Below, piece after piece: positions 1 through 64,000 of a stretch of 64,000 bases of DNA. The DNA is taken from positions 62,001 through 126,000 of the forward strand of contig NZ_AP017657.1 in the NCBI RefSeq assembly GCF_002355855.1, read 5' to 3'. The translations under genes were made by a program, and so were the position numbers. The DNA comes from Sphingobium cloacae. GTDB taxonomy: Bacteria; Pseudomonadota; Alphaproteobacteria; Sphingomonadales; Sphingomonadaceae. Below the pieces are notes generated by a model. It did not search any database and was not told where the DNA came from. It saw only the letters and a program-made list of their open reading frames with translations. Position 1 is the first letter of the stretch. Every line of letters begins with the position of its first letter.

Positions 1-1
1 C

Positions 2-2509
2 GCCTGCCTTGATCGCCTCGTCTCTACGCTGGTCTCCCGCGATGGGGTCGATCGCGCGCATGTCATCTGCGTCGATGGCGATGAGCCGGCGGCCCTGTGC
101 ATCCATTTCGATGCGGGCAAGCTGCCTCTGTCGCGCGTGCGCGAAATGGTGAAGGCGGCGGGTGCCGAAATTACCGAGCGGTTCGGCCATGCGATCTGGC
201 AGGCCAAGGGGATCAATCACGAGCGCCGCGCCCGCACGGTGAGCGAAGCGCTCAGCGCCATGAAAGGGGTTGTCCAGGCAAACGCCAGCACGAGCGGATC
301 GATCAGGGTCGAATATGATCGCCGCGAAACGACGGAACAGGACATTCGCGGCGCTTTGGCCAAGCTGAACGTCGGTCTCGGGAAAAGGATCGCGGCCGAC
401 GACCACGCCGGCCACGATCATGCTGGCCACGATCATGCCGGACACGATCACTCCGGGCACAGCCACGGTCCCGGCGGCCACGGGCAAAAGGAAGAGAAGC
501 ATGGCCCCGGTGACGGCCACGATCATGCCCATGGCGGGATACTCGGACCCAATACTGAGCTGATCTTCGCGCTCGCTTGCGGCGCGGCGCTGGGCATCGG
601 CTTTGCGATCGAGAAGCTGGTGACGGGCGCGCCCTCGTGGCTGCCGCTCGCGCTCTTTATCGCCGCCTATGTCTTCGGCGGCTTCTACACGCTGCGCGAG
701 GCGATCGAGAATTTGCGCTTGAAGCGATTTGAGATCGATACGCTGATGCTGGTTGCCGCTGCCGGCGCTGCGGCCCTCGGGGCCTGGGCGGAAGGCGCGC
801 TGCTGCTGTTCCTGTTCAGCCTCGGCCATGCACTCGAACATTACGCCATGGGCCGCGCCAAGCGAGCGATCGAGGCGCTTGCCGAGCTGGCCCCGCGCAC
901 CGCCATGGTGCGCCGGGACGACGGCGGGACGAGCGAGGTTCCGGTTGAGGAATTGAAGCTCGGCGACATCATCATCGTGAAGCCCGATGAGCGGGTCGCT
1001 GCCGACGGTTTCATCGTCAAGGGCACGACGGCGATCAATCAGGCCCCGGTCACGGGCGAGAGTATGCCCGTCGACAAGCGGCCCGTGCAGGATGATGAAG
1101 CGGCACGCCAGAACCCTGATAAGGTCGATGCGGCCAGTCGGGTGTTCGCCGGCACCATCAACGGTAGCGGCCTCGTCGAGATCGAGGTCACGCGACTGTC
1201 GACCGAAAGCACGCTCGCCAAAGTGGTCAAGATGGTCAGCGAGGCGGAGACGCAAAAATCGCCGACCCAGCGGTTCACGGATCGCTTCGAGAAGTTTTTC
1301 GTGCCGGCGGTGCTGGCGCTGTCCTTCCTGCTGCTGTTCGCCTGGGTGGTGGTCGACGAGCCGTTCCGCGCTAGCTTTTATCGCGCCATGGCCGTGCTGG
1401 TCGCAGCCAGCCCGTGCGCGCTCGCCATCGCGACCCCCAGCGCCGTCCTGTCCGGCGTTGCGCGTGCGGCCCGTGGCGGCGTTCTCGTCAAGGGCGGCGC
1501 GCCGCTCGAACTGCTCGGCTCGCTCGATGCGATCGCCTTCGACAAGACAGGCACGCTGACCAAGGGGGAGCCGCGCATTCAGGAGGTCATCCCGGCGCCA
1601 GGCGTAGCCAAGGAAGACCTGATGGCGATCGCCGTGGCGGTCGAATCGCTGAGCGATCATCCGCTTGCGCAGGCAATCGCCCGCGACGGTCGCGATCATA
1701 TCGGCGACAAGGCGGTCCCCTCGGCCGACAATCTCAAGAGCCTGACCGGCCGCGGCGTCTCGGCTGTCGTCGGCGAGGATGAAGTGCTGATCGGCAAGGC
1801 CGAAATGTTCGGTGCCGATGGGATCGCGCCTCTGTCAGCCGAAATGACGGAGGCGATCGAAAAGCTGCGGGCGGGAGGGCAGACGAGCATGATCGTCCGC
1901 CGCGACGGCAAGGACATGGGCGCGATCGGCCTGCTCGACACGCCCCGCGAGACGGCCAAGGCCGCTCTCGAACAGCTTCGGGCAATCGGCATCAAGCGCA
2001 TGATTATGATCTCGGGCGATCATCAGCGCGCCGCCGAAGCGATCGCCAAGGATGTCGGCATCGACGAAGCATGGGGCGATCTCATGCCCGAAGACAAGGT
2101 TGAGGCGATCAAGAAGCTCCGCGCCGAAACCAAGGTCGCCATGGTCGGCGACGGCGTGAACGACGCCCCGGCGATGGCCACGGCGACGGTAGGCATCGCC
2201 ATGGGAGCCGCCGGGTCCGACGTGGCGCTTGAAACAGCCGATGTCGCCCTGATGGCCGACGATCTCTCGCATCTGCCGTTCGCGGTCGGCCTGAGCCGAA
2301 GCACCCGCTGGGTGATCCGACAGAACGTCTTTGTTAGCCTCGGCGTCGTCGCCTTCCTCGTGCCCGCGACCATTCTCGGGCTCGGCATCGGGCCGGCGGT
2401 CGCGATGCACGAAGGATCGACGCTGCTGGTCGTCTTCAACGCACTGCGGCTTCTCGCCTACCGAGATACGACCGATAGGGTAACGGGCCGCCAGGGAGCC
2501 GCCGCATGA
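2..2509 (+). CDS. Heavy-metal P-type ATPase, PIB-4 (SPC) type, 5' end outside window
   Basis: The reading frame is open to the first bases of the window, so the N-terminus is missing; 835 residues are visible. It is an inner-membrane ATP-driven metal exporter. Visible landmarks (numbered from base 2) are a His/Asp/Gly-rich metal-binding stretch at about 134-178, TGES (351-354, actuator), Ser-Pro-Cys in the transport helix (470-472), DKTGTLT phosphorylation site (514), GDGVND (716) and His-Glu-Gly-Ser in the last helix (803). SPC instead of CPC together with HEG(S/G) is the signature of PIB-4 pumps, which are linked to Co, Zn, Cd or Fe(II) rather than Cu. The stop overlaps the next start (ATGA), so it heads a metal operon. 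The exact metal cannot be read from the sequence. Confidence 0.93.
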   Translation, partial: ACLDRLVSTLVSRDGVDRAHVICVDGDEPAALCIHFDAGKLPLSRVREMVKAAGAEITERFGHAIWQAKGINHERRARTVSEALSAMKGVVQANASTSGSIRVEYDRRETTEQDIRGALAKLNVGLGKRIAADDHAGHDHAGHDHAGHDHSGHSHGPGGHGQKEEKHGPGDGHDHAHGGILGPNTELIFALACGAALGIGFAIEKLVTGAPSWLPLALFIAAYVFGGFYTLREAIENLRLKRFEIDTLMLVAAAGAAALGAWAEGALLLFLFSLGHALEHYAMGRAKRAIEALAELAPRTAMVRRDDGGTSEVPVEELKLGDIIIVKPDERVAADGFIVKGTTAINQAPVTGESMPVDKRPVQDDEAARQNPDKVDAASRVFAGTINGSGLVEIEVTRLSTESTLAKVVKMVSEAETQKSPTQRFTDRFEKFFVPAVLALSFLLLFAWVVVDEPFRASFYRAMAVLVAASPCALAIATPSAVLSGVARAARGGVLVKGGAPLELLGSLDAIAFDKTGTLTKGEPRIQEVIPAPGVAKEDLMAIAVAVESLSDHPLAQAIARDGRDHIGDKAVPSADNLKSLTGRGVSAVVGEDEVLIGKAEMFGADGIAPLSAEMTEAIEKLRAGGQTSMIVRRDGKDMGAIGLLDTPRETAKAALEQLRAIGIKRMIMISGDHQRAAEAIAKDVGIDEAWGDLMPEDKVEAIKKLRAETKVAMVGDGVNDAPAMATATVGIAMGAAGSDVALETADVALMADDLSHLPFAVGLSRSTRWVIRQNVFVSLGVVAFLVPATILGLGIGPAVAMHEGSTLLVVFNALRLLAYRDTTDRVTGRQGAAA

Positions 2510-3771
2510 AACTCGGGGCGCGGGTTCGCTCGATCGCCCTTTTCGAGCAGCTCGGCCCCGGTCTCGTCACAGGTGCCGCCGATGACGATCCAAGCGGCAT
2601 CGCGACCTATTCCCAAGCTGGCGCTCAGTTCGGCTTTGGGCTGCTGTGGACGATGGTGCTGACCTATCCGCTGATGACGGCCGTCCAGCTCATCAGCGCG
2701 CATATCGGTCGTGTGACGGGCTGTGGCCTGGCAAAGAACATGGGCGACGTTCTCTGGCGGCCGTTTGTCACGTTCCTCGTCCTGCTGCTCTTTCTCGCCA
2801 ACACGATCAACATCGGCGCCGATCTGGCGGCGATGGGGGCCGCCGCCGAGCTGGTGACGGGCGGAAGCGCCCACATTTTCACCTTCGGCTTCGCGGCCTT
2901 CTCGCTGCTCCTACAGCTTTTCCTCCCATACCAACGCTATGCCGGTCTGCTGAAATGGCTGACCCTGACGCTGCTCGCCTATGTCGCGGTCCTCTTCATG
3001 GTGAAGCTCGATTGGATGGGCGTGGCCAAGGGCCTCACTATCCCCCGCACCGAGGGCAAGGGCGCGATCGTCACCATCGTCGCGATCTTCGGCACCACGA
3101 TCAGCCCCTATCTGTTCTTCTGGCAGAGCGCGCAGGAAACCGAGGAAGTCCATCGCAATCCGCACGAAGAGCCCCTGGTCGACGCGCCGTGGCAGGCCCG
3201 GCGCGAGTTCCGGCGGATGCGCCTCGATACCTTCGCGGGCATGGCAGTCTCCAACCTTGTCGCGCTGGCGATCATGATCGGCACGGCTGCGACGCTCCAT
3301 GCGTCGGGAAGTGTTACGATCAACACCGCCGCCGATGCAGCCAAGGCCCTGCAGCCGGTCGCCGGCCCCTTCGCTTTCCTCCTGTTCAGCCTCGGGATCA
3401 TCGGCACCGGACTGCTCGCGGTGCCCGTGCTCGCCGGATCGGCCGCCTATGCGATCGGTGAGGCTCGCGGTTGGAAATGCGGGCTCGATCAGCGCCCTTG
3501 GGAAGCCGTTGGCTTCTACACAGTGATCTCGTTGGCCACGCTGCTCGGGATCGGCATTGACTGGTCGGACCTCGACCCGATCAAGGCGCTGTTTTGGAGC
3601 GCGGTTATCAACGGCGTGGTGGCAGTGCCGATTATGGTCGCCATGATGCTCGTCGTTTCCCGGCGACGCGCGATGGGCAAGTTCGCCGCCTCGGGAAAAT
3701 TGCTCTTCTTCGGTTGGGCGGCGACTGCCGTCATGGCCGCAGCGGCCATCGCCATGATCGTCTTGCAATAG
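2506..3771 (+). CDS. NRAMP-family divalent metal transporter (divergent clade)
   Basis: 421 residues with about eleven hydrophobic segments, start overlapping the ATPase stop by ATGA. The N-terminal helix carries GPGLVTGAADDDPSG, the NRAMP helix-1 region, but the canonical DPGN metal site is DPSG (28-31). The helix-6 region reads FGTTISPYLFFWQ (near residue 196), without the Ala-x-x-Met-Pro-His motif of Mn/Fe transporters. The fold is therefore NRAMP, but metal choice is probably not the classical one; NRAMP-related Mg or other cation transporters are the alternative. It sits between an efflux ATPase and MgtC/ZIP genes, fitting a metal-homeostasis operon. Confidence 0.88.
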   Translation: MKLGARVRSIALFEQLGPGLVTGAADDDPSGIATYSQAGAQFGFGLLWTMVLTYPLMTAVQLISAHIGRVTGCGLAKNMGDVLWRPFVTFLVLLLFLANTINIGADLAAMGAAAELVTGGSAHIFTFGFAAFSLLLQLFLPYQRYAGLLKWLTLTLLAYVAVLFMVKLDWMGVAKGLTIPRTEGKGAIVTIVAIFGTTISPYLFFWQSAQETEEVHRNPHEEPLVDAPWQARREFRRMRLDTFAGMAVSNLVALAIMIGTAATLHASGSVTINTAADAAKALQPVAGPFAFLLFSLGIIGTGLLAVPVLAGSAAYAIGEARGWKCGLDQRPWEAVGFYTVISLATLLGIGIDWSDLDPIKALFWSAVINGVVAVPIMVAMMLVVSRRRAMGKFAASGKLLFFGWAATAVMAAAAIAMIVLQ

Positions 3772-3776
3772 CGCCG

Positions 3777-4040
3777 ATGACCACGAGCAACCGCCACGCC
3801 ATCAACCGCTTCCTGTTGAAGACCGCAGGGCTGAGCGCTGCCGCCTTGCTGCGGTCTCGCGAGGGCCCGTGGCGCGTTGCCGCCTTGCTGTTCCTGTTCG
3901 CCTCGGCGCTCGACGCCTTCATCGCCCTGGTTCGGCGAAATCGGCTCATGGAGCCGGGCCTGACCTATTGGGACGAGGCCGCCGCCTTCCTCCTTCTGAG
4001 CGGCCTCGCCGCCGTGATCGCGATTGGATCATCGAAATGA
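3777..4040 (+). CDS. Small two-helix membrane protein
   Basis: 87 residues starting at an ATG five bases after the NRAMP stop and ending in an ATGA overlap with the next gene. Two hydrophobic stretches (about 33-50 and 66-82) joined by a charged loop suggest a small inner-membrane protein. I do not recognise a family. Translational coupling on both sides indicates that it belongs to the metal operon, perhaps as a partner of one of the transporters. The true start could lie a few codons away. Confidence 0.6.
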   Translation: MTTSNRHAINRFLLKTAGLSAAALLRSREGPWRVAALLFLFASALDAFIALVRRNRLMEPGLTYWDEAAAFLLLSGLAAVIAIGSSK

Positions 4041-4492
4041 CGCTGCCGTCTTGGTGGGAAGCCCTGTCCCACATCCTGAGCCTTGGACTGGCCTATGCAC
4101 TCGCCTTGCCGGTTGGCTGGGACCGCGAAAAAGACGCGCGCAGCGCCGGCATTCGCACCTTCCCGCTCGTGGCGATCGCCAGTTGCGGATTCGTGCTGGT
4201 CGGCATCGCGATCCTCGGCCGGACCGATCCTGCCCAAGCCCGGATTCTCGAAGGCTTGATTACGGGTGTGGGCTTCATTGGGGGCGGTGCGATTTTGAAG
4301 CATCGCGGCAAGGCATCGGGCACCGCGACCGCTGCGAGCCTGTGGGCGACCGGGGCCCTCGGGGCTGCTGTCGGCTATGGCCTTTTTGACATCGCTGTGG
4401 TCCTGAGCCTGACCACCTTTCTAACGCTGCGTTGCTCGCGACCGTTGAAGCGCGCGACGCACGACCAAACCGGGGCGCTGGACAGGTCGTGA
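4037..4492 (+). CDS. MgtC/SapB-family membrane protein
   Basis: 151 residues, start chosen at the ATG that overlaps the upstream stop. It shows the MgtC N-terminal membrane domain: helix 1, then GWDREKDARSAGIRTFPLVAIAS, where the basic, Gly-containing segment ending in a hydrophobic helix is typical, followed by ILEGLITGVGFIGGGAI and GTATAASLW motifs. MgtC-family proteins modulate Mg homeostasis and F-ATP synthase; short forms without the C-terminal soluble domain, like this one, are common in bacteria. Its place beside NRAMP- and ZIP-type genes suggests a divalent-cation role. Confidence 0.85.
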   Translation: MTLPSWWEALSHILSLGLAYALALPVGWDREKDARSAGIRTFPLVAIASCGFVLVGIAILGRTDPAQARILEGLITGVGFIGGGAILKHRGKASGTATAASLWATGALGAAVGYGLFDIAVVLSLTTFLTLRCSRPLKRATHDQTGALDRS

Positions 4493-4974
4493 CCGGCCAG
4501 CGGCCTTCCGGTGCCCGGCCACGCTGGCAACCGCCAGCTCCGGGTGGCCGCGCCGTTCGCAAGCGGGCGATCGGCGCGAGCGACCGAAAAGAGCGCTTAG
4601 AGCGCTGGGCCGCGCTGCTCGAACGTGATCCGCACAAGTTGGTTGGCCTCCTGCGGCCATCATGGGCGTCCGGGAATGATCTTACGGCGTTGGGGGGAAA
4701 CCCCAGCGCGATCGATTTGGCGTGGGATGATCCTGTGTTCCGCGTAACCGGGCTTGAAGCGCGATCGCGGGAGAGCTTCAAAGCCTATTTCGGCCTGTCC
4801 AACACCGAGCTGGATCGGATCGTTTCGGGATCGTGGCGCGTGCCGATCCGCTCTGCCTGGCAGGTTGCGGGGCGGATCAGGAATGTTGCCGATCCACGTC
4901 CCGAACGAATGCTGATGGCAAGCGTCATCGCCATGGTGATCGTCGTTGTCGGGATTGCGCAATGGCTTCGGTGA
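4489..4974 (+). CDS. Hypothetical protein with C-terminal membrane anchor
   Basis: A GTG start at 4489 overlaps the MgtC stop, giving 161 residues; a longer upstream extension in this frame would run deep into mgtC and was not used. The N-terminal 50 residues are Arg/Pro-rich, the middle (about 60-140) is a mixed soluble domain, and the last 17 residues form a hydrophobic helix (LMASVIAMVIVVVGIAQWLR). No family recognised. Operon position implies a link to metal transport. Confidence 0.6.
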   Translation: MTGQRPSGARPRWQPPAPGGRAVRKRAIGASDRKERLERWAALLERDPHKLVGLLRPSWASGNDLTALGGNPSAIDLAWDDPVFRVTGLEARSRESFKAYFGLSNTELDRIVSGSWRVPIRSAWQVAGRIRNVADPRPERMLMASVIAMVIVVVGIAQWLR

Positions 4975-4999
4975 AGCGGACACTTTCGAGGAACGGCTA

Positions 5000-5686
5000 A
5001 TGTCGGCGATTCTCTACACCCTTATTCCACTTGCGGCAGTTCTCGCAGGCGCGATCCTGTCGACAGTCCGGCGTCCCGGTGCCGGCTTTGTCAGCGCCAT
5101 GCAGCATCTTGCGGCGGGCGTCGTTTTCGCCGCCGCCGCGACCGAGATCCTGCCGCAAATCAAGCATGACGCCTCTCCCGTCGCGACCCTGCTAGGCGGC
5201 ATGGCCGGCGTCGCCGTCATGCTGCTTTTGAAGGAGTTGGAGGGCCGCGCCAAAGGGCCGGTGGCGATGCTCGGCGCGGTCGGGATCGACATTCTCGTTG
5301 ATGGCCTGGTCCTCGGCCTCGCCTTCGTCGCGGGGGAGAAAGCCGGTATCCTTTTGACCGTCGCCCTGACCCTGGAAGTCCTATTTCTTGGGCTGACCGT
5401 CACGGCGGAACTCGGCGAGACGATCGCATCGAAGCTGCGCGTGATCGCGACGGTGTTCGGTTTGAGCTTGCTGCTGCCGTTGGGCGCAGCGATCGCCATG
5501 CCGGTCGCGGTGTTGCCGACGCCCGTGATCGTCGGCTTTCTGAGCTTCGGCCTGATGGCGCTGCTCTACCTCGTCACCGAAGAGTTGCTGGCCGAAGCCC
5601 ATGAACGGCCAGACAGCCCACTTATCAGCGCGATGTTCTTCGTCGGTTTCCTCGGCCTTCTCGTGATCGAAGAGCTACTGCCATGA
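5000..5686 (+). CDS. ZIP-family metal transporter
   Basis: 228 residues, start at the ATG at 5000, about 25 bases after the preceding stop; an upstream in-frame alternative at 4946 would overlap that gene. About seven or eight membrane helices. The segment HLAAGVVFAAAATEILP matches ZIP helix 2, and GIDILVDGLVLGLAFVAGE occupies the place of the helix-4 HNxPEG metal motif, but Asn and His are replaced and only Asp/Gly remain. In ZIP proteins these residues bind Zn, so selectivity or function may be changed. Member of the metal operon. Confidence 0.8.
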   Translation: MSAILYTLIPLAAVLAGAILSTVRRPGAGFVSAMQHLAAGVVFAAAATEILPQIKHDASPVATLLGGMAGVAVMLLLKELEGRAKGPVAMLGAVGIDILVDGLVLGLAFVAGEKAGILLTVALTLEVLFLGLTVTAELGETIASKLRVIATVFGLSLLLPLGAAIAMPVAVLPTPVIVGFLSFGLMALLYLVTEELLAEAHERPDSPLISAMFFVGFLGLLVIEELLP

Positions 5687-5925
5687 ACACTGCCTGCCGC
5701 ATCAAATCGGGGGCGGTGAGACGCCGCAAAGCGCATTTTGCGATGCTCATCCTGCCGGCGGGCATCTGGATATGGGGCGGCAAGGTCATGCTGCGGTTCG
5801 CACGCGCGATCGCGCAGACGGGTATAGCGCCAAGGCAGGCGATCCTTCGCTCGATATGGTGCTCGGGCCGTCTCTCCCGCATTGGATTTCTGGTGTGGCG
5901 GGAACGGAAGGGAAAGTGGCGCTGA
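5683..5925 (+). CDS. Possible small basic protein after the ZIP gene
   Basis: 80 codons starting in an ATGA overlap with the ZIP gene. The product has one hydrophobic stretch (about 19-33) in an Arg-rich context and matches nothing I know. The coupled start argues for translation, while the composition could equally be chance coding in GC-rich DNA. It otherwise leaves a 320-base space before the SCO gene. Confidence 0.3.
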   Translation: MNTACRIKSGAVRRRKAHFAMLILPAGIWIWGGKVMLRFARAIAQTGIAPRQAILRSIWCSGRLSRIGFLVWRERKGKWR

Positions 5926-6006
5926 GCTGCCGCCTACACGACGACCTCTCACGAATGACGCGGCATGTCGGTGCCGCAAGGTAACGACGCTGTTGAGATT
6001 GTGACC

Positions 6007-6636
6007 ATGATACGAACATCGAATCCCCGCCTGACGCTCATCCTCACCCTTGTTTCCATCGTGGCCCTCGGCATCGGGGTGGCACTTTGGCAAGTGACTT
6101 CCGATCGCCATACCCCGATGGCCGACGCTCCCCTGGCCGGCGCGAAGATTGGCGGTTCCTTCCGGCTGATCGATCAGGACGGTAAGTCGCTGAGCAGCGA
6201 CAGCTTCAACGGCCGCTATCGACTGATGTATTTCGGCTATACCTACTGCCCGGACATTTGCCCGACCGATGCGAAGAAGATGGGCCAGGCGCTGCGCGCC
6301 TTTGAGGGCAGCGATCCGGAACGTGGGGCTCGCGTGCAACCGATCATGATAACGATCGATCCAGAGCGCGACACGCCTGCCGTGATGAAGCAGTTTGTGG
6401 CTGCGTTCCATCCTCGCCTGATCGGACTGACCGGCACGCCTGAGCAGATTAAGACGGTGCTCTCGACATTTTCGATTTACGGCCGCCGCGTAGGGCCGGC
6501 GGGGTCTCCCAATTATCTGATGGACCATAGCGCGATCATGTATCTGATGGATCGCGACGGGAAACCCATCACCTTTTTCGCGCGGGACGCTACGCCAGAG
6601 CAGATCGCCGCCGATCTCGCAAAATATGTCGCGTAA
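6007..6636 (+). CDS. SCO1/SenC/PrrC-family copper chaperone
   Basis: 209 residues with an N-terminal membrane anchor (about 10-30) and a periplasmic thioredoxin-like domain. The copper-binding CPDICP motif is at 81-86 (Cys81, Cys85), and the conserved distal histidine lies in LMDHSAIMYLMD (His174). SCO proteins deliver Cu to the CuA site of cytochrome c oxidase or act in thiol redox. Start at the ATG at 6007; GTG at 6001 is an alternative. It closes the metal operon and is the only clearly copper-linked gene in it. Confidence 0.92.
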   Translation: MIRTSNPRLTLILTLVSIVALGIGVALWQVTSDRHTPMADAPLAGAKIGGSFRLIDQDGKSLSSDSFNGRYRLMYFGYTYCPDICPTDAKKMGQALRAFEGSDPERGARVQPIMITIDPERDTPAVMKQFVAAFHPRLIGLTGTPEQIKTVLSTFSIYGRRVGPAGSPNYLMDHSAIMYLMDRDGKPITFFARDATPEQIAADLAKYVA

Positions 6637-6643
6637 GACGCGA

Positions 6644-6928
6644 CTATAACTGCGCTTTTTTAAGCGCTGCCGCGATAATCGGCAGATACCGAGCCACTTG
6701 TTCCCGATCGCTCTCCCGCTCACGATCGCCAAGGGCATCATAGCTGGTCGCGGCTTGCCGGTCCCAGCGCTCGACGAGTTCCGCAGGGATGGTCAGCGCT
6801 CCGTCATTCTGGCGCACCCCCTTAGAGTGCATGTAGCGCTGCCAATGGGCCCATCGCTCATGCTCGACGGCTGCCAGCTCTTCCACCAAGCCGTTCAGAA
6901 CGGCATCGATTGTTGGTTCGACCGTCAT
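6644..6928 (-). CDS. Conserved-looking hypothetical protein (RyR-domain-like spacing)
   Basis: 94 residues, convergent with the SCO gene (7 bases apart) and 2 bases downstream of the next minus-strand gene, so the two form an operon. Acidic N-terminal helix followed by HERWAHWQRYMHSKG, then a Trp and SYDALGDRERESDREQV near the end. The Trp/Tyr-Asp-x-Leu/SDR pattern weakly recalls the bacterial RyR domain, but I cannot confirm this. Genes of this look are frequent on phages and plasmids. Confidence 0.6.
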   Translation of the reverse strand: MTVEPTIDAVLNGLVEELAAVEHERWAHWQRYMHSKGVRQNDGALTIPAELVERWDRQAATSYDALGDRERESDREQVARYLPIIAAALKKAQL

Positions 6929-6930
6929 GG

Positions 6931-7113
6931 TTAGATGAGCCCGTCCGCGACAAGCTGCCGGTAATGCTGGCCAAGCACCGTAAGTTCACAGGATTTGCTG
7001 TTCATCGCAGCGTGCCACATATGGGTCTCGCCGACAGGTCTTACCAAATTGACCTTCACATATCGCTGCAACACCGCGAACACGGCCGTCTTCTGCGGAT
7101 CGGGCGGCGGCAA
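6931..7113 (-). CDS. Small hypothetical protein
   Basis: 60 residues, stop 2 bases before the start of the 94-residue gene, same strand. It begins MPPPDPQKTAVFAVLQRYVK and contains a compact mixed-charge domain. No known family recognised. Upstream on the same strand is the 3' remnant of another gene cut by the IS1380-type element, so this was the middle gene of a three-gene plasmid operon. Confidence 0.5.
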   Translation of the reverse strand: MPPPDPQKTAVFAVLQRYVKVNLVRPVGETHMWHAAMNSKSCELTVLGQHYRQLVADGLI

Positions 7114-7124
7114 TTTAGCCTCTC

Positions 7125-7245
7125 TTATTCACGACGCTCGGTTTCGGGTCCGCTCTGGGCATTTGCTGCGGCTGGCTGTATTGCGCGGACGACCGGCATC
7201 GCTGGCGTTTGTTTCACCGCATTCGGATTGATGGGCTTTTCGGGT
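7125..7245 (-). pseudogene. 3' remnant of a gene cut by the IS1380-family element
   Basis: Minus-strand frame ending in TAA at 7125-7127, encoding about 40 residues rich in Pro/Ala (…KPINPNAVKQTP…QPAAANAQSGPETERRE) up to the IS boundary. The Pro/Ala/Gln-rich tail with a charged end looks like the unstructured C-terminus of a larger protein. It lies 11 bases upstream of the 60-residue gene, consistent with one transcript. Identity of the full gene is unknown. Confidence 0.35.
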
Positions 7246-8739
7246 TGAAGGGCTGGGCTCGGAGTTCTGCGGCGCTGCCGCATGGGCTACGTCGGCGCAG
7301 GCTTCAGCCGGAGAACGAGGGCGCGGAACAGGTCGGCATCCGGACAGGCGGAAGCGAAGGCAATGCGGATGCGGCTAGCACTTTCTACGACGCGCGCAGC
7401 GACCTTGAGCAGCCGCAGGCGCAAGGTGGTAAACTCCGCGCTTGCCAGAGCAGCGGTCCTGGGCATCGCCTGCTGGATGCGCCATAGCAGCCAGTATGCG
7501 GCAGTGTGCAGTATCAGGCGCATCTGATTGGCATTGGCCGAGCGGCACGAGGTTCGGTCGCTGGCGAGCTGGGACTTGTGGCGCTTGATCAGGTTCTCGG
7601 CCTGACCACGCGCGCAGTAGAGCGTGTCGTAGATGTGCTCGGCCGATCCTGTTGCCAACGAGGTGACGACATAGCGGATGTCCATGCCCAGCGTGCTGGC
7701 CTCGATCCGTGCAACGACGCGACGCTGGCACTTCCAGGTCTTTGCCCCATAGCGGGTCTCGGCATAGTTGCGCAGGACGGGACACTGACGCTGGGCGCGC
7801 TTGACCGCGCAGGCATCGGCGACCGCAACAATGGCGGGATCGGCGCGCAGCGCTGAATTGGTGGGCAGGCCGAACACGTAATCGACGCGGGCCGCATCGC
7901 AGTAGGCCATGACCTCGGGTCGACCATAGTGCCCGTCGCCGCGGATAGTGATGTGGGTATCGGGCCAATTACGGCGCAGGTGACGCACCAGGCGTCGGAT
8001 GTGCCCCGCCGCCTCCTTTCCAGAAGGCGTCTTGCCTGTGCGCAGCAGCATGGCCACCGGCCTGCCGGTCGCGGTGTCGTAGATATGGATCGGTAGGAAG
8101 CAGCGCTCCCCATGATGCCCGTTCCAGAACGAGAGCTGTTGATAGCCATGCACGACGTCGCACGTGTCGTCGATATCCAGCGTGACCGCTGTCGGAGGGG
8201 CGGGATAGCTGGCGCAGTAGATGTCGATCATCGCGGCCATCATGCTGGCCAGTTCGCGCGTAGTCGGTGCATTTTCCCACCGGCTCATCGTCGGTTGGCT
8301 GGCCAGCCCCGCGCCCGATTCCGGCAGCTTGCCGAGCGCCAGGCGGAAGCCTGGATCGTCGCGCAGAGCATCGAGATCATCGGCATCCTCATAGCCGCAC
8401 GCAATCGCGAACACACGGGCACGCAGAATGTCATCCAGGCGATGGATCACCCGCGCTGGATCGCGCGGATCGGCAATACAAGCCGCCAGGCGCTGGCAAA
8501 TCCCCATCGCGCGCTCGGCCTGTGCAAGCAGTAGAACACCGCCATCCGAGGTAAGCCGGCCACCGTCGAACGCAGCTGTGATTTTCTTGCGGCCGACTGC
8601 TGGGAATCCAAATGAGCTTGCGATATCATCGTTCATGGCGGGTGTGGCCCGTGGCATTTTCTGCCCTGCGGCAGGTTCGGCTTAGACACCCAGTTCCTAA
8701 TTCAGATCAGAGGCTTACGCCACTCCCGCCAACCCTTCA
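7246..8739 (-). mobile_element. IS1380-family insertion sequence
   Basis: Contains one full-length transposase. Imperfect terminal repeats are suggested: reading inward, TGAAGGGCTGG at the left (from 7246) and TGAAGGGTTGG at the right (to 8739). No 4-bp target duplication is visible (GGGT left, GGAC right), so the boundaries are tentative and the right end could lie up to about 27 bases further. Insertion truncated different genes on each side, implying deletion or recombination after insertion. Confidence 0.6.
7287..8657 (-). CDS. IS1380-family transposase
   Basis: 456 residues, full family length. N-terminal TSDGGVLLLAQAERAMG and a central LDIDDTCDVVHGYQQ segment carry the DDE-type acidic residues; GDGHYGRPEVMAYCD and the C-terminal CARGQAENLIKRHK region, where the last acidic residue (Glu) of the triad is expected, are typical of IS1380/IS4-like DDE transposases. 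The frame is intact, so the element may still be active. An internal ATG seven codons in is an alternative start. Confidence 0.9.
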   Translation of the reverse strand: MPRATPAMNDDIASSFGFPAVGRKKITAAFDGGRLTSDGGVLLLAQAERAMGICQRLAACIADPRDPARVIHRLDDILRARVFAIACGYEDADDLDALRDDPGFRLALGKLPESGAGLASQPTMSRWENAPTTRELASMMAAMIDIYCASYPAPPTAVTLDIDDTCDVVHGYQQLSFWNGHHGERCFLPIHIYDTATGRPVAMLLRTGKTPSGKEAAGHIRRLVRHLRRNWPDTHITIRGDGHYGRPEVMAYCDAARVDYVFGLPTNSALRADPAIVAVADACAVKRAQRQCPVLRNYAETRYGAKTWKCQRRVVARIEASTLGMDIRYVVTSLATGSAEHIYDTLYCARGQAENLIKRHKSQLASDRTSCRSANANQMRLILHTAAYWLLWRIQQAMPRTAALASAEFTTLRLRLLKVAARVVESASRIRIAFASACPDADLFRALVLRLKPAPT

Positions 8740-9309
8740 GGACACTTTTGGTGAATAAGGCGGGTTAGGAAGGCCCGTGGTCCCGGAAGTATACATGATC
8801 GACAGGATCGCATCGCCGGCGGCGCGCACTTGAGGCTCCGCAACGGTGCCGGTGTTCCGAAAATCGCAATAGCTTTTCGCAAACGGCGCGCATTCGCCCT
8901 CGGCGCAGATCTGTAACCAGTGCTCGACATCGGTCTTGTCACCCCGGCGATGGAGCTCGGCTGCAGTTTTCTGAAACTCGTTGTCGAAAACCAGACGACT
9001 GACTCCGGAGTCGCGTAGAATGAATTCCAGCTCGTCGGGCACGAGACGCCAGTTCAGCGGCACGACAACGGCGCCGATCTTCGCCAGAGCAAAATAGGAT
9101 TCCACGAATTCGGCGCCGTTCATCGTCAGGATGCCGACGCGTTCGCCCACTTTGACCCCAGCCTCAACGAAAGCATTGGCCAGGCGATTGCTGCGCTCGT
9201 TGAGTTCCTTGAAGGTCAGCCGCAGGCTGCCAGTACCGTCGACGAAGGCTTCCCGCTCAGGGTTCAACAAGGCCCGCTTCGTGAGGAACAGGCCAATGTT
9301 ATCCTGCAT
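8737..9309 (-). pseudogene. AMP-dependent acyl-CoA synthetase, 3' part lost
   Basis: Starts at the ATG at 9309 behind a good GAAGGAGA site. About 180 residues align in style with the N-terminal part of long-chain fatty acyl/aryl-CoA ligases (TFKELNERSNRLANAF, VPLNWRLVPDELEFIL), ending in the ATP-binding motif MYTSGTTGLP. Immediately after Gly-Leu-Pro the frame runs into foreign sequence and stops inside the IS end, so more than half of a roughly 500-residue enzyme is gone. It would have activated a carboxylic acid of the pathway encoded to the right. It diverges from the dehydrogenase gene across an operator-like palindrome. Confidence 0.85.
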
Positions 9310-9446
9310 TCCCTGGTCTCCTTCTCCACCTCTACCTTCGTCCCAGTCCCGCAATCTCCACTGCGGTGCTCCGGGTCCTGCATGGTGGCCACAGTTCTGG
9401 CTAAGTCCGGCCGCCTAGCTGCCGCGCGCCGGACCTTCTCGATATC

Positions 9447-9490
9447 TCTAGACCCATACTTACTTGCCCGCAAGTAAGTATGGGTCTAGA
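9447..9490. promoter_or_regulatory. 44-bp perfect palindrome containing operator copy 1 (9459-9478)
   Basis: Two 21-base arms (9447-9467 and 9470-9490) are exact inverse complements around a 2-base centre. The core, 9459-9478, fits CTTACTTN4GCAAGTAAG, which recurs at 11312 and 26210. It lies between the divergent acyl-CoA synthetase and dehydrogenase genes, 41 bases before the latter. Length and symmetry fit a TetR-family dimer operator. Confidence 0.7.
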
Positions 9491-9530
9491 GTGACTCGAT
9501 AAGATCGTCGACAATTCGAACTGGAGGGGA

Positions 9531-11011
9531 ATGGCTTTGGAGCAGCGGGGCAAGCAGGATGCGCGCACAGGTGACGAATTCGTGGCCGAAAAGGCCGATC
9601 AGGGGATGCACCGCCGTGCGGCATTGAAGGTCGGTGCGGCGCTGGCGACCGGGGGTGCGGTCGGGCTCCTGGGCGGCCAAGCGACGGCCGCCAAGCCGCA
9701 GGCGCCAGCCGTGCTGACCGGCAAGCAAGCGGGAAGGAAGTTTCGCGCTTGGGTCCAAGAGGGCTTGTGGGTCGGCGGGAAGGCCGGTGTCGAGGAGCTT
9801 CGCCTCAAAGAGCTGCACTCGCGACAGGTTGTGGTGCGCACAGAGGCTTCAGCGCCCTGCTATTCGCTGTGTCAGCGCGGTATTGGTGGAACCCCTGCCG
9901 TCAATCCGGCACCCAAATATGCCCCGGACACTGTTCCGCAGATATCGAACCATACCGCCGTTGGTGTTGTCGAGGCTGTGGCATCAGACGTGCGACGGGT
10001 GAAGCCGGGCGATCGGGTCATCGTCGGCGTGGTTCCGCAATGTGGCAATTGTTACATGTGTCTGCACGGCCGGGCCGATCACTGCCAGTGGGCGTTTGCG
10101 GTGCCCGACGGGTTTCCACCGAAGATCGCCATTCGTGCGGATGGTTCCGAGATCATCGCGCAAGTCGGAGTCGGGGGATTGGCCGAGCTGACCGTCTGCT
10201 ATGAAGAATATCTGTGTCCCATTTTCACGGATCTTCCTGCCGATCAACTGTCGCTCCTGGGGGACACGGCGGCCACCGGCTTCGGTGGTGCCACGGCGGT
10301 AATGAAGGTCCTGCCAGGATCGAATGTTGTCGTGCTGGGCGCCGGACCCGTGGGCCTCGCAGCCGTCATGGCTGCCCGTCTGGTCGGCGCTGCACAGATC
10401 ATCGTCAGCGAGCCGGTCAAGCACCGTCGCGAGTCGGCGAAGCGGCTCGGCGCTACAACCGTCCTGGATCCGAATGCATTAGGCGATCGGCTCGTCGAAA
10501 CCATTCGCGAATTGTGCAAGGGCCCGACCGGCCGCATCATGTCGGGAGGCCGAGGCTGGATCCCGCAGGCCGAATCAGACTTCGTGAATGCAGCTTTTGG
10601 GGCAACACGCGACAATCGGGGAGCCGATTTCACGATCGAAGCCGCGGGTCCGACCGGGATATTCCAAAGGTGGAGACGCCGCCTGATGCAACGGGCACAT
10701 TGGCGATGCGGCAGGCGTGGGAAATGACACGGCGAGGGGGCGAGGTCGTCTACCTCGGGTTCGGTCAGATCGGCGATGTTTCCTATCCCGCCGCAGCATT
10801 CGCGAATGCCGGGCGTACCGTGCATGCCGGGCAGCAAGGTGGTCTCAACTTCATGCGGGATATTCCCGGCATGGTGGCGCTGATGGAGCAGGGCAAATAT
10901 GACCTCGCTCCGATAGTCACCTCTCGATGGCGCCTTGAAGACACAGACAAGGCGTTCCGGGTGGCGTCGGATCGCACCGAGTTGGCGCCGGTCGTGGTCT
11001 TCGACAGCTGA
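9531..11011 (+). pseudogene. Tat-type zinc alcohol dehydrogenase, frameshifted
   Basis: Two frames together encode one medium-chain dehydrogenase. Frame 1 runs from 9531 to about 10665 and continues to a stop at 10727; frame 2 carries the C-terminus (RQAWEMTRRGGEVVYLGFGQ…) to 11011. A single-base indel near 10655-10700 separates them. The N-terminus has a twin-arginine signal (HRRAALKVGAALATGG). The structural zinc cluster CGNCYMCLHGRADHC and the Rossmann motif VVVLGAGPVGLAA are present. Either the gene is dead or the base is a sequencing error. It would oxidise an alcohol intermediate, unusually outside the cytoplasm if the Tat signal works. Confidence 0.85.
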
Positions 11012-11486
11012 TGTGCTTTTGATGCTGCCACGTCAGAACGGAGCCTGCCAGTTCCATTCTGGCGTGGCAGGCACCTCCGATGCTTGGCCTTCCGGATTGT
11101 CTGGGGCTTCTGCCCAAGCCGGCCGGATACGGGTCCGGTGAACGGGAAATGGCGAGAACGGTTTTCGCGCAGGCTCACATCGGACTGTCGCTTCAGACCC
11201 CAGGGTCTTGTCGGACCGGGCGGGCTTAAGTTCCACGCTGCTTTGATGCCGGGGCAATCGCATTCGAACGCCGAGCGCCCGTTGTCAAAATCTGACATGC
11301 AGAGTTGAAAACTTACTTCCATGCAAGTAAGGATGGACGTGCAATCCTGGGAGGTTCTTTTCTCAGTGCTCAAGGATCCGAGATGCCTCGAAACGCAACC
11401 ATCGAAGAGCACAGCCGAGTTCATCCTGAAAGACACTGCCGGAAGACAAGCCTCAATTTTGCGACAACGGCGGAATGGAGAATGAA
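11012..11486. other. Intergenic region before the monooxygenase
   Basis: No convincing gene. It holds operator copy 2 at 11312-11331 and, just before the next start, GGAG at 11477-11480. Several short open frames here have no family resemblance. Confidence 0.6.
11312..11331. promoter_or_regulatory. Operator copy 2 (CTTACTTN4GCAAGTAAG)
   Basis: CTTACTTCCATGCAAGTAAG matches the 20-bp core at 9459 and 26210 at every non-centre position. It lies about 155 bases before the FAD monooxygenase start. Inferred target of the same TetR-type repressor. Confidence 0.65.
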
Positions 11487-13082
11487 ATGACCACCGAGCC
11501 GGGCGATCGAGCCTCGCAGTTTGATGTGGCTATTGTCGGCTGCGGCCCCGTCGGCGCTCTGCTGGCTAATCTACTAAAGCAATACGGGCATAAAGTCGCG
11601 GTTCTCGAGCGCGAGCCCGATATTTTCTACGCGCCGCGAGGGATGGGATTTGATGATGAATCGACGCGGATCATGCAATCCGCGGGCATCCTCGATCGCC
11701 TGAAAGCGGAAGGGCATATCTATCAGGCCGACCTCGAATTGATTGACCGAAGTGGCAAACGCCTTGGTGGATTCGATCGGCGTAGCGTTGGAGAAGATCT
11801 CCTGTCCGGCCTTCATGGCCATCGCCATATGACCTTGTTCCACCAGCCGAGCTTGGAGGCGACGCTGCGGGAGGAGTTTGCGACTGGCGAAAACGCGGCA
11901 ACCGCTTATTTCAATCACGAGGTCACTGGCATCACCGACCAAGGCGATCGGGTCGAATTGAACTGCAAGGATCGCGCCACGGACGAGGAACATTCCCTCA
12001 TCGCCAAATATGTCGTGGGGTGTGACGGTGCGAGGAGCACCGTGCGCAAAACGATGAACGTTCCGAGGATAGACCTGAAATATACTAAAAAGTATCTGGT
12101 CGTCGACGCCATCGTCGATGACCCTGTCTATTTCAGGACGATGATACCGCAAGGCGGATATATTCTGCTCGATGGCAAGGAAGCTGGTGTCCTGGTCAAG
12201 GGACTGCACGGGCATGTTCGTTTTGATTTTCTGCAGCATTCCGAGACAATCGGGCAGGAGCTGAAGACTGATGAGGACTACCAAAAGGCTGCGAGAGACC
12301 TGATCAGGTCGCGAGGTTTCGATCCGGAGAACTTCCGCGTGATCCGAAGCGTCTCATACACGTTTCACGCTGGGATGCCGAGTAAATGGCGGGTCGGACG
12401 GCTGATGGTGGCAGGAGACGCAGCGCACCTTACGCCACCGTGGTCGGGGCAAGGCCTGAACATGGGTGTGCGCGACGCAGCCAATCTTTCTTTTAAATTG
12501 AATCTGGCGCTTCGAGGCAAGAGCTCCGATCGGATCCTGGACACATATGATGAAGAGCGCAGGCCGCAGAGTCTCGAGACGATCCAGGCTGCCGTCGACA
12601 TGGGCATCAGAATGCAGAACACGAGTCCGTTGCAGATCGGACTGCGTAATCTGGCCTATGCTTTGTCGCGGAAAAGCAAGTTTGTTAACCGCCTCCTATT
12701 CAAAAACTGGATCAGAAAGCCTTCCTACAAAAGCGGCCTTTTGGGGCTGCAGCATCGCTTGTCGGGTGGACCTATGTTTCAGCCGTGGGTGGAGACAGCT
12801 GAGGGCAAGCGCGTGCGGATGGACGATCTGATCGGCCTGAACTTCGCGCTCATTTCCACGGACAGTCCAACTGGTCCCGAGGTGAGGCAATTCGTGAGCG
12901 AACTTGGGGGCGTCGTTCTCAAACTCGACTGTGATTTTTTCGACCCCAGCGAGACCGTCTGCAAGTGGTACGACGAGCACCGGATCAATGCAGTGCTGCT
13001 CCGCCCCGACCGTGTCATTTACGACGCGGGTCGCGACGGTCAGGCGCTATGCCGATCCCTCCTTGCCGAGCTCAGGAAATAG
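11487..13082 (+). CDS. FAD-dependent aromatic monooxygenase (class A, MhpA-like)
   Basis: 531 residues from the ATG at 11487, preceded by GGAG seven bases upstream; an ATG at 11475 would add four residues. The N-terminal FAD-binding motif VAIVGCGPVGALLANLL (about 12-28), the second FAD/NADPH motif VVGCDGARSTVRK, and GDAAHLTPPWSGQGLNMGVRDAANL are all in order, as in p-hydroxybenzoate/3-(3-hydroxyphenyl)propionate hydroxylases and relatives. It hydroxylates a phenolic or related ring using NAD(P)H and O2 in the cytoplasm. The exact substrate is not readable. Operator copy 2 lies upstream, so it is probably co-regulated with the dehydrogenase and the SDR. Confidence 0.9.
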   Translation: MTTEPGDRASQFDVAIVGCGPVGALLANLLKQYGHKVAVLEREPDIFYAPRGMGFDDESTRIMQSAGILDRLKAEGHIYQADLELIDRSGKRLGGFDRRSVGEDLLSGLHGHRHMTLFHQPSLEATLREEFATGENAATAYFNHEVTGITDQGDRVELNCKDRATDEEHSLIAKYVVGCDGARSTVRKTMNVPRIDLKYTKKYLVVDAIVDDPVYFRTMIPQGGYILLDGKEAGVLVKGLHGHVRFDFLQHSETIGQELKTDEDYQKAARDLIRSRGFDPENFRVIRSVSYTFHAGMPSKWRVGRLMVAGDAAHLTPPWSGQGLNMGVRDAANLSFKLNLALRGKSSDRILDTYDEERRPQSLETIQAAVDMGIRMQNTSPLQIGLRNLAYALSRKSKFVNRLLFKNWIRKPSYKSGLLGLQHRLSGGPMFQPWVETAEGKRVRMDDLIGLNFALISTDSPTGPEVRQFVSELGGVVLKLDCDFFDPSETVCKWYDEHRINAVLLRPDRVIYDAGRDGQALCRSLLAELRK

Positions 13083-13429
13083 GTTGGTCTGGAAGCGCGT
13101 TGGAGGATGGCCGCTAGCCGTTTCGGATGGCGTTGGCCTGTTGCACGTAGACAGGAGCGGCCAGATCTCGGCGGTGGCGAGGCTCTCGAAGGTATGTGCG
13201 ACACGGTCACGCATTCGGCGTCAGCATCGCGTGCGGCCCCGACCTGGCCTGCGGTTGACCTTCGCCCAGGCCGGAGGTTTGAAGGCGGGCGCCTTACGGA
13301 CGGCACACTGAAGTCCTTGTCCGATAGCCGGCGCGCAGATTTGCTGCCGAAAAAGCTTGTCTGGCGGAAAGGTGAAGCGGCAGTCGAGTTCGGTCCGAAG
13401 TAGACAGGGCAACGGAGGAGCGCATCTGA
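13083..13429. other. Stretch without recognisable gene
   Basis: Between the monooxygenase stop and the convergent tetR gene. Short frames in it (for example 13107-13403) have no recognisable domain and are likely chance. No clear hairpin terminator seen. Confidence 0.5.
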
Positions 13430-14036
13430 TTAGCGCAGGCTGGTCGCCCAATCGACAAGCAGCCCGCCCAGGTATCGTTTGGCTTCCTGTTTCGTTTCGA
13501 AAAAATGCCGGCTCGTGAAGATGCCAGTCATCATCACCATTGCCTTGGCAGCCGCTCTGTCGACATCTACATCTTTTCTGATCTGGGAGCTTTTGACCGC
13601 TCCCTGGACGGCGTCTCTTACGATCCCGGCGATTCCATCATAGAGTTCTTTGCACCCTTTTACGACCTCTTCGGGTAAATCGTCGCTGGTAACGATTTCC
13701 CGAAGTACCACTCTACTGCCATCGTCATTGTGATAAACGTCAGTCCAGAATGACACTTCAATCTCGTTGAAAAAAACCAACGAAGTCGCCTGCGAAGCGC
13801 TCTCTCAACTGCTGGTACTGGGATAAAGTCCGAGCCTTGTGTCTCGTAAACACTTCAATCGCAAGATTTTCCTTGTTCTTAAAATGATAGTGGACGTTAG
13901 CTCGCGTGATATCGAGATCCTCGGCTATTCGAGCAAAGTTGAGCTTGGCATAGCTGCCGGCCAGCAATTGCTCGCTCGCTTTATCCAATATCCGTTCTTT
14001 CATCATGACGGGAGGCGGGCCGTTTTTTCGAGGCAT
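13430..14036 (-). pseudogene. TetR-family repressor, frameshifted at a 7-T run
   Basis: The start MPRKNGPPPVMMKERILDKA at 14036 leads into a classic N-terminal TetR HTH (FARIAEDLDITRANVHYHFKNKENLAIEVF). After GDFVGFF the frame shifts at seven consecutive T (A13770-13776 on the plus strand); six T would join it in frame to FNEIEVSFWTDVYHND and the ligand-binding C-terminus ending at 13430. Read alone, the first frame stops about three codons after the run. The DNA-binding half survives but the dimerisation/ligand domain is lost unless slippage restores the frame. It lies inside the cluster with three TetR-like operators, so it is the likely regulator of them. Confidence 0.85.
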
Positions 14037-14722
14037 AGGATCAAGCTCTTGTGAGACAACATGAAAACACTGCATGGAACACTGATTGAAGAGTTCCGCC
14101 ACAGGGTGCGATCGCTCTATTGCACATTCCGATCCGCCCCTTCCAGCATCGATACAAACACACGAGCTCGGCGTGCTGCCTCCGGTGAGTTTCTGGCTCC
14201 TCAGGTCAGAGTGACGGACGGTGCCGGAGACTTCGCACATGTGGGAATGCCTATCTGCTCACGCGCCTCGGACCTCGAGCCATAACGCGTCCGGAGTGAA
14301 GCGAAACATCCGCCGGAATCCGAAGACACGCTCCAGTCAGTCACTGCTCCGCGATTGATCTCGGAGTTAACCGCTCGGGTTGGCAGCGAATCTGAAAGCC
14401 GATCTCCAGACCGGTGGTGTCGCCCGGGCTGAAGCCCGTCATGCGCAACCGACGCAGCAACCCTTTTGTGTTGCGCGTGTGTCACGGCCAAGAGGCCTGA
14501 AGTCGTAAACGACAAGAGTGGCACCAAAATACCAGAGTTTGGCAGTAAAATCTCTTCAACAATCGTTGAAGAATGTCACTTTCTCCAAGTCACGGCACGC
14601 GAGCTGGCAGGCGATGGTGTGCGGCTGAGCTATAGCTCTCTAACGTGCGCGCCTCGCGTAGCTACATGCCTGCTGTGCAGAATAAACGAAAACTATAACG
14701 CTGGGAAAAGGGGGATGCTGCC
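14037..14722. other. Long intergenic region upstream of the TonB receptor
   Basis: 686 bases between divergent tetR and TonB-receptor genes. No gene supported. It should carry both promoters and contains the inverted repeat at 14553-14572. No copy of the CTTACTT operator was found here. Confidence 0.6.
14553..14572. promoter_or_regulatory. Inverted repeat, possible operator of the TonB receptor
   Basis: TCTTCAAC-AATC-GTTGAAGA, an 8-bp perfect inverted repeat with a 4-base centre, 150 bases before the TonB receptor start. Sequence differs from the three TetR-like operators, so a different regulator is implied. Confidence 0.4.
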
Positions 14723-17215
14723 ATGAATTTCAAATCAGCACTTTTGGCGAGCACGAAGTCCAGGCCATTGGCAATAGGCATAGCCGCAACATTGGGGCTG
14801 AGCAGCAATGCAGTTTCTGCTCAGGTGGCGGAAAACAGTGCCGCGCCCGGCGGGAAGTCCGTGGCTAACCAAGGTCTTGACGAGATTATCGTGACTGCGC
14901 GGCACCAGGAGGAGTCTCTGCAGGACGTTCCGGTCACCATATCGACCTTGGGGCAAGCTGACCTCAACCGCTACGGCGTGAGTGATCTCACCGATGTGGC
15001 GGCGCTCGTGCCGAACCTGCAAGTCAGCGACGGGGGCGCCGGAGCGGGTGCGACGGTTTACCTGCGCGGCGTTGGGTCCTCCCGCCTGGGGGCCGGCTTC
15101 GATCAGTCGGTCGCCATGAACTTTGATGGAGTCGTGGTCACGCAAGGGCGCATGATCCTTGCTGGACAGCTTGATGCCCGACAGATCGAAGTATTGAAAG
15201 GGCCGCAAAGTCTCTACTTTGGCAAGAGTGCCACAGCGGGTGTCGTTTCGATTCTGTCGAACGATCCAGGCAGCAAATTTGAGTTGATGCTGCGGGGAGG
15301 CTATGAGTTCGAATATAATCAAACGGCCTTGGAAGGGATGGTGTCCGGACCGATCACTGATACCTTCGGCGCGCGGCTGGCCGTAGCATGGAGGGACTCC
15401 AATAAGCTCAATGAGAATCTTGCTTACGACAACCCGGGCTTGCTGCCCGGACGTTCCGTCGAGAATCATTATCGTGGGAAGAAGTCTCTCGACTCCAGAT
15501 TGACTCTCAAGTGGGATCCCAGCGACAGTTTATCGGCGAAGTTGAAGTGGACGTACACAGACTACAAGTCTGACGGCACCGCCGGCAACTATGACATGGT
15601 GTGCCCACAAGGTACACCGCAGCCGTCTCAATTCTTCCAAGGGGCCATGATCGTCGGCCCTGGGCTGGACGACTGCAAGCTAAACGGTAATTTCGCAGCT
15701 CCCGATATCATTGCGGAACTGTTACCCGCCTCGACGGATCCAACGTTTAAGAAATGGAATAACGGGGTCCCCTATCATGATCAGACAAACCACCTTGTGT
15801 CGCTGCAGCTTGACTGGGATATCTCCGATGCGCTGAGCCTGACATCGGTAACGGGCTATTTCAATCTCGACAGTGATTACGTCGATTCATTTGGCTACGT
15901 CCAAGGTGTCGGTGGCACTTGGGCACATGATGCCCAGGAGACATGGTCACAGGAGTTGAGGCTGATAAGCGATTTTGCCGGGCCTCTAAACTTTGCAGCT
16001 GGATTATATTACTCAAAATCTGAGCAGGAGTACCTAACAGGACAGGATGCGATCCATATAGGATTGACGGAACCTACGCTCTTTCCACTACCCTTCCCCT
16101 TGGGGCCGGATCCCATAACCGGGAATGGTCATGACTGGACGAAAGAACATTACACCGACACAAAGGCATGGTCCGCTTACTTCGCTGGATATTGGAAACT
16201 TTCCGAAGCATGGGAGCTGACGGCTGGCGCGCGGTACAGCAAAGAGAAAAAAGACGGCAGGATCGAAGTACCCTATATGCATGCCGTCCTGTCAGGCGGA
16301 TTCGGATTTGTACCCTCGGGAACGTCCGTGCAAGGTCTGAACTTCGATACGGACGATATAAGTCCAGAAGTGGCAGTTACCTGGCACGCGTCGGAGGATA
16401 CCAGCTTTTTCGCCTCCTATAAGGAGGGGTTCAAGACAGGCGGCATCGACGTGATGGTGCTCCCGTCCTTTGGTTTCTTCGATGCTGATGCCCTGGAAGA
16501 CACTATTGTATTCGATTCGGAGACCGCCCGGGGATTTGAAGTCGGTATGAAATCGAAGTGGCTGGGGAGAACGCTCCGCTTGAACGCCACGGCCTTCAAT
16601 TACGTATATAAAAACCTTCAGGTCCAGCAGTTCGACGCTTCGGTCATTCAGATACGGACGTTCAATGCGGGGGAATTGACCACCCGCGGGGTCGAAGCTG
16701 ATATGCTTTGGAAGACTCCGGTCGAAGGTCTGACGCTGCGCGGCGCGGTCGCCTATACGAACACGAAATACACCGGCAAGTTCGTCAACCTCGACGGCGA
16801 GGATATGGATGGGGAAAAAGGCGAACGAAATGCCGAATGGACGGGCTTCGTCGGCGGGACCTACAAGCGACCGTTAAGCGGGAATGTGATGATCGCCCTG
16901 GATAGCGATCTGCGTTATAGCGATGGCTATTCATTGGCACCGTTCAAGAACAGTTTGAGGCAAGACAGCTACTGGTTGCTGGATGCTTCACTCCGGCTTT
17001 ACACCAGCGACAGTCGGTTTGAAGTGGCTCTGATCGGGAAAAATCTGACCGACGAGATTGTCGCGTACGAGGCTCAAGCGCGCCCCTTTGCTTGCGCCCC
17101 CGATCCCGGCGGGATGTTGCCCTGCAATCCGGCCCCCAAACAGGTCGCTCTGGACCAGACCGTCGCAACCTCGCTCGGAAGACAGCTGACCTTGCAATTC
17201 ACCTATCGATTCTGA
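14723..17215 (+). CDS. TonB-dependent outer-membrane receptor
   Basis: 830 residues. A signal peptide ending near SNAVSAQ (about 34) is followed by the TonB box region DEIIVTARHQEE, the plug domain (VPVTISTLGQADLNRYGVSDL…, YLRGVGSS…, IEVLKGPQSLYFGKSATAGVV) and a long beta-barrel ending in the outer-membrane signature LTLQFTYRF. Sphingomonads use many such receptors for uptake of complex substrates. Its position within the degradation genes suggests import of the pathway substrate rather than iron, although this is inference. A strong hairpin follows its stop. Confidence 0.95.
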   Translation: MNFKSALLASTKSRPLAIGIAATLGLSSNAVSAQVAENSAAPGGKSVANQGLDEIIVTARHQEESLQDVPVTISTLGQADLNRYGVSDLTDVAALVPNLQVSDGGAGAGATVYLRGVGSSRLGAGFDQSVAMNFDGVVVTQGRMILAGQLDARQIEVLKGPQSLYFGKSATAGVVSILSNDPGSKFELMLRGGYEFEYNQTALEGMVSGPITDTFGARLAVAWRDSNKLNENLAYDNPGLLPGRSVENHYRGKKSLDSRLTLKWDPSDSLSAKLKWTYTDYKSDGTAGNYDMVCPQGTPQPSQFFQGAMIVGPGLDDCKLNGNFAAPDIIAELLPASTDPTFKKWNNGVPYHDQTNHLVSLQLDWDISDALSLTSVTGYFNLDSDYVDSFGYVQGVGGTWAHDAQETWSQELRLISDFAGPLNFAAGLYYSKSEQEYLTGQDAIHIGLTEPTLFPLPFPLGPDPITGNGHDWTKEHYTDTKAWSAYFAGYWKLSEAWELTAGARYSKEKKDGRIEVPYMHAVLSGGFGFVPSGTSVQGLNFDTDDISPEVAVTWHASEDTSFFASYKEGFKTGGIDVMVLPSFGFFDADALEDTIVFDSETARGFEVGMKSKWLGRTLRLNATAFNYVYKNLQVQQFDASVIQIRTFNAGELTTRGVEADMLWKTPVEGLTLRGAVAYTNTKYTGKFVNLDGEDMDGEKGERNAEWTGFVGGTYKRPLSGNVMIALDSDLRYSDGYSLAPFKNSLRQDSYWLLDASLRLYTSDSRFEVALIGKNLTDEIVAYEAQARPFACAPDPGGMLPCNPAPKQVALDQTVATSLGRQLTLQFTYRF

Positions 17216-17226
17216 GACGTACTCCG

Positions 17227-17254
17227 GCTCCACAAGCCCGCGGGCTTGTGGAGC
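17227..17254. terminator. 28-bp perfect palindrome after the TonB receptor
   Basis: GCTCCACAAGCCCG followed directly by its exact inverse complement, 11 bases after the receptor stop and 20 bases before the end of the convergent araC remnant. There is no T run, so termination is probable but not certain. Confidence 0.5.
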
Positions 17255-17274
17255 TGTCACCACGTGGTGGGCAG

Positions 17275-17578
17275 CTAATGCGTCTCGGCGGAGAGTGCTG
17301 GGCCAGTGCCGCCCATATCCTGCCGTTGCTTGCGGTAGCTGCCCGGCGACATCCCGCACCAGCGCTTGAAGGCTTTGCCGAAGTTTGCCGGATCGTCGAA
17401 GCCGATCGCCGCAGCAATCTCCTTGATCGCCAGCTGATCGTTCTCGAGCATTTCGCGGGCGCGACAAAACAGAAAACGATCGGTAATCTCCTGATAGGTC
17501 GTGCCGAGCCGTCCCAGGCGCCTTATGAGGGTTCGCTGCGCGATGTGAAGCTTGTCTGCTACCTCGCTTAAGGTCGGC
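17275..17578 (-). pseudogene. AraC-family regulator, only the HTH domain left
   Basis: About 100 residues of a C-terminal AraC DNA-binding domain: TLSEVADKLHIAQRTLIRRL (first helix-turn-helix) and IAAAIGFDDPANFGKAFKRWCGMSPGSYR (second, the conserved AraC signature). The frame is cut by the IS66 left terminus exactly at the start of the HTH, so the roughly 200-residue sensing domain is missing; it is not found beyond the other IS end either. Likely inactive or constitutive. Confidence 0.85.
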
Positions 17579-17606
17579 GTATCCGTCATCCCAGACCCAC
17601 GTGGCG
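17579..17606. repeat. IS66 left terminal inverted repeat
   Basis: 28 bases, exact inverse complement of 20262-20289. Begins GTATCCGTCATCCCAGACCC. The outer base marks the junction with the araC remnant. Confidence 0.9.
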
Positions 17607-17627
17607 GAAACGTGCCGGTCAAGCGTC

Positions 17628-19358
17628 TTAAGAGGGGGCGTTGCGCCCGGCGATCTTGGGGAAGTGCCAGGGCATGAGGGAATCGAGGTCCTTGTTGCTA
17701 TGACCGTTGGCAAGCTTGGTGAGGGTGGCGGTGAGCCAGGCGAGCGGATCGACGTCCGAGAGTTTGCACGTTTCGAGAAGGCTGGCGAGCACCGCCCAAT
17801 TGTCTGCCCCGGCATCGCTGCCGGCGAACAACGAGTTGCGGCGCGACAGGGCAATCGGGCGGATGCTTCTTTCGACCGTGTTGGTATCGAGCTCGACGCG
17901 GCCGTCGAGCAGGCAATAGGTGAGCTGCTGCCAGTGGTTGAGCATATAGTTGATCGCTTCGGCCATCTTGCCCTTGGCGCTGAACCGGCCGAGGTTCTTC
18001 GAGAGATAGTCGCGCAGGTTATCGAACAGCGGCTTCAGTATCAGCTGCCGCCCTTCGAACCGCGCCTCGGGCGAGGTGTCCCTGAGCGTCGCCTCGATCT
18101 TGTAGATCGCCGAGAAGCGACGGAGCACCTCGTCGGCAACGGGCTCCTTTTCGCGGAAATCGTAGAACTTGCGCCGCGCGTGAAGCAGGCAGAATGCGAG
18201 GGTGACGCCATTGCGGCGCTTGATCTCATTGTAGCCGGCATAGCCGTCCACCTGGAGCACCCCGGCGAAGTCGCCGAGATGGTCGATCGGATGCATGCCG
18301 CCGCGGCCGGCGGCGTACATGTAGACGACGGCGGGCGGCGCGAGTCCGCCCCATGGCCGATCGTCGCGGGCATAGGCCCACAGCTGGCCGCTCTTGGTCT
18401 TGCCGGTCCCGGGCGCCAGCACGGGCATGCGCGTCTCGTCGGCGAACAGCTTCACCGAACTTCGCAGCTCGGCGAGCAGATGCTGCCTGAGCGGAGTCAG
18501 CCACCATCCGACGCGCCCGACCCAGTCGGCGAGCGTTGCCCGGTCGAGATCGATCCCCTGGCGGGCGTAGATCTGGGCTTGCCGGTAAAGCGGAAGGTGA
18601 TCGGCGTAGCGCGCGACGATGACCTGGGCGACGAGCGCGTCGGTGGGCAGGCCCTGATCGACGATGAAGCTTGGCGCCGGCGCCTGGGTGACGCCGCCCT
18701 CGTCGCAGCCGCGGCAGCCATAGCGCGGACGGCGGGTGACCAGCACGCGGAAGATGGTGGGCACGACGTCGAGGCGCTCGGTGACGTCCTCGCCGATGAC
18801 ATGAAGATCGTTGCCGCAGCAGGCACACTGCTTGTCTTCGATGTCGACGACCTGCTCGATACGCTCGAGATGGGCGGGCAGCGCTCCACGGTTGTTGCGG
18901 CGGCGGCGCTTTGTCTCGCCGGTCGCGTCAGCCTGGTCGATCAGCGCTTCGAGCCCGGCCTCGGCGCGCGACAAGGCAGCTTCGAGCTCTTCGAGCACGA
19001 GCTGGTACTGGTCGGGATCGAGCCGCTCGGCGCTCTGGCCGAAACGGTGGCGCTTGAACTGGTCGAGAATGTCGTTGAGGCGCTTGACCTCATCGCGGGC
19101 GGCCGCGAGCGCGTCCTCCATCTCGGCGGCCTTCGCCTCGGCGATGACGGCGGCGTGTTCGGCCGCTTTCGCGGTGGCGAGCGCGATGATCTCGCGCGCC
19201 TCAGCTTGGGCCGCAGCGCGGGCGAGCGCCTCGTTCTCGGCGTTGATGCGAACGATCTGCTGGTCGCGTTCGGCCGCCTCGGCGGTCAGCTTCGCGATGG
19301 TCGCGAGCAGCGCAACTGGGTCTTTGCAGGAGGCCGTCAGCGGGTCCATGGCAGGCAT
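17628..19358 (-). CDS. tnpC: IS66 transposase TnpC
   Basis: 576 residues. N-terminal coiled-coil region rich in Ala/Glu (about 20-110), then the zinc-finger-like CACCGNDLHVIGEDVTERLDV segment with paired cysteines, a second CRGCDEGG motif, the DDE core (LFADETRMPVLAPGTGKTK, VQVDGYAGYN, TNTVERSIRPIAL) and the C-terminal IS66 domain ending LPWHFPK-like (LMPWHFPKIAG). Intact. An ATG three codons in is an alternative start. Confidence 0.93.
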   Translation of the reverse strand: MPAMDPLTASCKDPVALLATIAKLTAEAAERDQQIVRINAENEALARAAAQAEAREIIALATAKAAEHAAVIAEAKAAEMEDALAAARDEVKRLNDILDQFKRHRFGQSAERLDPDQYQLVLEELEAALSRAEAGLEALIDQADATGETKRRRRNNRGALPAHLERIEQVVDIEDKQCACCGNDLHVIGEDVTERLDVVPTIFRVLVTRRPRYGCRGCDEGGVTQAPAPSFIVDQGLPTDALVAQVIVARYADHLPLYRQAQIYARQGIDLDRATLADWVGRVGWWLTPLRQHLLAELRSSVKLFADETRMPVLAPGTGKTKSGQLWAYARDDRPWGGLAPPAVVYMYAAGRGGMHPIDHLGDFAGVLQVDGYAGYNEIKRRNGVTLAFCLLHARRKFYDFREKEPVADEVLRRFSAIYKIEATLRDTSPEARFEGRQLILKPLFDNLRDYLSKNLGRFSAKGKMAEAINYMLNHWQQLTYCLLDGRVELDTNTVERSIRPIALSRRNSLFAGSDAGADNWAVLASLLETCKLSDVDPLAWLTATLTKLANGHSNKDLDSLMPWHFPKIAGRNAPS

Positions 19359-19415
19359 CGAATCACATGCGTAACGACGCGTCCAGCGCAGTTGACTCGG
19401 CCTGTCGCGACTATC

Positions 19416-19787
19416 TCACGCATCAGCGAAACCCTCGATTTTAGGCGGATTTACGCGCCTTGGCGCGCGGTGCCGACGCCAGTCCATGCCCGAGGTGAGT
19501 GCTGCCATCTGCGCCGCCGTGATCGAAAAACTGCCATCGACCGCCGGCGGCCAGGCGAATCCTTCGGCGGCCTCGGCGCGCTTGGTCATCAGCCAGATGC
19601 CGGTGCCGTCGAACCACAGAATCTTCAGCCTGTCCTTCCTCTTGGAACGAAAAATATAGGCGACTCCGCGCCACGGATCCTGGCTCAACTCGTGCTGGAC
19701 CTTGGCCACCAGCGTGTCGATGCCGCAGCGGAAATCGATCGGCTTGGTGTAGATCAGCACCTTGGCGTCGCTGCCCGGCCCGATCAT
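19416..19787 (-). CDS. tnpB: IS66 accessory protein TnpB
   Basis: 123 residues starting MIGPGSDAKVLIYTKPIDFR, with the family hallmarks CGIDTLVAKV, VAYIFRSKRKDRLKILWFDGTG and FAWP. The start overlaps the tnpA stop (ATGA), as usual for IS66. A longer frame upstream in the same register is not used. TnpB is needed for transposition of IS66 elements. Confidence 0.92.
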   Translation of the reverse strand: MIGPGSDAKVLIYTKPIDFRCGIDTLVAKVQHELSQDPWRGVAYIFRSKRKDRLKILWFDGTGIWLMTKRAEAAEGFAWPPAVDGSFSITAAQMAALTSGMDWRRHRAPRRVNPPKIEGFADA

Positions 19788-20203
19788 CGCGCCCTCAGCA
19801 GCGCTGCGATTACCGAGGCGACCAGCGTCGAACTTGCGCCGTGGGCGACCATCACTGGCACGCCGCGCACTTCCATTGCGACCTGCACCACCGCGTCCGG
19901 CAGCAGCCGCGCGTTCGCGGCCTCCGGTTCGAGCAGCACCGCCGGCACCGATGTCGGCTCGATGACCGCCGGCAGGAACATCGCCCTGTCCTCGCGCGCC
20001 GCGTCCTCCGCCATCTCGCGCAACTCGCGGCGCCAGGCATATATCTGGGCCGGAAGGACATCGAAACACGCGGCCACCTCCGCCATGCTGCACGCCGGAT
20101 CGAGCGACAGCTCCACCACCGCGCGCTTCTCTTCCAGCGTCCAGCGCCGTCGGCGCCCGTTCTCCACGCCGCCACTGCCGTCGATCTCTTGCTCCACAGT
20201 CAC
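19784..20203 (-). CDS. tnpA: IS66 accessory protein TnpA
   Basis: 139 residues with an N-terminal transposase_8-type helix-turn-helix (RRRRWTLEEKRAVVELSLDP, VAACFDVLPAQIYAWRREL) and an IS66 TnpA-type C-terminus ending in VIAALLRAR. First gene of the IS66 operon; coupled to tnpB by a 4-base overlap. Confidence 0.9.
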   Translation of the reverse strand: MTVEQEIDGSGGVENGRRRRWTLEEKRAVVELSLDPACSMAEVAACFDVLPAQIYAWRRELREMAEDAAREDRAMFLPAVIEPTSVPAVLLEPEAANARLLPDAVVQVAMEVRGVPVMVAHGASSTLVASVIAALLRAR

Positions 20204-20395
20204 CCCGCCGAATCAAATTACGCGATATGCACGCGGGACACTCAAAGCTCATGGCCATCTACGCCACGTGGGTCTGGGATGACGGATACTTTTTTGGCGG
20301 CGGCGTCTATCATCGTGGAGACGGCGAACGTTCGACAATCTGCATGATCGCCCGACTGGCTTCGTGATCGTTCAAAAAACAAACGGGGAGGCGAA

Positions 20396-21133
20396 ATGAA
20401 CAATCCTTATCGATATGTGCGTGCGAGCGCTTGGGCCGGCGGCCCCTTCATGCTCGCGGCGACCGTCCTGTTCTGGGGTGTGCTGGGCCACAATATACCG
20501 CCCTATTCGGCAGGTCTGAGCGCCGACGAAGTGGCACAAAAGATAATCGCCAACGCGACCGAAGTTCGCATCGGCATGGCAATCATGATGCTGCTGGCAA
20601 TCCTATATTTCGTCTGGGGCGTGGCGGTCGCGAAGGTCATGGAGGTCGTGGAGCGGGAAAACAAGGACAACAACGTCCTATCCACCATGGCGTATTTCAG
20701 CTGGGCGCTCACCGTCATGATCTTCATCATGCCCTGCAGCATGTGGCTGACCATTTCGTATCGACCGGAGGTCATGGAACCTCAAACCCTCATGCTCTTG
20801 TATGACTGGTCATGGATATTGTTCGACACGTCCTATTCTCTCACAACCCTTGGCATGGTCGCCATGGGCGTGTGCTTGATGTCCGACCGGCGCGAAAAGC
20901 CGCTGGTTCCGCGCTGGGTGTGCTGGGTTTCCATCGCCGATGGAGTCGCGTTCCTGCTCCTCTCGCTGATGCCTTTCGTCTACGAAGGGCCTCTGTCACG
21001 CAGCGGTTCGCTGAACTATTATGCTCAGTTCTCGGTGTTTTTCTTCTACTGGCTTGTCGTGTCGATTGCGATCGTACGAGCAAGCGGGCGCCTGGTTCGG
21101 GAGCATCGCGAGTCCAGCAGCATCCGGACTTGA
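20396..21133 (+). CDS. Multi-pass membrane protein of unknown function
   Basis: 245 residues with about six hydrophobic helices (near 14-32, 62-82, 100-120, 139-160, 175-195, 208-228) and conserved-looking aromatic patches (FFYWLVVSI). A good GGGGAGG ribosome site lies six bases before the ATG. No family recognised. It begins just after the IS66 right end and is followed by the oxidase subunit III/IV-like genes, with which it may form a membrane complex. Confidence 0.7.
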   Translation: MNNPYRYVRASAWAGGPFMLAATVLFWGVLGHNIPPYSAGLSADEVAQKIIANATEVRIGMAIMMLLAILYFVWGVAVAKVMEVVERENKDNNVLSTMAYFSWALTVMIFIMPCSMWLTISYRPEVMEPQTLMLLYDWSWILFDTSYSLTTLGMVAMGVCLMSDRREKPLVPRWVCWVSIADGVAFLLLSLMPFVYEGPLSRSGSLNYYAQFSVFFFYWLVVSIAIVRASGRLVREHRESSSIRT

Positions 21134-21179
21134 GCCGCGGCGCGCCTAGGGACATTTGGTTCGAAGAAGGGAACGTTCG

Positions 21180-21773
21180 TTGTCTGAGACAACTTTACAA
21201 GGTTCGGAGGGCAAGTCTGCCCTCCAGACCTACCCCTCGATCTGGGCGTTTATCGTCCTTGACAGCGTCATTTTCGGGGTTTTCTTTCTTGTATTCATGG
21301 TCGAGCGGCTGGCGCAGCCGGGCCTTTTTTCGGCTTCCGCCAAGCACCTGGATCCGTGGCTCGGCTTCGTCAATACGTTGATATTGATCAGTGGCAGCCT
21401 GCTGGTAGCGCTTGCTGTGAACGCACATCGTAGGGGCCAGGGCGAACGTGTAACCCGACGGCTGCTGGTAGCGGCGATCGCCGTATCCAGCTGCTTCGGC
21501 CTGATAAAAATCACCGAATATGCTGAGAAATTCGGGTCGGGCATCACGCTCGTTACGAATGATTTCTTCACGCTGTATTTCGCGCTCACCGGCCTTCACT
21601 TCGTTCATTATCTCTTTGGCATGGTCGTTCTGGCCTATCTGGCCTGGGGCACCTCGTCGCGGGAAGCAACAGACCCTCGTTTTGCCATCTGGCTGGAGTC
21701 CGGGGGCTTGTTCTGGCACTTCGTTGATCTGTTATGGATCTTCCTGTTCTCAATGCTTTACCTGCTTTGGTAG
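21180..21773 (+). CDS. Cytochrome oxidase subunit III-like (NorE-like) protein
   Basis: 197 residues from TTG at 21180, chosen because GAAGAAGGGA sits about eight bases upstream; a TTG at 21156 is the alternative. Five predicted helices. Segments YPSIWAFIVLDSVIFGVFF, LTGLHFVHYLFGMVVLAY and SGGLFWHFVDLLWIFLF are typical of haem-copper oxidase subunit III, including the conserved His and the W-H-F-V-D-x-x-W motif of the last helix. Subunits I and II are absent here, so it is closer to the NorE type of accessory gene. Confidence 0.85.
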   Translation: MSETTLQGSEGKSALQTYPSIWAFIVLDSVIFGVFFLVFMVERLAQPGLFSASAKHLDPWLGFVNTLILISGSLLVALAVNAHRRGQGERVTRRLLVAAIAVSSCFGLIKITEYAEKFGSGITLVTNDFFTLYFALTGLHFVHYLFGMVVLAYLAWGTSSREATDPRFAIWLESGGLFWHFVDLLWIFLFSMLYLLW

Positions 21774-21785
21774 AGGCTCACTCAC

Positions 21786-22058
21786 ATGACACACTCTATA
21801 CGCCTGACAGGCATTTGGGCGCTGCTCATCGCGGTTTCGCTGGCCAGCTTTCTGATGGCAGAATATCACCATGCCAGAATGTTGGCCGTCGCCGTCGTGA
21901 TGGCTATCGCCGGCTTCAAGGTGCGCTTGGTGCTGTACCACTTCATGGACCTTGGCACGGTGCCGCCCGGGTTTCGATGGTTCTTCAACTGCTGGGTGAT
22001 CACCTGCTCCGTGATGATCTTCGGCATATACTGGTATACGGCAAAGATGATTGCCTGA
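21786..22058 (+). CDS. Cytochrome oxidase subunit IV-like (NorF-like) protein
   Basis: 90 residues with three hydrophobic helices, 12 bases after the subunit III-like gene behind GAGG. SLASFLMAEYHHARMLAVA and GFKVRLVLYHFMDLG match the prokaryotic subunit IV family, where the Lys/Arg…HFM-x-L element is conserved. Pairs with the gene before it. A second, more distant copy lies at 26608. Confidence 0.8.
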   Translation: MTHSIRLTGIWALLIAVSLASFLMAEYHHARMLAVAVVMAIAGFKVRLVLYHFMDLGTVPPGFRWFFNCWVITCSVMIFGIYWYTAKMIA

Positions 22059-22186
22059 AACGGTCGCAAACTCGGCCACCAGAAGATCCTTTTTATCGCC
22101 GGCGTGACGAGGTCGGTAGCAGCTCCAGTGCGCCGTTGGCTTATTGGTGAGAGCCCGAGCGAGCCTGCAAACAGACGACGGGGCGA

Positions 22187-23362
22187 ATGACTATGTATTT
22201 TTCTGATGAACCCGATCACATTCAGATGTTGCGCGCAACCCTGCGCCGCTTCATCGAAAAGGAAGCGCCGCGGCCGAAAAGGGAGGAATGGCGGCGAGCG
22301 CAAGCGTGGCCGCGCGACGTTTTCGCAAAGCTGTCAGAACTGGGAGTCTGCGCTCTGACGGTTCCGGCGGAGTTTGGCGGCCAGGGGCCGGACTGGTACG
22401 CGGCAACGGCCGTGATCGAGGAATTAAGCCGGTGCGGTTCCTTTCTCGCAGGGCCTTATATTCATTGCGCCTTCTATGGTGGAGGCAACGTCGCCGAGAG
22501 CGGTTCGCCGGAACAGAAAGCGGTGTTGCTACCGAAAATAGCGGAAGGCAAGGTGCAGTTCGCTTACGGATTCTCCGAACCCGACGTCGGCGGCGATCTC
22601 GCATCGGTGCAGACTCGCGCCCATCTGGAGGATGGTGGCGACACGGTGGTCATCAACGGCTCCAAACGCTGGTGCACGGGCGCGGATTGGGCAGATTATA
22701 TCATCTGCCTCGTGAACTCCGATCCTGAGGGGAGTAAATATCGTAATCTGACCCTGGTGCTCGTTCCGACAGATGCGGTCGGCATCACCCGGGCGGCCTT
22801 GAGCCATCGCAACATGGTCTACACCCACAGCTTTGATGTGCATTTTGACGATGTGCGGGTTTCCGCGGAGAACATCTTGGGCGGTCCTCAGGCCTGGAAC
22901 GAAGGCTGGCGCGTGCTGGCGGGACAGTCGCTCGATGTCGAGAAGGTTGAAGTCGCCGCAATCACTTACGGCCTGGCGCAGGCCGCGGTGGAAGAAGCTT
23001 GGCAGTATGCCCAGGAACGGCAACAGTTCGGCAGGCCGATCAGCGGGCACCAGGCAGTGCGCCATGAACTGGTGGACGCGCGTACGCGATTGCAGGCCTG
23101 TCGTCATATGCTCTACCATGCGGCATGGCTTGTCAGCCAGGGCCGCCCGGCTTCCGTTGAGACGAGCATGGCCAAATTGTTCGTTGCCGACGTCTCAGTT
23201 CAAATCGGTCTCGCGTGCCAGAGGGTCCTTGGCGCTTACGGCTTGTCCGACGAATTCGATATGCCACAGATCGTGATCGATTTGATCGGAATGCCGATCA
23301 TTGGCGGATCATCAAACATGCAGAAGAACAATATAGCCAAACGCTTGGGACTGGCCGAATAG
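22187..23362 (+). CDS. Acyl-CoA dehydrogenase
   Basis: 391 residues, full length. Domain order is N-terminal helical (LGVCALTVPAEFGGQG), middle beta (FAYGFSEPDVGGDLASVQTRA and INGSKRWCTGADWADYIIC, the FAD and substrate contact motifs) and C-terminal helical (QQFGRPISGHQAVRHELVDA). Where medium-chain enzymes have the catalytic Glu (YEGT) this one reads PIIGGSSNMQ, so the base must come from another residue, as in some side-chain-specific members. It introduces a 2,3-double bond in an acyl-CoA in the degradation pathway. Confidence 0.92.
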   Translation: MTMYFSDEPDHIQMLRATLRRFIEKEAPRPKREEWRRAQAWPRDVFAKLSELGVCALTVPAEFGGQGPDWYAATAVIEELSRCGSFLAGPYIHCAFYGGGNVAESGSPEQKAVLLPKIAEGKVQFAYGFSEPDVGGDLASVQTRAHLEDGGDTVVINGSKRWCTGADWADYIICLVNSDPEGSKYRNLTLVLVPTDAVGITRAALSHRNMVYTHSFDVHFDDVRVSAENILGGPQAWNEGWRVLAGQSLDVEKVEVAAITYGLAQAAVEEAWQYAQERQQFGRPISGHQAVRHELVDARTRLQACRHMLYHAAWLVSQGRPASVETSMAKLFVADVSVQIGLACQRVLGAYGLSDEFDMPQIVIDLIGMPIIGGSSNMQKNNIAKRLGLAE

Positions 23363-23732
23363 CTTAGCTCCCCTTCTCTGGCTCGATCGTTTCGGAGCGG
23401 GTCGAACAAGGTCAACACCTTGTGGAAAGACCCTGATCGGAGTGGGGTAAAGGCTCGGTCCGGCGTGGGCGCTCAGCGAAGACGCAAATGCATTCCATGG
23501 GCGCAAGCGTCGCAGCCTCGGCTTCTCCGGGCGGGGCACCTGATGCCGCTATAAGGCGCAATATCCAGGCGACGGACACTCGCCCGTCGCCTGGATTATT
23601 CATTCGCCGACGGCGCCGGCCTCGCACCTCAAGACGATTTCGCGAGATCTGCAGCCGCCGGAACCTGCTGAACCATTCCGACCGAGCCGATGCGCTCACC
23701 CAGCACCAAGCACCACGTTCGGCTTTAGTAGG
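23363..23732. other. Convergent intergenic region
   Basis: 370 bases between convergent acyl-CoA dehydrogenase and MFS genes. Contains the hairpin at 23563-23596; nothing else recognised. Confidence 0.6.
23563..23596. terminator. Bidirectional hairpin terminator
   Basis: 13-bp perfect stem (ATCCAGGCGACGG / CCGTCGCCTGGAT) with an 8-base loop, AT-rich on both sides (TATTCATT to the right), between two convergent genes. Confidence 0.7.
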
Positions 23733-24983
23733 TCAAGTCGTCGCGGGGCGGTTGCCGACCCTCAGAGGCGCCGTTTCCTTGAGGAGCAAGCAGACGAACA
23801 CCCCAATGGAAACGCCTGTCAGAGCGACGGTGAGGACGCTCGGTAGCCCGAAATTATTGGCCACAAACCCGGCAATAGCAGGCGCAACACCGCCGCCGAA
23901 TATCTCACCTGCGCCAACCACAATGCCGATCGATGCGGCTACCAACCCTGCTGGAGCCGATTCAGTGGCAATGGGACCGGTTATCAAGGCGACGTTTCCG
24001 AGGCAGAAGAAGGAAGTTATGAACAGGGCGACGAACAGCAAGGTTGTGTCGGCACCGATCTGCGAAAACCAATATACCGAGACCGCTGCAGCCAGAAAAC
24101 CGATGATGGCGAGCGGTTTGCGGCCGAACTTGTCCGAGAGTCCCGGCCAGCTAAACTGCCCGATAAACCCGCCGAAACCCATGGCCGACGTCACGATGCC
24201 CATTTCCTGCGGAGACAGTCGGATGACGTTCATCAGGTAGATCGGTACCATTGCGCCAAGAACGAAGACGCATGCCATTGCGCATATCAGCGCCATCATA
24301 CAGACAATGATGTTACGGCTTTTCAGAGCTTCCATCCATTTGACGGGTGCTGCTTCCTCAATCCCCACCAGACCGGCAGCAGGTGCATTTCCAGGATCGC
24401 GCAGGACGAAATACAAAAGAAGTGCGACCAGGAAGCCCGGTATCGCGACGACCCAGAAAACCTCTCGCCATGACGGAACAACGGTGAGCAACTGTGTCGC
24501 GACCATCGGCGCCAAGGCAAAGCCGAACAAGGCAAAGCCGCTTTGTTGCAGGCCCAGGTTGAAGCCGCGCCGCTCCGGTTTCGAGGCGGCAGCCGTCGCT
24601 GCGAAACTTGTTGGACAAAAGGCACCTTCCGTCGCTCCCATCAGCGACCGGATAACCACCAGGAAAGTCAGACTGTGGGCTAGCCCGGAAAATCCCGACA
24701 TCAGCGAGAACAGGATGATCGATGGAATGAGAACTTTTCGATGTCCTATGCGGTCTGACAAACGCCCGGCGAATATCGCGAAAAGCCCCCACACGATGCC
24801 GAGGACGCCGGCGAGGTAGCCAATATCGCCCTCTGCGAGACCCAAATCGGCTGCGATGAAGGGATATAAGGGTGCCAGGATCCATCTATCCAGCCCAACC
24901 AGACCGAACCCCAAGGCGAGCAGGAGCACCACCTTCCACTCATAGTCGGTGTCCCACGACTTGATTTCTTGGCTAGCACTCAC
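23733..24983 (-). CDS. MFS transporter
   Basis: 416 residues with twelve predicted helices. Motif A is present between helices 2 and 3 (GRLSDRIGHRK) and repeated in the second half (GLSDKFGRK); helix 1 carries FGLVGLDRWIL and helix 4 RSLMGATEGAF. This arrangement fits the anion:cation or aromatic-acid symporter branches. Likely imports a pathway substrate or exports a product across the inner membrane. Transcribed with the SDR 226 bases upstream on the same strand, possibly from the same operator-controlled promoter. Confidence 0.9.
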   Translation of the reverse strand: MSASQEIKSWDTDYEWKVVLLLALGFGLVGLDRWILAPLYPFIAADLGLAEGDIGYLAGVLGIVWGLFAIFAGRLSDRIGHRKVLIPSIILFSLMSGFSGLAHSLTFLVVIRSLMGATEGAFCPTSFAATAAASKPERRGFNLGLQQSGFALFGFALAPMVATQLLTVVPSWREVFWVVAIPGFLVALLLYFVLRDPGNAPAAGLVGIEEAAPVKWMEALKSRNIIVCMMALICAMACVFVLGAMVPIYLMNVIRLSPQEMGIVTSAMGFGGFIGQFSWPGLSDKFGRKPLAIIGFLAAAVSVYWFSQIGADTTLLFVALFITSFFCLGNVALITGPIATESAPAGLVAASIGIVVGAGEIFGGGVAPAIAGFVANNFGLPSVLTVALTGVSIGVFVCLLLKETAPLRVGNRPATT

Positions 24984-25209
24984 CTTTGTCTCCCCAATCC
25001 TAAGTTTTTATCTATGACTCGGAATGAAAGCGTCGCACGACCTGAATGCCGGGAAGTCATTCAGAATTGCCGATATTCGTGGATCGCGCCCCCCGTCGGC
25101 CGATGCTATCACAAAAAGCGTAGCCGATACCAGCGGCGGCTTCTTCACTCCGGGGCAGCAGGCGTCGATGATGCCATCACCCCGCCGAACCCTAGATGTA
25201 AGCTGTCGA

Positions 25210-25986
25210 CTAGGAGGCAGGGGTGCCAAACCCTGACCGGTTCAGTGAGTTCTCCAGAGCGCCCTTCATGATGTCGATCATCGGCATGACGAAGGAGTGC
25301 TGGTCCGCCGAGTTCTTTACGCGGACCTCACCATTCGCCCCCTTGCGCAGCAGATAAACAACTTCCCGGGCCATCACCTCAGCGGGCATCGTGGTTGAGG
25401 GATCACGGAAGGGAGGCGGCAGGAGAGGGGTGTCGACGACGCCGGGGCAAATCGCATTCACCCGCAAGCCCGATCCCTCGTTTGCCTGCGCCACGCTGCG
25501 GACAAGGCCGACCAGCGCATGTTTTGTGGCGACATAGAGCGGATCGATAGGGACCGGCTCAAAAGCGACAACGCTCGCGGTGACCGTGATCGTTCCGGAC
25601 TTCGGCCGCATGAGCGGAATGAGCGCTTTCAAGCCGTGAAACACCCCGTCCACGTTGACGCTCATGATGTTTCGGTATTGCTCGAGCGTGACATCCTCGA
25701 GCGCCAGAAATGGATCGTCCTTCGGGACCGTCATCAGGCCGGCATTGAGATGCGCGAAATCGGGAACGCCAAATTGTTCGACGCAAGCGGTCACGGCGTT
25801 CACGACTGAATCGTAGCTGCGAACGTCGCAGTGTAGATAGGCACCGCCAACTTCCTGGGCGAGTGCTTCGCCGGCTGCCTTGTTGACGTCACACAGGGCG
25901 ATCTTGACCCCTTCAGCGGCCAATTGTCGGACAGTCGCTTCGCCGATGCCGGTCGCCGCTCCGACCATGAAAGCCAATTCACCCAT
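25210..25986 (-). CDS. Short-chain dehydrogenase/reductase
   Basis: 258 residues from the ATG at 25986, with GGAGG six bases upstream. Shows the NAD-binding VGAATGIGEA, the DV/NAG (HLNAGLM) motifs, catalytic Ser in TVTASVVAF and YVATK (Tyr-x3-Lys), then CPGVVDTPL. The Asp in CDVNKAA after beta-2 favours NAD(H) over NADP(H). Probably oxidises an alcohol intermediate. Operator copy 3 lies about 225 bases upstream on its transcribed side. Confidence 0.92.
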   Translation of the reverse strand: MGELAFMVGAATGIGEATVRQLAAEGVKIALCDVNKAAGEALAQEVGGAYLHCDVRSYDSVVNAVTACVEQFGVPDFAHLNAGLMTVPKDDPFLALEDVTLEQYRNIMSVNVDGVFHGLKALIPLMRPKSGTITVTASVVAFEPVPIDPLYVATKHALVGLVRSVAQANEGSGLRVNAICPGVVDTPLLPPPFRDPSTTMPAEVMAREVVYLLRKGANGEVRVKNSADQHSFVMPMIDIMKGALENSLNRSGFGTPAS

Positions 25987-26607
25987 ATGTCGCCTCCGTA
26001 TAATTGATGCCTGCAACAGTCGGACTCATCGGGCGCCGCCGAATCAACTCGCAAGAGGGCGCACCCCGTTCAAAGGCGTGGCAGCCGGAAGCCGTGACGA
26101 CGGCCCCTCGGCTGCAGTTTCGCTCGTCCCCCTCCGCAGACTCTCTTCCAAGAATGCCGCGGCCCTTGTGGAGGCGATTGTTCAAAACCTCCGCAGGCTT
26201 ATCCGATAGCTTACTTACGTGCAAGTAAGGTGTCGTGGCGAGTGGTGCCTGGGAGCGTCTCAATCCGTTTTCCGCCTGAACAAAGTCTGGCGCTGGCGAT
26301 GCATCCCTCCACGTGGGCGACTTGGATTGCTGAAGCCGTTGCTGCCGGGAAGGACCTTATGGCGAGAGCCGCTCCACTCTGCGTCGGACCGCTTGACCAT
26401 ACCGATGCCCAGGGCTGCGCTTTTTCGACACCCCGAGACTGCGAATCGGCTCTAAGCCGTCTTCGCGGAGCTTCTGGAAGTTAGGCAAGTAGCGCCGAAT
26501 GGCTATGTCGGTTTTGTGTCGACTCGTCCGATTTCGTCAGTATTGCAGCGCAAGGACGGACAGAGCCGCAGATCGAATGACTCCTCAGATAATGTCGAGT
26601 TTACCTC
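25987..26607. other. Divergent intergenic region with operator copy 3
   Basis: 621 bases between the SDR and the subunit IV-like gene. Carries the 20-bp operator at 26210-26229. Open frames inside (such as 26230-26484) show no domain and are not reported as genes. Confidence 0.6.
26210..26229. promoter_or_regulatory. Operator copy 3 (CTTACTTN4GCAAGTAAG)
   Basis: CTTACTTACGTGCAAGTAAG, identical to copies at 9459 and 11312 except for the four centre bases. Located between the divergent SDR and subunit IV-like genes and probably controlling the SDR, perhaps both. Confidence 0.65.
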
Positions 26608-26877
26608 ATGAAAAATAATGTGTTTGTTACATCCACTACAGCGGTGTTCGGCGTTCTGGTTGTGGTCACCCTTCTCTCTTTCGTTCAGAGTGTAGATGCT
26701 ACCGTGGCTGACTCCAAAAAGGCGGCGGCAGTGATCATTGCGGCAGCGATGATCAAATCGCTGGCCATAATTGAATTCTTTCTCGAAGTTCGCCACGCTC
26801 ACTGGGCGGCAAGGCTTGTCGCCTGCGCTTGGACGATCTCTTTAGGCGGAATTCTGATGTGGTATCTGGTCGCTTGA
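26608..26877 (+). CDS. Second cytochrome oxidase subunit IV-like protein
   Basis: 89 residues with three helices (about 7-25, 37-57, 66-86) and the family element KSLAIIEFFLEVRHAHWAARLV, equivalent to KVRLVLYHFMDLG of the gene at 21786. No partner subunit III is beside it. Start at ATG 26608; no strong ribosome site is visible. Confidence 0.7.
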   Translation: MKNNVFVTSTTAVFGVLVVVTLLSFVQSVDATVADSKKAAAVIIAAAMIKSLAIIEFFLEVRHAHWAARLVACAWTISLGGILMWYLVA

Positions 26878-27036
26878 TGATCCAGGGAACTCTACAACGG
26901 GCAGACTGAAGGGGAATTCGGTTAACCGCAAGAGATCGCCGATCTGGTTCGCAAACCCTTGTTCGCACCCGAAGGCAAGGGGTAACCAGGGGCTTTCGAC
27001 ACTTCGCAATGATGAACAGCACGGGAGAATGAATTC

Positions 27037-27444
27037 ATGGCTACGCCTATTGAAACCGTCACCGCCTTCTTCAGCGGCTGGACCGGAGGTCCGGGCGCGC
27101 TGCAAGAATTGATCGCCAAATATTTCACCCCGGAAACCGTGTGGGAAACCATCGGATCTGAGACCACCTACGGGATCGATCAAGCGATCGACCTTTGCAA
27201 CAGGCTGGAAAACGATGCGCCGCCATTCAAATTTGTTCTCGAGTGGAGCGCTATCGCGGCGGACGGAGACATGGTGCTGTCGGAGCGTATCGACCATTAT
27301 TATAACTTGGACGGTTCGAAGCGGACGATGATCAAGTGCATGGCGATCTGTCAGGTCCGGGACGGAAAGATCGTCATGTGGCGGGATTACTTCAATCACA
27401 GCGATTGGGCGGCAGTTCTCCAAGCTCCCGAGGTGGCCGCCTAG
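27037..27444 (+). CDS. Limonene-1,2-epoxide hydrolase-like protein
   Basis: 135 residues, length and SnoaL-like cone fold pattern typical of the LEH family. The Arg-x-Asp of the catalytic set lies in VLSERIDHYY and the second Asp in IVMWRDYFNHSDW, matching the Asp-Arg-Asp triad of limonene epoxide hydrolase, so real epoxide hydrolysis is plausible. With a flavin monooxygenase, dehydrogenases and an acyl-CoA dehydrogenase nearby, it could open an epoxide made in the pathway. Related SnoaL proteins without activity exist, so the reaction is inferred. Confidence 0.85.
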   Translation: MATPIETVTAFFSGWTGGPGALQELIAKYFTPETVWETIGSETTYGIDQAIDLCNRLENDAPPFKFVLEWSAIAADGDMVLSERIDHYYNLDGSKRTMIKCMAICQVRDGKIVMWRDYFNHSDWAAVLQAPEVAA

Positions 27445-27901
27445 TTCCGTTATTCGGAACAATCGTCGGCGCGCACTCCTTTGCTAGAATTCTGCCGATG
27501 GAGTGCGGCAGCGGGCAGCTTGGGGATCATTGCCGCGCCCGATACGCTTGGCAGGGCCCTCTAGAACTGGCTGACCGCCGTCCGGTGCATCTCAAGCGGG
27601 CGCGTCGATCCTGGTCCGATCGGTCACGCCGGCCTGGCTGGCCAGACCGGCGGAGTGCCACTGAGTCCGCTCACGCTGCTCACGGATCAATCGGCTTTAA
27701 ACTGTTGTGCGGGCGATGCGCCGGTCGTTCACGCCCGGGTCAGGTGAGACTGAATGGGGAATGGCTCGATCCGGCGCATCTACGGCTCGCTCAGCTGGAA
27801 CCATCCATCAAGGAGCACCGCCGGGTCACGGATGGTCCTATTGCATCGACAAATCATGGTTCAGGGGAGCGACCAAGCAGCCGTGGTCAAGGAGCATCAC
27901 C
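27445..27901. other. Stretch without intact gene
   Basis: 457 bases between the epoxide-hydrolase-like gene and the second araC remnant. One plus-strand frame reads as protein-like around 27590-27720 but is interrupted by a stop near 27562 and has no start; it may be a decayed gene I cannot identify. Confidence 0.4.
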
Positions 27902-28165
27902 CTAAATGACATTCCTCCGCCGAGCCAGCGAGTTTCGGCGGCGTTGCGGTTCATTGGTAGCGACCCATTCCCGCACGCTGCTGCCCACCTGGGCGCGGAA
28001 TGCCCGGCTGAAATTGCTCGGATCGGAGTAGCCCACCAGATAGGCGATCTGCGTTGCCGACATATTCGTGGTGCGCAAATAATGTTGTGCTTTTTCGACC
28101 CTGACTGCGCTCAGAAGATCCTGGAATGAGAGGTCATGTTCGTCACGCAGATGTGTCAAACGGCG
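27902..28165 (-). pseudogene. Second AraC-family regulator reduced to its HTH end
   Basis: About 85 residues: FERRLTHLRDEHDLSFQDLL, VEKAQHYLRTTNMSATQIAYLVG and YSDPSNFSRAFRAQVGSSVREW form the second half of an AraC DNA-binding domain. The frame upstream is replaced by the terminus of the IS21-type element, so the sensing domain and the first HTH helices are missing. Different sequence from the remnant at 17275, so these are two separate regulators with the same fate. Confidence 0.85.
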
Positions 28166-28329
28166 TTCAAAAGGGACCCCCGATCGGCGTCGAAGAGGGA
28201 CCCCCTTTTTCGGATATGATGTTGGTTTGTTGAAGATGGCCTTGCGCTGCGTGCGGCGGAGGGCGGGCGTAGCCCGACCGGAGGCGCGCGCAGCGCAAGA
28301 TAGATTTTTGAAGGCGCCGAAGGTAGCGG

Positions 28330-29061
28330 TCAGCTGCGGTTTTTGAAGCGCCAGCTGTCGTTGCCCGTCTCGATGATATCGCAGTGGTGGGTGACGCGGT
28401 CGAGCAGCGCCGTAGTCATCTTGGGATCCCCGAAGACGGTAGGCCACTCGCCGAAGGCAAGGTTGGTGGTGATGATGACGCTGGTGCGCTCATAAAGCTT
28501 GCTGATGAGGTGGAACAGCAACTGCCCTCCCGAGCGTGCGAACGGCAGATATCCAAGCTCGTCGAGCACGATCAGATCGAGCCGCGACAGCTGCGCCGCC
28601 AGGGTCCCGCCTTTGCCGATCCGGGTCTCCTCTTCGAGGCGTGTCACCAGATCGACGGTGTTGAAGTAGCGGGCGCGAGCGCCCCTTCGCACGACATTGG
28701 CGGTGATCGCGATGGCGAGGTGGGTCTTGCCTGTCCCCGTGCCGCCGACCAGCACGATATTGCGGCGAGGCGGGAGGAAGGAGCCATCGTGAAGGGAGCG
28801 GATCATCTCCTCATTGATCGGTGTGCCCTCGAAGCTGAACCGCTCCAGGTCCTTCACCACGGGCAGCCTCGCAGCCGTCATCCGATAGCGGATGGAGGCT
28901 GCATCCCGGTGGGTCGCCTCAGCACGGAGCAGGTCGGTCAGTATCTCCATGGTGGTGCGCTTGCGCTGGAGGCCGGTGGTGACCGCCTCGTCGAACGCCG
29001 CCGCCATGCCCTTGAGTCCGAGGCCGCGCATCGTGTCGATCATATCATGCCGCTGCATCAT
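28330..29061 (-). CDS. istB: IS21 helper ATPase IstB
   Basis: About 243 residues starting [14 protein letters not shown]+ ATPase with Walker [11 protein letters not shown], Walker [10 protein letters not shown] and the IstB-specific [19 protein letters not shown]…[25 protein letters not shown]. It overlaps the end of istA, as in other IS21 elements, where IstB loads the transposase onto target DNA. Confidence 0.93.
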
Positions 29062-30559
29062 AGCCTCGCAGCAGATCATAGCGGGCACAGTCGGCGAGCG
29101 GAGGATGCTGCAGCATCCGGTCTTCCGAAGTGACGATGCTGTGGGGTGTCGCCGGCTCGCGGCGCCGGGAGAGGATGTTGAGGATCAGCTCGTCGCTGGC
29201 CGTTCCGTTCGCCAACGCTTCGCGCACGGCAGCCTCTACCGGCTCCAGGCCATCGGTGAGCACCGCCGAGAGGACCCGCACGAACCTGCGATCGGCCTCG
29301 TCCCCGGTGCCGAGCCTTCGCCGTAATCGGTGCAGGGCGGGCGGCAGATCCCAGTCCTGGAACGGTGCGCCGTTACGCAGCGCGCCGGGCTTGTGCGCGA
29401 GGACCGGCAGATAATGCCAGGGATCGTATATCGTGCGGTTCCGACCGAAGTGGCGCTCATGCTCCCCGACGATCGCATCGCCGCAGCGTATGACGATGCG
29501 ATCGGCATAGGAGCGCACCTGAACGGTCCGGCGTGCGGCCGTCGACATGACCGAGTAGCGGTTGCGATCGAAGCTGATGAGGCAGGTGCCGGTGACGGCA
29601 TGCTCGCTCTCATGGAAGCCGTCGAACGGTGCCAGGATCGGCTGCAGGGCCGGTCGCTCCATATCCAGCGCCTCGGCGACGGTAATATCCCCGCGTTCGG
29701 GATGGGCATGATGCTCGGCCCAGCGCCGGCACTCGGCCTCCAGCCACCCGTTGAGCTCGGCCAGGCTGGCGAACCGGAGTCGCGGCTGGAAGAAGCGGCC
29801 TCGGATCGTCTGGACCTGCTGCTCGACCTGGCCCTTCTCCCATCCCGCCGCCGGCGAGCAGGCGGTCGGCTCGACCATGTAATGATCGGTCATGATCAGG
29901 AAGCGGCGGTTGAACACACGCTCCTTGCCGGTGAACACGGCCGTCACCGCCGTCTTCATATTATCGTAGATACCGCGTCGCGGCACACCGCCGAAGAACG
30001 CGAACGCCCGGGCATGGGCATCGAACAGCATCTCCTGGCCCTCGCGCGGATAGGCCCGGACATAGGGTGCGCGCGAGTCGCAGAGACGCATATGCGCCAC
30101 CTTCACCCGCATCGGCTTGCCGGCGATCTCCACATCCTCGTGGCTCCAGTCGAACTGGTAGGCCTCACCCGGCTGGAAGGTCATCGGGATGAACGCCGGT
30201 GCGCCTTCGCCAGCATCCTTCCGCCGCGCAGCACGCCAGCGCGCCGCATAGCGGCGCACCGCATCATAGGATCCATCGAACCCCTCGCGCACCAGCAGGT
30301 CATGGATACGCGTCATCCGTAGCCGATCGCGGCGGCCGCGCCCCTCGTTCTCCTCAAGCAGCGCATCGAGACGATCCTGATAAGGACCGATCCGCGGCAG
30401 CGGCTGGACTTTGCGCTGATAGTTGAACGCCGCCTCCGGCGACCGGATCGCCTTGCGGACTACCTTCCGCGACAAACGAAGGTCGCGCGCGATCGCCTTG
30501 ATCGCCTTCCCCCCTGCATGCTCACGCCGAATCCGAACCACTGTCTCCACGATCAACAT
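29045..30559 (-). CDS. istA: IS21 transposase IstA
   Basis: 504 residues. N-terminal helix-turn-helix ([23 protein letters not shown]), rve integrase core with FQFDW-like [30 protein letters not shown] and [18 protein letters not shown] (catalytic acidic residues), and the C-terminal beta domain ([22 protein letters not shown]). Intact. Confidence 0.93.
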
Positions 30560-30662
30560 CCCGTTCTCGCCAACTGATCAAAACCAGTCGGCCGACTAAA
30601 TCCCCGGGATGAAGGGGTCCTTTTTGCACGCCGATCACCCCACGAAGGGGGTGCCTATTGCA

Positions 30663-30944
30663 CGCTGATCCTCAGCCAGCTCGCCGCCTAGCGCCTCGAT
30701 CCAGTCCGCGAAGTGGAGCGGCTGCACCTGGGCGAGCGAGGCGACACCGCGCGCCTCACACCAGGCCAGGAACTCGCCCGCCGCGCGCATATAGGCGCGG
30801 CGCGTGTGGGGATTGCGGATCGCAACGGCGAAGAACTCAAGGAATCGAAGCTGCGCGCGCTCGTCGGCCGCCGCGATCAACGCCGGCAGCGCCAGCGCAG
30901 CGACGATGCAGGCGAGGCCAGGGGGGCGAGCTGATTCATCGCGC
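30663..30944 (-). pseudogene. Tyrosine-recombinase N-terminal fragment
   Basis: A frame with LPALIAAADERAQLRFLEFF, NPHTRRAYMRAAGEFLAWC and LAQVQPLHFADWIEAL is the SAM-like N-terminal domain of a phage/plasmid-type tyrosine recombinase. It is cut by the IS21 right end, losing the catalytic domain. The plausible start MNQLAPLA at 30944 lies in another frame, so an indel near 30910-30930 (by a run of C) also breaks it. The start region overlaps the HHH gene end. Confidence 0.7.
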
Positions 30945-31196
30945 GCGCTCCTGGCGGGCCGCGTCGATCGCCCGCTCGATCGCGCCGCGCGCCATCGGAC
31001 TGTTCGACCAGCAGCTTGCGCCCAGCATCGCCGCGATGCGCCGGCACACCTCGTCCGCGCCCTGGCACGCCAGGGCTTCCATGCTGGCGATGCCAAGCGT
31101 TTCCAGGCGCTCAAGAACCGTGGGGCCGACGCCTTTCACGGCCAGCAGCACGGCGCGGTCCTCGGCGCTGAACCGGGCAGGGGAGGGCGCGGTCAT
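30936..31196 (-). CDS. Small helix-hairpin-helix protein
   Basis: 86 residues starting MTAPSPARFSAEDRAVLLAV; the motif VKGVGPTVLERLETLGIASMEAL is a helix-hairpin-helix of the kind that binds DNA non-specifically. Overlaps the upstream ParD-like gene by four bases (ATGA) and the recombinase fragment, so it was expressed with them. It may be an accessory factor of recombination or transfer. Confidence 0.65.
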   Translation of the reverse strand: MTAPSPARFSAEDRAVLLAVKGVGPTVLERLETLGIASMEALACQGADEVCRRIAAMLGASCWSNSPMARGAIERAIDAARQERAR

Positions 31197-31564
31197 TGCG
31201 CCGCCCTCTGCCACCGCGCCGGTTCGGGACGCGGCTTGGCGATCCATTGCTCTATTTTGGCGCAGACTTCTTCGTGCGGAATCCCCGGCCGCGGATCATC
31301 TATCGCGGCCTGAATACGACGCCGCAGCAACTCGTCGCGTAGATCGCCGTGCGGCTCCATTTCGATGAAGTTCTGGACGGTCAGGAACACCGCCTCGGAA
31401 GGATCGGCAAACCTGCCCCGTTCGATCTGCTCCAACAGCCAGTCGGCCTGATCTTTGGTAAGATACGCCTCGAAGCGCAAGCCCCCGGCGCGGGCCTGGT
31501 CGCGCAGCGCCGCCGCTTGGGCGCGCTCGGCCGCGTTGTCGTCCAGAAGCTCGTCGTCGGTCAT
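31193..31564 (-). CDS. ParD-like antitoxin-type protein
   Basis: 123 residues starting MTDDELLDDNAAERAQ. The segment GRFADPSEAVFLTVQNFIEME followed by RDELLRRRIQAAIDDPRPGIPHEEV resembles the ParD/CopG antitoxin body and its C-terminal toxin-binding tail. No ParE-like toxin is next to it; the next gene is the HHH protein. The long upstream extension of the frame overlaps the neighbouring gene and was rejected as start. Confidence 0.6.
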   Translation of the reverse strand: MTDDELLDDNAAERAQAAALRDQARAGGLRFEAYLTKDQADWLLEQIERGRFADPSEAVFLTVQNFIEMEPHGDLRDELLRRRIQAAIDDPRPGIPHEEVCAKIEQWIAKPRPEPARWQRAAQ

Positions 31565-31601
31565 ATCGCCTCCCATTGATGGCGGTGGATCTCCGGCACG
31601 T

Positions 31602-31970
31602 TTAAACGGCCTCGGCCGGGTCGCCACGATAGCGCACCCAAAGGTCGCCCATCGCGTCGCGGTAGCCCCAGGCATCGGCGTAGGTCGTCGACTCCTGCGC
31701 CAGATAGGCCATGATCGTAAGCATATCCTCGGCAATAACGGCATCGACGTTGCACAAGTGGATGATCGGGAAATGCCCGCACTCGTCGCCGTTCCACCAG
31801 GCCAGGAGAAAATCCGCGACCTTCCATGATGCGCCGGTCTCGGCCGCGCGCGTCGGCGGCATGGCGATGGCGAGCAAGCGGCCGATCGCCGCGCCGGCCT
31901 CATCGAAGCTGACGTGCAGAATGACTGGGCGGCGCTGCGGGGGTGTCGTGGCCGAAGTGCCGGGGATCAT
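31602..31970 (-). CDS. Conserved hypothetical plasmid protein
   Basis: 122 residues. After a polar N-terminus comes a compact region with FLLAWWNGDECGHFPIIHLCNVDAVIAEDM and YADAWGYRDAMGDLWVRY. The W-W-N…D-x-A-I-A-x-D-M pattern is one I associate with a family of uncharacterised proteins common on proteobacterial plasmids (possibly DUF7673); the assignment is unconfirmed. The start overlaps the upstream stop. Confidence 0.6.
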   Translation of the reverse strand: MIPGTSATTPPQRRPVILHVSFDEAGAAIGRLLAIAMPPTRAAETGASWKVADFLLAWWNGDECGHFPIIHLCNVDAVIAEDMLTIMAYLAQESTTYADAWGYRDAMGDLWVRYRGDPAEAV

Positions 31971-32149
31971 TTCGGTAACCCGTTTTCGTCGTAGAGCAAT
32001 TCGGCATGGTCAACATAGGGACGCTTCACATGCGCCGCGGCGCGGTCGGCGATAGTCAGCAGCTCGGCGCTGCGCCCACGCCGGGATGGCCTCATGCCAG
32101 CCATGAACGCTTCGTCCATCGGCGGATTGTCGGGTAGTTCATCGGTCAT
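31967..32149 (-). CDS. Small hypothetical protein
   Basis: 60 residues from MTDELPDNPPMDEAFMAGMRPS. Polar, with a central Arg-rich stretch. Its four-base overlap with the following gene implies cotranslation. Not recognised. Confidence 0.5.
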   Translation of the reverse strand: MTDELPDNPPMDEAFMAGMRPSRRGRSAELLTIADRAAAHVKRPYVDHAELLYDENGLPK

Positions 32150-32180
32150 AGGGCCTCCATATCGGCGGCAAGCCATCTGC

Positions 32181-32462
32181 CTACAGATCGAGCTGCGAAT
32201 GGGAGCCGAGACGGGCGAGGATCAGCCGGTCATCGTCAATGAGCCGGTAGATCAACACCAGGTCGGGCTTTACATGGCAGTCCCGATAGTCCTTCCAGTT
32301 GCCGGTCAAGGCATGATCCCGGTGCCGCGCTTCCAGCGGCGCATCCGTAGCCAGCGCCTCGATAATCCGCCGCAAATCGGTATCCAGCACATTGCGGCGC
32401 GGCCCTTTCGCCTCGCGCTTGAAGTCCCGGCGAAACGCCGTGGTGCGCTCAATCGTCCGCAT
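32181..32462 (-). CDS. YafQ-family mRNA-interferase toxin
   Basis: 93 residues starting MRTIERTTAFRRDFKREAKG. RelE/YafQ fold signature: basic N-terminus, LTGNWKDYRDCHVKPDLVLIY and a C-terminal LARLGSHSQLDL, where the conserved Arg/His…SHSELF-like end matches YafQ. YafQ cleaves mRNA on the ribosome. Overlaps the DinJ gene by 14 bases in the usual antitoxin-first order. Confidence 0.88.
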   Translation of the reverse strand: MRTIERTTAFRRDFKREAKGPRRNVLDTDLRRIIEALATDAPLEARHRDHALTGNWKDYRDCHVKPDLVLIYRLIDDDRLILARLGSHSQLDL

Positions 32463-32712
32463 GAAGATCGGCGAACAGCGCATCCACGGACGCAAACCGC
32501 TCGAGGCCGCCGCGCTCGACCTCGGCGAAGGCGGCCAGCGTTTCCGCGTTGGGCTGGAACAGCGCCGCCGGAATCTCCTTGTCCTGCGCGATCCGGGTCA
32601 TCAACACGCGCACCACGTCGCTGACCGTCAGGCCCGAAGCCCGAATAACCTGACTGGCCGCATCCTGAATGTCGCCAGGAACGCGAGCCTGCACCATACG
32701 GCTTGCCGCCAT
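32449..32712 (-). CDS. RelB/DinJ-family antitoxin
   Basis: 87 residues from the ATG at 32712 (AGGAG seven bases upstream); an ATG at 32727 is less likely. MVQARVPGDIQDAASQVI is the ribbon-helix-helix beta strand and helix, SDVVRVLMTRIAQDKEIP the second helix, and the C-terminus binds the toxin. First gene of the toxin-antitoxin pair, with a palindromic operator directly upstream. Confidence 0.88.
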   Translation of the reverse strand: MAASRMVQARVPGDIQDAASQVIRASGLTVSDVVRVLMTRIAQDKEIPAALFQPNAETLAAFAEVERGGLERFASVDALFADLHADD

Positions 32713-32727
32713 GATAAACTCCTGCAT

Positions 32728-32756
32728 CTGAAATCTGTATTTCAGTGTAATACACT
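32728..32756. promoter_or_regulatory. DinJ-YafQ operator
   Basis: Two adjacent inverted repeats, CTGAAAT-CTGT-ATTTCAG (32728-32745) and AGTGT-AAT-ACACT (32744-32756), about 16 bases before the antitoxin start. Such palindromes are bound by RHH antitoxins for autorepression. Confidence 0.6.
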
Positions 32757-33351
32757 TTGGGTGAAATTGCTAGAGGTGAATCCGGTTGCTGCATCGCACC
32801 CTGACATTGAGAGGCGTCCTCGCCGGCTTCGAGCTTCGCCAACCAGGCATCGGCTTCCTCAAGCGTCAGATGCAGGCCCGTCTGCTGATATTCGTCCCAC
32901 ACCCGTATGGCGTCCTGGCGGAATGCCTCGCGCTTTTCCTCACGTTCGACATACTGTGCGATGGCTTCGCGCATGATCCAATGCGAGCTGCGTCGACGCA
33001 CTTCGGCCAGGTGCTGGACGCGCCCCTTAAGGGCGTCATCGAGTATGATTGATGTTGGCGCCACCATAGCGCGACCTCCGTAGCACCAGGCATACCTTGC
33101 GCTAAGCTACCTTATCTGGGCTGCGCCGACCAATTCTAGCGTCGACCGCGACGGCGAGTTCGATGTGTCCGCGTCAGTCTGGCTATGTCCGCTGTCAGGC
33201 TTCGTCAGGATGTTAGGGCCGGGGATTTCGGATGCTTTTCGGACCACATTCCCAGAAGGCGAGCACGTTTGCGGAATTCGTGCCCACCGAGGGTGATAGC
33301 TTTGCGCCACTCTCCGCGCCCCTTCCCTAAGCTGCCGACGCCCGCCAACCC

Positions 33352-33903
33352 TCAAGGTGCAGCTCGCAAGGGCAGAGGCGTTCTGCGCCAGATCACATAG
33401 CCGAATATTTCGCGCCGGTGGGCGCGCAGCTTGGGCCAAGGCCATCTCGTCTCGTGCCACCAGGCAATTCCGTGGCGATGGTCGTGCGCCTCGAGCCAGT
33501 CGCGGATCGCGGCGGGCGGCTCCGGCAGCTCCTGACCAGATTTCTCTTCGATGCGGTAGGACAGGAAAAAGGCGAGCCAGATGGCTATGGCCGCAACAGG
33601 AGCCGCGGTCCAAAGCGGAACCTCTAGGATGAAGCCCAAATAGGGCGCGAGCGCGGTCGGCTCGAGCCATAGCATCCCATGAAACACGGCGATCGTTTCA
33701 GCGATCAGCATGAGCAGCATGCCGAGGTGCCGCACGAGCTGTCCGTGGTTGCCGGGCCGGCATCGGGCACGCTGATAGGCGATGATGGTGGCATCGATCT
33801 GGCGGGCGCCGTCGCCAGGATCGTCGGGATTGAGGTGAGCGGCGAGCGCCGCATAATCGGCGGACCGGTCCTGCACAGCGTTATCCTCCAGACAGAATGC
33901 CAT
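33352..33903 (-). CDS. Membrane protein of unknown function
   Basis: 183 residues. Cytoplasmic N-terminal helix region (about 1-58), two hydrophobic segments (about 62-82 and 92-115), then a basic, Trp/His-rich C-terminus (EAHDHRHGIAWWHETRWPWPKLRAHRREI). I do not recognise a family. It sits between the toxin-antitoxin genes and the transfer region; the 280 bases to its left hold no gene. Confidence 0.55.
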   Translation of the reverse strand: MAFCLEDNAVQDRSADYAALAAHLNPDDPGDGARQIDATIIAYQRARCRPGNHGQLVRHLGMLLMLIAETIAVFHGMLWLEPTALAPYLGFILEVPLWTAAPVAAIAIWLAFFLSYRIEEKSGQELPEPPAAIRDWLEAHDHRHGIAWWHETRWPWPKLRAHRREIFGYVIWRRTPLPLRAAP

Positions 33904-33976
33904 GAACGGGCGATGAGAAAGCGGCAGGCGCCATCGGTCCGAGGCCGCTCTCTCGAAACGGAACGAGAGGGGCCGG

Positions 33977-35272
33977 TCACAAGCCGAACGCCTTCCGCAC
34001 GAGCGGCGCGATCCGCGCCTCTTCCACGTCGTCCGGAGAGACGCACAGAACCGGGGCGATCTGCTGCATGCGGGGGTGGGTCACGGCTTTCGCGGCGAGA
34101 TAGGTTTCATCGGTGGATCCCATTGCCTCGACGATGATCTCCCGCGTTTCGCCGGTGCTGCGCGAGCGCGCTTCCAACAGAAAATCCGGGCGGCATGATC
34201 CGATTGGCGTGAGCGTGTCGAACACGGGCTTTTCGAGGAGAAGGTCGAGCCCTGCGCGATCGAAGGACCAGCGCAGCCGCAGCAGGTCACGCAGCACCGC
34301 GCGCTCGAACTCGGAATCGACAGGGATGAAGCGCTTTCCCGAGTAGATCGGCTGGGCATAGCCGCGAAGCGGCGCATAGCCATGCGCTTCGGGATATTGG
34401 CCCGCCACGACGATCGTCAGATAGGGGCCCTTGATCGTGTTCCCGCGGATCGAGGGGGACTGGACGCGGTTCGCCAGCACGACAGGATCGCTCCCGGCGA
34501 CATGGATCGTCGAACCTTCGAACTTCTGCGTGAAGAGCGCGAGGAAGCCCTGGGGCGCATGCCCGGGCGGCCAGACTCGGGAGAGCTCGCGCAAGCGGGC
34601 ATAGATGCGCTTGCTGTGGAGCGCCTGTGCATGCGTCCAGAGGGCACGGCCGAGCTCGATGCCCGGTGCGATTTCGACGCGCTGCGCCGCGATGGCCAGC
34701 GTCTTGAACTCGTCGCTGATCGAATGTTCCGGGTTCTCGTCGGAGAGGCAGAGCGTACGATTGAGACCGGAGAGGTTGATAAGACGCCAGAGCAATCGGG
34801 CGAGCCTTGGCACCGAGGCCTGGCGCGTTCTGTCGTCGCTGCTTTCCTCTTCGGGACGCTGCGCCAGCTTCTCGGGCGCCGGGCGCAGCACCTCGAAATA
34901 GCCGGTCGGCGGATCGGCCGGGCTCTCCTGCGTTCGCACTTCGCTCAGCCGGTTGGTGGCCTGATCGCGGAAGAACGGGCAGTCCGCCCTGTGTTCGGGA
35001 CGGTTAACGCTGGTGAGACGGCGCAGATAGTAGGTTTCTGCTTCCGACAGGAACGCCGGCGTCAGGATCGGGGGCGGAGCGTCGGCCGACAAACAGTCGC
35101 AGGCGATCCACCTCTCGCCGATGCGCGCCTGCTGGACAAGCATGATCCCCGCTTCCTCGTCGGCGCGCGAACCCTGTCCGACATACCAGCGGACGAGAGC
35201 CTCTCGGACGGGCGCGGGAAGCGCAATTCTCCCTGCGCGGGTCCCGTCCGTATTGCGCGGGATCAGCCACAT
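33977..35272 (-). CDS. Conserved plasmid protein, paralogue of the 62956-63882 gene
   Basis: 431 residues from the ATG at 35272 (GGAGGCGCC-like site upstream). Contains a Cys/His element HRADCPFF, a central GIELGRALWTHAQALHS, then IKGPYLTIVVAG, a PIYSGKRFIPVDSEFERAVLR block and RPDFLLEARS near the end. The central and C-terminal blocks recur in the gene at 62956. The combination of Cys/His element and RPDFLL recalls DUF1173-type plasmid proteins, unconfirmed. It diverges from the transglycosylase gene across about 110 bases. Confidence 0.7.
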   Translation of the reverse strand: MWLIPRNTDGTRAGRIALPAPVREALVRWYVGQGSRADEEAGIMLVQQARIGERWIACDCLSADAPPPILTPAFLSEAETYYLRRLTSVNRPEHRADCPFFRDQATNRLSEVRTQESPADPPTGYFEVLRPAPEKLAQRPEEESSDDRTRQASVPRLARLLWRLINLSGLNRTLCLSDENPEHSISDEFKTLAIAAQRVEIAPGIELGRALWTHAQALHSKRIYARLRELSRVWPPGHAPQGFLALFTQKFEGSTIHVAGSDPVVLANRVQSPSIRGNTIKGPYLTIVVAGQYPEAHGYAPLRGYAQPIYSGKRFIPVDSEFERAVLRDLLRLRWSFDRAGLDLLLEKPVFDTLTPIGSCRPDFLLEARSRSTGETREIIVEAMGSTDETYLAAKAVTHPRMQQIAPVLCVSPDDVEEARIAPLVRKAFGL

Positions 35273-35382
35273 CGGCGCCTCCTGATCTTGATTTTTGAGG
35301 CTGACACTGCTCGGGCACGCGGATTGACAACCCGGCGGCCGCTGATCTTCCCTTGGCCTGTTTCGGTAGCAGGGAGGGTGCA

Positions 35383-36336
35383 ATGAGGGCGTTGGGGATC
35401 GGTTTCGGCATTGTGGCGCTGGTCGTGTCGGGGGGCGCGGCAGCCCAGGGGAAAGAGGCCAAGCCCGCGCGCAGAGTGCAGCTCATCACGATGACCGCGC
35501 CCGGGCCGGAGAGCCGGCCGGATGCAGCCGCCGAACCCCCGAGCGTGCCCAACCCGGTGTCGACCGGTGCCCGTCCGCCGGACTTTCGGGTGCATGACCT
35601 CAGCCGCCGGTGGGTGGAATTCCAGATGGCGAACAGCTTCACGAACAGCGGCGTTGCGCTCGAGCAGGCAGCAAGCGGAAGCGCCGGGAGTGAAGGCTCG
35701 GCCGCCTCCGCCGAATGGTTGCCGCCGGCGCCTGCCATCCCCGTTCCTGCGTGGATGCGCGGCGGCGCGAGCTTCGATTTCGCGGCCAATCGCTTCGAGC
35801 CAGGCTGCGGCGTCCTTCCCTATCGGCCGACAGGATTCTTGAGGGCGGACGCTGAGAGCAGGCGCGCCAGCTATTATCAGCTGATGAGCGGGATCGCGTG
35901 CGAATACGGCATTCCGGTCGGGTTGTTCGATGCGATGATCATTCGCGAAAGCCGCTATCGCACCGATGCGCTGTCGCCCAAGAACGCCTTCGGCCTGACC
36001 CAGCTGATGCCCGGGACGGCTGCCTCGCTGGGAGTGAACCGCTATAGCGTCGAGGATAATCTGCGCGGCGGAGCGAGATATCTTCGCCAGCAACTCGACA
36101 GGTTCGGCCATTATCATCTGGCGCTTGCCGCATACAATGCCGGGCCTGGCCGCGTCCGTGGCGGGCTCGTGCCGCGCATCGCCGAGACGCAGGCCTATGT
36201 CGACAATGTCCTCATGAACTGGGCGCGCTTGAGCGGCGTCTACCGGCAAGCAACCGTGCTGCCGCGCCAGACCGCAAGCGTCTTCCCGCCTCGGTCGGTG
36301 CCGCCCGCGCGCGTCGCGAGCGTCTCGCTCTTCTAG
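35383..36336 (+). CDS. VirB1-like lytic transglycosylase
   Basis: 317 residues with a signal peptide (about 1-22) and a long Pro/Ala-rich linker. The SLT domain at about 165-290 contains the catalytic Glu in IIRESRY (Glu189), AFGLTQLMPGTA, NLRGGARYL and LALAAYNAGPGRV, all typical of soluble lytic transglycosylases. It opens peptidoglycan for the type IV secretion apparatus encoded just downstream. Confidence 0.93.
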   Translation: MRALGIGFGIVALVVSGGAAAQGKEAKPARRVQLITMTAPGPESRPDAAAEPPSVPNPVSTGARPPDFRVHDLSRRWVEFQMANSFTNSGVALEQAASGSAGSEGSAASAEWLPPAPAIPVPAWMRGGASFDFAANRFEPGCGVLPYRPTGFLRADAESRRASYYQLMSGIACEYGIPVGLFDAMIIRESRYRTDALSPKNAFGLTQLMPGTAASLGVNRYSVEDNLRGGARYLRQQLDRFGHYHLALAAYNAGPGRVRGGLVPRIAETQAYVDNVLMNWARLSGVYRQATVLPRQTASVFPPRSVPPARVASVSLF

Positions 36337-36376
36337 GAGCGCGGCGGGGAAGGGCCCGGCGCCGAATCCGGTCGGG

Positions 36377-36871
36377 CTAGATCCGGAAGTCATCGCTCTC
36401 GGCCAGGCGTGCACGGCGGGCCAGCTTGGCGCTCACCTCGTCCAGCAGTTTCCAGACGACGGCTCGCCTGACCGGCACCGCCCATTCCGGGCGGACTTCC
36501 GAGCCATCGATGCCTTCGAGTTCTTCGAGCAGAACGATCAGGCCTTCCGGCATGTCGACGAATGCGTCGCAGATCATTGTGAAGAGCACGTCATGGCGCT
36601 CGATCAGGGGCTGCGGGATCGTCCCGCTTGCCTTGATGCGCACATAGGCCGCGACGATGTCGGTTCCGAGCGCGTGCAGGATGATCTGAAGCTCGTCCAC
36701 AGTCATGGGCGACCGCTTCGTGGGGTCGCTGTGCAGCAGCAGTCCCAGGCGCGTCTTGCTGATGCCGGTGAGGGCGGCGAGCTTGCGTTGCGGGATGTCC
36801 TTTCGGTCCATCATGCACCGAATGAGCGGTACGAAATCGCGCAGGATCGTTTCGTCATCCGGCTCGAGCAC
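36377..36871 (-). CDS. HTH-containing regulator of the transfer region (putative)
   Basis: 164 residues. The N-terminal half reads like an Xre-type helix-turn-helix (MMDRKDIPQRKLAALTGISKTRLGLLL…MTVDELQIILHALG), the rest is helical and acidic. Convergent with the transglycosylase. Probably a transcriptional regulator of conjugation; the target is unknown. Confidence 0.65.
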   Translation of the reverse strand: MLEPDDETILRDFVPLIRCMMDRKDIPQRKLAALTGISKTRLGLLLHSDPTKRSPMTVDELQIILHALGTDIVAAYVRIKASGTIPQPLIERHDVLFTMICDAFVDMPEGLIVLLEELEGIDGSEVRPEWAVPVRRAVVWKLLDEVSAKLARRARLAESDDFRI

Positions 36872-37038
36872 GAACTATGATCCAGCTGTGGCGCGAGACG
36901 ACATTAGCCCCCGAACCTCCCCGTTAGGGGACAAGGCAAACACGGTGAATCCCGCTTTGCAAGCGTCGTTGGAGCCAGAGTGAGCGCAATATTCCAGCGC
37001 AGATACCGCGATATAGCTCGCGAAGATCGGGCGATTTC

Positions 37039-37488
37039 CTAGTTTAGCCGCGTGCTCGTGCGCCCCGGTTCGCCCCCGTCAAGGCGCTGCTCAAGCGACA
37101 ACCGGTCCAGTATCTGCGAGGTCTTGAGCTCGACGACATAGTCGAACAGCAGCGCCGAAAGCGCGTCGCCGATCGTCAGTGTGGTGTCGAGGCGGCGGCC
37201 GAGAGCCTGCCGCATTTCCTCAAGCGCCTGGGCATTCGCATCAGAGAGCGGAAGCCGGATTTTCACGTCGCCATGGGTCGGAATCGCCGCGAAATGCTCG
37301 CGCATCGTGCGCACTTCATGCCTGCCCGCGGCACCCGGTTCGGCGAGCCGCGCCGCGACCAGCGATACGAGCGTCTGATGCTCGTTCGTCTCATTGGAGA
37401 ATAGGCGCAGGCACTCGGTGGTCAGCCGAAAGAGATATCCGGAGACATCGAGCACAAAGCCTTCGTGTTCGGCGGCCGTCGTCCCCAC
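37039..37488 (-). CDS. Possible ribbon-helix-helix protein next to the repeat array
   Basis: 149 residues. Residues about 75-125 show a short strand VKIRLPLS followed by two helices (ALEEMRQALGRRL and TIGDALSALLFDYVVEL), the order of a ribbon-helix-helix domain as in TraY or MobC-like relaxosome proteins. This is pattern-based only. It is divergent from the tra operon and adjoins the 22-bp palindromic repeats, which may be its binding sites. Confidence 0.55.
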   Translation of the reverse strand: MGTTAAEHEGFVLDVSGYLFRLTTECLRLFSNETNEHQTLVSLVAARLAEPGAAGRHEVRTMREHFAAIPTHGDVKIRLPLSDANAQALEEMRQALGRRLDTTLTIGDALSALLFDYVVELKTSQILDRLSLEQRLDGGEPGRTSTRLN

Positions 37489-37837
37489 GTCGAGATGAAT
37501 CCTTCTTCCTGAAAGGCAGCATGGCGCTGACTACTGCGACGGAGCCTGGAGTCTCGATGGTTAATATCTGCTGAGTCGTAGCCCCGAGTCTACCGGGACG
37601 CCACCAGCGCCGCAATTTCCGGGGCAAGTTGTCCCGCATTCCGGGCCAGTCTGCCCCGTAATCCGGGGCGCCATGCCCCGAATGAGCGGGCAGGCCGCCC
37701 GGCGTTCGGGGGCAGGGCCTCGATCGGCGAAAGATTCTTCCCCCGTCACCCCGGCTGCCCGTGACGACCCGGCCGCGGGTTGGTCAGCTTTCCCTGGGCG
37801 CGGTTCTCGTCGCGTCTCCAATTGAAGGGAACCCAAC
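37489..37837. other. Regulatory region before the tra operon
   Basis: 349 bases without a gene, between divergent 37039-37488 and traA. Contains the 22-bp repeat array at 37617-37704. It must hold the tra promoter and could include part of an origin of transfer or replication. Confidence 0.55.
37617..37704. repeat. Tandem 22-bp palindromic repeats (four units, a decayed fifth follows)
   Basis: Units at 37617, 37639, 37661 and 37683, each 22 bases, with the pattern TTCCGGGGCA-N3-TGCCCCGTA. Units 1-3 are close (for example CGGGCCAGTCTGCCCCG), unit 4 is weaker, and a fifth start (TTCGGGGGCAGGGCC) follows at 37705. Each unit is itself an imperfect palindrome. Two turns of the helix per unit would place all centres on one DNA face. 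Confidence 0.75.
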
Positions 37838-38158
37838 ATGCAGTCAGTCCTGAAAGAGACCGGGCGCGCAGAGTTGGCGATCGTCGTGATCGCCGCCCTC
37901 CTGTTCGCCTCCTTCTGGTTCGCCGGTCCGGCATTCGCCGGCGCCGACACGACCTTCGACACGGCGCTCAACAAGTTCACCGATTTCCTCGAGGGCTCGG
38001 GCGGCAAGATCATCACGGTGCTTTCGCTCGCGGGCGGCATCGTCGCGCTCGCCTCCGGTCGCTTCTCCATGGGCCAGATCGCCATCCCGGTCGGTGTCGG
38101 CGTCGGCGCCGGCACGGGCATTCCCATCGTCACGTCGACGGTCACCGCGACGATCTGA
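37838..38158 (+). CDS. traA: TraA/VirB2-type pilin
   Basis: 106 residues. Long N-terminal leader with a hydrophobic core ending FAGPAFAGAD (cleavage likely near 36), then a short mature pilin with two hydrophobic segments (IITVLSLAGGIVALASG and IPVGVGVGAGTGIPIV) separated by a small polar turn, as in TrbC/VirB2 and F pilins. First gene of the tra operon, directly before traL. Confidence 0.85.
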   Translation: MQSVLKETGRAELAIVVIAALLFASFWFAGPAFAGADTTFDTALNKFTDFLEGSGGKIITVLSLAGGIVALASGRFSMGQIAIPVGVGVGAGTGIPIVTSTVTATI

Positions 38159-38216
38159 TCATTCCTGCGGTCGGGCGAAGTAGCAGCTTTGACCGACCCA
38201 AGGAGAGGGTGGTGCA

Positions 38217-38507
38217 ATGGCGGCGGATAAGTACGTCATCCCGACTCATCTGGATGATCCCGAGCTGATCGGGCTGTGGACCCTGGATGAGTTCCTGGCG
38301 ATGGTCATCCCCTTCGTCTGGGGGATTCTGTCTCAGCACATCCTCATCGGCATGTTGCTTTCGGGTGCGGGCTGGTGGGGTCTCAGAAAAGCGAAGGCAG
38401 GCCGGGCGACGTCATGGCTTCTCCATCTGGCCTACTGGTTTCTTCCGGCCGGCTTCACCGGTCTGAGAGCCACGCCACCCTCGTACCTTCGATTGATGGC
38501 GGGGTGA
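38217..38507 (+). CDS. traL: Type IV secretion protein TraL
   Basis: 96 residues behind AGGAGAGGG. Begins YVIPTHLDDPELIGLWTLDE, the TraL hallmark (P-x-x-LDDP…W-x-x-DE), followed by two membrane segments. Inner-membrane component needed for pilus assembly, VirB3-like. One base separates its stop from the traE start. Confidence 0.93.
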   Translation: MAADKYVIPTHLDDPELIGLWTLDEFLAMVIPFVWGILSQHILIGMLLSGAGWWGLRKAKAGRATSWLLHLAYWFLPAGFTGLRATPPSYLRLMAG

Positions 38508-38508
38508 T

Positions 38509-39075
38509 ATGGAACTTTCCTACAGCCATTCGCACAGCCAGCGGGTCTTGCGGCAGCGGAATCTGCTCGCGATCGTCGCCGTCGGCCTCTGCGCACTGAC
38601 GATCCTGCTGCTTATCTTCACGGTGTCGCGGGACCGCGAAATCGTGCTGCAGCCGATCCTGCGATCGCCGGTCACGGTAAGCTCCGCCGGGGTCAGCCGC
38701 GAATATCTCGAGATGATCACGCGCGACACGGTGGTGCTCACCCTCAATCGCAGCCCGCAGAACCTCGAATACTGGATGAACGCGGTGCTCGATATCACGG
38801 CGCCGGCCTCCCAGGGCAAGGTCAAGGCGGACCTGCTCAAGATCGTGAACGAACAGCGTGGATCTTCGATTTCGCAGTTCTTCACGATCGAAAAGATGGA
38901 GCTCGACACGAAGGGGCTGCGCTCGGAGGTGACGGGCAGTCTGCATACGATCGTCGGCAATCGGGTCATCTCGAACGAGCGGCGGACCTTTCGGTACGAC
39001 TGGGAATATTCCGGCCTGTCCCTGAAGCTGATCGGCTTCGGCATGGTGACGGCCGAGCAGGGGAAGGATCAATGA
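38509..39075 (+). CDS. traE: Type IV secretion protein TraE
   Basis: 188 residues. N-terminal membrane anchor (about 19-38), then a periplasmic VirB8-like domain with SREYLEMITRDTVVLTLNRSPQN and W-x-x-VL features typical of TraE_F. Overlaps traK by four bases. Bridges inner-membrane and core complex parts. Confidence 0.92.
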   Translation: MELSYSHSHSQRVLRQRNLLAIVAVGLCALTILLLIFTVSRDREIVLQPILRSPVTVSSAGVSREYLEMITRDTVVLTLNRSPQNLEYWMNAVLDITAPASQGKVKADLLKIVNEQRGSSISQFFTIEKMELDTKGLRSEVTGSLHTIVGNRVISNERRTFRYDWEYSGLSLKLIGFGMVTAEQGKDQ

Positions 39076-39872
39076 TGTCCGTCTATGTCGTCGGCAGTGC
39101 CGCTGCGGGCACCGCCTTCCTCTCGCGCGTCAACTGTCATCTGAGCCGTTGCACGGGCGCTGCGCTGATAGGCATTGCCGTTCTGCTGAGCGCGCAGCCC
39201 GCCTGGGCCGATCAGACCATCATGGCGGCGGACAGCAGCCAGGTCGACTGCCAGGCGTCCGCCAAGGACCTGACGCGTATCAGCCTGGTCGAAGACGAGT
39301 TCGCGTCGGTCTCCAAGATCTCCACCGGCAATCCGACCGATGACTTCTCGGTCGTCAACGAGCCGGTCCGCGGCGACATCTACCTGTCCGTTCCCGACGG
39401 ATTTGCCCGCCCGGCGCTCTCCTTCTTCGCCACGAGCAAGCGCGGCTATGTCTACAAGTTCGTCTGCCGGATCGGCGGCGACCAGGCCGCCCAGGTCTTC
39501 GTCTCCAATCCGGCGATCGCAAACGAACGCGCAGCGGAGAACGGTCCGGCCGAGAGGCTCGGGACCCACGATGCCGCGGTCGAGCTGGTGCAGGCGATGT
39601 ATTCGAATGCGGTCGCCGACGGCTACGAGATGCGCCAGCGCGCCTTGCGGCCGGTCTATGTTGGCACCCTCAAGGTGCAGATGATCGCGGAATATCGCGG
39701 TTCGGAGCTCAGCGGCAAGGTCCTGCGCATCGAGAACAAGGGTCCGTCAGAGGTCGAGCTGACCGAAGCGATGGTCGCTCCAGCGAGCGCCCTGGCCGTG
39801 TCGATCGCCGAGAGCAAGCTCGCTCCGGGCAAGGTCACCACCGCCTACCTCGTGTCCCAGAACGGAAGGTGA
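39072..39872 (+). CDS. traK: Type IV secretion protein TraK
   Basis: 266 residues with an N-terminal signal (hydrophobic to about 46, AQPAWA-D). Secretin-like periplasmic/outer-membrane protein, VirB9 counterpart; the C-terminal KVLRIENKGPSEVELTEAMV and APGKVTTAYLV are characteristic. ATGATG at the start allows either Met. Coupled to traE. Confidence 0.9.
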   Translation: MMSVYVVGSAAAGTAFLSRVNCHLSRCTGAALIGIAVLLSAQPAWADQTIMAADSSQVDCQASAKDLTRISLVEDEFASVSKISTGNPTDDFSVVNEPVRGDIYLSVPDGFARPALSFFATSKRGYVYKFVCRIGGDQAAQVFVSNPAIANERAAENGPAERLGTHDAAVELVQAMYSNAVADGYEMRQRALRPVYVGTLKVQMIAEYRGSELSGKVLRIENKGPSEVELTEAMVAPASALAVSIAESKLAPGKVTTAYLVSQNGR

Positions 39873-39876
39873 GGAC

Positions 39877-41202
39877 ATGGCATTATTCGATTTCCTGAAT
39901 CGCAAGCGTCCCGCTCTTGATGGGGCTTCGGACGAGGGCGTATCTCCTGTCGCCAGCGATCTCACCGCGAACGAAGCCGTTCGCCGCAAGCAGCGCCTGC
40001 TGCTGGCCGGGGTGGCGGGCGCCGGCCTGATCCTCTCCTCGTTCTGGATCTTCAGCGGCGATGAGAAGGGCGACAAGCTCGCCGACGACGGCACGAGCGA
40101 GGTCACCGTTTCGACCAAGGACCTGGTGAACCGCAATCTCTCGCAGCAGGAGTGGATGGCGCTCTCGGAGAACCGCTTCCAGTCCACCGAAAATCAGTTG
40201 AAGTCGATCGACGGCCAGAACCGCCGGCTGGAGATGCTGACCGCCCAGGTGGAGGCGCTCAAGGGCCAGAACCAGGCAATGCAGGCCGACGGCCAGCGCG
40301 TGCTGTCGGCCTATCAAGCCGAGAACGAGCAGCTGCGGCGGCAGATCAATGCGCGCCCGGCCGCCACGCCGCCCGCGCCCGGCCCGGCGGCGCTCTACGG
40401 CCCGAACGGACCGCAGGCTTACCAGCGTCCCGACGGTGCCCCAGGCGCCGCGGCGCGCGGACCGGTGGGCACCGCAAGCGAGGTGAAGCTTGTCAGCTTC
40501 AACACGGCGGAGACGGGGAACGCCACGCGGGTCGCCAAAGGCAACACCACCTACACGGACAGCGTCAATTATTTGCCGCCGAACAGCTTCGCGAGGGCGA
40601 AGGTGATCGTCGGCGTCGACGCGAGCGCCGGCGTGAACAGCCAGACCGACCCGCTTCCGGTGGTGCTCCGCGTTACGGGGCCCGCGCGTTCGGTCTATCA
40701 GAACGGCCGGCTGCTTACGACCAAGATCGAAGGCTGTCTCATCAACGGCGCGGCGCGCGGCGATCTTTCGAGCGAGAAAGTCTACGTCAAGCTGCAAAAG
40801 ATGACCTGCCCGCAGCCGGGCGGCCGCTACGCCGTGTCGGAGGTGAAGGGATTCATTGCCTTCGGCGGCAAGACCGGCGTGCGGGGAAGGGTGGTGTCCC
40901 GCGAGGGCTCGCTCGTCACCCAGGCGTTCCTGGCCGGGCTCGCCGGCGGCTTCGGCCGCGGCTTCTCCGCGAATGCCAACAGCGTGTTCCAGGGAACGAA
41001 CATCACCACGAACGGGCAGCGCGACAAGCTTTCGACGGGCGAAATCCTCGAAGGCGGCTTTGGCGAAGGCGTCGCGCAGTCGGGCGACATGGTGTCGAAA
41101 TATCTGATCGAGCGCGCCGAGCAATATCAGCCGGTGATCGAAATGCCGACCGGGATCGATGTCGAAATTGTTTTCTTGGAGGGTGTCTATGTCCGCAATT
41201 GA
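39877..41202 (+). CDS. traB: Type IV secretion protein TraB (VirB10-like)
   Basis: 441 residues. Short cytoplasmic N-terminus, one membrane helix (about 43-60), a coiled coil rich in Gln/Asn (about 95-155), a Pro/Ala/Gly-rich linker and a TrbI/VirB10 beta-barrel domain (YLPPNSFARAKVIVGVDASAGV, GARGDLSSEKVYVKLQKM, KTGVRGRVVSREG). Spans the envelope in the core complex. Its 3' end overlaps the disulfide isomerase gene by 14 bases. Confidence 0.93.
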   Translation: MALFDFLNRKRPALDGASDEGVSPVASDLTANEAVRRKQRLLLAGVAGAGLILSSFWIFSGDEKGDKLADDGTSEVTVSTKDLVNRNLSQQEWMALSENRFQSTENQLKSIDGQNRRLEMLTAQVEALKGQNQAMQADGQRVLSAYQAENEQLRRQINARPAATPPAPGPAALYGPNGPQAYQRPDGAPGAAARGPVGTASEVKLVSFNTAETGNATRVAKGNTTYTDSVNYLPPNSFARAKVIVGVDASAGVNSQTDPLPVVLRVTGPARSVYQNGRLLTTKIEGCLINGAARGDLSSEKVYVKLQKMTCPQPGGRYAVSEVKGFIAFGGKTGVRGRVVSREGSLVTQAFLAGLAGGFGRGFSANANSVFQGTNITTNGQRDKLSTGEILEGGFGEGVAQSGDMVSKYLIERAEQYQPVIEMPTGIDVEIVFLEGVYVRN

Positions 41203-42061
41203 TCGTGTCCGCTCGCTCACTCGGCGATCGCGCCTTCTGGTTGCGACCGGCGCGGCCCTGAGCGTCGCGGGCATCGCGCTGGCCGCAGATGTGGGCAGCG
41301 CCGAAAGCCAGGTGCAGGCGCTCCTGAAGGCGCGGTTACCCAAGACTGCCGTGAGTGCGATCGACTGCGGCAAAATTGCGGGCCTGTGCGAGATCACCGC
41401 GGGCGAGAACCTATTCTATGTCGACACCAGCGCCCGCTATCTGGTGATCGGGCGCGTCTATGACATGCAGACCCGTCAGGACATAACGGCGGCGCGCCTG
41501 CTCGAGATGAACCCCGACATGCTGGTCGGCTCCTCCGCGCGGGCAAACGCGCTTGCCGCCGGCGGCGAGGAGGAGGCGGGCCAGCAGCTGGCGGCAGCAC
41601 CTGCACGGCTCGAGCGGCCGGCAAGTCCCGCCAAGGCGCGAACGCTTTCGCTCTCGAGCCTGCCGAAGGATGGCGCGATCGTCTGGGGGAATCCGGCGGG
41701 CCCGACCGTCACGGTCTTTTCGGATTTTCGCTGCGGCTATTGCCGGGCGCTGACTGGCGTTCTCAAGGACATGAACGTGCGCGTGGTCGAGCGGCCGATC
41801 TCGGTGCTGGGAAGCCGGGATCTCGCCGACCGGGTTTACTGCGCCAAGAACCGCGAGGCTGCGCTCCATGCCGCCTATGCCGGGCAGCCGATAAAGGGCG
41901 AGGCTTCGTGCAACACGGCCGGCCTCGATGCGAACGAGGCCTTCGCGCAGCGGAACGGCCTCAATGGCACTCCCGTCATCGTGCGTAGCGATGGCGCGAT
42001 GATCGAAGGATATCGCCCCCGGGCTTTCCTTGAAGCATGGCTTCGGGAGGCGCGGTCATGA
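41189..42061 (+). CDS. dsbC: DsbC/TrbB-like thiol-disulfide isomerase
   Basis: 290 residues from the ATG at 41189. Signal peptide, a DsbC-like dimerisation region (LLKARLPKTAVSAIDC…YVDTSARYLVIGRVYDMQTRQDIT), a variable linker and a thioredoxin domain with SDFRCGYCRAL (Cys182, Cys185) and the cis-Pro loop NGTPVIV. Periplasmic isomerase that helps fold Cys-rich TraU, TraN and TraH encoded downstream. Overlaps traB and traV. Confidence 0.9.
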   Translation: MSAIDRVRSLTRRSRLLVATGAALSVAGIALAADVGSAESQVQALLKARLPKTAVSAIDCGKIAGLCEITAGENLFYVDTSARYLVIGRVYDMQTRQDITAARLLEMNPDMLVGSSARANALAAGGEEEAGQQLAAAPARLERPASPAKARTLSLSSLPKDGAIVWGNPAGPTVTVFSDFRCGYCRALTGVLKDMNVRVVERPISVLGSRDLADRVYCAKNREAALHAAYAGQPIKGEASCNTAGLDANEAFAQRNGLNGTPVIVRSDGAMIEGYRPRAFLEAWLREARS

Positions 42062-43038
42062 GAAACGCTGCGTTGCATAGCCCCTGGCGCCGTCTCGGCG
42101 CGCCGCTGCTGCTTTCGACCGCTCTTGCGCTTGGAGGTTGCGCAGCGCTCGGCGGAAATGTGCGCGGCGACTTTTCCTGCGCTGCTCCTGATGGCGTCTG
42201 CGCGCCGAGCGCAACGATCGATGACCGCGCGCTTGCCATGATTACGGCAGATGCAGCTGAAGGGGTCGCGCTTCCGGCTGACGCTGCCCCGCGTTCCACC
42301 AGGGATCGGAGCCGTCTTGGCTCATCGAGGCGGACCGCCGCCACTGTCCCCGCCGATCCAGCCCGGACGCGCGAGAAGGTGCTCAGGATCGTCTTCCAGC
42401 CCTACATCGACGAGCGCGGCCGCCTGCATGAGAAAAGCGCCATACATGCGGTCGTCGCGAGCGGTGAATGGCAGCAGAGCCTTGCGCAGACCGTCCCATC
42501 CAATGCGCGTCTGGACTACGCGCTAGGGGTCCCGGAGAGTCTGGCCGATGCCGTCGACCGCGTCGACCCGCCGGGTGGGTCGCCTGGTGTTGGGGATCCT
42601 GCTGCGCCGGATCCCGATGCCGTCGCTGCCGCGCGTGCGAGGAGAGGCGACCCGCTCGAGACAATCAAGGCGGATGTCGCCGCGCGGCTCGCGCAAAAGC
42701 AAAAAAGCCCAGCAGCCGCAGCCCCCGCGGATGGTGTTGCCCACGCACCATCCGTAACCGCCTCGCCGGCGCCCTTGTCCCCCTCTGGGGCGCCGGCGGG
42801 CGGCCATGCGAGGGAGCCGGCGGCTTCTGCGGCGCCGCCGACGACGATCTCTGCGGCGGGCGAAAAGGCCGTCGAACGGGTGAAAAGCGATCCCGCCTAT
42901 CGGCAGATTGCCGGGTCCGCTGCGAAGGATGCGCGTGATGCCGCCGCTGATGGCACTCCCGTCGCCTCGAAGCCGAACCTATCTGCGCCGACCGTTCGCG
43001 CCGCGGACTTCCCCGCCTCAGTGCCGGAGGATCATTGA
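42058..43038 (+). CDS. traV: Type IV secretion lipoprotein TraV
   Basis: 326 residues from the ATG overlapping the preceding stop. Lipobox STALALGGCAAL (lipidated Cys near 28) and the TraV motif GDFSCAAPDGVCAPS. Then a long Ala/Pro/Asp-rich extension, which makes it considerably longer than F TraV (about 170 residues). VirB7-like outer-membrane lipoprotein of the core complex. Confidence 0.88.
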   Translation: MRNAALHSPWRRLGAPLLLSTALALGGCAALGGNVRGDFSCAAPDGVCAPSATIDDRALAMITADAAEGVALPADAAPRSTRDRSRLGSSRRTAATVPADPARTREKVLRIVFQPYIDERGRLHEKSAIHAVVASGEWQQSLAQTVPSNARLDYALGVPESLADAVDRVDPPGGSPGVGDPAAPDPDAVAAARARRGDPLETIKADVAARLAQKQKSPAAAAPADGVAHAPSVTASPAPLSPSGAPAGGHAREPAASAAPPTTISAAGEKAVERVKSDPAYRQIAGSAAKDARDAAADGTPVASKPNLSAPTVRAADFPASVPEDH

Positions 43039-43039
43039 G

Positions 43040-45631
43040 ATGGCGGGGAAGGGCGGCTTCTTCGAGAGCCTTCTTTCAGGGATCCTCGGCGACAGCCAGC
43101 GTCCCGATGCGGATCGGCCGGAGCTTGGCGTGCCCATGCTGGCCGACTGGCTCCCTTATCGCAGCTTCGACGCAAAGACGGGCGTGTTCTACAACAGCGC
43201 GTCGCGGGGCTTTGTGATCGAGGCAGCTCCCTTGATCGGTGCAGACGAACGGACAGGGGAGATCCTCACCCAGTTCCTTTCCGAAGCGATCCCCGCGCCG
43301 GGATGCCTGCAATTCCACCAGTGGATGAGTCCGCGCGTGTCCGAGCGTCTCTCGCGCTGGTATCTTCCGCGCTACTCGGCTCGCGGCGTCTACGAGCGCA
43401 TGGCGAAGCACCGCATCGACTTCCTGACCGACGGGGTGTGGCGCTCGCTCTCCGCGGATGCGCCATTCTCGCTGCGGAACCACCGTGTGGCGATCTCCTA
43501 CTCGACCCCGGAATCCTCGAGCGTGTCTGTCGAGGAAATCGTGGCGGTGATGGACGGTCTGATCTCGGCCCTCGCATCGATCAATGTGCCGGCCCGCAAG
43601 ATGGATCCGACCGACCTCATCGGGTGGATCGACGACATAACCTCGCCGACCACTGCGGCGGGGGAGGACGTCGTCAACTACAATCCGCTCGATCCGATTG
43701 CGGACCAGGCGGTGCGCCGGGATGTGGAGCTTCACATCGAGCCCGATCGCATGCTGCTCAGAACCGAGCGATTTCGGCCAACCGGGGCGACGGTGGACGA
43801 GGCGCCCGAGATCGGTGAGATTCTGCCGGACGTCTTCGACGTTCGCTCATTCTCGGTCCGGAACCTGCCGAGCCGCTGGGCGCCGTGGGATGTCGCCCGG
43901 CTCATTGGCGACATGTTCACCGACAAGCTCAGGATGCCATGTCCGGTCGCGACAAATCTGTGCGTCGAGTTCCCCGATCCGCTGGCATCGTCGAACAAGG
44001 CGAGCTTCAAGTTCATGCGCACCACGAGCCTTGCGGACTCCAAGTCGGCGCGCTTCCTGCCGCAGCTGCGCGAGCAAAGCCAGGAATGGCGTTACGTCAA
44101 CGACGAGCTGCGCCAGGGGCGCAAGCTGGTGCGTGTCTTCTTCAGCGTGACCTCCTTCTCGCCGAAGGGCAGGGGGGACGCCAACGAACGCGTGCTCAAA
44201 TCGGTTTATCGCGCAGCGGGCTGGGACCTGCTCGACGATCGGTACCTGCAGGTGATGGGCCTTTTGTGCGCCATGCCCATGACAATGGCGAACGGGCTTG
44301 CACGCGACCTCGAGCGCATGAAGCGGATGCGCACATTGCTCACGACAACGGCGGCGAACCTGGCCCCGATCCAGGGCGAGTATCTCGGCGGCCAGGTGCC
44401 GCATCTCATGCTCATCGGTCGGCGTGGACAACCCTTCTTCTGGAGTCCGTTCGAGAATGCGGCGGGCAACCACAATGTCGCCGTCTTCGGCAAATCGGGG
44501 TCGGGCAAATCCGTGACGCTGCAGGAGCTCTGTGCCTCCCTTTGCGGTGCCGGCGCGCGCGTCGTCGTGATCGACGACGGTCGCTCCTTCGAGCACTCCG
44601 CCAAGCTCCAGGGCGGCGCGTTCGTCGAATTTACGATGTCGTCCGGCTTCTGCCTCAACCCCTTCAGCATGATCGATGAGGAGCTGGCCCGCAGCGACGA
44701 GGATTACCTGCTCGACTGCATGGCGATGCTCAAAGCCATCGTGAACCAGATGTCGCGCCACATCGACCGGCTGAACGATACCGAGCGTGGCCTCATCGAC
44801 GGGGCCGTTAACAGCGTCTGGAGCGAAAAGGGACGCCAGGGCTCGATCGACGACGTGATCGCTGCGCTCGAAGCCACCGGAAATGGCCTTGCCATGGATC
44901 TTGGCATCGCCATGCGCCCCTTTTCGTCGGCAGGGACGTACGGGCGATTTTTCCAGGGCGAGGTATCGTTCGAACTGTCGGCGCAGCTCACGGTGTTCGA
45001 GCTCTCCGACCTTTCATCCCGCGAGGAACTGCGCAGCGTCGTGCTGACCGCGATCATGTTCATGTCGCAGCAGATGATGCGCAAAGTCGATCGTTCGGTC
45101 CCGAAGGCGCTGCTTCTGGATGAAGCGTGGCAGATGCTGCGCGGCGGTGCGATGGCCGATTTCATCGAGACCTATGCTCGCACCTGCCGGAAATATGGCG
45201 CGGCGCTGGTGACGGCGACGCAGTCCCTGAACGATTACTATAAGTCGGCCGGGTCCGTCGCGGCGCTGGAGAACTCCGACTGGTTCGTCATTCTCCAGCA
45301 GAAGCCCGAGACAATCGCGGACTTCAAGAAGCACGACCGCTTTGAGATGGACGACTATACCGACGCGCTGCTGCGGTCCTTGAAGATCAACGGCCGCGAA
45401 TATTCCGACATCCTTATCAAGGGCCCCGAGACCCTGGCCGTCGGCAGGCTGGTGCTCGATCCGTTCTCGGCCACCGTCTATTCGTCGAGCCCGGCTATCT
45501 ACGCGGCGATCGAGGCGCTGGTCGCGCGAGGGCTAAGCATGGATGAGGCGATCGAACGGGTCGCCTTCCCCGGCAATCCGGAAAAGTGGGCGTCGCACGA
45601 GCAAGTCGACGTTGCCGAGGCGGCGGAGTAG
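43040..45631 (+). CDS. traC: Type IV secretion ATPase TraC (VirB4-like)
   Basis: 863 residues from the ATG at 43040 just after traV; the upstream in-frame part lies inside traV and was rejected. N-terminal TraC/VirB4 domain, Walker A GKSGSGKS at 484-491, and Walker B LLLDEAW with Asp at 694, followed by ATQSLNDYYKSAGS typical of F-type TraC. Cytoplasmic ATPase that powers pilus assembly. Confidence 0.95.
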   Translation: MAGKGGFFESLLSGILGDSQRPDADRPELGVPMLADWLPYRSFDAKTGVFYNSASRGFVIEAAPLIGADERTGEILTQFLSEAIPAPGCLQFHQWMSPRVSERLSRWYLPRYSARGVYERMAKHRIDFLTDGVWRSLSADAPFSLRNHRVAISYSTPESSSVSVEEIVAVMDGLISALASINVPARKMDPTDLIGWIDDITSPTTAAGEDVVNYNPLDPIADQAVRRDVELHIEPDRMLLRTERFRPTGATVDEAPEIGEILPDVFDVRSFSVRNLPSRWAPWDVARLIGDMFTDKLRMPCPVATNLCVEFPDPLASSNKASFKFMRTTSLADSKSARFLPQLREQSQEWRYVNDELRQGRKLVRVFFSVTSFSPKGRGDANERVLKSVYRAAGWDLLDDRYLQVMGLLCAMPMTMANGLARDLERMKRMRTLLTTTAANLAPIQGEYLGGQVPHLMLIGRRGQPFFWSPFENAAGNHNVAVFGKSGSGKSVTLQELCASLCGAGARVVVIDDGRSFEHSAKLQGGAFVEFTMSSGFCLNPFSMIDEELARSDEDYLLDCMAMLKAIVNQMSRHIDRLNDTERGLIDGAVNSVWSEKGRQGSIDDVIAALEATGNGLAMDLGIAMRPFSSAGTYGRFFQGEVSFELSAQLTVFELSDLSSREELRSVVLTAIMFMSQQMMRKVDRSVPKALLLDEAWQMLRGGAMADFIETYARTCRKYGAALVTATQSLNDYYKSAGSVAALENSDWFVILQQKPETIADFKKHDRFEMDDYTDALLRSLKINGREYSDILIKGPETLAVGRLVLDPFSATVYSSSPAIYAAIEALVARGLSMDEAIERVAFPGNPEKWASHEQVDVAEAAE

Positions 45632-45634
45632 GCC

Positions 45635-45994
45635 ATGGATGCCGCAGCGCACAGGAGGAATGGCGCGGACATCGCGGTCGGGCGACAGCCCGCCCTGCGG
45701 AGCTTGCTCCATTTCTATCTGCACTTGATCGGCTTCACGGCATCGACGCTCTTGCTGACCTGGGGGCTGTTCGCGCTCTTCTTCGTGGCGCTCGGGGGTT
45801 TCTCGCTCGATGGGCTCATGCACCAGCTCAACAATTTGACGGCCCGCTACGTCGCCGCGTCTCCTGACCGCATCGCGTCATTCAAGAACATCTTCATCGC
45901 CGCACATCTCCTGATTGCCGCCGGACTGATCGTTCTGCGCCGCGAGAAGATCGTGCCTGCGGCCCTGCCCGAAGGAAAAGCTGATCATGGCTGA
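45635..45994 (+). CDS. Small membrane protein in the tra operon
   Basis: 119 residues with two hydrophobic helices (about 29-53 and 85-101) and a basic C-terminus. Overlaps trbI by eight bases and follows traC by three. Position equals small genes of unknown role often found between traC and trbI in F-like operons. No family recognised. Confidence 0.65.
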   Translation: MDAAAHRRNGADIAVGRQPALRSLLHFYLHLIGFTASTLLLTWGLFALFFVALGGFSLDGLMHQLNNLTARYVAASPDRIASFKNIFIAAHLLIAAGLIVLRREKIVPAALPEGKADHG

Positions 45995-46640
45995 ACAGAC
46001 CGAGCTCGACCTGCCGTCCCCTGCGCCCCAACCGGCGGCCGCAGCGAAGCGCGCAATTTTCGCGGGCTTCTCGTCCGTTCAGATCGTCGCGGGCCTTCTG
46101 GTCATTGGTGTCCTGATATGGGGGATGTGGGTCACAAAGGCGCTGATCACGCCCAAGCAGGAGCGGATCGTTTCCGCGCGGCTGTCCTCGATCGTCGGCG
46201 AGTATGTCCAGGCACAAGCGCGCTCCACCTCTCCGCCGGCGCAAGTCGAGGCGGAGATGCGCAAGTTCATGGCATCGCTGGACAAGGAGCTCGAGCGGCG
46301 AAGCTCGGGCGGTGAGATCGTGCTCGTCGGGGAAGCCGTTCTCACGAAGAATGTCCCCGACATCACCGACAAGCTGAAGGAGGCGGTCTATGCATCCGGC
46401 GTTGCTCGGCCGAAGCAAGCATCGGCTCTGGAGCTTCAGCAGCTCGAGCAGCAGGCCATGCTCGCGGCACAGCCGCAGCAGCCCATGACGGCGCAGCCCG
46501 CGGCGCCGGTCGGATACCCGGATCCCATGGCACCGGCGCCTATGATGCCCGGGGCGCCGGCCGCGTCAGCGCCCCAGTACGAGCCGCCGGCTGCCACCGT
46601 TTCAACCTTTGGAGGTCCCGATGGCAGCGGCGGTCAATGA
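45987..46640 (+). CDS. trbI: Conjugal transfer protein TrbI (F-type)
   Basis: 217 residues. Pro/Ala-rich start, membrane helix at about 33-50, then TrbI-type periplasmic coiled region (ITPKQERIVSARLSSIVGEYV, GGEIVLVGEAVLTKNVPDIT) and a low-complexity Gln/Pro/Ala tail longer than in F. In F, TrbI influences pilus retraction. Ribosome site GAAGGAAA; the 3' end overlaps the peptidase gene. Confidence 0.82.
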   Translation: MAEQTELDLPSPAPQPAAAAKRAIFAGFSSVQIVAGLLVIGVLIWGMWVTKALITPKQERIVSARLSSIVGEYVQAQARSTSPPAQVEAEMRKFMASLDKELERRSSGGEIVLVGEAVLTKNVPDITDKLKEAVYASGVARPKQASALELQQLEQQAMLAAQPQQPMTAQPAAPVGYPDPMAPAPMMPGAPAASAPQYEPPAATVSTFGGPDGSGGQ

Positions 46641-47157
46641 CGCGGCGAAGCGGGGCTGGCGACCGAACCCGAAGCTTTGGCTTCTGCTTGGCGCCTTCGT
46701 CGGCGGAAGCGTTGCCCTGACAGGGCTGGCAGATTGGAGCGACGACCACCTTTTCCTCGTCAATACGACGGACTCCCTGCCGAACTGGGCCTTCCTCATC
46801 GAGCGGGGCCGCCTGCCTGCCAAGGGAGAGTTCATATTTTTCGATCCGCCGGCGAGCGCGCTGTTGCGCCGCCATTTTGGCGCCAGGCCAAGGATGTTTG
46901 GAAAGAAGGTCTATGCTGTCGCGGGAGACGTGATCGCGCATGACGGCATGACGGTAACGATCAACGGCGTTCCGACTGTTCGCATGAAGCCCTTCACCAA
47001 GGCGGGCGAACGCCTTGTGCCCGGTGCGACGGGGGTCGTGCCCCCAGGCTGCTATTTCGCGGCGACGCCGCACAAGGACGGCTTCGACAGTCGCTATGCC
47101 GAGATCGGCTTTGTTTGCGGCCGGCAAGTCATCGGAACCGGGGAGCCGATCCTGTGA
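46621..47157 (+). CDS. S26 signal peptidase of the transfer system (TraF/LepB-like)
   Basis: 178 residues from the ATG at 46621, behind GGAGG inside the end of trbI. A single N-terminal helix (about 24-41) precedes the catalytic Ser in NTTDSLPNWAF and the general-base Lys in KKVYAVAGD; PPGCYFAATPH and DSRYAEIGFV are the later S26 boxes. In sphingomonad and RP4-like systems such a peptidase trims or circularises pilin. F itself lacks this gene, so it may process the TraA encoded at 37838. Confidence 0.88.
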   Translation: MAAAVNDAAKRGWRPNPKLWLLLGAFVGGSVALTGLADWSDDHLFLVNTTDSLPNWAFLIERGRLPAKGEFIFFDPPASALLRRHFGARPRMFGKKVYAVAGDVIAHDGMTVTINGVPTVRMKPFTKAGERLVPGATGVVPPGCYFAATPHKDGFDSRYAEIGFVCGRQVIGTGEPIL

Positions 47158-47810
47158 AAGCTGTTCTGACAAGCGGTGCCGGCATCGCTTCATTCGCGGC
47201 GGCCATGCTCCTCATCGGCCCTATCCCTGGCGAAGCCAGGGATTATGGCCATGTCGGCCAGGTCTTTCCCATCATCGAGCCGGATCTGCTGGCGACGATC
47301 GAGGCGCGGCTGCGGCGGGCGGAGGGCAGCGGCGAGCTTGCCCGCATGAACGAGCAGTTTGCCAGAAGGGTCGAACAGAGAGTTCGCCGGCCCAAGCCTG
47401 TCGACGGGATCACTCCGGCGCGCATGGCGCGAAGCTGGGATTATGATCCGACCATCGCGATCGAGCGCGACATTCGGGACCAGAAGGGTAATCTGATTGC
47501 GGGTGCCGGTCATCGCATCAATCCGCTCGATTTCGTCGAGATAAAGCAGGACCTCGTCTTCGTCGACGGCGACGATGCGACGCAACTCGCGTGGGCGACC
47601 TCGCGCTATACGGATCTCAAGGCCAAGATCATCTTCGTCAACGGTTCGCCGATCGATGCGATGACGGCGAAGAAGCGGCGCTTCTATTTCGACCAGGAAG
47701 GCAAGCTCACTGCAACGTTCGGGATCGAGCATACGCCTGCGGTGGTCAGCCAAAACGGCAGGACGATGCGCGTTTCCGAGATCGTGCTGAAGCCAGGGAA
47801 GTCCGGCTGA
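47154..47810 (+). CDS. traW: Conjugal transfer protein TraW
   Basis: 218 residues from GTG at 47154, which overlaps the peptidase stop. Signal peptide ending near GEARDYG; TraW features DYGHVGQVFPIIEPDLL, RDQKGNLIAGAGHRINPLD and FYFDQEGKLTATFGIEHTPAVVSQ. Periplasmic protein that works with TrbC in pilus assembly. Confidence 0.92.
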   Translation: MKAVLTSGAGIASFAAAMLLIGPIPGEARDYGHVGQVFPIIEPDLLATIEARLRRAEGSGELARMNEQFARRVEQRVRRPKPVDGITPARMARSWDYDPTIAIERDIRDQKGNLIAGAGHRINPLDFVEIKQDLVFVDGDDATQLAWATSRYTDLKAKIIFVNGSPIDAMTAKKRRFYFDQEGKLTATFGIEHTPAVVSQNGRTMRVSEIVLKPGKSG

Positions 47811-48079
47811 TGGCGCTGTGGCTCGACATGCTCCGAACGCCGATGGCGGCGCCCGAGACGGCGAGGCTAAGGACCATGCGCCTGTCCTGGCTCGCTCTCT
47901 GCGTCACCCTGGCCGGCGCAGTGACTCTTCTCGACCAGCTGCGCGGTCGCATCGGCCGAGCCGCGCCCTGTTTGATCGCCGTGCTGCTCGCCACAGCGCT
48001 CGTGGTCACGGTCCTTTACCTTCGGGCGAAGCGGCGCGCCGACGCGGCGTATCTCGATCAACTGGCGGAGAGAGAATGA
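47810..48079 (+). CDS. Small membrane protein between traW and traU
   Basis: 89 residues, start overlapping the traW stop by one base (TGATG) and stop overlapping the traU start. Two hydrophobic helices (about 25-38 and 47-63) and a charged tail. No family recognised; coupling suggests a role in the transfer apparatus. Confidence 0.6.
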   Translation: MALWLDMLRTPMAAPETARLRTMRLSWLALCVTLAGAVTLLDQLRGRIGRAAPCLIAVLLATALVVTVLYLRAKRRADAAYLDQLAERE

Positions 48080-49098
48080 TGCGCGGACTTCGACCGATTT
48101 TCGGCACGTTTCTCGTCGTCCTGTTCGCCATCATGCTGGCGCCACGCGCCGAGGCTGCCGGTCCCACCTGCAATGGGAAGTTCGTCAACCCGATTACCGA
48201 CGTCTGCTGGTCATGCCTGTTTCCGCTGTCGGTGGGCGGATTGAAGATCTGGCCGAGCGGCCGACCCGACACGAAGAACCCGGCGTCTCCCATATGCGCC
48301 TGTGCAGATCCTCTACCGCGCATCGGCATTTCCGTGGGCTTCTGGGAGCCTGCCCGCCTGGCGGACGTCACCATGAAGCCCTGGTGTTTTCCCAATCTTG
48401 GCGGAGTGCGCATCGCTCCGGGCTTCGATATCGGTCAGGGCTATCTGGCCGGCCCTTCGATGGTCGGCGGCAGGTCGCAGAGCACGGCCAAATGGCATGT
48501 GCATTGGTATGTCTATCCGCTGCTCTACTGGATGGAGATCCTTACGGATTTCGTCTGCTTCGAGCAGGCGAGCTTCGACATCGCCTATATGACCGAGGTC
48601 GATCCGCTCTGGCAGGATGACTCGCTTGCGGCGCTCATCAACCCCGAAGCGATCATTTTCGCAAATCCGCTCGCCAAGGCAGCCTGTGCGGGCGACTGCG
48701 TCGCCGGCACGGTGAACCTGCCGCTCGACCAGCTATTCTGGTGCGCAGGTTGTCAGGGGTCCATGTATCCCCTGAACGGGAACATCCCGGCGTCGATCGG
48801 CCATGTCCAGTCCTCGCGGCTCGCATTGTCGCGCTTTGCCTACAAGATGCACCGGCAGGCGCTCGCCTGGGGCACGATGGGCTCGGAAGGGCTGTGCAAG
48901 AAGTACCTCATGCCAGTCATGCGCAAACAGCAGTACCGGTTTCAGATGACCAATCCGATTCCGACGGTGAGCGGGCGCTTCGCCTGCTCGGCGATCGGAG
49001 CTTCGACAATGCCGCCGGATGCCGGTCGTGCCTATCCCGCGGGGGGCGAGGACATGGGCTATCTGGTCTGGCGCAAGCGCAACTGCTGCGTGCTGTGA
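48076..49098 (+). CDS. traU: Conjugal transfer protein TraU
   Basis: 340 residues; ATGATG gives two adjacent possible starts. Signal peptide to about 25 (PRAEA-A), then the Cys-rich TraU body: CNGKFVNPITDVCWSCLFPL, CACADPLPRIGISVGFWEP, WCFPNLGG, CAGDCVAGTVNLP, CAGCQGSMYP. Many paired cysteines depend on the periplasmic DsbC encoded upstream. Needed for DNA transfer and pilus function. Confidence 0.95.
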   Translation: MMRGLRPIFGTFLVVLFAIMLAPRAEAAGPTCNGKFVNPITDVCWSCLFPLSVGGLKIWPSGRPDTKNPASPICACADPLPRIGISVGFWEPARLADVTMKPWCFPNLGGVRIAPGFDIGQGYLAGPSMVGGRSQSTAKWHVHWYVYPLLYWMEILTDFVCFEQASFDIAYMTEVDPLWQDDSLAALINPEAIIFANPLAKAACAGDCVAGTVNLPLDQLFWCAGCQGSMYPLNGNIPASIGHVQSSRLALSRFAYKMHRQALAWGTMGSEGLCKKYLMPVMRKQQYRFQMTNPIPTVSGRFACSAIGASTMPPDAGRAYPAGGEDMGYLVWRKRNCCVL

Positions 49099-49109
49099 AG
49101 GAGGGAGCG

Positions 49110-49856
49110 ATGCGACTTCTCATCTTGGGCGCCGTTGGCCTCGTCGCAGCCGCCAGCATGACCGCTCTCCTGGCCCAGACCGTCGATGGCATCGATGTTC
49201 AGGCCATCAAGAAGCGATCGGCGGACCTTCAGGCGGATGCCGAGGCGTTCGTCGATCAGATCAAGGACCGCGGTGACGCGTTTCGGGAAGAGGCGGTTAC
49301 CGTTCGTGACAGCGGCATGGAAAACATGCGGCGCGTCGCGGCGACGGATCTGCCGAAAGGACCTGCAGGGGCTGTCGACTTCGATGAAATCGTGCAGGGT
49401 GCTGCGACGAACGCCAAAGTCGGCGGCGGGGAGGCGCCGCAGCTCATCGCGTTCGCCAGCCTCTCGATGCCCCCCAAGGCGCTTCGCCAGCTTATCGAGG
49501 ACACGGCGAGGGCAGGGGGCGTCGTCGTTTTCCGCGGCTTTCCGAACAATTCGATGAAGGAGTTCTCGCAGGCTCTGGGCAAGATCGTCGACCGGGAGGA
49601 CGATTTCGCCAACATCGGCATCGACCCGAGACTGTTCCGCGCCTTCGACGTACAGGCGGTGCCGACCTACGTCGCGGTCTCATCGGATTTCGACCTTTGC
49701 GCCGGCTTTTCATGCCGAACCAAGGTCCCGCCTCACGACCGGATGATCGGCAATGTGACCGTCGAATATGCGCTGTCGTCGTTCGCCGAGGGCAACGGTC
49801 CGGGCGCGCGCGTGGCGGCGGTGGGTCTCTCCAATCTAAGGAGAGCGTTGCCGTGA
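49110..49856 (+). CDS. trbC: Conjugal transfer protein TrbC (F-type)
   Basis: 248 residues, start after GGAGGGAGCG. Signal peptide, an alpha-helical N-terminal half, and the TrbC_Ftype domain (QLIAFASLSMPPKALRQLI, GGVVVFRGFPNNSMKEF, FRAFDVQAVPTYVAV), a thioredoxin-like fold without a CxxC pair. In F it works with TraW. Confidence 0.92.
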   Translation: MRLLILGAVGLVAAASMTALLAQTVDGIDVQAIKKRSADLQADAEAFVDQIKDRGDAFREEAVTVRDSGMENMRRVAATDLPKGPAGAVDFDEIVQGAATNAKVGGGEAPQLIAFASLSMPPKALRQLIEDTARAGGVVVFRGFPNNSMKEFSQALGKIVDREDDFANIGIDPRLFRAFDVQAVPTYVAVSSDFDLCAGFSCRTKVPPHDRMIGNVTVEYALSSFAEGNGPGARVAAVGLSNLRRALP

Positions 49857-51688
49857 GCGTCCGCTTCTCGCTGATGCTGCTTATCGCGGGTCTTGCCGCC
49901 GCCTCCCCCGCTTCTGCCCAGATGTCGGTCGAGGAGGCCCGCCAGGAAGGGCGCTCGCTCGCCAATGAGAAACGGCAGGATACGACGCTGGTGCCGACCG
50001 ACAATGCCCGCGCGGAAGCGGTGCCGGGCTATGGCGGCACGGCGCTGCCGCAAGGCGCCTATTTCGACGATCCTGAAAGAATGGAAGCGGAAGCCGCGGC
50101 GACAAAGGCGTCGAACGAGCAGTATCGCATCACCACGGACGCGGACCGGACACGGCCGACGTTCAGCAATTCCGAGATCCTCGAGACAACCGCTCGCGCC
50201 ACGACCGTCGAGAATGATCCATCGGCCTACCTCGCCGGGGAGAGCATGGGGGGCAGCTCCGGCTCGTGCGTCCCGCTCCCGCCGGGCTCAGGATCTGAGG
50301 GCTATTACGAGGCGACCTGCAACAGCGGCACCAAGGTCGAGGACAGGCCCGAGACCTGCACCATCCGCATGGTGCCCGAGGTGCAAACCGTCGATAGCTA
50401 CAAATACTATGTGGTGCCCGACAGCGCATATGGAACCCCGTTCGCGCGCTATGCCGCCATTGCCCCTCATATTTCCTCAGGAGTCTGCAAGCCGACAGGC
50501 GTTCGGAAACAGGCCTGCGCTGCCCATCGCGACTATGGCTGGCCCTGGCCTGACAACAAATATTGCGATGATTATTATGCGACGGAATATGAATGCACGG
50601 CGGATTTGCCGGTCGCGCTCAGCGTCAGCCCGCTCACCGGGGCGTCGTGGCATGCAAAGGGCAGCACGAGCACTGTCGTAACAAGAAGGGTCGACAGCTG
50701 CGGCAGTCTTGCCGGCGATGAGATGTGTTCGTTGCAGCCTGGCGGGGATGTTTGCACGGAAGGACCTGAAACGCGGATCATCGACGGCGTTCCGGTGACG
50801 CAAGCCTGCTGGGCGTGGAAACGCGACTATGTGTGTCATCGCTTCACGCCGGCAAACGATTGCGGCGATCTAGAAGCGAACGGAAGCTGCTCCTTTCTGC
50901 GCACCGAATGCCTCGACGAGGAGCGGGATGGCGCCTGCAAGGTTGAGGAGCGGGTCTACCGCTGCCCGACACCCGGCAGCGCGGTGACCGATGCACCGCA
51001 ATATATCTGCGGAGACGACGTCTATTGCATCAATGGCGACTGCGAGCCGATCGTGCGCGAGGCGTCGACCGAGTTCAAGGATGCGCTGGTCGCTCTTCAC
51101 TCCATCGACCAGGCCGGCAAGGAGTTCGACGAGAACAACTTCACGGTTTTCCAGGGCACGCGAGAGACCTGCCACAAGCCGGTATTCGGGCTGATCAACT
51201 GCTGTGCCGGCAAGGTGTCCGGCTTGTTGAGCGTGGGCGCGGGCGCAGCCGCGCTTGCCGGCGGCCCAGGCGCGATCGCGGCCCTCGCCACGCCGTTCCT
51301 CGCGCTCTTCGCATGCTCTCAGGACGAGATGAAGCTCGACATCAAGGATCGTATGGGCTTCTGCCACAAGGTCGGCACTTACTGTTCGTCGAGCTTTCTC
51401 GGAATCTGCAAGACCCGGCGAACGGCCTATTGCTGCTTTGAAAGCAAGCTCAGCCGCATCCTGCAGGAGCAGGGACGAATTCAGCTCAGCAAGCCCTGGG
51501 GCGCTCCCAAGAAGGAGCAGTGCCTTGGCTTTACGATCGAGGAATTCGCCAGGCTCGACCTTTCCCTCATGGATTTCACCGAGGTCTATGCCGAGTTCGT
51601 CGATGCCGCGCGGCTTCCGGACGAAGTCGAGACGATGACCCAGATCCAGCTGAAAATTCAGGGGTACTATGACCTGCACGGCAAATAG
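49853..51688 (+). CDS. traN: Mating-pair stabilisation protein TraN
   Basis: 611 residues from GTG at 49853 overlapping the trbC stop. Signal peptide ending SPASA-Q. Extremely Cys-rich body with CX-repeats (YEATCNSGTKVEDRPETC, CKVEERVYRCPTPG, DVYCINGDCEP) and the conserved C-terminal region NCCAGKVSGL, MGFCHKVGTYC and KEQCLGFTIEEFARLDLS. Outer-membrane adhesin that contacts the recipient and sets recipient range. Confidence 0.94.
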   Translation: MSVRFSLMLLIAGLAAASPASAQMSVEEARQEGRSLANEKRQDTTLVPTDNARAEAVPGYGGTALPQGAYFDDPERMEAEAAATKASNEQYRITTDADRTRPTFSNSEILETTARATTVENDPSAYLAGESMGGSSGSCVPLPPGSGSEGYYEATCNSGTKVEDRPETCTIRMVPEVQTVDSYKYYVVPDSAYGTPFARYAAIAPHISSGVCKPTGVRKQACAAHRDYGWPWPDNKYCDDYYATEYECTADLPVALSVSPLTGASWHAKGSTSTVVTRRVDSCGSLAGDEMCSLQPGGDVCTEGPETRIIDGVPVTQACWAWKRDYVCHRFTPANDCGDLEANGSCSFLRTECLDEERDGACKVEERVYRCPTPGSAVTDAPQYICGDDVYCINGDCEPIVREASTEFKDALVALHSIDQAGKEFDENNFTVFQGTRETCHKPVFGLINCCAGKVSGLLSVGAGAAALAGGPGAIAALATPFLALFACSQDEMKLDIKDRMGFCHKVGTYCSSSFLGICKTRRTAYCCFESKLSRILQEQGRIQLSKPWGAPKKEQCLGFTIEEFARLDLSLMDFTEVYAEFVDAARLPDEVETMTQIQLKIQGYYDLHGK

Positions 51689-51833
51689 CATGGTCAAGGA
51701 CGCGATGCGCAGCGTTTCGGTGGAATCGACCGGCGCGGCGCCTACGGACGTCTCCGCCGCGGCCGACCTTTCCCGTTCCCTCCCGCGCATGAGGCTCGTG
51801 GGTGAGAGCATCTATCAGAAAGGAAGTTTGTCC

Positions 51834-52655
51834 ATGCATCCAATCATGGCGGCGCCGCTTCTGGCGCTTTCGCTCGCTGGCCTGGCTGTTCCCGCGGCGG
51901 CCCAGCCGCGCGATGGAGCGTCGGATGGCGTCGAGCGGGCCGATGCCGGCGATGACTTTTACTGTGCAGAACGCAGGCTCGGTCAATGGTTCTATTGCAG
52001 CAAGCCGCGAGCGACGGAGCCGGAGAAGCAAGCCGTCCCGGTCCCGTCGAGCGCGGTCGAGCGCATGTCCGCCATCACCCGCCAGCTCGACGAGCTCAAG
52101 GCACGGGCGATCCTCGATCCGACCGAGGAAAATGTCATCGCTTACGTCCGATTTCAGCGCGAGCAGCTCGACCGTGCTTCGACCTTCTCAGACACCTGGC
52201 AGCGCGCGCTGTGGCAGAACCCCGATCTCGACTACACGCTGCAGCGGCCTGTTTCGACGGTGGGCAAGCGAGCCTGGCTCGATAACCGGCGCGCCGATCG
52301 CGATGCGGTTATGGCGAACCTTAGCCAACGCTACGGGCTCTTCTACTTTTATGCGCAGAGCTGCGGCGCATGCGACCTGTTTTCACCGATCCTGCGATCG
52401 GTGGCCGACAGTCACGGCATGGCGGTGATGGCGGTTTCGATGGACGGCGGGCCGAGCCGCGATTTTCCAAATTATGTCGTCGATGCGGGCCAGCGCGCGC
52501 GCATGGGCGTCCCGGGTAACGAGACGCCGGCGCTCGTACTGTTCGACACCGTCACCAAACGCACGATTCCGGTGGGATATGGGATTCTCAGCGCCGACGA
52601 GATCATGGATCGCATTTTCGCGCTGACGAACACCAAGGTGGGGAGCGACTTCTGA
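51834..52655 (+). CDS. traF: Conjugal pilus assembly protein TraF (thioredoxin-like)
   Basis: 273 residues from the Met at 51834, chosen because it starts a clean signal peptide (MHPIMAAPLLALSLAG…AAA) behind AAAGGAAG; an upstream frame start at 51669 overlaps traN. FYCAERRLGQWFYC near the N-terminus and the thioredoxin-like YGLFYFYAQSCGACDLF with Cys177-x2-Cys180. F TraF lacks this pair, so a redox role in folding TraH/TraU/TraN is more likely here. Confidence 0.92.
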   Translation: MHPIMAAPLLALSLAGLAVPAAAQPRDGASDGVERADAGDDFYCAERRLGQWFYCSKPRATEPEKQAVPVPSSAVERMSAITRQLDELKARAILDPTEENVIAYVRFQREQLDRASTFSDTWQRALWQNPDLDYTLQRPVSTVGKRAWLDNRRADRDAVMANLSQRYGLFYFYAQSCGACDLFSPILRSVADSHGMAVMAVSMDGGPSRDFPNYVVDAGQRARMGVPGNETPALVLFDTVTKRTIPVGYGILSADEIMDRIFALTNTKVGSDF

Positions 52656-54121
52656 TGGAACAGGTTCGCCGTCGCGGCTTGATCGGCCGTGTGCTTCGCT
52701 CGTCCGCTGCCTGGGCGGGAATATTGGCTATGGCCAATCTCGCGTGCACCGGGACCGCCCGGGCCGACGTCGCCTCCGAGATGAACAGCTTCTTTTCGGA
52801 CGTGGGCGGCGCGGCGAACGTCACCGGCCCATCGGCGTTTCAGGGTCAATCGGCGGGCTATTACTCGCTGGGTAATGTCTGGACCCGCTTCCCGCAGAAA
52901 AGCGTCCAGCCGTTCAATCTTCAGCTTCCGAGCGCGCGTGCGGGATGTGGAGGTATCGACCTCTTCAGTGGGAGCTTCTCCTTCATCAATGCCAGCGAGA
53001 TCATCGCGATGCTGAAGGCGACCGCCAACAATGCGCTCGGCTTTGCCTTCAAGCTCGCCATCGATTCTGTTTCGCCGGAGATCGGCAAGGTGATGGACGA
53101 GTTCAGCCAGAAGGCGCAGCTCCTCAATCAGATGAACATCTCGAGCTGCGAGACGGCGCAGGCGCTGGTCGGCGGAATCTGGCCGCAGATGGAGACCACG
53201 CGCGCGACGATCTGCGAAGCCGTCGGCAACAGCCAGGGCGTATTCTCGGACTGGGCGGCAGCCCGCCAGGGTTGCAACAACGGCAACAGGCGGGATTCGA
53301 CCATCGCGGGAAACACAGACGCGTCGATGAAAGACCAGCTGGTCGGAGAACCGCATAACTACACATGGGAGGCCCTTAAGAAATCGGCGAAGTTCGGCGC
53401 ATTCGACAAGACATTCTCCGAATATATCATGACGCTGGTGGGAACGGTCGTGACCACGCCGTCGACCGATCCGAGCGTGGGCGGGAAGGTCGTGATGTTC
53501 GGACCTGCCGAAGAAGCGGTCGTCACTGCGTTGCTCGATGGCACGGCCGACGCGCCGCCCGTCAAGATACTGAAGTGCAACGACGAGAATTGCTACGATG
53601 TGGGGGAGCAGACGCTCTCCGTCCCCGCTTCGTCCGCGCTGCGGCCGCGGATCGCCACGATGATCAGGTCGATGAGCGACAAGATCCGCTCCGATACTCC
53701 GCTGGACGCCGCCGAGAAGCAGCTCCTCAACCTCGCCACGGTTCCGATCTATAAGATCCTGGGAGTTCAGGCCTATGCGCATTATGCGTTGACGGAAGGC
53801 GAGATCGAGACGCTGTCCGAGATCGTCGCCGTCGACCTGCTTTCGGCGATGCTCGACAATATGCTCGACCGGGTCGAGCAGGCGAAGGTTCATTATCAGA
53901 CCTTCGATCAAGAGACCGCGACGCAGTGGAAACAGCAAATCGCGTCTACCCGGGCGAAATTCAGCCAACGGGACGTCCGGCTGAACAACAAGCTCCAGGT
54001 GACGATGCAGATCATCAACCGAAGCATTATGCTGGAATCGACGCTCCAGAATTCCATGACGCCCGGTATGGCGGCCGCGCTGAACTTTTCGCGCGGCCTC
54101 AACGCACAGGGTCTGAACTAG
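52655..54121 (+). CDS. traH: Conjugal transfer protein TraH
   Basis: 488 residues, start overlapping the traF stop by one base. Signal peptide ending GTARA-D, then DVASEMNSFFSDVGGAANVTGPSAF and RAGCGGIDLFSGSFSFINASEI, highly typical of TraH, a C-terminal helical/coiled region and a few Cys. Acts with TraF and TraU in pilus extension and retraction. Confidence 0.95.
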   Translation: MEQVRRRGLIGRVLRSSAAWAGILAMANLACTGTARADVASEMNSFFSDVGGAANVTGPSAFQGQSAGYYSLGNVWTRFPQKSVQPFNLQLPSARAGCGGIDLFSGSFSFINASEIIAMLKATANNALGFAFKLAIDSVSPEIGKVMDEFSQKAQLLNQMNISSCETAQALVGGIWPQMETTRATICEAVGNSQGVFSDWAAARQGCNNGNRRDSTIAGNTDASMKDQLVGEPHNYTWEALKKSAKFGAFDKTFSEYIMTLVGTVVTTPSTDPSVGGKVVMFGPAEEAVVTALLDGTADAPPVKILKCNDENCYDVGEQTLSVPASSALRPRIATMIRSMSDKIRSDTPLDAAEKQLLNLATVPIYKILGVQAYAHYALTEGEIETLSEIVAVDLLSAMLDNMLDRVEQAKVHYQTFDQETATQWKQQIASTRAKFSQRDVRLNNKLQVTMQIINRSIMLESTLQNSMTPGMAAALNFSRGLNAQGLN

Positions 54122-54137
54122 GCGCGGGGGCAGACCG

Positions 54138-56939
54138 ATGCTTGAGGTCTTCACGGTTGGTGGCGGCGAGTATCTCGTAAACATCTTCAACGCAGTCGCG
54201 GCGTGGTCGGGAGGCGGTGGCTATCGCTCGCTCATCCGCGTCGTCATGGTCATGGGCCTCATCTATTCGCTGCTCGTGGTGGCCTTCACGCTCAACTATA
54301 AGGCGTGGCTGAACTGGTTCCTGCAAGCGACGGCCATTTATCTTTGCCTGATGGTCCCGACGGTGGACATCAAGGTAACGGATCGCATCAACCCGGGCCT
54401 GACGCCATCGACGGTCGACAATGTACCGATGGGATTGGGGGTGCTTGCGAGCTTCACGACACAGGTGGGCGATTGGCTGACGCGGACGGCCGAGACCGTC
54501 TTCGTCATGCCGAGCGAGCTCAACTACTCGACGAACGGCATGGTGTATGGCGCGCGACTGTTCGATGCGACGCGCAACTTCATCATTCGCGATGCGGAGT
54601 TCTCGACCAACCTCGAAAACCATTTCAAGAACTGCCTGTTCGGCGATGTGATGCTTTATCAGAAGTCGCTGACCAATCTTGCGAAGGCGCCCGATCTCTG
54701 GGCTGCGGTCGGGCCGGGCTCGGAAGCCCGATCGCAGCAATGGCTTGAGCGACAAGGTGACGGAACGGTTAACAGCTTCATCATCACTTGCCGGCAGGCG
54801 TACCAGGCGCTCGACGCGCAATGGGGTCCAATGATCGAGGCCAACGCGCCTCTTTGGGGCAAGGAGGTCTATCCCAAGCTCAGCAACGCTCTGGCGGCGG
54901 ACAAGCTCAAACACGACGTTCCCATCGTCAGTGCGGCCTTCACGGGCACGAGCAACAACTTTGCTGAGGTGATGCGCCAGAACACAGCAATCAATGCTTT
55001 CATGCAGGCCCGAAATTCGATGTCCGGCGGGACGGGCGCCGCAGAGATCGACACCTTCGCGCAGACCCGTGCCGACATTCAGGCGCGCAACACCTATAAT
55101 TCGATCGCTCAGCAGGCGATGGCATGGGTTCCGATTTTGAACATCGTGCTGACGGTGGTCTTCTTCGCCATGTTCCCGGTCGTTTTCCCGCTCTTCCTGA
55201 TGCCTCAGACGGGCGTCTCGACGCTGAAGGGCTATGTGACAGGGTTCTTCTATCTCGCCGCATGGGGGCCGCTTTACGTCATCCTTCACATGATCTGCAT
55301 GACGCGGGCGACGTCGGCAGCGACAGGCGTCGCGGAAGGCGGCGTTACGCTCGCAAGCTATGCGGGGATCGGGGCGGTGAATGGCGAGACCGCCACGATC
55401 GCTGGCTTCATGCTTATGAGCGTGCCCTTTCTCGCGGCAGGCCTCGCGCGCGGCGCGATGTCGATTGCCGGGCATTCCATGTCCATGCTCGCGCCGGCGC
55501 AGAACGCTGCGGAAGCGGCGGCGCTGGAACAGACGACCGGCAACTATTCGTATGGCAACGTGAGCTGGGCGAATGCCACGTCGAACATGCGGCAGGCCGA
55601 TCAATGGTCGACGGCGCCCACCTATATGGGCGGCGGCGCCAGCTTCGGGTGGCGTCAGGACAATGGCGCCATGGTGACGGGGTTCGGCAACGGCCAGGAG
55701 GTATATGATACATCCGCGGCCATCTCGCGCCTTGGGTTCACGCCGACGATGACATCGGGATCGGTCGCTGAATGGCGCGAAATGGCCAGCGAGGCGCATC
55801 GCCAGGCGCGTGCCTATGAGAATGCCGCCAACGAGATTCTGACCGCGACCCATGCGAACCGCAGCACGTTCGGAAGCTCAACCGAGCATACGCGGGGTTG
55901 GGAATCGAGCAGCGGCAATCAGGCGAATGCCTCTGTAGAGCAGTTCGATCGGCGCACGGGCAGCAGTACCCAGGGCCTGGAAGAGCGATCGACGATTTCG
56001 CAAAGCGAGCGCGTTTCGGGGCGGCACGATCGCCAAGCGCAGATATCCGATCAGATCGGTGGAGCACTTTCGGCCGGCCTTGGCGGCCGCCGCGGTGGCG
56101 GCAACGGAGGCTCGGGTGGGCGCGGGCTGCCGGGGCTCGGAATCAATGTGTCCAAGTCGGGTAGCCAGATGGACACCATGAATTGGACGACGGACGATTC
56201 TCGGAGCAGTGAGAGCGGCAACACCTCGTCAAGCGGGGTTCGTGACGAGCATGCGAACGGTAGCGGCGCTTCGACGTCGGAAGGCACCTATGCTCGGAGC
56301 GGTGTCTTCGCCCGTGGCTCAAGGACGGATTCGTCGTCGGTCAGCACCGAAGATTCCCTGGCTCTGGCGAAATCCTATTCGGAAACCGCGCGACGGCTCG
56401 ATGAGCTGTCGCAGCAGCTCTCGCGCGACGCGAGCTATGCGGAGACGCATGGAATGCAATTGAGCGAGAACCTGAGTCAGGATCTCGCCCAATGGTATCG
56501 CCACCAGCAGGTCGCAAATCCGGGGCTCGACGCGCCGGAGCTCTGGGCGACCGACTTGACCGATCAGCAGCGAGCGGTTCGGCAGGAGATGATCACGCGC
56601 TGGATGGACGAAAAGCAGGCGTCGATCCGGTCCGAGATCGAGGGCAGGCTCCATGCGCCCGATCTCGTCGATGTGCACCATCCCTCCGTCGATAGCGCTG
56701 CCGACGTTCGGGCGGCCTACCAGCCTCGCGGGCTAGCCGGAGTGCCGGCCGGTCCCGGAGGCGGCCAGTCATCGACGGCAGCGGACATAATCGAAGAGGG
56801 CAGGGCGGATATCGACCTGACGCGTGAGGCTGCCCAATCCATGCGCGGTCAACGCATCCAAGGCGCGGTCGATGTTCAAAGCGAGGTAAACCGGGGCAGG
56901 GACCATGGCTTCTTCCATGATCCCAAGCTGCGAGAATGA
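54138..56939 (+). CDS. traG: Mating-pair stabilisation/entry-exclusion target protein TraG
   Basis: 933 residues. The N-terminal membrane part (to about 460) contains LEVFTVGGGEYLVNIFNAVA and several helices (VPILNIVLTVVFFAMFPVVFPL, GYVTGFFYLAAWGPLYVILH); a long Ser/Gly/Asn-rich periplasmic region follows (about 560-740), then a helical C-terminal segment (about 745-840). In F the TraG C-terminus is recognised by TraS in entry exclusion. Residues about 765-825 are clearly similar to the small secreted protein at 57288. Confidence 0.93.
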   Translation: MLEVFTVGGGEYLVNIFNAVAAWSGGGGYRSLIRVVMVMGLIYSLLVVAFTLNYKAWLNWFLQATAIYLCLMVPTVDIKVTDRINPGLTPSTVDNVPMGLGVLASFTTQVGDWLTRTAETVFVMPSELNYSTNGMVYGARLFDATRNFIIRDAEFSTNLENHFKNCLFGDVMLYQKSLTNLAKAPDLWAAVGPGSEARSQQWLERQGDGTVNSFIITCRQAYQALDAQWGPMIEANAPLWGKEVYPKLSNALAADKLKHDVPIVSAAFTGTSNNFAEVMRQNTAINAFMQARNSMSGGTGAAEIDTFAQTRADIQARNTYNSIAQQAMAWVPILNIVLTVVFFAMFPVVFPLFLMPQTGVSTLKGYVTGFFYLAAWGPLYVILHMICMTRATSAATGVAEGGVTLASYAGIGAVNGETATIAGFMLMSVPFLAAGLARGAMSIAGHSMSMLAPAQNAAEAAALEQTTGNYSYGNVSWANATSNMRQADQWSTAPTYMGGGASFGWRQDNGAMVTGFGNGQEVYDTSAAISRLGFTPTMTSGSVAEWREMASEAHRQARAYENAANEILTATHANRSTFGSSTEHTRGWESSSGNQANASVEQFDRRTGSSTQGLEERSTISQSERVSGRHDRQAQISDQIGGALSAGLGGRRGGGNGGSGGRGLPGLGINVSKSGSQMDTMNWTTDDSRSSESGNTSSSGVRDEHANGSGASTSEGTYARSGVFARGSRTDSSSVSTEDSLALAKSYSETARRLDELSQQLSRDASYAETHGMQLSENLSQDLAQWYRHQQVANPGLDAPELWATDLTDQQRAVRQEMITRWMDEKQASIRSEIEGRLHAPDLVDVHHPSVDSAADVRAAYQPRGLAGVPAGPGGGQSSTAADIIEEGRADIDLTREAAQSMRGQRIQGAVDVQSEVNRGRDHGFFHDPKLRE

Positions 56940-56945
56940 GGAGCT

Positions 56946-57152
56946 TTAGACGAACAGGACGAAATAGCCGACGCAGCCAGCCATGAGCAGATAGGCCAAT
57001 GCATAGCCGATGCGACCGCCGAGCGTAGGATTGCCATCGTGATCGACAGCCGTCCCTATTTCGCAATATTCCTCGTCAACATGCGTGCAGACCGGCGTGC
57101 CCGAAGCCTTGGTCCTATTATAGGTTTCGATGTCGAATTTCACGGTTCGCAT
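56946..57152 (-). CDS. Small single-helix membrane protein opposite traG end
   Basis: 68 residues with GGGAG six bases before the ATG. A cytosolic-looking head (VKFDIETYNRTKASGTPVC) with two Cys (CTHVDEEYC), then a membrane helix (IGYALAYLLMAGCVGYFVLFV). Minus strand, between traG and the TraG-like secreted gene. Size and location resemble entry-exclusion or surface-exclusion genes, but no family was recognised. Confidence 0.6.
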   Translation of the reverse strand: MRTVKFDIETYNRTKASGTPVCTHVDEEYCEIGTAVDHDGNPTLGGRIGYALAYLLMAGCVGYFVLFV

Positions 57153-57287
57153 GGTGAACTCCCAGGAAGTTCACTAGCATGTTCAATCTTTGTTCACAAG
57201 GGGCGGCACTGTCCGAACGGCCATACGGCGCGCCGCTTTGCCCGATTAGGAATGGTCAAACGCAAGGTTGCGCGGAGGGGGTTCGAG

Positions 57288-57716
57288 ATGAAATGGATGG
57301 CAGTTGTCATTGCCGGTAGCGCCCTCCTGGCCCAAGGTGGCCTTGCGACGGCAAAGGAGAGTGCGCTGCCACCACGGGAGTGCGCCGCCAAGGCACAGGC
57401 GGCGGCGATGAAACTCCGGGATATGGCCTCTGCGATCGAAGCGGAGGCTGCTTATGCCGAGCGGCACGGCGGGGCGTTTTCGCCCGAGCTCACCCAGGAA
57501 TTCGTTCAATGGTATCGCGCGCAGAGCGCGAAAGCCGGAAGCGAATTGCCGGATCTGGGAAAGACGGATCTCACAGTTGATGAGGCTCGGGCGCGGCAAG
57601 CGGCGGTTGACCGCTTTCAGCGGGAGAGAAGCGACCGCCAAAATGCCATGGTTGCCGCGATCCATCGCGAGGCTGCGAGGGGATGTCCGGTGCTTGATCG
57701 CCCCGCGTCAAGATAG
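57288..57716 (+). CDS. Secreted TraG-C-terminus-like protein (candidate exclusion or TraG modulator)
   Basis: 142 residues from an ATG with GGAGG seven bases upstream. Signal peptide MKWMAVVIAGSALLAQGGLA, then a helical domain with one Cys near each end (Cys32, Cys133) that could form a disulfide. Residues 55-77 align without gaps to TraG 766-788 (12 of 23 identical, including YAE..HG and QWYR), and the similarity continues to the shared TDLT (93-96). No membrane domain of TraG is included. The gene lies 350 bases after traG with its own ribosome site. Function is inferred from the homology only. Confidence 0.75.
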   Translation: MKWMAVVIAGSALLAQGGLATAKESALPPRECAAKAQAAAMKLRDMASAIEAEAAYAERHGGAFSPELTQEFVQWYRAQSAKAGSELPDLGKTDLTVDEARARQAAVDRFQRERSDRQNAMVAAIHREAARGCPVLDRPASR

Positions 57717-57762
57717 CAGGGATCGTGGACCAAGCGGCCGATCTCAGTGCTGCAGCTCGTGT

Positions 57763-58149
57763 TCAGGCCCCGCTTTGCGTCTTCGCAGGGTCAACCCAGG
57801 CGAGTGCCTCGGCGCGCTGATCGGGCTCGAACACGCGGTAGCTGATGAACGGGAGAATTGCGCTTTCAAGGCGGCTGGCCAAGCGAATCCAGGCCTGATC
57901 TGCAACGATGGCAACGCGTCCGAAGCGGTTGAGCTTCCCGAAGAGGGGCATTGCCCGGGCGGTGTAAGCGGGCAAGCCCGACAATTCGATGCCGTCGATC
58001 GTCCGCGTCTCAACGAACATATGCACCTTTTCGTGTCGCGCCATCGCGCTGTCCAATCGGGTCATGATCGCGTCAAGATCCGAGCCGGTGATCTTGCCTG
58101 AGACTGCGAGGGCGAGCACGTCGTCCGAACTGTCGATAAACTCGTGCAT
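57763..58149 (-). CDS. SpoIIAA-like (STAS-related) protein
   Basis: 128 residues. Begins VLALAVSGKITGSDLDAIMTRLD and has a central FGRVAIVADQAWIRLASRLESAI; the strand-helix pattern and FVETRTIDGIEL match the SpoIIAA-like/DUF3478 family of small stress-related proteins. Same strand as, and upstream in order of, nothing obvious; it ends beside the TraG-like gene. Exact role unknown. Confidence 0.75.
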   Translation of the reverse strand: MHEFIDSSDDVLALAVSGKITGSDLDAIMTRLDSAMARHEKVHMFVETRTIDGIELSGLPAYTARAMPLFGKLNRFGRVAIVADQAWIRLASRLESAILPFISYRVFEPDQRAEALAWVDPAKTQSGA

Positions 58150-58274
58150 TCTGATCTCCTGCCAGCACCATCCTACGAAATTTCTCGACCGAAGCTACCC
58201 TGATTCCGGTCCGGTCAGAAATGGGAGATAGTCGATGTAGCAGGCCCGCTTGCATTCGAGAGATGTGCGAGCAA

Positions 58275-58301
58275 GGGCGGGAAGGCCATGCCCTCCCGCC
58301 C
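58275..58301 (-). terminator. groEL terminator hairpin
   Basis: GGGCGGGAAGG / CCCTCCCGCCC, an 11-bp stem with one G-T type pair and a 5-base loop, just after the groEL stop on the transcribed strand, followed by a weak T-rich start (TTGC). Confidence 0.6.
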
Positions 58302-58307
58302 AGGAGG

Positions 58308-59933
<1,626 letters not shown>

Positions 59934-59983
59934 TTAACTCCTTTCCTTGTTCCTTCCTGAATGCTTGAGGAATGGCGGTCCTG

Positions 59984-60298
59984 CTAGGCCGCCTGCTTGA
60001 GCGGGACGACATTGTCGATCACGCCGAGGATGTCGCTTTCCTTCATGATGAGCAGGTCCTCGCCGTCGATCTTGACCTCGGTCCCCGACCATTTGCCGAA
60101 AAGGACCCGGTCGCCGGCTTTCACGGCGAGTTCGATGAGATTGCCGTTGTCATCGCGCGCGCCGGGACCGACGGCGACGACTTCGCCTTCCTGCGGCTTT
60201 TCCTTGGCGGTGTCGGGGATGATGATGCCGCCCGAGGTTTTTTCCTCGGCTTCAATGCGGCGGACGACCACACGGTCGTGCAAGGGGCGGAAATGCAT
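59984..60298 (-). CDS. groS: Co-chaperonin GroES (10 kDa)
   Basis: 104 residues from [14 protein letters not shown]; an overlapping out-of-frame ATG four bases before it (ATGCATGC) is not used. Contains the mobile loop [18 protein letters not shown] and VVAVGPG. GGAGG lies ten bases upstream. First gene of groES-groEL; CIRCE is 114 bases upstream. Confidence 0.97.
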
Positions 60299-60411
60299 GC
60301 ATAACCTCCGGATGCAAAACAATATGTGATGGCCCTCTCGTTCATCTGAACGACAGGCTTTCCGAAGCTAGGAAAGGAGATTTTTCCGTTCAAGGGGTGC
60401 AACGAAAAATA

Positions 60412-60438
60412 TTGGCACTCTGCGCGAGTGAGTGCCAA
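60412..60438. promoter_or_regulatory. CIRCE operator (HrcA-binding)
   Basis: TTGGCACTC-N9-GAGTGCCAA, perfect 9-bp arms with the 9-base spacer that defines CIRCE. It lies upstream of groES (minus strand) and could also affect the plus-strand genes at 60571. HrcA repression is the expected regulation; hrcA is not in the window. Confidence 0.9.
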
Positions 60439-60570
60439 TTGCCCTGATTTCAGTGCCTTGGTCATCGCGAATGCCCTCTTGACGCGACTCACGCGCGCAC
60501 CAAGATTTGCAGCGGTGGACGTGGCGCCACGAACAACAATGGAGCGACGAGAAGGAAAGGAGGCACAGCA

Positions 60571-60807
60571 ATGTCGCAACCATTTTCCCGTTTTCTTCAT
60601 CCCTTTGAAGTTGCCCGGCATCCGAGCCTGGAACCGGAAGTGAAGCGCGCAATTCTGGCGTCCTGGGCGTCCGACAGGTCCGCGGTCAGAAACCAGCCTG
60701 GCTTGCGCAAGCCCCCTGGAGCAAGGCGTCCCATCCCAGTCGACGAAATTCTTGCGGCGATGCACACGCTTGATCAGGGCCATGAGCGGCCGCAGCCGTC
60801 GCCGTGA
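60571..60807 (+). CDS. Small conserved protein of the heat-shock locus
   Basis: 78 residues: FSRFLHPFEVARHPSLEPEVKRAILASWASDRSAV, a block seen in many small alphaproteobacterial proteins (P-x-E-V-x-x…EKRAILASWASD), and PIPVDEILAAMHTLD at the end. Overlaps the Usg gene by four bases (GTGA) and is divergent from groES. Function unknown. Confidence 0.75.
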   Translation: MSQPFSRFLHPFEVARHPSLEPEVKRAILASWASDRSAVRNQPGLRKPPGARRPIPVDEILAAMHTLDQGHERPQPSP

Positions 60808-61073
60808 TCGACCGGGGATTTATTGCGCAGCTGCGCGGCTATGGCCTGACGACTGCGGAAATCCACTATTATCGTCCGGACGCGCCTTCGCTTCTCCAGC
60901 TATTCGTCTGGCAGGAATATGATCTCGCTCCAGACTTTCCCGTGCTGTTCGATTTTCTCGACCACTGGCGTCGCGAGATCGAGGCGGCGCTCCATTCTGT
61001 GCGCATAGCCCATGAAGGGCTGATACGCCCTACGGAATGGAACGCCGTCGACGGCGTGATTTCGATTCAGTGA
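60804..61073 (+). CDS. usg: Usg family protein
   Basis: 89 residues from GTG at 60804. LRGYGLTTAEIHYYRPDAPSLLQLF and VWQEYDLAPDFPVLFDFLDHWRREIEAALHSV are the signature of the Usg family of small alphaproteobacterial proteins, once linked by name to tryptophan biosynthesis but without a proven function. Often found beside stress genes on plasmids. Confidence 0.88.
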   Translation: MIDRGFIAQLRGYGLTTAEIHYYRPDAPSLLQLFVWQEYDLAPDFPVLFDFLDHWRREIEAALHSVRIAHEGLIRPTEWNAVDGVISIQ

Positions 61074-61093
61074 ATCAAGGGGTGTTCAAGCGG

Positions 61094-61453
61094 ATGCGAC
61101 GCGGCCGCAAGGATGGTGCGCGCGTGCGCCTGCCGTTCGACGATATCATGGAGTTCGCGATCGCGTTGCTATCCATCAGTCCGCAGGAGCTCGAGGCGCT
61201 GCGCTGGACTTTTGCCGATCGTAAGCGGCTGCTCGATCATCTGCTTGCATCGGGCCGAGCCGCACAGGGTGTCGATCCCGAACGGTTGGGCATGCTACCG
61301 ATCGAGATTAGCATTCCCAGAGACGATCTGACGAAGATGCAGCAATTCGCCGTTCGCGAACTTCCAAAGGCCGCGAGCAAAGCAGCAGTGATCGACCGTG
61401 TTCTCACCGCCCTCGACCTGGCAGCGCACCGCCAGGACCGTGAAGCCAGGTGA
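61094..61453 (+). CDS. Hypothetical protein
   Basis: 119 residues if started at ATG 61094; GTG 61082 and an upstream start at 61037 that overlaps usg are alternatives. Basic N-terminus (MRRGRKDGARVRLPFDD), then helical segments (IMEFAIALLSISPQELEALRWTFADRKRLLDHLL, ASKAAVIDRVLTALDLAAH). No recognised family. Probably cotranscribed with the two genes before it. Confidence 0.5.
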   Translation: MRRGRKDGARVRLPFDDIMEFAIALLSISPQELEALRWTFADRKRLLDHLLASGRAAQGVDPERLGMLPIEISIPRDDLTKMQQFAVRELPKAASKAAVIDRVLTALDLAAHRQDREAR

Positions 61454-61576
61454 CGGTCTGGTAACCAGACCCGTTTCCGCCCGCTAATCGAGAAATTGGC
61501 TCATGGTGCTTCCTGAAATTCCGGGGCAGGAGCTTCGGAGCGCCGGTGGCCGGGAGCAGAGCGCCCCCGGCCTATC

Positions 61577-62095
61577 TCATGACGCCGCACCGCCATTGAT
61601 CGGAATTCGGCGCACACTCTCGTCGGGCTTATCGGAGCGTGGCACTGTCACAGTCAGGACGCCGTTCTTGAACGTTGCGCTCGCCCTGTCGTGTTCGACA
61701 CCGTTCGGAAGGCTGATCCGACGTTCGAAGCGGCCATAGCTTCGTTCAGAATAGCCGCGGTCCTTGTCCTCGACCTCGGCCTTCTTCTCGCCGCGAAGAG
61801 TGAGCGCGCCGTCCTCGACCAGCACCTCCACATTCTTCTCATCCAGGCCGGGAAGTTCGGCCGTTACACGGATTTCCTTGTCCGTCTCGCCGAGCTCTAG
61901 GTGAGGCCAGCCGGCGCGCCGATCAAACCCGGCAAAGGCGGGCATGTTGAAGCCACGCAAGACGTCGTCGAAGAGACGGTTCACCTCGCGGTGAAGCGAT
62001 TGCAGCGGATGAGTGTCCCGGTCCTGTTCGGCGCTGACCGAGACAGGCAGCCGGTTTTCCTGCCGGCTCCAGGGAATGAGATCACGAAAAGCCAT
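61577..62095 (-). CDS. Small heat-shock protein Hsp20 (copy 2)
   Basis: 172 residues from the ATG nine bases after AAGGAG; an earlier ATG directly at the site is too close. Alpha-crystallin domain at about 58-160: LELGETDKEIRVTAELPGLDEKNVEVLVEDGALTLRGEKK and ATFKNGVLTVTVPR (the A-x-x-x-n-GVL signature). Class related to heat-shock proteins of the HspC4/Hsp20 type. Downstream partner of the hsp20 at 62200 on the same transcript. Confidence 0.95.
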   Translation of the reverse strand: MAFRDLIPWSRQENRLPVSVSAEQDRDTHPLQSLHREVNRLFDDVLRGFNMPAFAGFDRRAGWPHLELGETDKEIRVTAELPGLDEKNVEVLVEDGALTLRGEKKAEVEDKDRGYSERSYGRFERRISLPNGVEHDRASATFKNGVLTVTVPRSDKPDESVRRIPINGGAAS

Positions 62096-62141
62096 GATAA
62101 GCATCTCCTTTCTGGCTGGATCCTGTCGATACCTGCCGGCA

Positions 62142-62187
62142 CCTGCCGGCCGCCGCTGGCGGGAGGGACGAAAGCGGCGCCGGCAGG
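62142..62187. other. Long GC-rich hairpin between the two hsp20 genes
   Basis: CCTGCCGGCCGCCGCT (62142-62157) pairs with AGCGGCGCCGGCAGG (62173-62187), one base bulged, with a 15-base loop. It could attenuate or protect the transcript between the two hsp20 genes, or be a REP-like unit. Confidence 0.45.
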
Positions 62188-62199
62188 CCGGCGGCGGGA

Positions 62200-62673
62200 T
62201 CAGGCAACTTCGCTCGCCTTCTCCTTCGCCTCGCCGATTTGGCGACCGTCCGGGGCTCCGCCGCCGATTTCGATTCGGCGCGGCTTCATTGCTTCAGGAA
62301 CGACACGCCGGAGTTCGATCGAGAGCAGTCCATGTTCGAAGCTCGCCGCTCCGACCTCGATGAAGTCGGCAAGCTGGAAGCGTCGCTCGAACGATCGAGA
62401 CGCGATGCCTCGGTGGAGATACTCTCCCTTGTCCGCATCATCGGCGCGCTTGCCGGTCACGGTGAGCTGGTTCTGCTGCGCCACGATCTCGATGTCGTCG
62501 GGTCTGAACCCTGCGATCGCCAAGGTGATGCGGAAGCTGTCATCGCCAAGCTTCACAATATCGAAGAGCGGATAGCCGTCGTCCTCGCGTGCTCCCGCCT
62601 CAAGCAGGTTGAAAAGACGGTCAAAGCCGACCGTTGATCGCCTGTACGGCGTAAAGTCGAAGTTGGTTCTCAT
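62200..62673 (-). CDS. Small heat-shock protein Hsp20/IbpA-like (copy 1)
   Basis: 157 residues from MRTNFDFTPYRRSTVGFDRL, with GGAGG nine bases upstream inside an RNA hairpin. Alpha-crystallin domain with YPLFDIVKLGDDSFRITLAIAGF, QNQLTVTGKR, GEYLHRGIASRSFERRFQLAD and ASFEHGLLSIELRR, typical of IbpA-type class A small heat-shock proteins of alphaproteobacteria. First gene of a two-hsp20 operon, with a ROSE-like leader. Confidence 0.95.
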   Translation of the reverse strand: MRTNFDFTPYRRSTVGFDRLFNLLEAGAREDDGYPLFDIVKLGDDSFRITLAIAGFRPDDIEIVAQQNQLTVTGKRADDADKGEYLHRGIASRSFERRFQLADFIEVGAASFEHGLLSIELRRVVPEAMKPRRIEIGGGAPDGRQIGEAKEKASEVA

Positions 62674-62762
62674 TTCCAAATCCTCCAACGAAGCAATTTG
62701 GGCATGAGAAGCGTCGGTATGCGAGAGCCGACGCCCTCTATGTCCATCCGGACCCGGATGGC
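62674..62762 (-). ncRNA. ROSE-like RNA thermometer in the hsp20 leader
   Basis: On the transcribed (minus) strand three hairpins follow one another: CCATCCG/CGGATGG (62744-62761), GCGTCGG/CCGACGC (62711-62734) and CAAATTGCT…GGAGGATTTG (62676-62701), the last one enclosing the ribosome-binding GGAGG of the hsp20 gene. A final hairpin in which UUGCU pairs with the GGAGGA site is the defining feature of ROSE thermometers, which melt on heating. Inferred from sequence only. Confidence 0.7.
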
Positions 62763-62780
62763 GTCCGGTATTGCAGAGCT

Positions 62781-62804
62781 AGTGAGGCCAAAGTTCGATT
62801 CAAG
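62781..62804 (-). promoter_or_regulatory. Possible RpoH-type heat-shock promoter
   Basis: On the minus strand CTTGAA (62799-62804) is followed by a CCTCACT element (62781-62787) at heat-shock-like spacing, ahead of the ROSE-like leader. The -10 match is weak. Confidence 0.4.
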
Positions 62805-62955
62805 AGCCTGATCGCACGTTGGCGGTACCTCTGATCGAACCGCGCTGGCTTCCACGAAAAAGCGGATATTGAACCCGCTGCAGGCGGAGACGGAACCGCA
62901 TCGCGATGGGGTAGCGAGGATAGTGACGCGAGCCTGCCTCTCGCGATGGGCCTGG

Positions 62956-63882
62956 TTATGCAATTGCGGGGATTGTTCGACCGTCAGCTATTACCGTTTG
63001 CGCGAGCCAAGCGATGAAGCTGCCGTCCCTCCAGTTCCGGTGCGTTACCACGAACCCGGGAGATGTACGCTCGGCCTGGCACCGCGTGGCCTCACGCGTC
63101 GCATCGATCGCCAGCCGCATGCGCCGGCCACCTACCGCGTTCGAGATGACCAATTCAATCAGGGTTCGTTCGTCGTCTGCACCCGGTCGGACGCGGTGGA
63201 TCGCACATTCGACGCCGTGGGCATCCAGCGCCGCTTGAAGATGCTCGAGAGCGCGGAGCACATCCCGATCGAGTTCCGAACGAACGAGGATGAACCGTCG
63301 AGCATGGAAGATCGGGGCTGCGTACGCTTCGATCGCTGCGGCGCGACCGTCCGGCTCGCCTTCGAAGGCAACGAGCGCGAGGTAAGGACCCTCGATGTCG
63401 CTTTCGGTGCCGATCGTTCCTGTCACACGCAGCGGCGACATATTGGGGCCATAGAGCAATGGCGGCCGGACATCGGTGGCATAGAGGACGGCGAAACCGT
63501 GTATGGAATGCCCGTTGCGTGCGGTGCGCAGAAGGGAGGCGGCGGCCTCGCCATTATGTAGAGCGACCGGGTGCGTCCAGAAGTGTTCGGCAAGGCCCAC
63601 GCCGGGAGCCACTTCGAAGCCGGCAGCGGCCGTCTTCAACGCTCCGAACAGGTCAACGATAGAGGGCTGATCGGGTGCGCGGGCGGGGGCTGGAATTTCA
63701 TTGCAGCCCGCAGCGTCGATGAGTTCCTCCAGCAGGTTCGCCATGGAGTGGCGCGAGGATGCGGCCGCATGCCCGGGCAGCGGCGGCAGGTCGAGATCCG
63801 TTGTGAGCCGGAACAATGGGCGAGCGACCGGCGCGGCTATGGAGGCAGCGGAGGAGCGAAACTGGTCCAGATCCATCGCCAC
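62956..63882 (-). CDS. Conserved plasmid protein, paralogue of the 33977-35272 gene
   Basis: 308 residues. Shares with the earlier gene the block GVGLAEHFWTHPVALHN (Trp102 here, Trp212 there), then IEGPYLALVAFEG and APIFHARRFILVRSELDRDVLRAL. It lacks the N-terminal Cys/His element and the C-terminal RPDFLL part. Same orientation but separated from it by the whole tra operon. Function unknown; the pairing suggests a plasmid-maintenance or transfer role. Confidence 0.75.
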   Translation of the reverse strand: MAMDLDQFRSSAASIAAPVARPLFRLTTDLDLPPLPGHAAASSRHSMANLLEELIDAAGCNEIPAPARAPDQPSIVDLFGALKTAAAGFEVAPGVGLAEHFWTHPVALHNGEAAASLLRTARNGHSIHGFAVLYATDVRPPLLYGPNMSPLRVTGTIGTESDIEGPYLALVAFEGEPDGRAAAIEAYAAPIFHARRFILVRSELDRDVLRALEHLQAALDAHGVECAIHRVRPGADDERTLIELVISNAVGGRRMRLAIDATREATRCQAERTSPGFVVTHRNWRDGSFIAWLAQTVIADGRTIPAIA

Positions 63883-63940
63883 GCTCTAGCACAGCTTCAT
63901 CCGCGCGTGAGAGAGGGAAGCGCCGAACAATGACAACTAC

Positions 63941-63971
63941 GTCACTTTACCTTGCCCAGCGGTAAAGTGAC
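63941..63971. promoter_or_regulatory. 31-bp inverted repeat, likely operator
   Basis: GTCACTTTACC (63941-63951) and GGTAAAGTGAC (63961-63971), perfect 11-bp arms with a 9-base spacer, about 60 bases upstream of the paralogue gene start and close to the window end. Could serve that gene or one to the right. Confidence 0.5.
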
Positions 63972-64000
63972 ACTGGTGGCAAAATCGCCAAATGACCGTC

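Follow-up and report, generated by a model that had tools for sequence, protein, structure and literature searches.

An apparently exported small protein encoded beside traG on sphingomonad plasmids shares a conserved C-terminal module with TraG

Downstream of the F-type traG gene in the analysed stretch of Sphingobium cloacae DNA (64,000 nucleotides, hereafter the window), a gene was found whose 142-residue product is homologous to a helical module in the C-terminal part of TraG. This product, which we call the mimic, belongs to a small family of previously unnamed, apparently exported proteins. As judged by sequence comparison, the family is under purifying selection, and it was linked to traG at every locus for which DNA was available.

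A stand-alone copy of a TraG module

The features of the locus are summarized in Table 1. The open reading frame had been read in an earlier note on this DNA, and its coordinates, length, frame and ATG start stand as they were given there, as does the ribosome site of its own. The gene starts 349 nt past the traG stop codon; a 68-codon gene on the opposite strand lies in between, so that the mimic begins at a 135-bp divergent intergenic region. The N-terminus (MKWMAVVIAGSALLAQGGLATA/KE on direct reading) resembles a signal peptide. The 12-residue hydropathy maximum was 2.37 near the N-terminus and 0.67 elsewhere, and no segment past the N-terminus was hydrophobic enough for a membrane helix in the hydropathy scan. 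These observations are consistent with the secreted protein lacking a membrane domain that the earlier note had described, export being a prediction from the sequence.

Table 1. Features of the traG 3' region in the window
Feature	Position	Strand	Basis
traG, F-type, 933 aa	54138..56939	+	Pfam TraG_N at residues 3-459
TraG residues 744-833, helical module copied by the mimic (core 744-803 conserved)	56367..56636	+	BLASTP, profile comparison, alignment, predicted structure
68-aa C-tail-anchored membrane protein gene, antisense, abutting the traG stop	56946..57152	-	ORF reading
Divergent intergenic region between 68-aa gene and mimic, 135 bp	57153..57287		ORF coordinates
LexA/SOS-box-like GTTCAATCTTTGTTC between 68-aa gene and mimic	57181..57195		motif scan
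Shine-Dalgarno-like GGAGGGG, purine-rich, 7 nt 5' of the mimic ATG	57274..57280	+	direct reading
Mimic, apparently exported stand-alone copy of the TraG C-terminal module, 142 aa, ATG start	57288..57716	+	ORF reading
Signal-peptide-like N-terminus, residues 1-22, hydrophobic core, ATA/KE cleavage-like site	57288..57353	+	direct reading, hydropathy; cleavage site inferred
Cys32 codon, first of conserved Cys pair	57381..57383	+	family comparison
Cys133 codon, second of conserved Cys pair	57684..57686	+	family comparison

Compared with the S. chungbukense copy, codon positions 1, 2 and 3 differed in 37, 41 and 84 of 137 codons, respectively. The differences thus fall mostly on third positions, and the plus-strand frame looks coding. 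For plasmid pMI2, the one gene given at this site in the (incomplete) RefSeq gene table of PLSDB is an ORF on the other strand (K663_RS24080, window 57246-57665, minus strand) and the mimic is unlisted, so more mimic copies may be overlooked. Behind the mimic, groEL, groES and an Hsp20-type gene are situated (58308-60322 and 61577-62104, minus strand); at the corresponding place in pMI2, the annotation shows two Hsp20 genes.

BLASTP aligned the mimic with TraG of the window at 28 identical positions out of 77 (36%; TraG 750-826, E=6e-13), and none of 2000 shuffles of the mature mimic sequence reached the observed score. The match spans mimic residues 39-114, i.e. most of the predicted folded part (29-130). 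It is thus longer than the gap-free stretch from YAE to QWYR pointed out in the earlier note, in which 12 of 22 residues are identical (12 of 23 with one more residue, counted by eye). A profile comparison, proposed in that note as a check, also gave a match: hhalign of the 28 stand-alone proteins against 31 TraG modules returned a probability of 99.3% and E=1.5e-20 over 83 columns. These 31 were drawn from 37 sphingomonad TraG rows, class-2 TraGs and F being excluded, and with all 37 rows the values were 99.4% and E=2e-21. Chance similarity was rejected on the basis of the shuffles and the profile-profile score. When the mimic was compared with 18,950 NCBIfam models, the sole match at E<=0.1 was the F-type TraG equivalog NF010295 (E=0.011, model positions 749-816); its score of 14 bits lies far under the 600-bit cut-off of the model, which TraG of the window also falls short of (367.9 bits, residues 3-833 aligned to model 1-820). 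TraG of F matched the sphingomonad TraG module profile weakly (residues 729-803, 13.0 bits; best shuffle 10.3) and gave no significant match with the mimic profile in the profile search. No match to the TraG_N membrane domain was detected in the mimic by a Pfam scan, and the 24 family members scanned against Pfam yielded no matches at E<=0.01. A PDB search with the mimic returned no informative match. The host encodes a second F-type TraG on another contig (G000:C2:197803-198126), with which the mimic match was 35%, compared to 31% with TraG of the window.

The copied segment was mapped on a full-length alignment of sphingomonad TraGs with TraG of F. Residues 744-803 form a conserved island within the last 300 residues of TraG, with mean pairwise column identity of 0.68-0.69, as opposed to 0.36-0.47 at 624-713, 0.55 at 714-743, 0.46 at 804-833 and 0.43 at 834-863. 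The island aligned to F residues of about 729-778, and the whole stretch 744-833 to about 729-805. The C-terminus of F-type TraG is reported to be periplasmic and to be required for mating-pair stabilisation and exclusion (PMC9797247, PMC7555446). TraS specificity of F-like TraG was assigned to segment 610-673 (PMC9797247), which by interpolation corresponds to about 636-683 in TraG of the window, among its most variable stretches. As the mimic copies about 744-833, the copied part is a conserved module beyond the specificity segment, and the suggestion of the earlier note that it is the part recognised in exclusion was not borne out. An exclusion role for the mimic is possible. Since the copied core is conserved among TraGs, a likelier target than the exclusion-specificity site would be TraG itself or a partner that most TraGs share.

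Structure prediction, another check named in the earlier note, also agreed with a copied module. AlphaFold2 predicted helices at mimic residues 29-59, 66-80 and 97-130 (24 sequences; mean pLDDT 85, pTM 0.71; pLDDT 94-98 across residues 31-120), and helices at 14-47, 54-70 and 86-116 for the TraG module (mean pLDDT 77, pTM 0.60). The three helices occur in the same order with similar spacing in both predictions, an agreement that is not independent because both alignments share mimic rows. In the predicted model, Cys32 falls close to the beginning of helix 1 and Cys133 immediately beyond helix 3; provided that helices 1 and 3 run antiparallel, a disulfide between the two cysteines would hold the open ends together.

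A single-sequence protein search with the mimic gave 23 matches at E<=0.01, and a search with a ten-member alignment gave at least 42 at E<=0.1, with the best 8000 candidates scored. Among the 42, many were variants of the window protein, either near-identical to it or chimeric. Detailed comparison was carried out on 28 sequences of this family, five of them taken from loci, some of these coinciding with a database entry or closely resembling one; the window variants P0002-P0006, P0009, P0011-P0014 and P0018-P0022 were left out, as were P0016, P0038, P0039, P0041 and P0045. P0016 is called 'transcriptional regulator YdaS' in one source, a name for which we found no support here. The 28 sequences comprise window-like proteins with YAE.HGG, a second group with YAETHNN, and more divergent sequences found in S. 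panacis and in genome G615. A pair of cysteines 100 or 101 residues apart was present in 27 of them, the sole exception being P0044, a 92-residue sequence lacking the N-terminus. As for TraG, 38 of the 39 sequences, some of which are fragments, were free of cysteine over their last 420 residues; the remaining one, a contig-end fragment, contained two, both outside the module. The N-terminus was hydrophobic (12-residue maximum >2.0) in 25 of the 28 family sequences. In the second group the N-termini are short and contain no basic residue, and export is therefore less sure there. We propose to define the family by a signal-like N-terminus, a single module, a flanking Cys pair and linkage to traG, all of which were found for the mimic. 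No description of an exported TraG-module protein was found in the literature, as judged by titles and the starts of abstracts.

The dN/dS ratio was 0.19-0.30 in the four closest mimic pairs; for a more distant pair it was 0.25 or 0.62 depending on the method. The rare and patchy occurrence of the mimic would be expected of a non-functional relic of traG duplication. However, both these low ratios in the closest pairs and the retention, across identities of about 25-70%, of the N-terminus, the Cys pair and invariant residues argue against such a relic, which we regard as highly improbable. Pseudogene or remnant status was rejected given the purifying selection across independent loci.

Linkage to traG, distribution and descent

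In all eight distinct loci with DNA, the mimic was located on the 3' side of traG, 0.3-12 kb away. Identical copies of the window locus were entered once in this count, and the remaining database proteins are without context. The distances from the traG stop to the mimic were 349, 339, 2429, 3246, 683, 3219 and 11630 nt, and about 3.5 kb in G615; the linkage which the earlier note had asked to be looked for in related sphingomonad plasmids was thus present throughout. The mimic was encoded on the strand opposite to traG in five of the seven loci tabulated. A 4012-bp block reaching from traG to 58149 was 100% identical in three plasmid records (Sphingobium sp. MI1205 pMI2, Sphingobium sp. YC-XJ3 and Sphingomonas sp. 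MEA3-1), and identical mimic proteins were encoded in contigs of Novosphingobium naphthalenivorans, Rhizorhabdus histidinilytica, Sphingobium lactosutens and Sphingopyxis flava. A window-type mimic with its traG was also observed at G434:C1:372882-373301 on a chromosome-sized contig (4.25 Mb), which indicates that the transfer region can sit in the chromosome. A match on a plasmid of Sphingomonas sp. NBWT7 (L088:11923-13743), where no feature is listed, proved to be a broken traG in the vicinity of transposase genes and was therefore rejected as a stand-alone mimic.

Among the candidates scored per genome, at least 44 of 94 genomes of one genus contained a module match and at least five a mimic; in a second genus (195 genomes) these were at least 41 and at least four, and in 397 genomes of the family at least 17 contained a module match and at least two a stand-alone copy. 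Most related traG loci are therefore without the mimic, so it is accessory, and transfer does not depend on it as an obligatory component. Among the candidates scored per genome in the genomes searched, none was a stand-alone copy located apart from traG.

In three loci (L003, L060 and L181), umuDC-type genes follow immediately after the mimic in the same orientation, between the mimic and traG, and the LexA box in these HN-type loci precedes umuD, not the mimic. Upstream of the second-subfamily mimic in L003, L060, L180 and L181, we observed an inverted repeat (about ACCATATGCGCC...GGCGCATATGGT; imperfect in L060 and L180) together with a AATTTGCGCC-like element; either might possibly be an operator for some regulator. 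The position of the mimic directly 5' of umuDC in these three loci, together with the chaperone genes close by in pMI2 and the window, could point to a periplasmic role apart from conjugation, for example in stress or SOS; the TraG module would then have been put to new use as a generic helical hairpin. We consider this improbable, as all eight loci with DNA are traG-linked and the candidates scored per genome included no stand-alone copy off traG.

Ultrafast bootstrap was used to evaluate a tree built from 28 mimics together with 38 TraG modules. The mimics formed one clade in the best tree, with a support of 64 when the most divergent member was included, and of 92 when only the two main groups were considered. 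The modules of three TraGs from another class (L076-L078) joined the mimics at 93, and descent from that TraG class is thus possible. Distances among mimics tracked those among the linked TraG modules (Mantel r 0.76, p 0.00035, 8 pairs, four of which are close relatives), a result that co-inheritance on one backbone can give alone. Mean identity between a mimic and its linked TraG was 27.1%, versus 24.7% over all pairs (permutation p 0.019). The linked TraG was never the best match of a mimic, ranking 3 to 21 of 38, so this ranking does not establish cognate specificity. Repeated independent birth from the TraG of each plasmid was rejected, given the single clade (support 64) in which the own TraG is not the closest. 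Taken together, the comparisons fit an old duplicate kept with its transfer region, from which direct contact with TraG does not follow.

That the mimic co-diverges with the TraG module and lies close to traG would also be expected if it were a positive accessory subunit, binding TraG or TraN in the donor and thereby aiding assembly of the machine or mating-pair stabilisation. That TraG paralogues can replace one another in the mating pore, as reported for TraGS of SGI1 (PMC5389848), lends itself to such a helper as well. On the other hand, the mimic is missing from most related traG loci and is not in line with the tra operon (opposite strand in 5/7 loci), and we hold this role to be rather unlikely.

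The 68-residue gene and a LexA-type box

A short antisense membrane gene like that abutting traG in the window was scored by script at 72 of 75 distinct traG 3' ends (73 of 76 with L088, which was left out of these counts because of its truncated traG and a spurious ORF). The exact motif GTTC-N7-GTTC, reported as the Caulobacter LexA box (PMC12700426), occurred at -33 to -48 from the start of the 68-aa-type gene in 13 of the 72, or in 12 of 65 after clustering at 90%, against about 0.35 expected by chance over the 10,950 bp scanned. GAAC-N7-GAAC was the commonest repeat of the 4-mer-N7-4-mer type upstream of these genes. In the window, GTTC-N7-GTTC occurs once, while 1.75 occurrences are expected by chance, so that weight is to be put on place and conservation and not on the single match. 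The same motif was found about 75 bp 5' of the recA ORF in the genome of the window.

The exact box is common to the window and only one other of the eight mimic loci, and traG loci without a mimic also have it. From this, it can be inferred that the box probably serves the 68-aa gene first; SOS control of this gene is possible, judging by the motif. As an operator of the mimic itself, the box was dropped, since it is positioned 28 bp upstream of the 68-aa gene and also occurs at loci with no mimic. Conjugation is reported to induce SOS in recipients (PMC2958807). SOS or LexA control of entry exclusion was not found in the literature, going by titles and the starts of abstracts.

In well-studied systems, the exclusion gene is said to commonly adjoin its donor-side target (PMC8923210). 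By analogy, the 68-aa gene is a good candidate for entry exclusion (Eex). The mimic adjoins this gene in the traS/eex position, and it might therefore bind the exclusion protein of its own plasmid (perhaps the 68-aa protein) or block incoming TraG in the recipient. Nevertheless, what the mimic copies is a part of TraG other than the TraS-specificity segment of F, and the 68-aa-type gene is near-universal (72/75) while the mimic is rare, which indicates that the former can do without the latter. We therefore give little credence to the mimic as an exclusion partner.

Proposed role and comparison with known systems

The role we favour, albeit tentatively and from sequence comparisons, is that of an accessory periplasmic competitor of the TraG module, which may dampen or gate mating in plasmid-bearing cells. 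The mimic would be exported to the periplasm, where its two cysteines would form a disulfide stapling the ends of the excised helical hairpin and so allow it to fold alone. It could then occupy the partner of the TraG module, be it TraN, another envelope component or TraG itself; according to PMC7555446, a TraG-TraN interaction had not been detected to date. With the partner occupied, mating-pair stabilisation or redundant mating would be dampened or gated in the plasmid-bearing cell. On this plasmid, the mimic may be co-produced with the 68-aa membrane protein from the intergenic region containing the SOS box.

A more far-reaching model, which we put forward as doubtful speculation, assumes that F-type plasmids of sphingomonads carry a damage-responsive two-gene unit at the traG end, consisting of a tail-anchored exclusion protein and, on some plasmids, a disulfide-stapled periplasmic decoy derived from the TraG module. 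According to the model, the LexA box would raise exclusion under SOS, for example upon entry of single-stranded DNA. The decoy would compete with TraG and in this way jam the mating machine. If true, such a unit would represent molecular mimicry of a secretion-system subunit serving self-immunity.

In what way the periplasmic half of TraG contributes to mating-pair stabilisation and to exclusion has long been an open question, and the C-terminal domain (TraG*) of F is described as dynamic, hard to crystallise and non-functional alone (PMC9797247). A conserved small excised module, probably stapled by a disulfide, marks one folding unit that evolution appears to have used alone. The mimic would thus be a tractable protein for structure determination and pull-down, and its deletion could test what the module binds. 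If its export is confirmed, this would argue that the copied part of TraG is periplasmic on these plasmids.

The closest known counterpart is the C-terminal domain of F-type TraG itself (TraG*; NF010295, N-terminal Pfam PF07916), reported to be periplasmic in F (PMC9797247), with which the mimic shares a homologous module and the same predicted helix order. In contrast to TraG, the mimic contains neither the membrane half nor the specificity segment, has a signal-like N-terminus of its own and an extra Cys pair, and is about 142 residues long as against 933. As for the entry exclusion proteins TraS and Eex (F-like, SXT/IncC), they resemble the mimic in being encoded near the traG 3' end and in being accessory to transfer. 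However, TraS is described as having three or four predicted membrane helices (PMC7555446), whereas the mimic, in which hydropathy revealed only the N-terminal hydrophobic stretch and no transmembrane helices of the TraS/Eex type, is soluble by prediction and TraG-homologous; the 68-aa gene fits the TraS/Eex slot better. The surface exclusion factors TraT and Sfx are likewise small plasmid-encoded envelope proteins, and act against redundant mating. They are reported to be outer-membrane proteins, Sfx being a predicted lipoprotein with its specificity in TraN (PMC11493245), while a lipobox cysteine of this type is absent at the cleavage-like site of the mimic, whose first conserved cysteine is residue 32 in predicted helix 1. 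Finally, TraGS of SGI1 is, as we propose for the mimic, a second TraG-type protein modulating a resident F-type machine; TraGS is a full-length substitute supplied by a mobilizable island (PMC5389848), whereas the mimic is an excised module.
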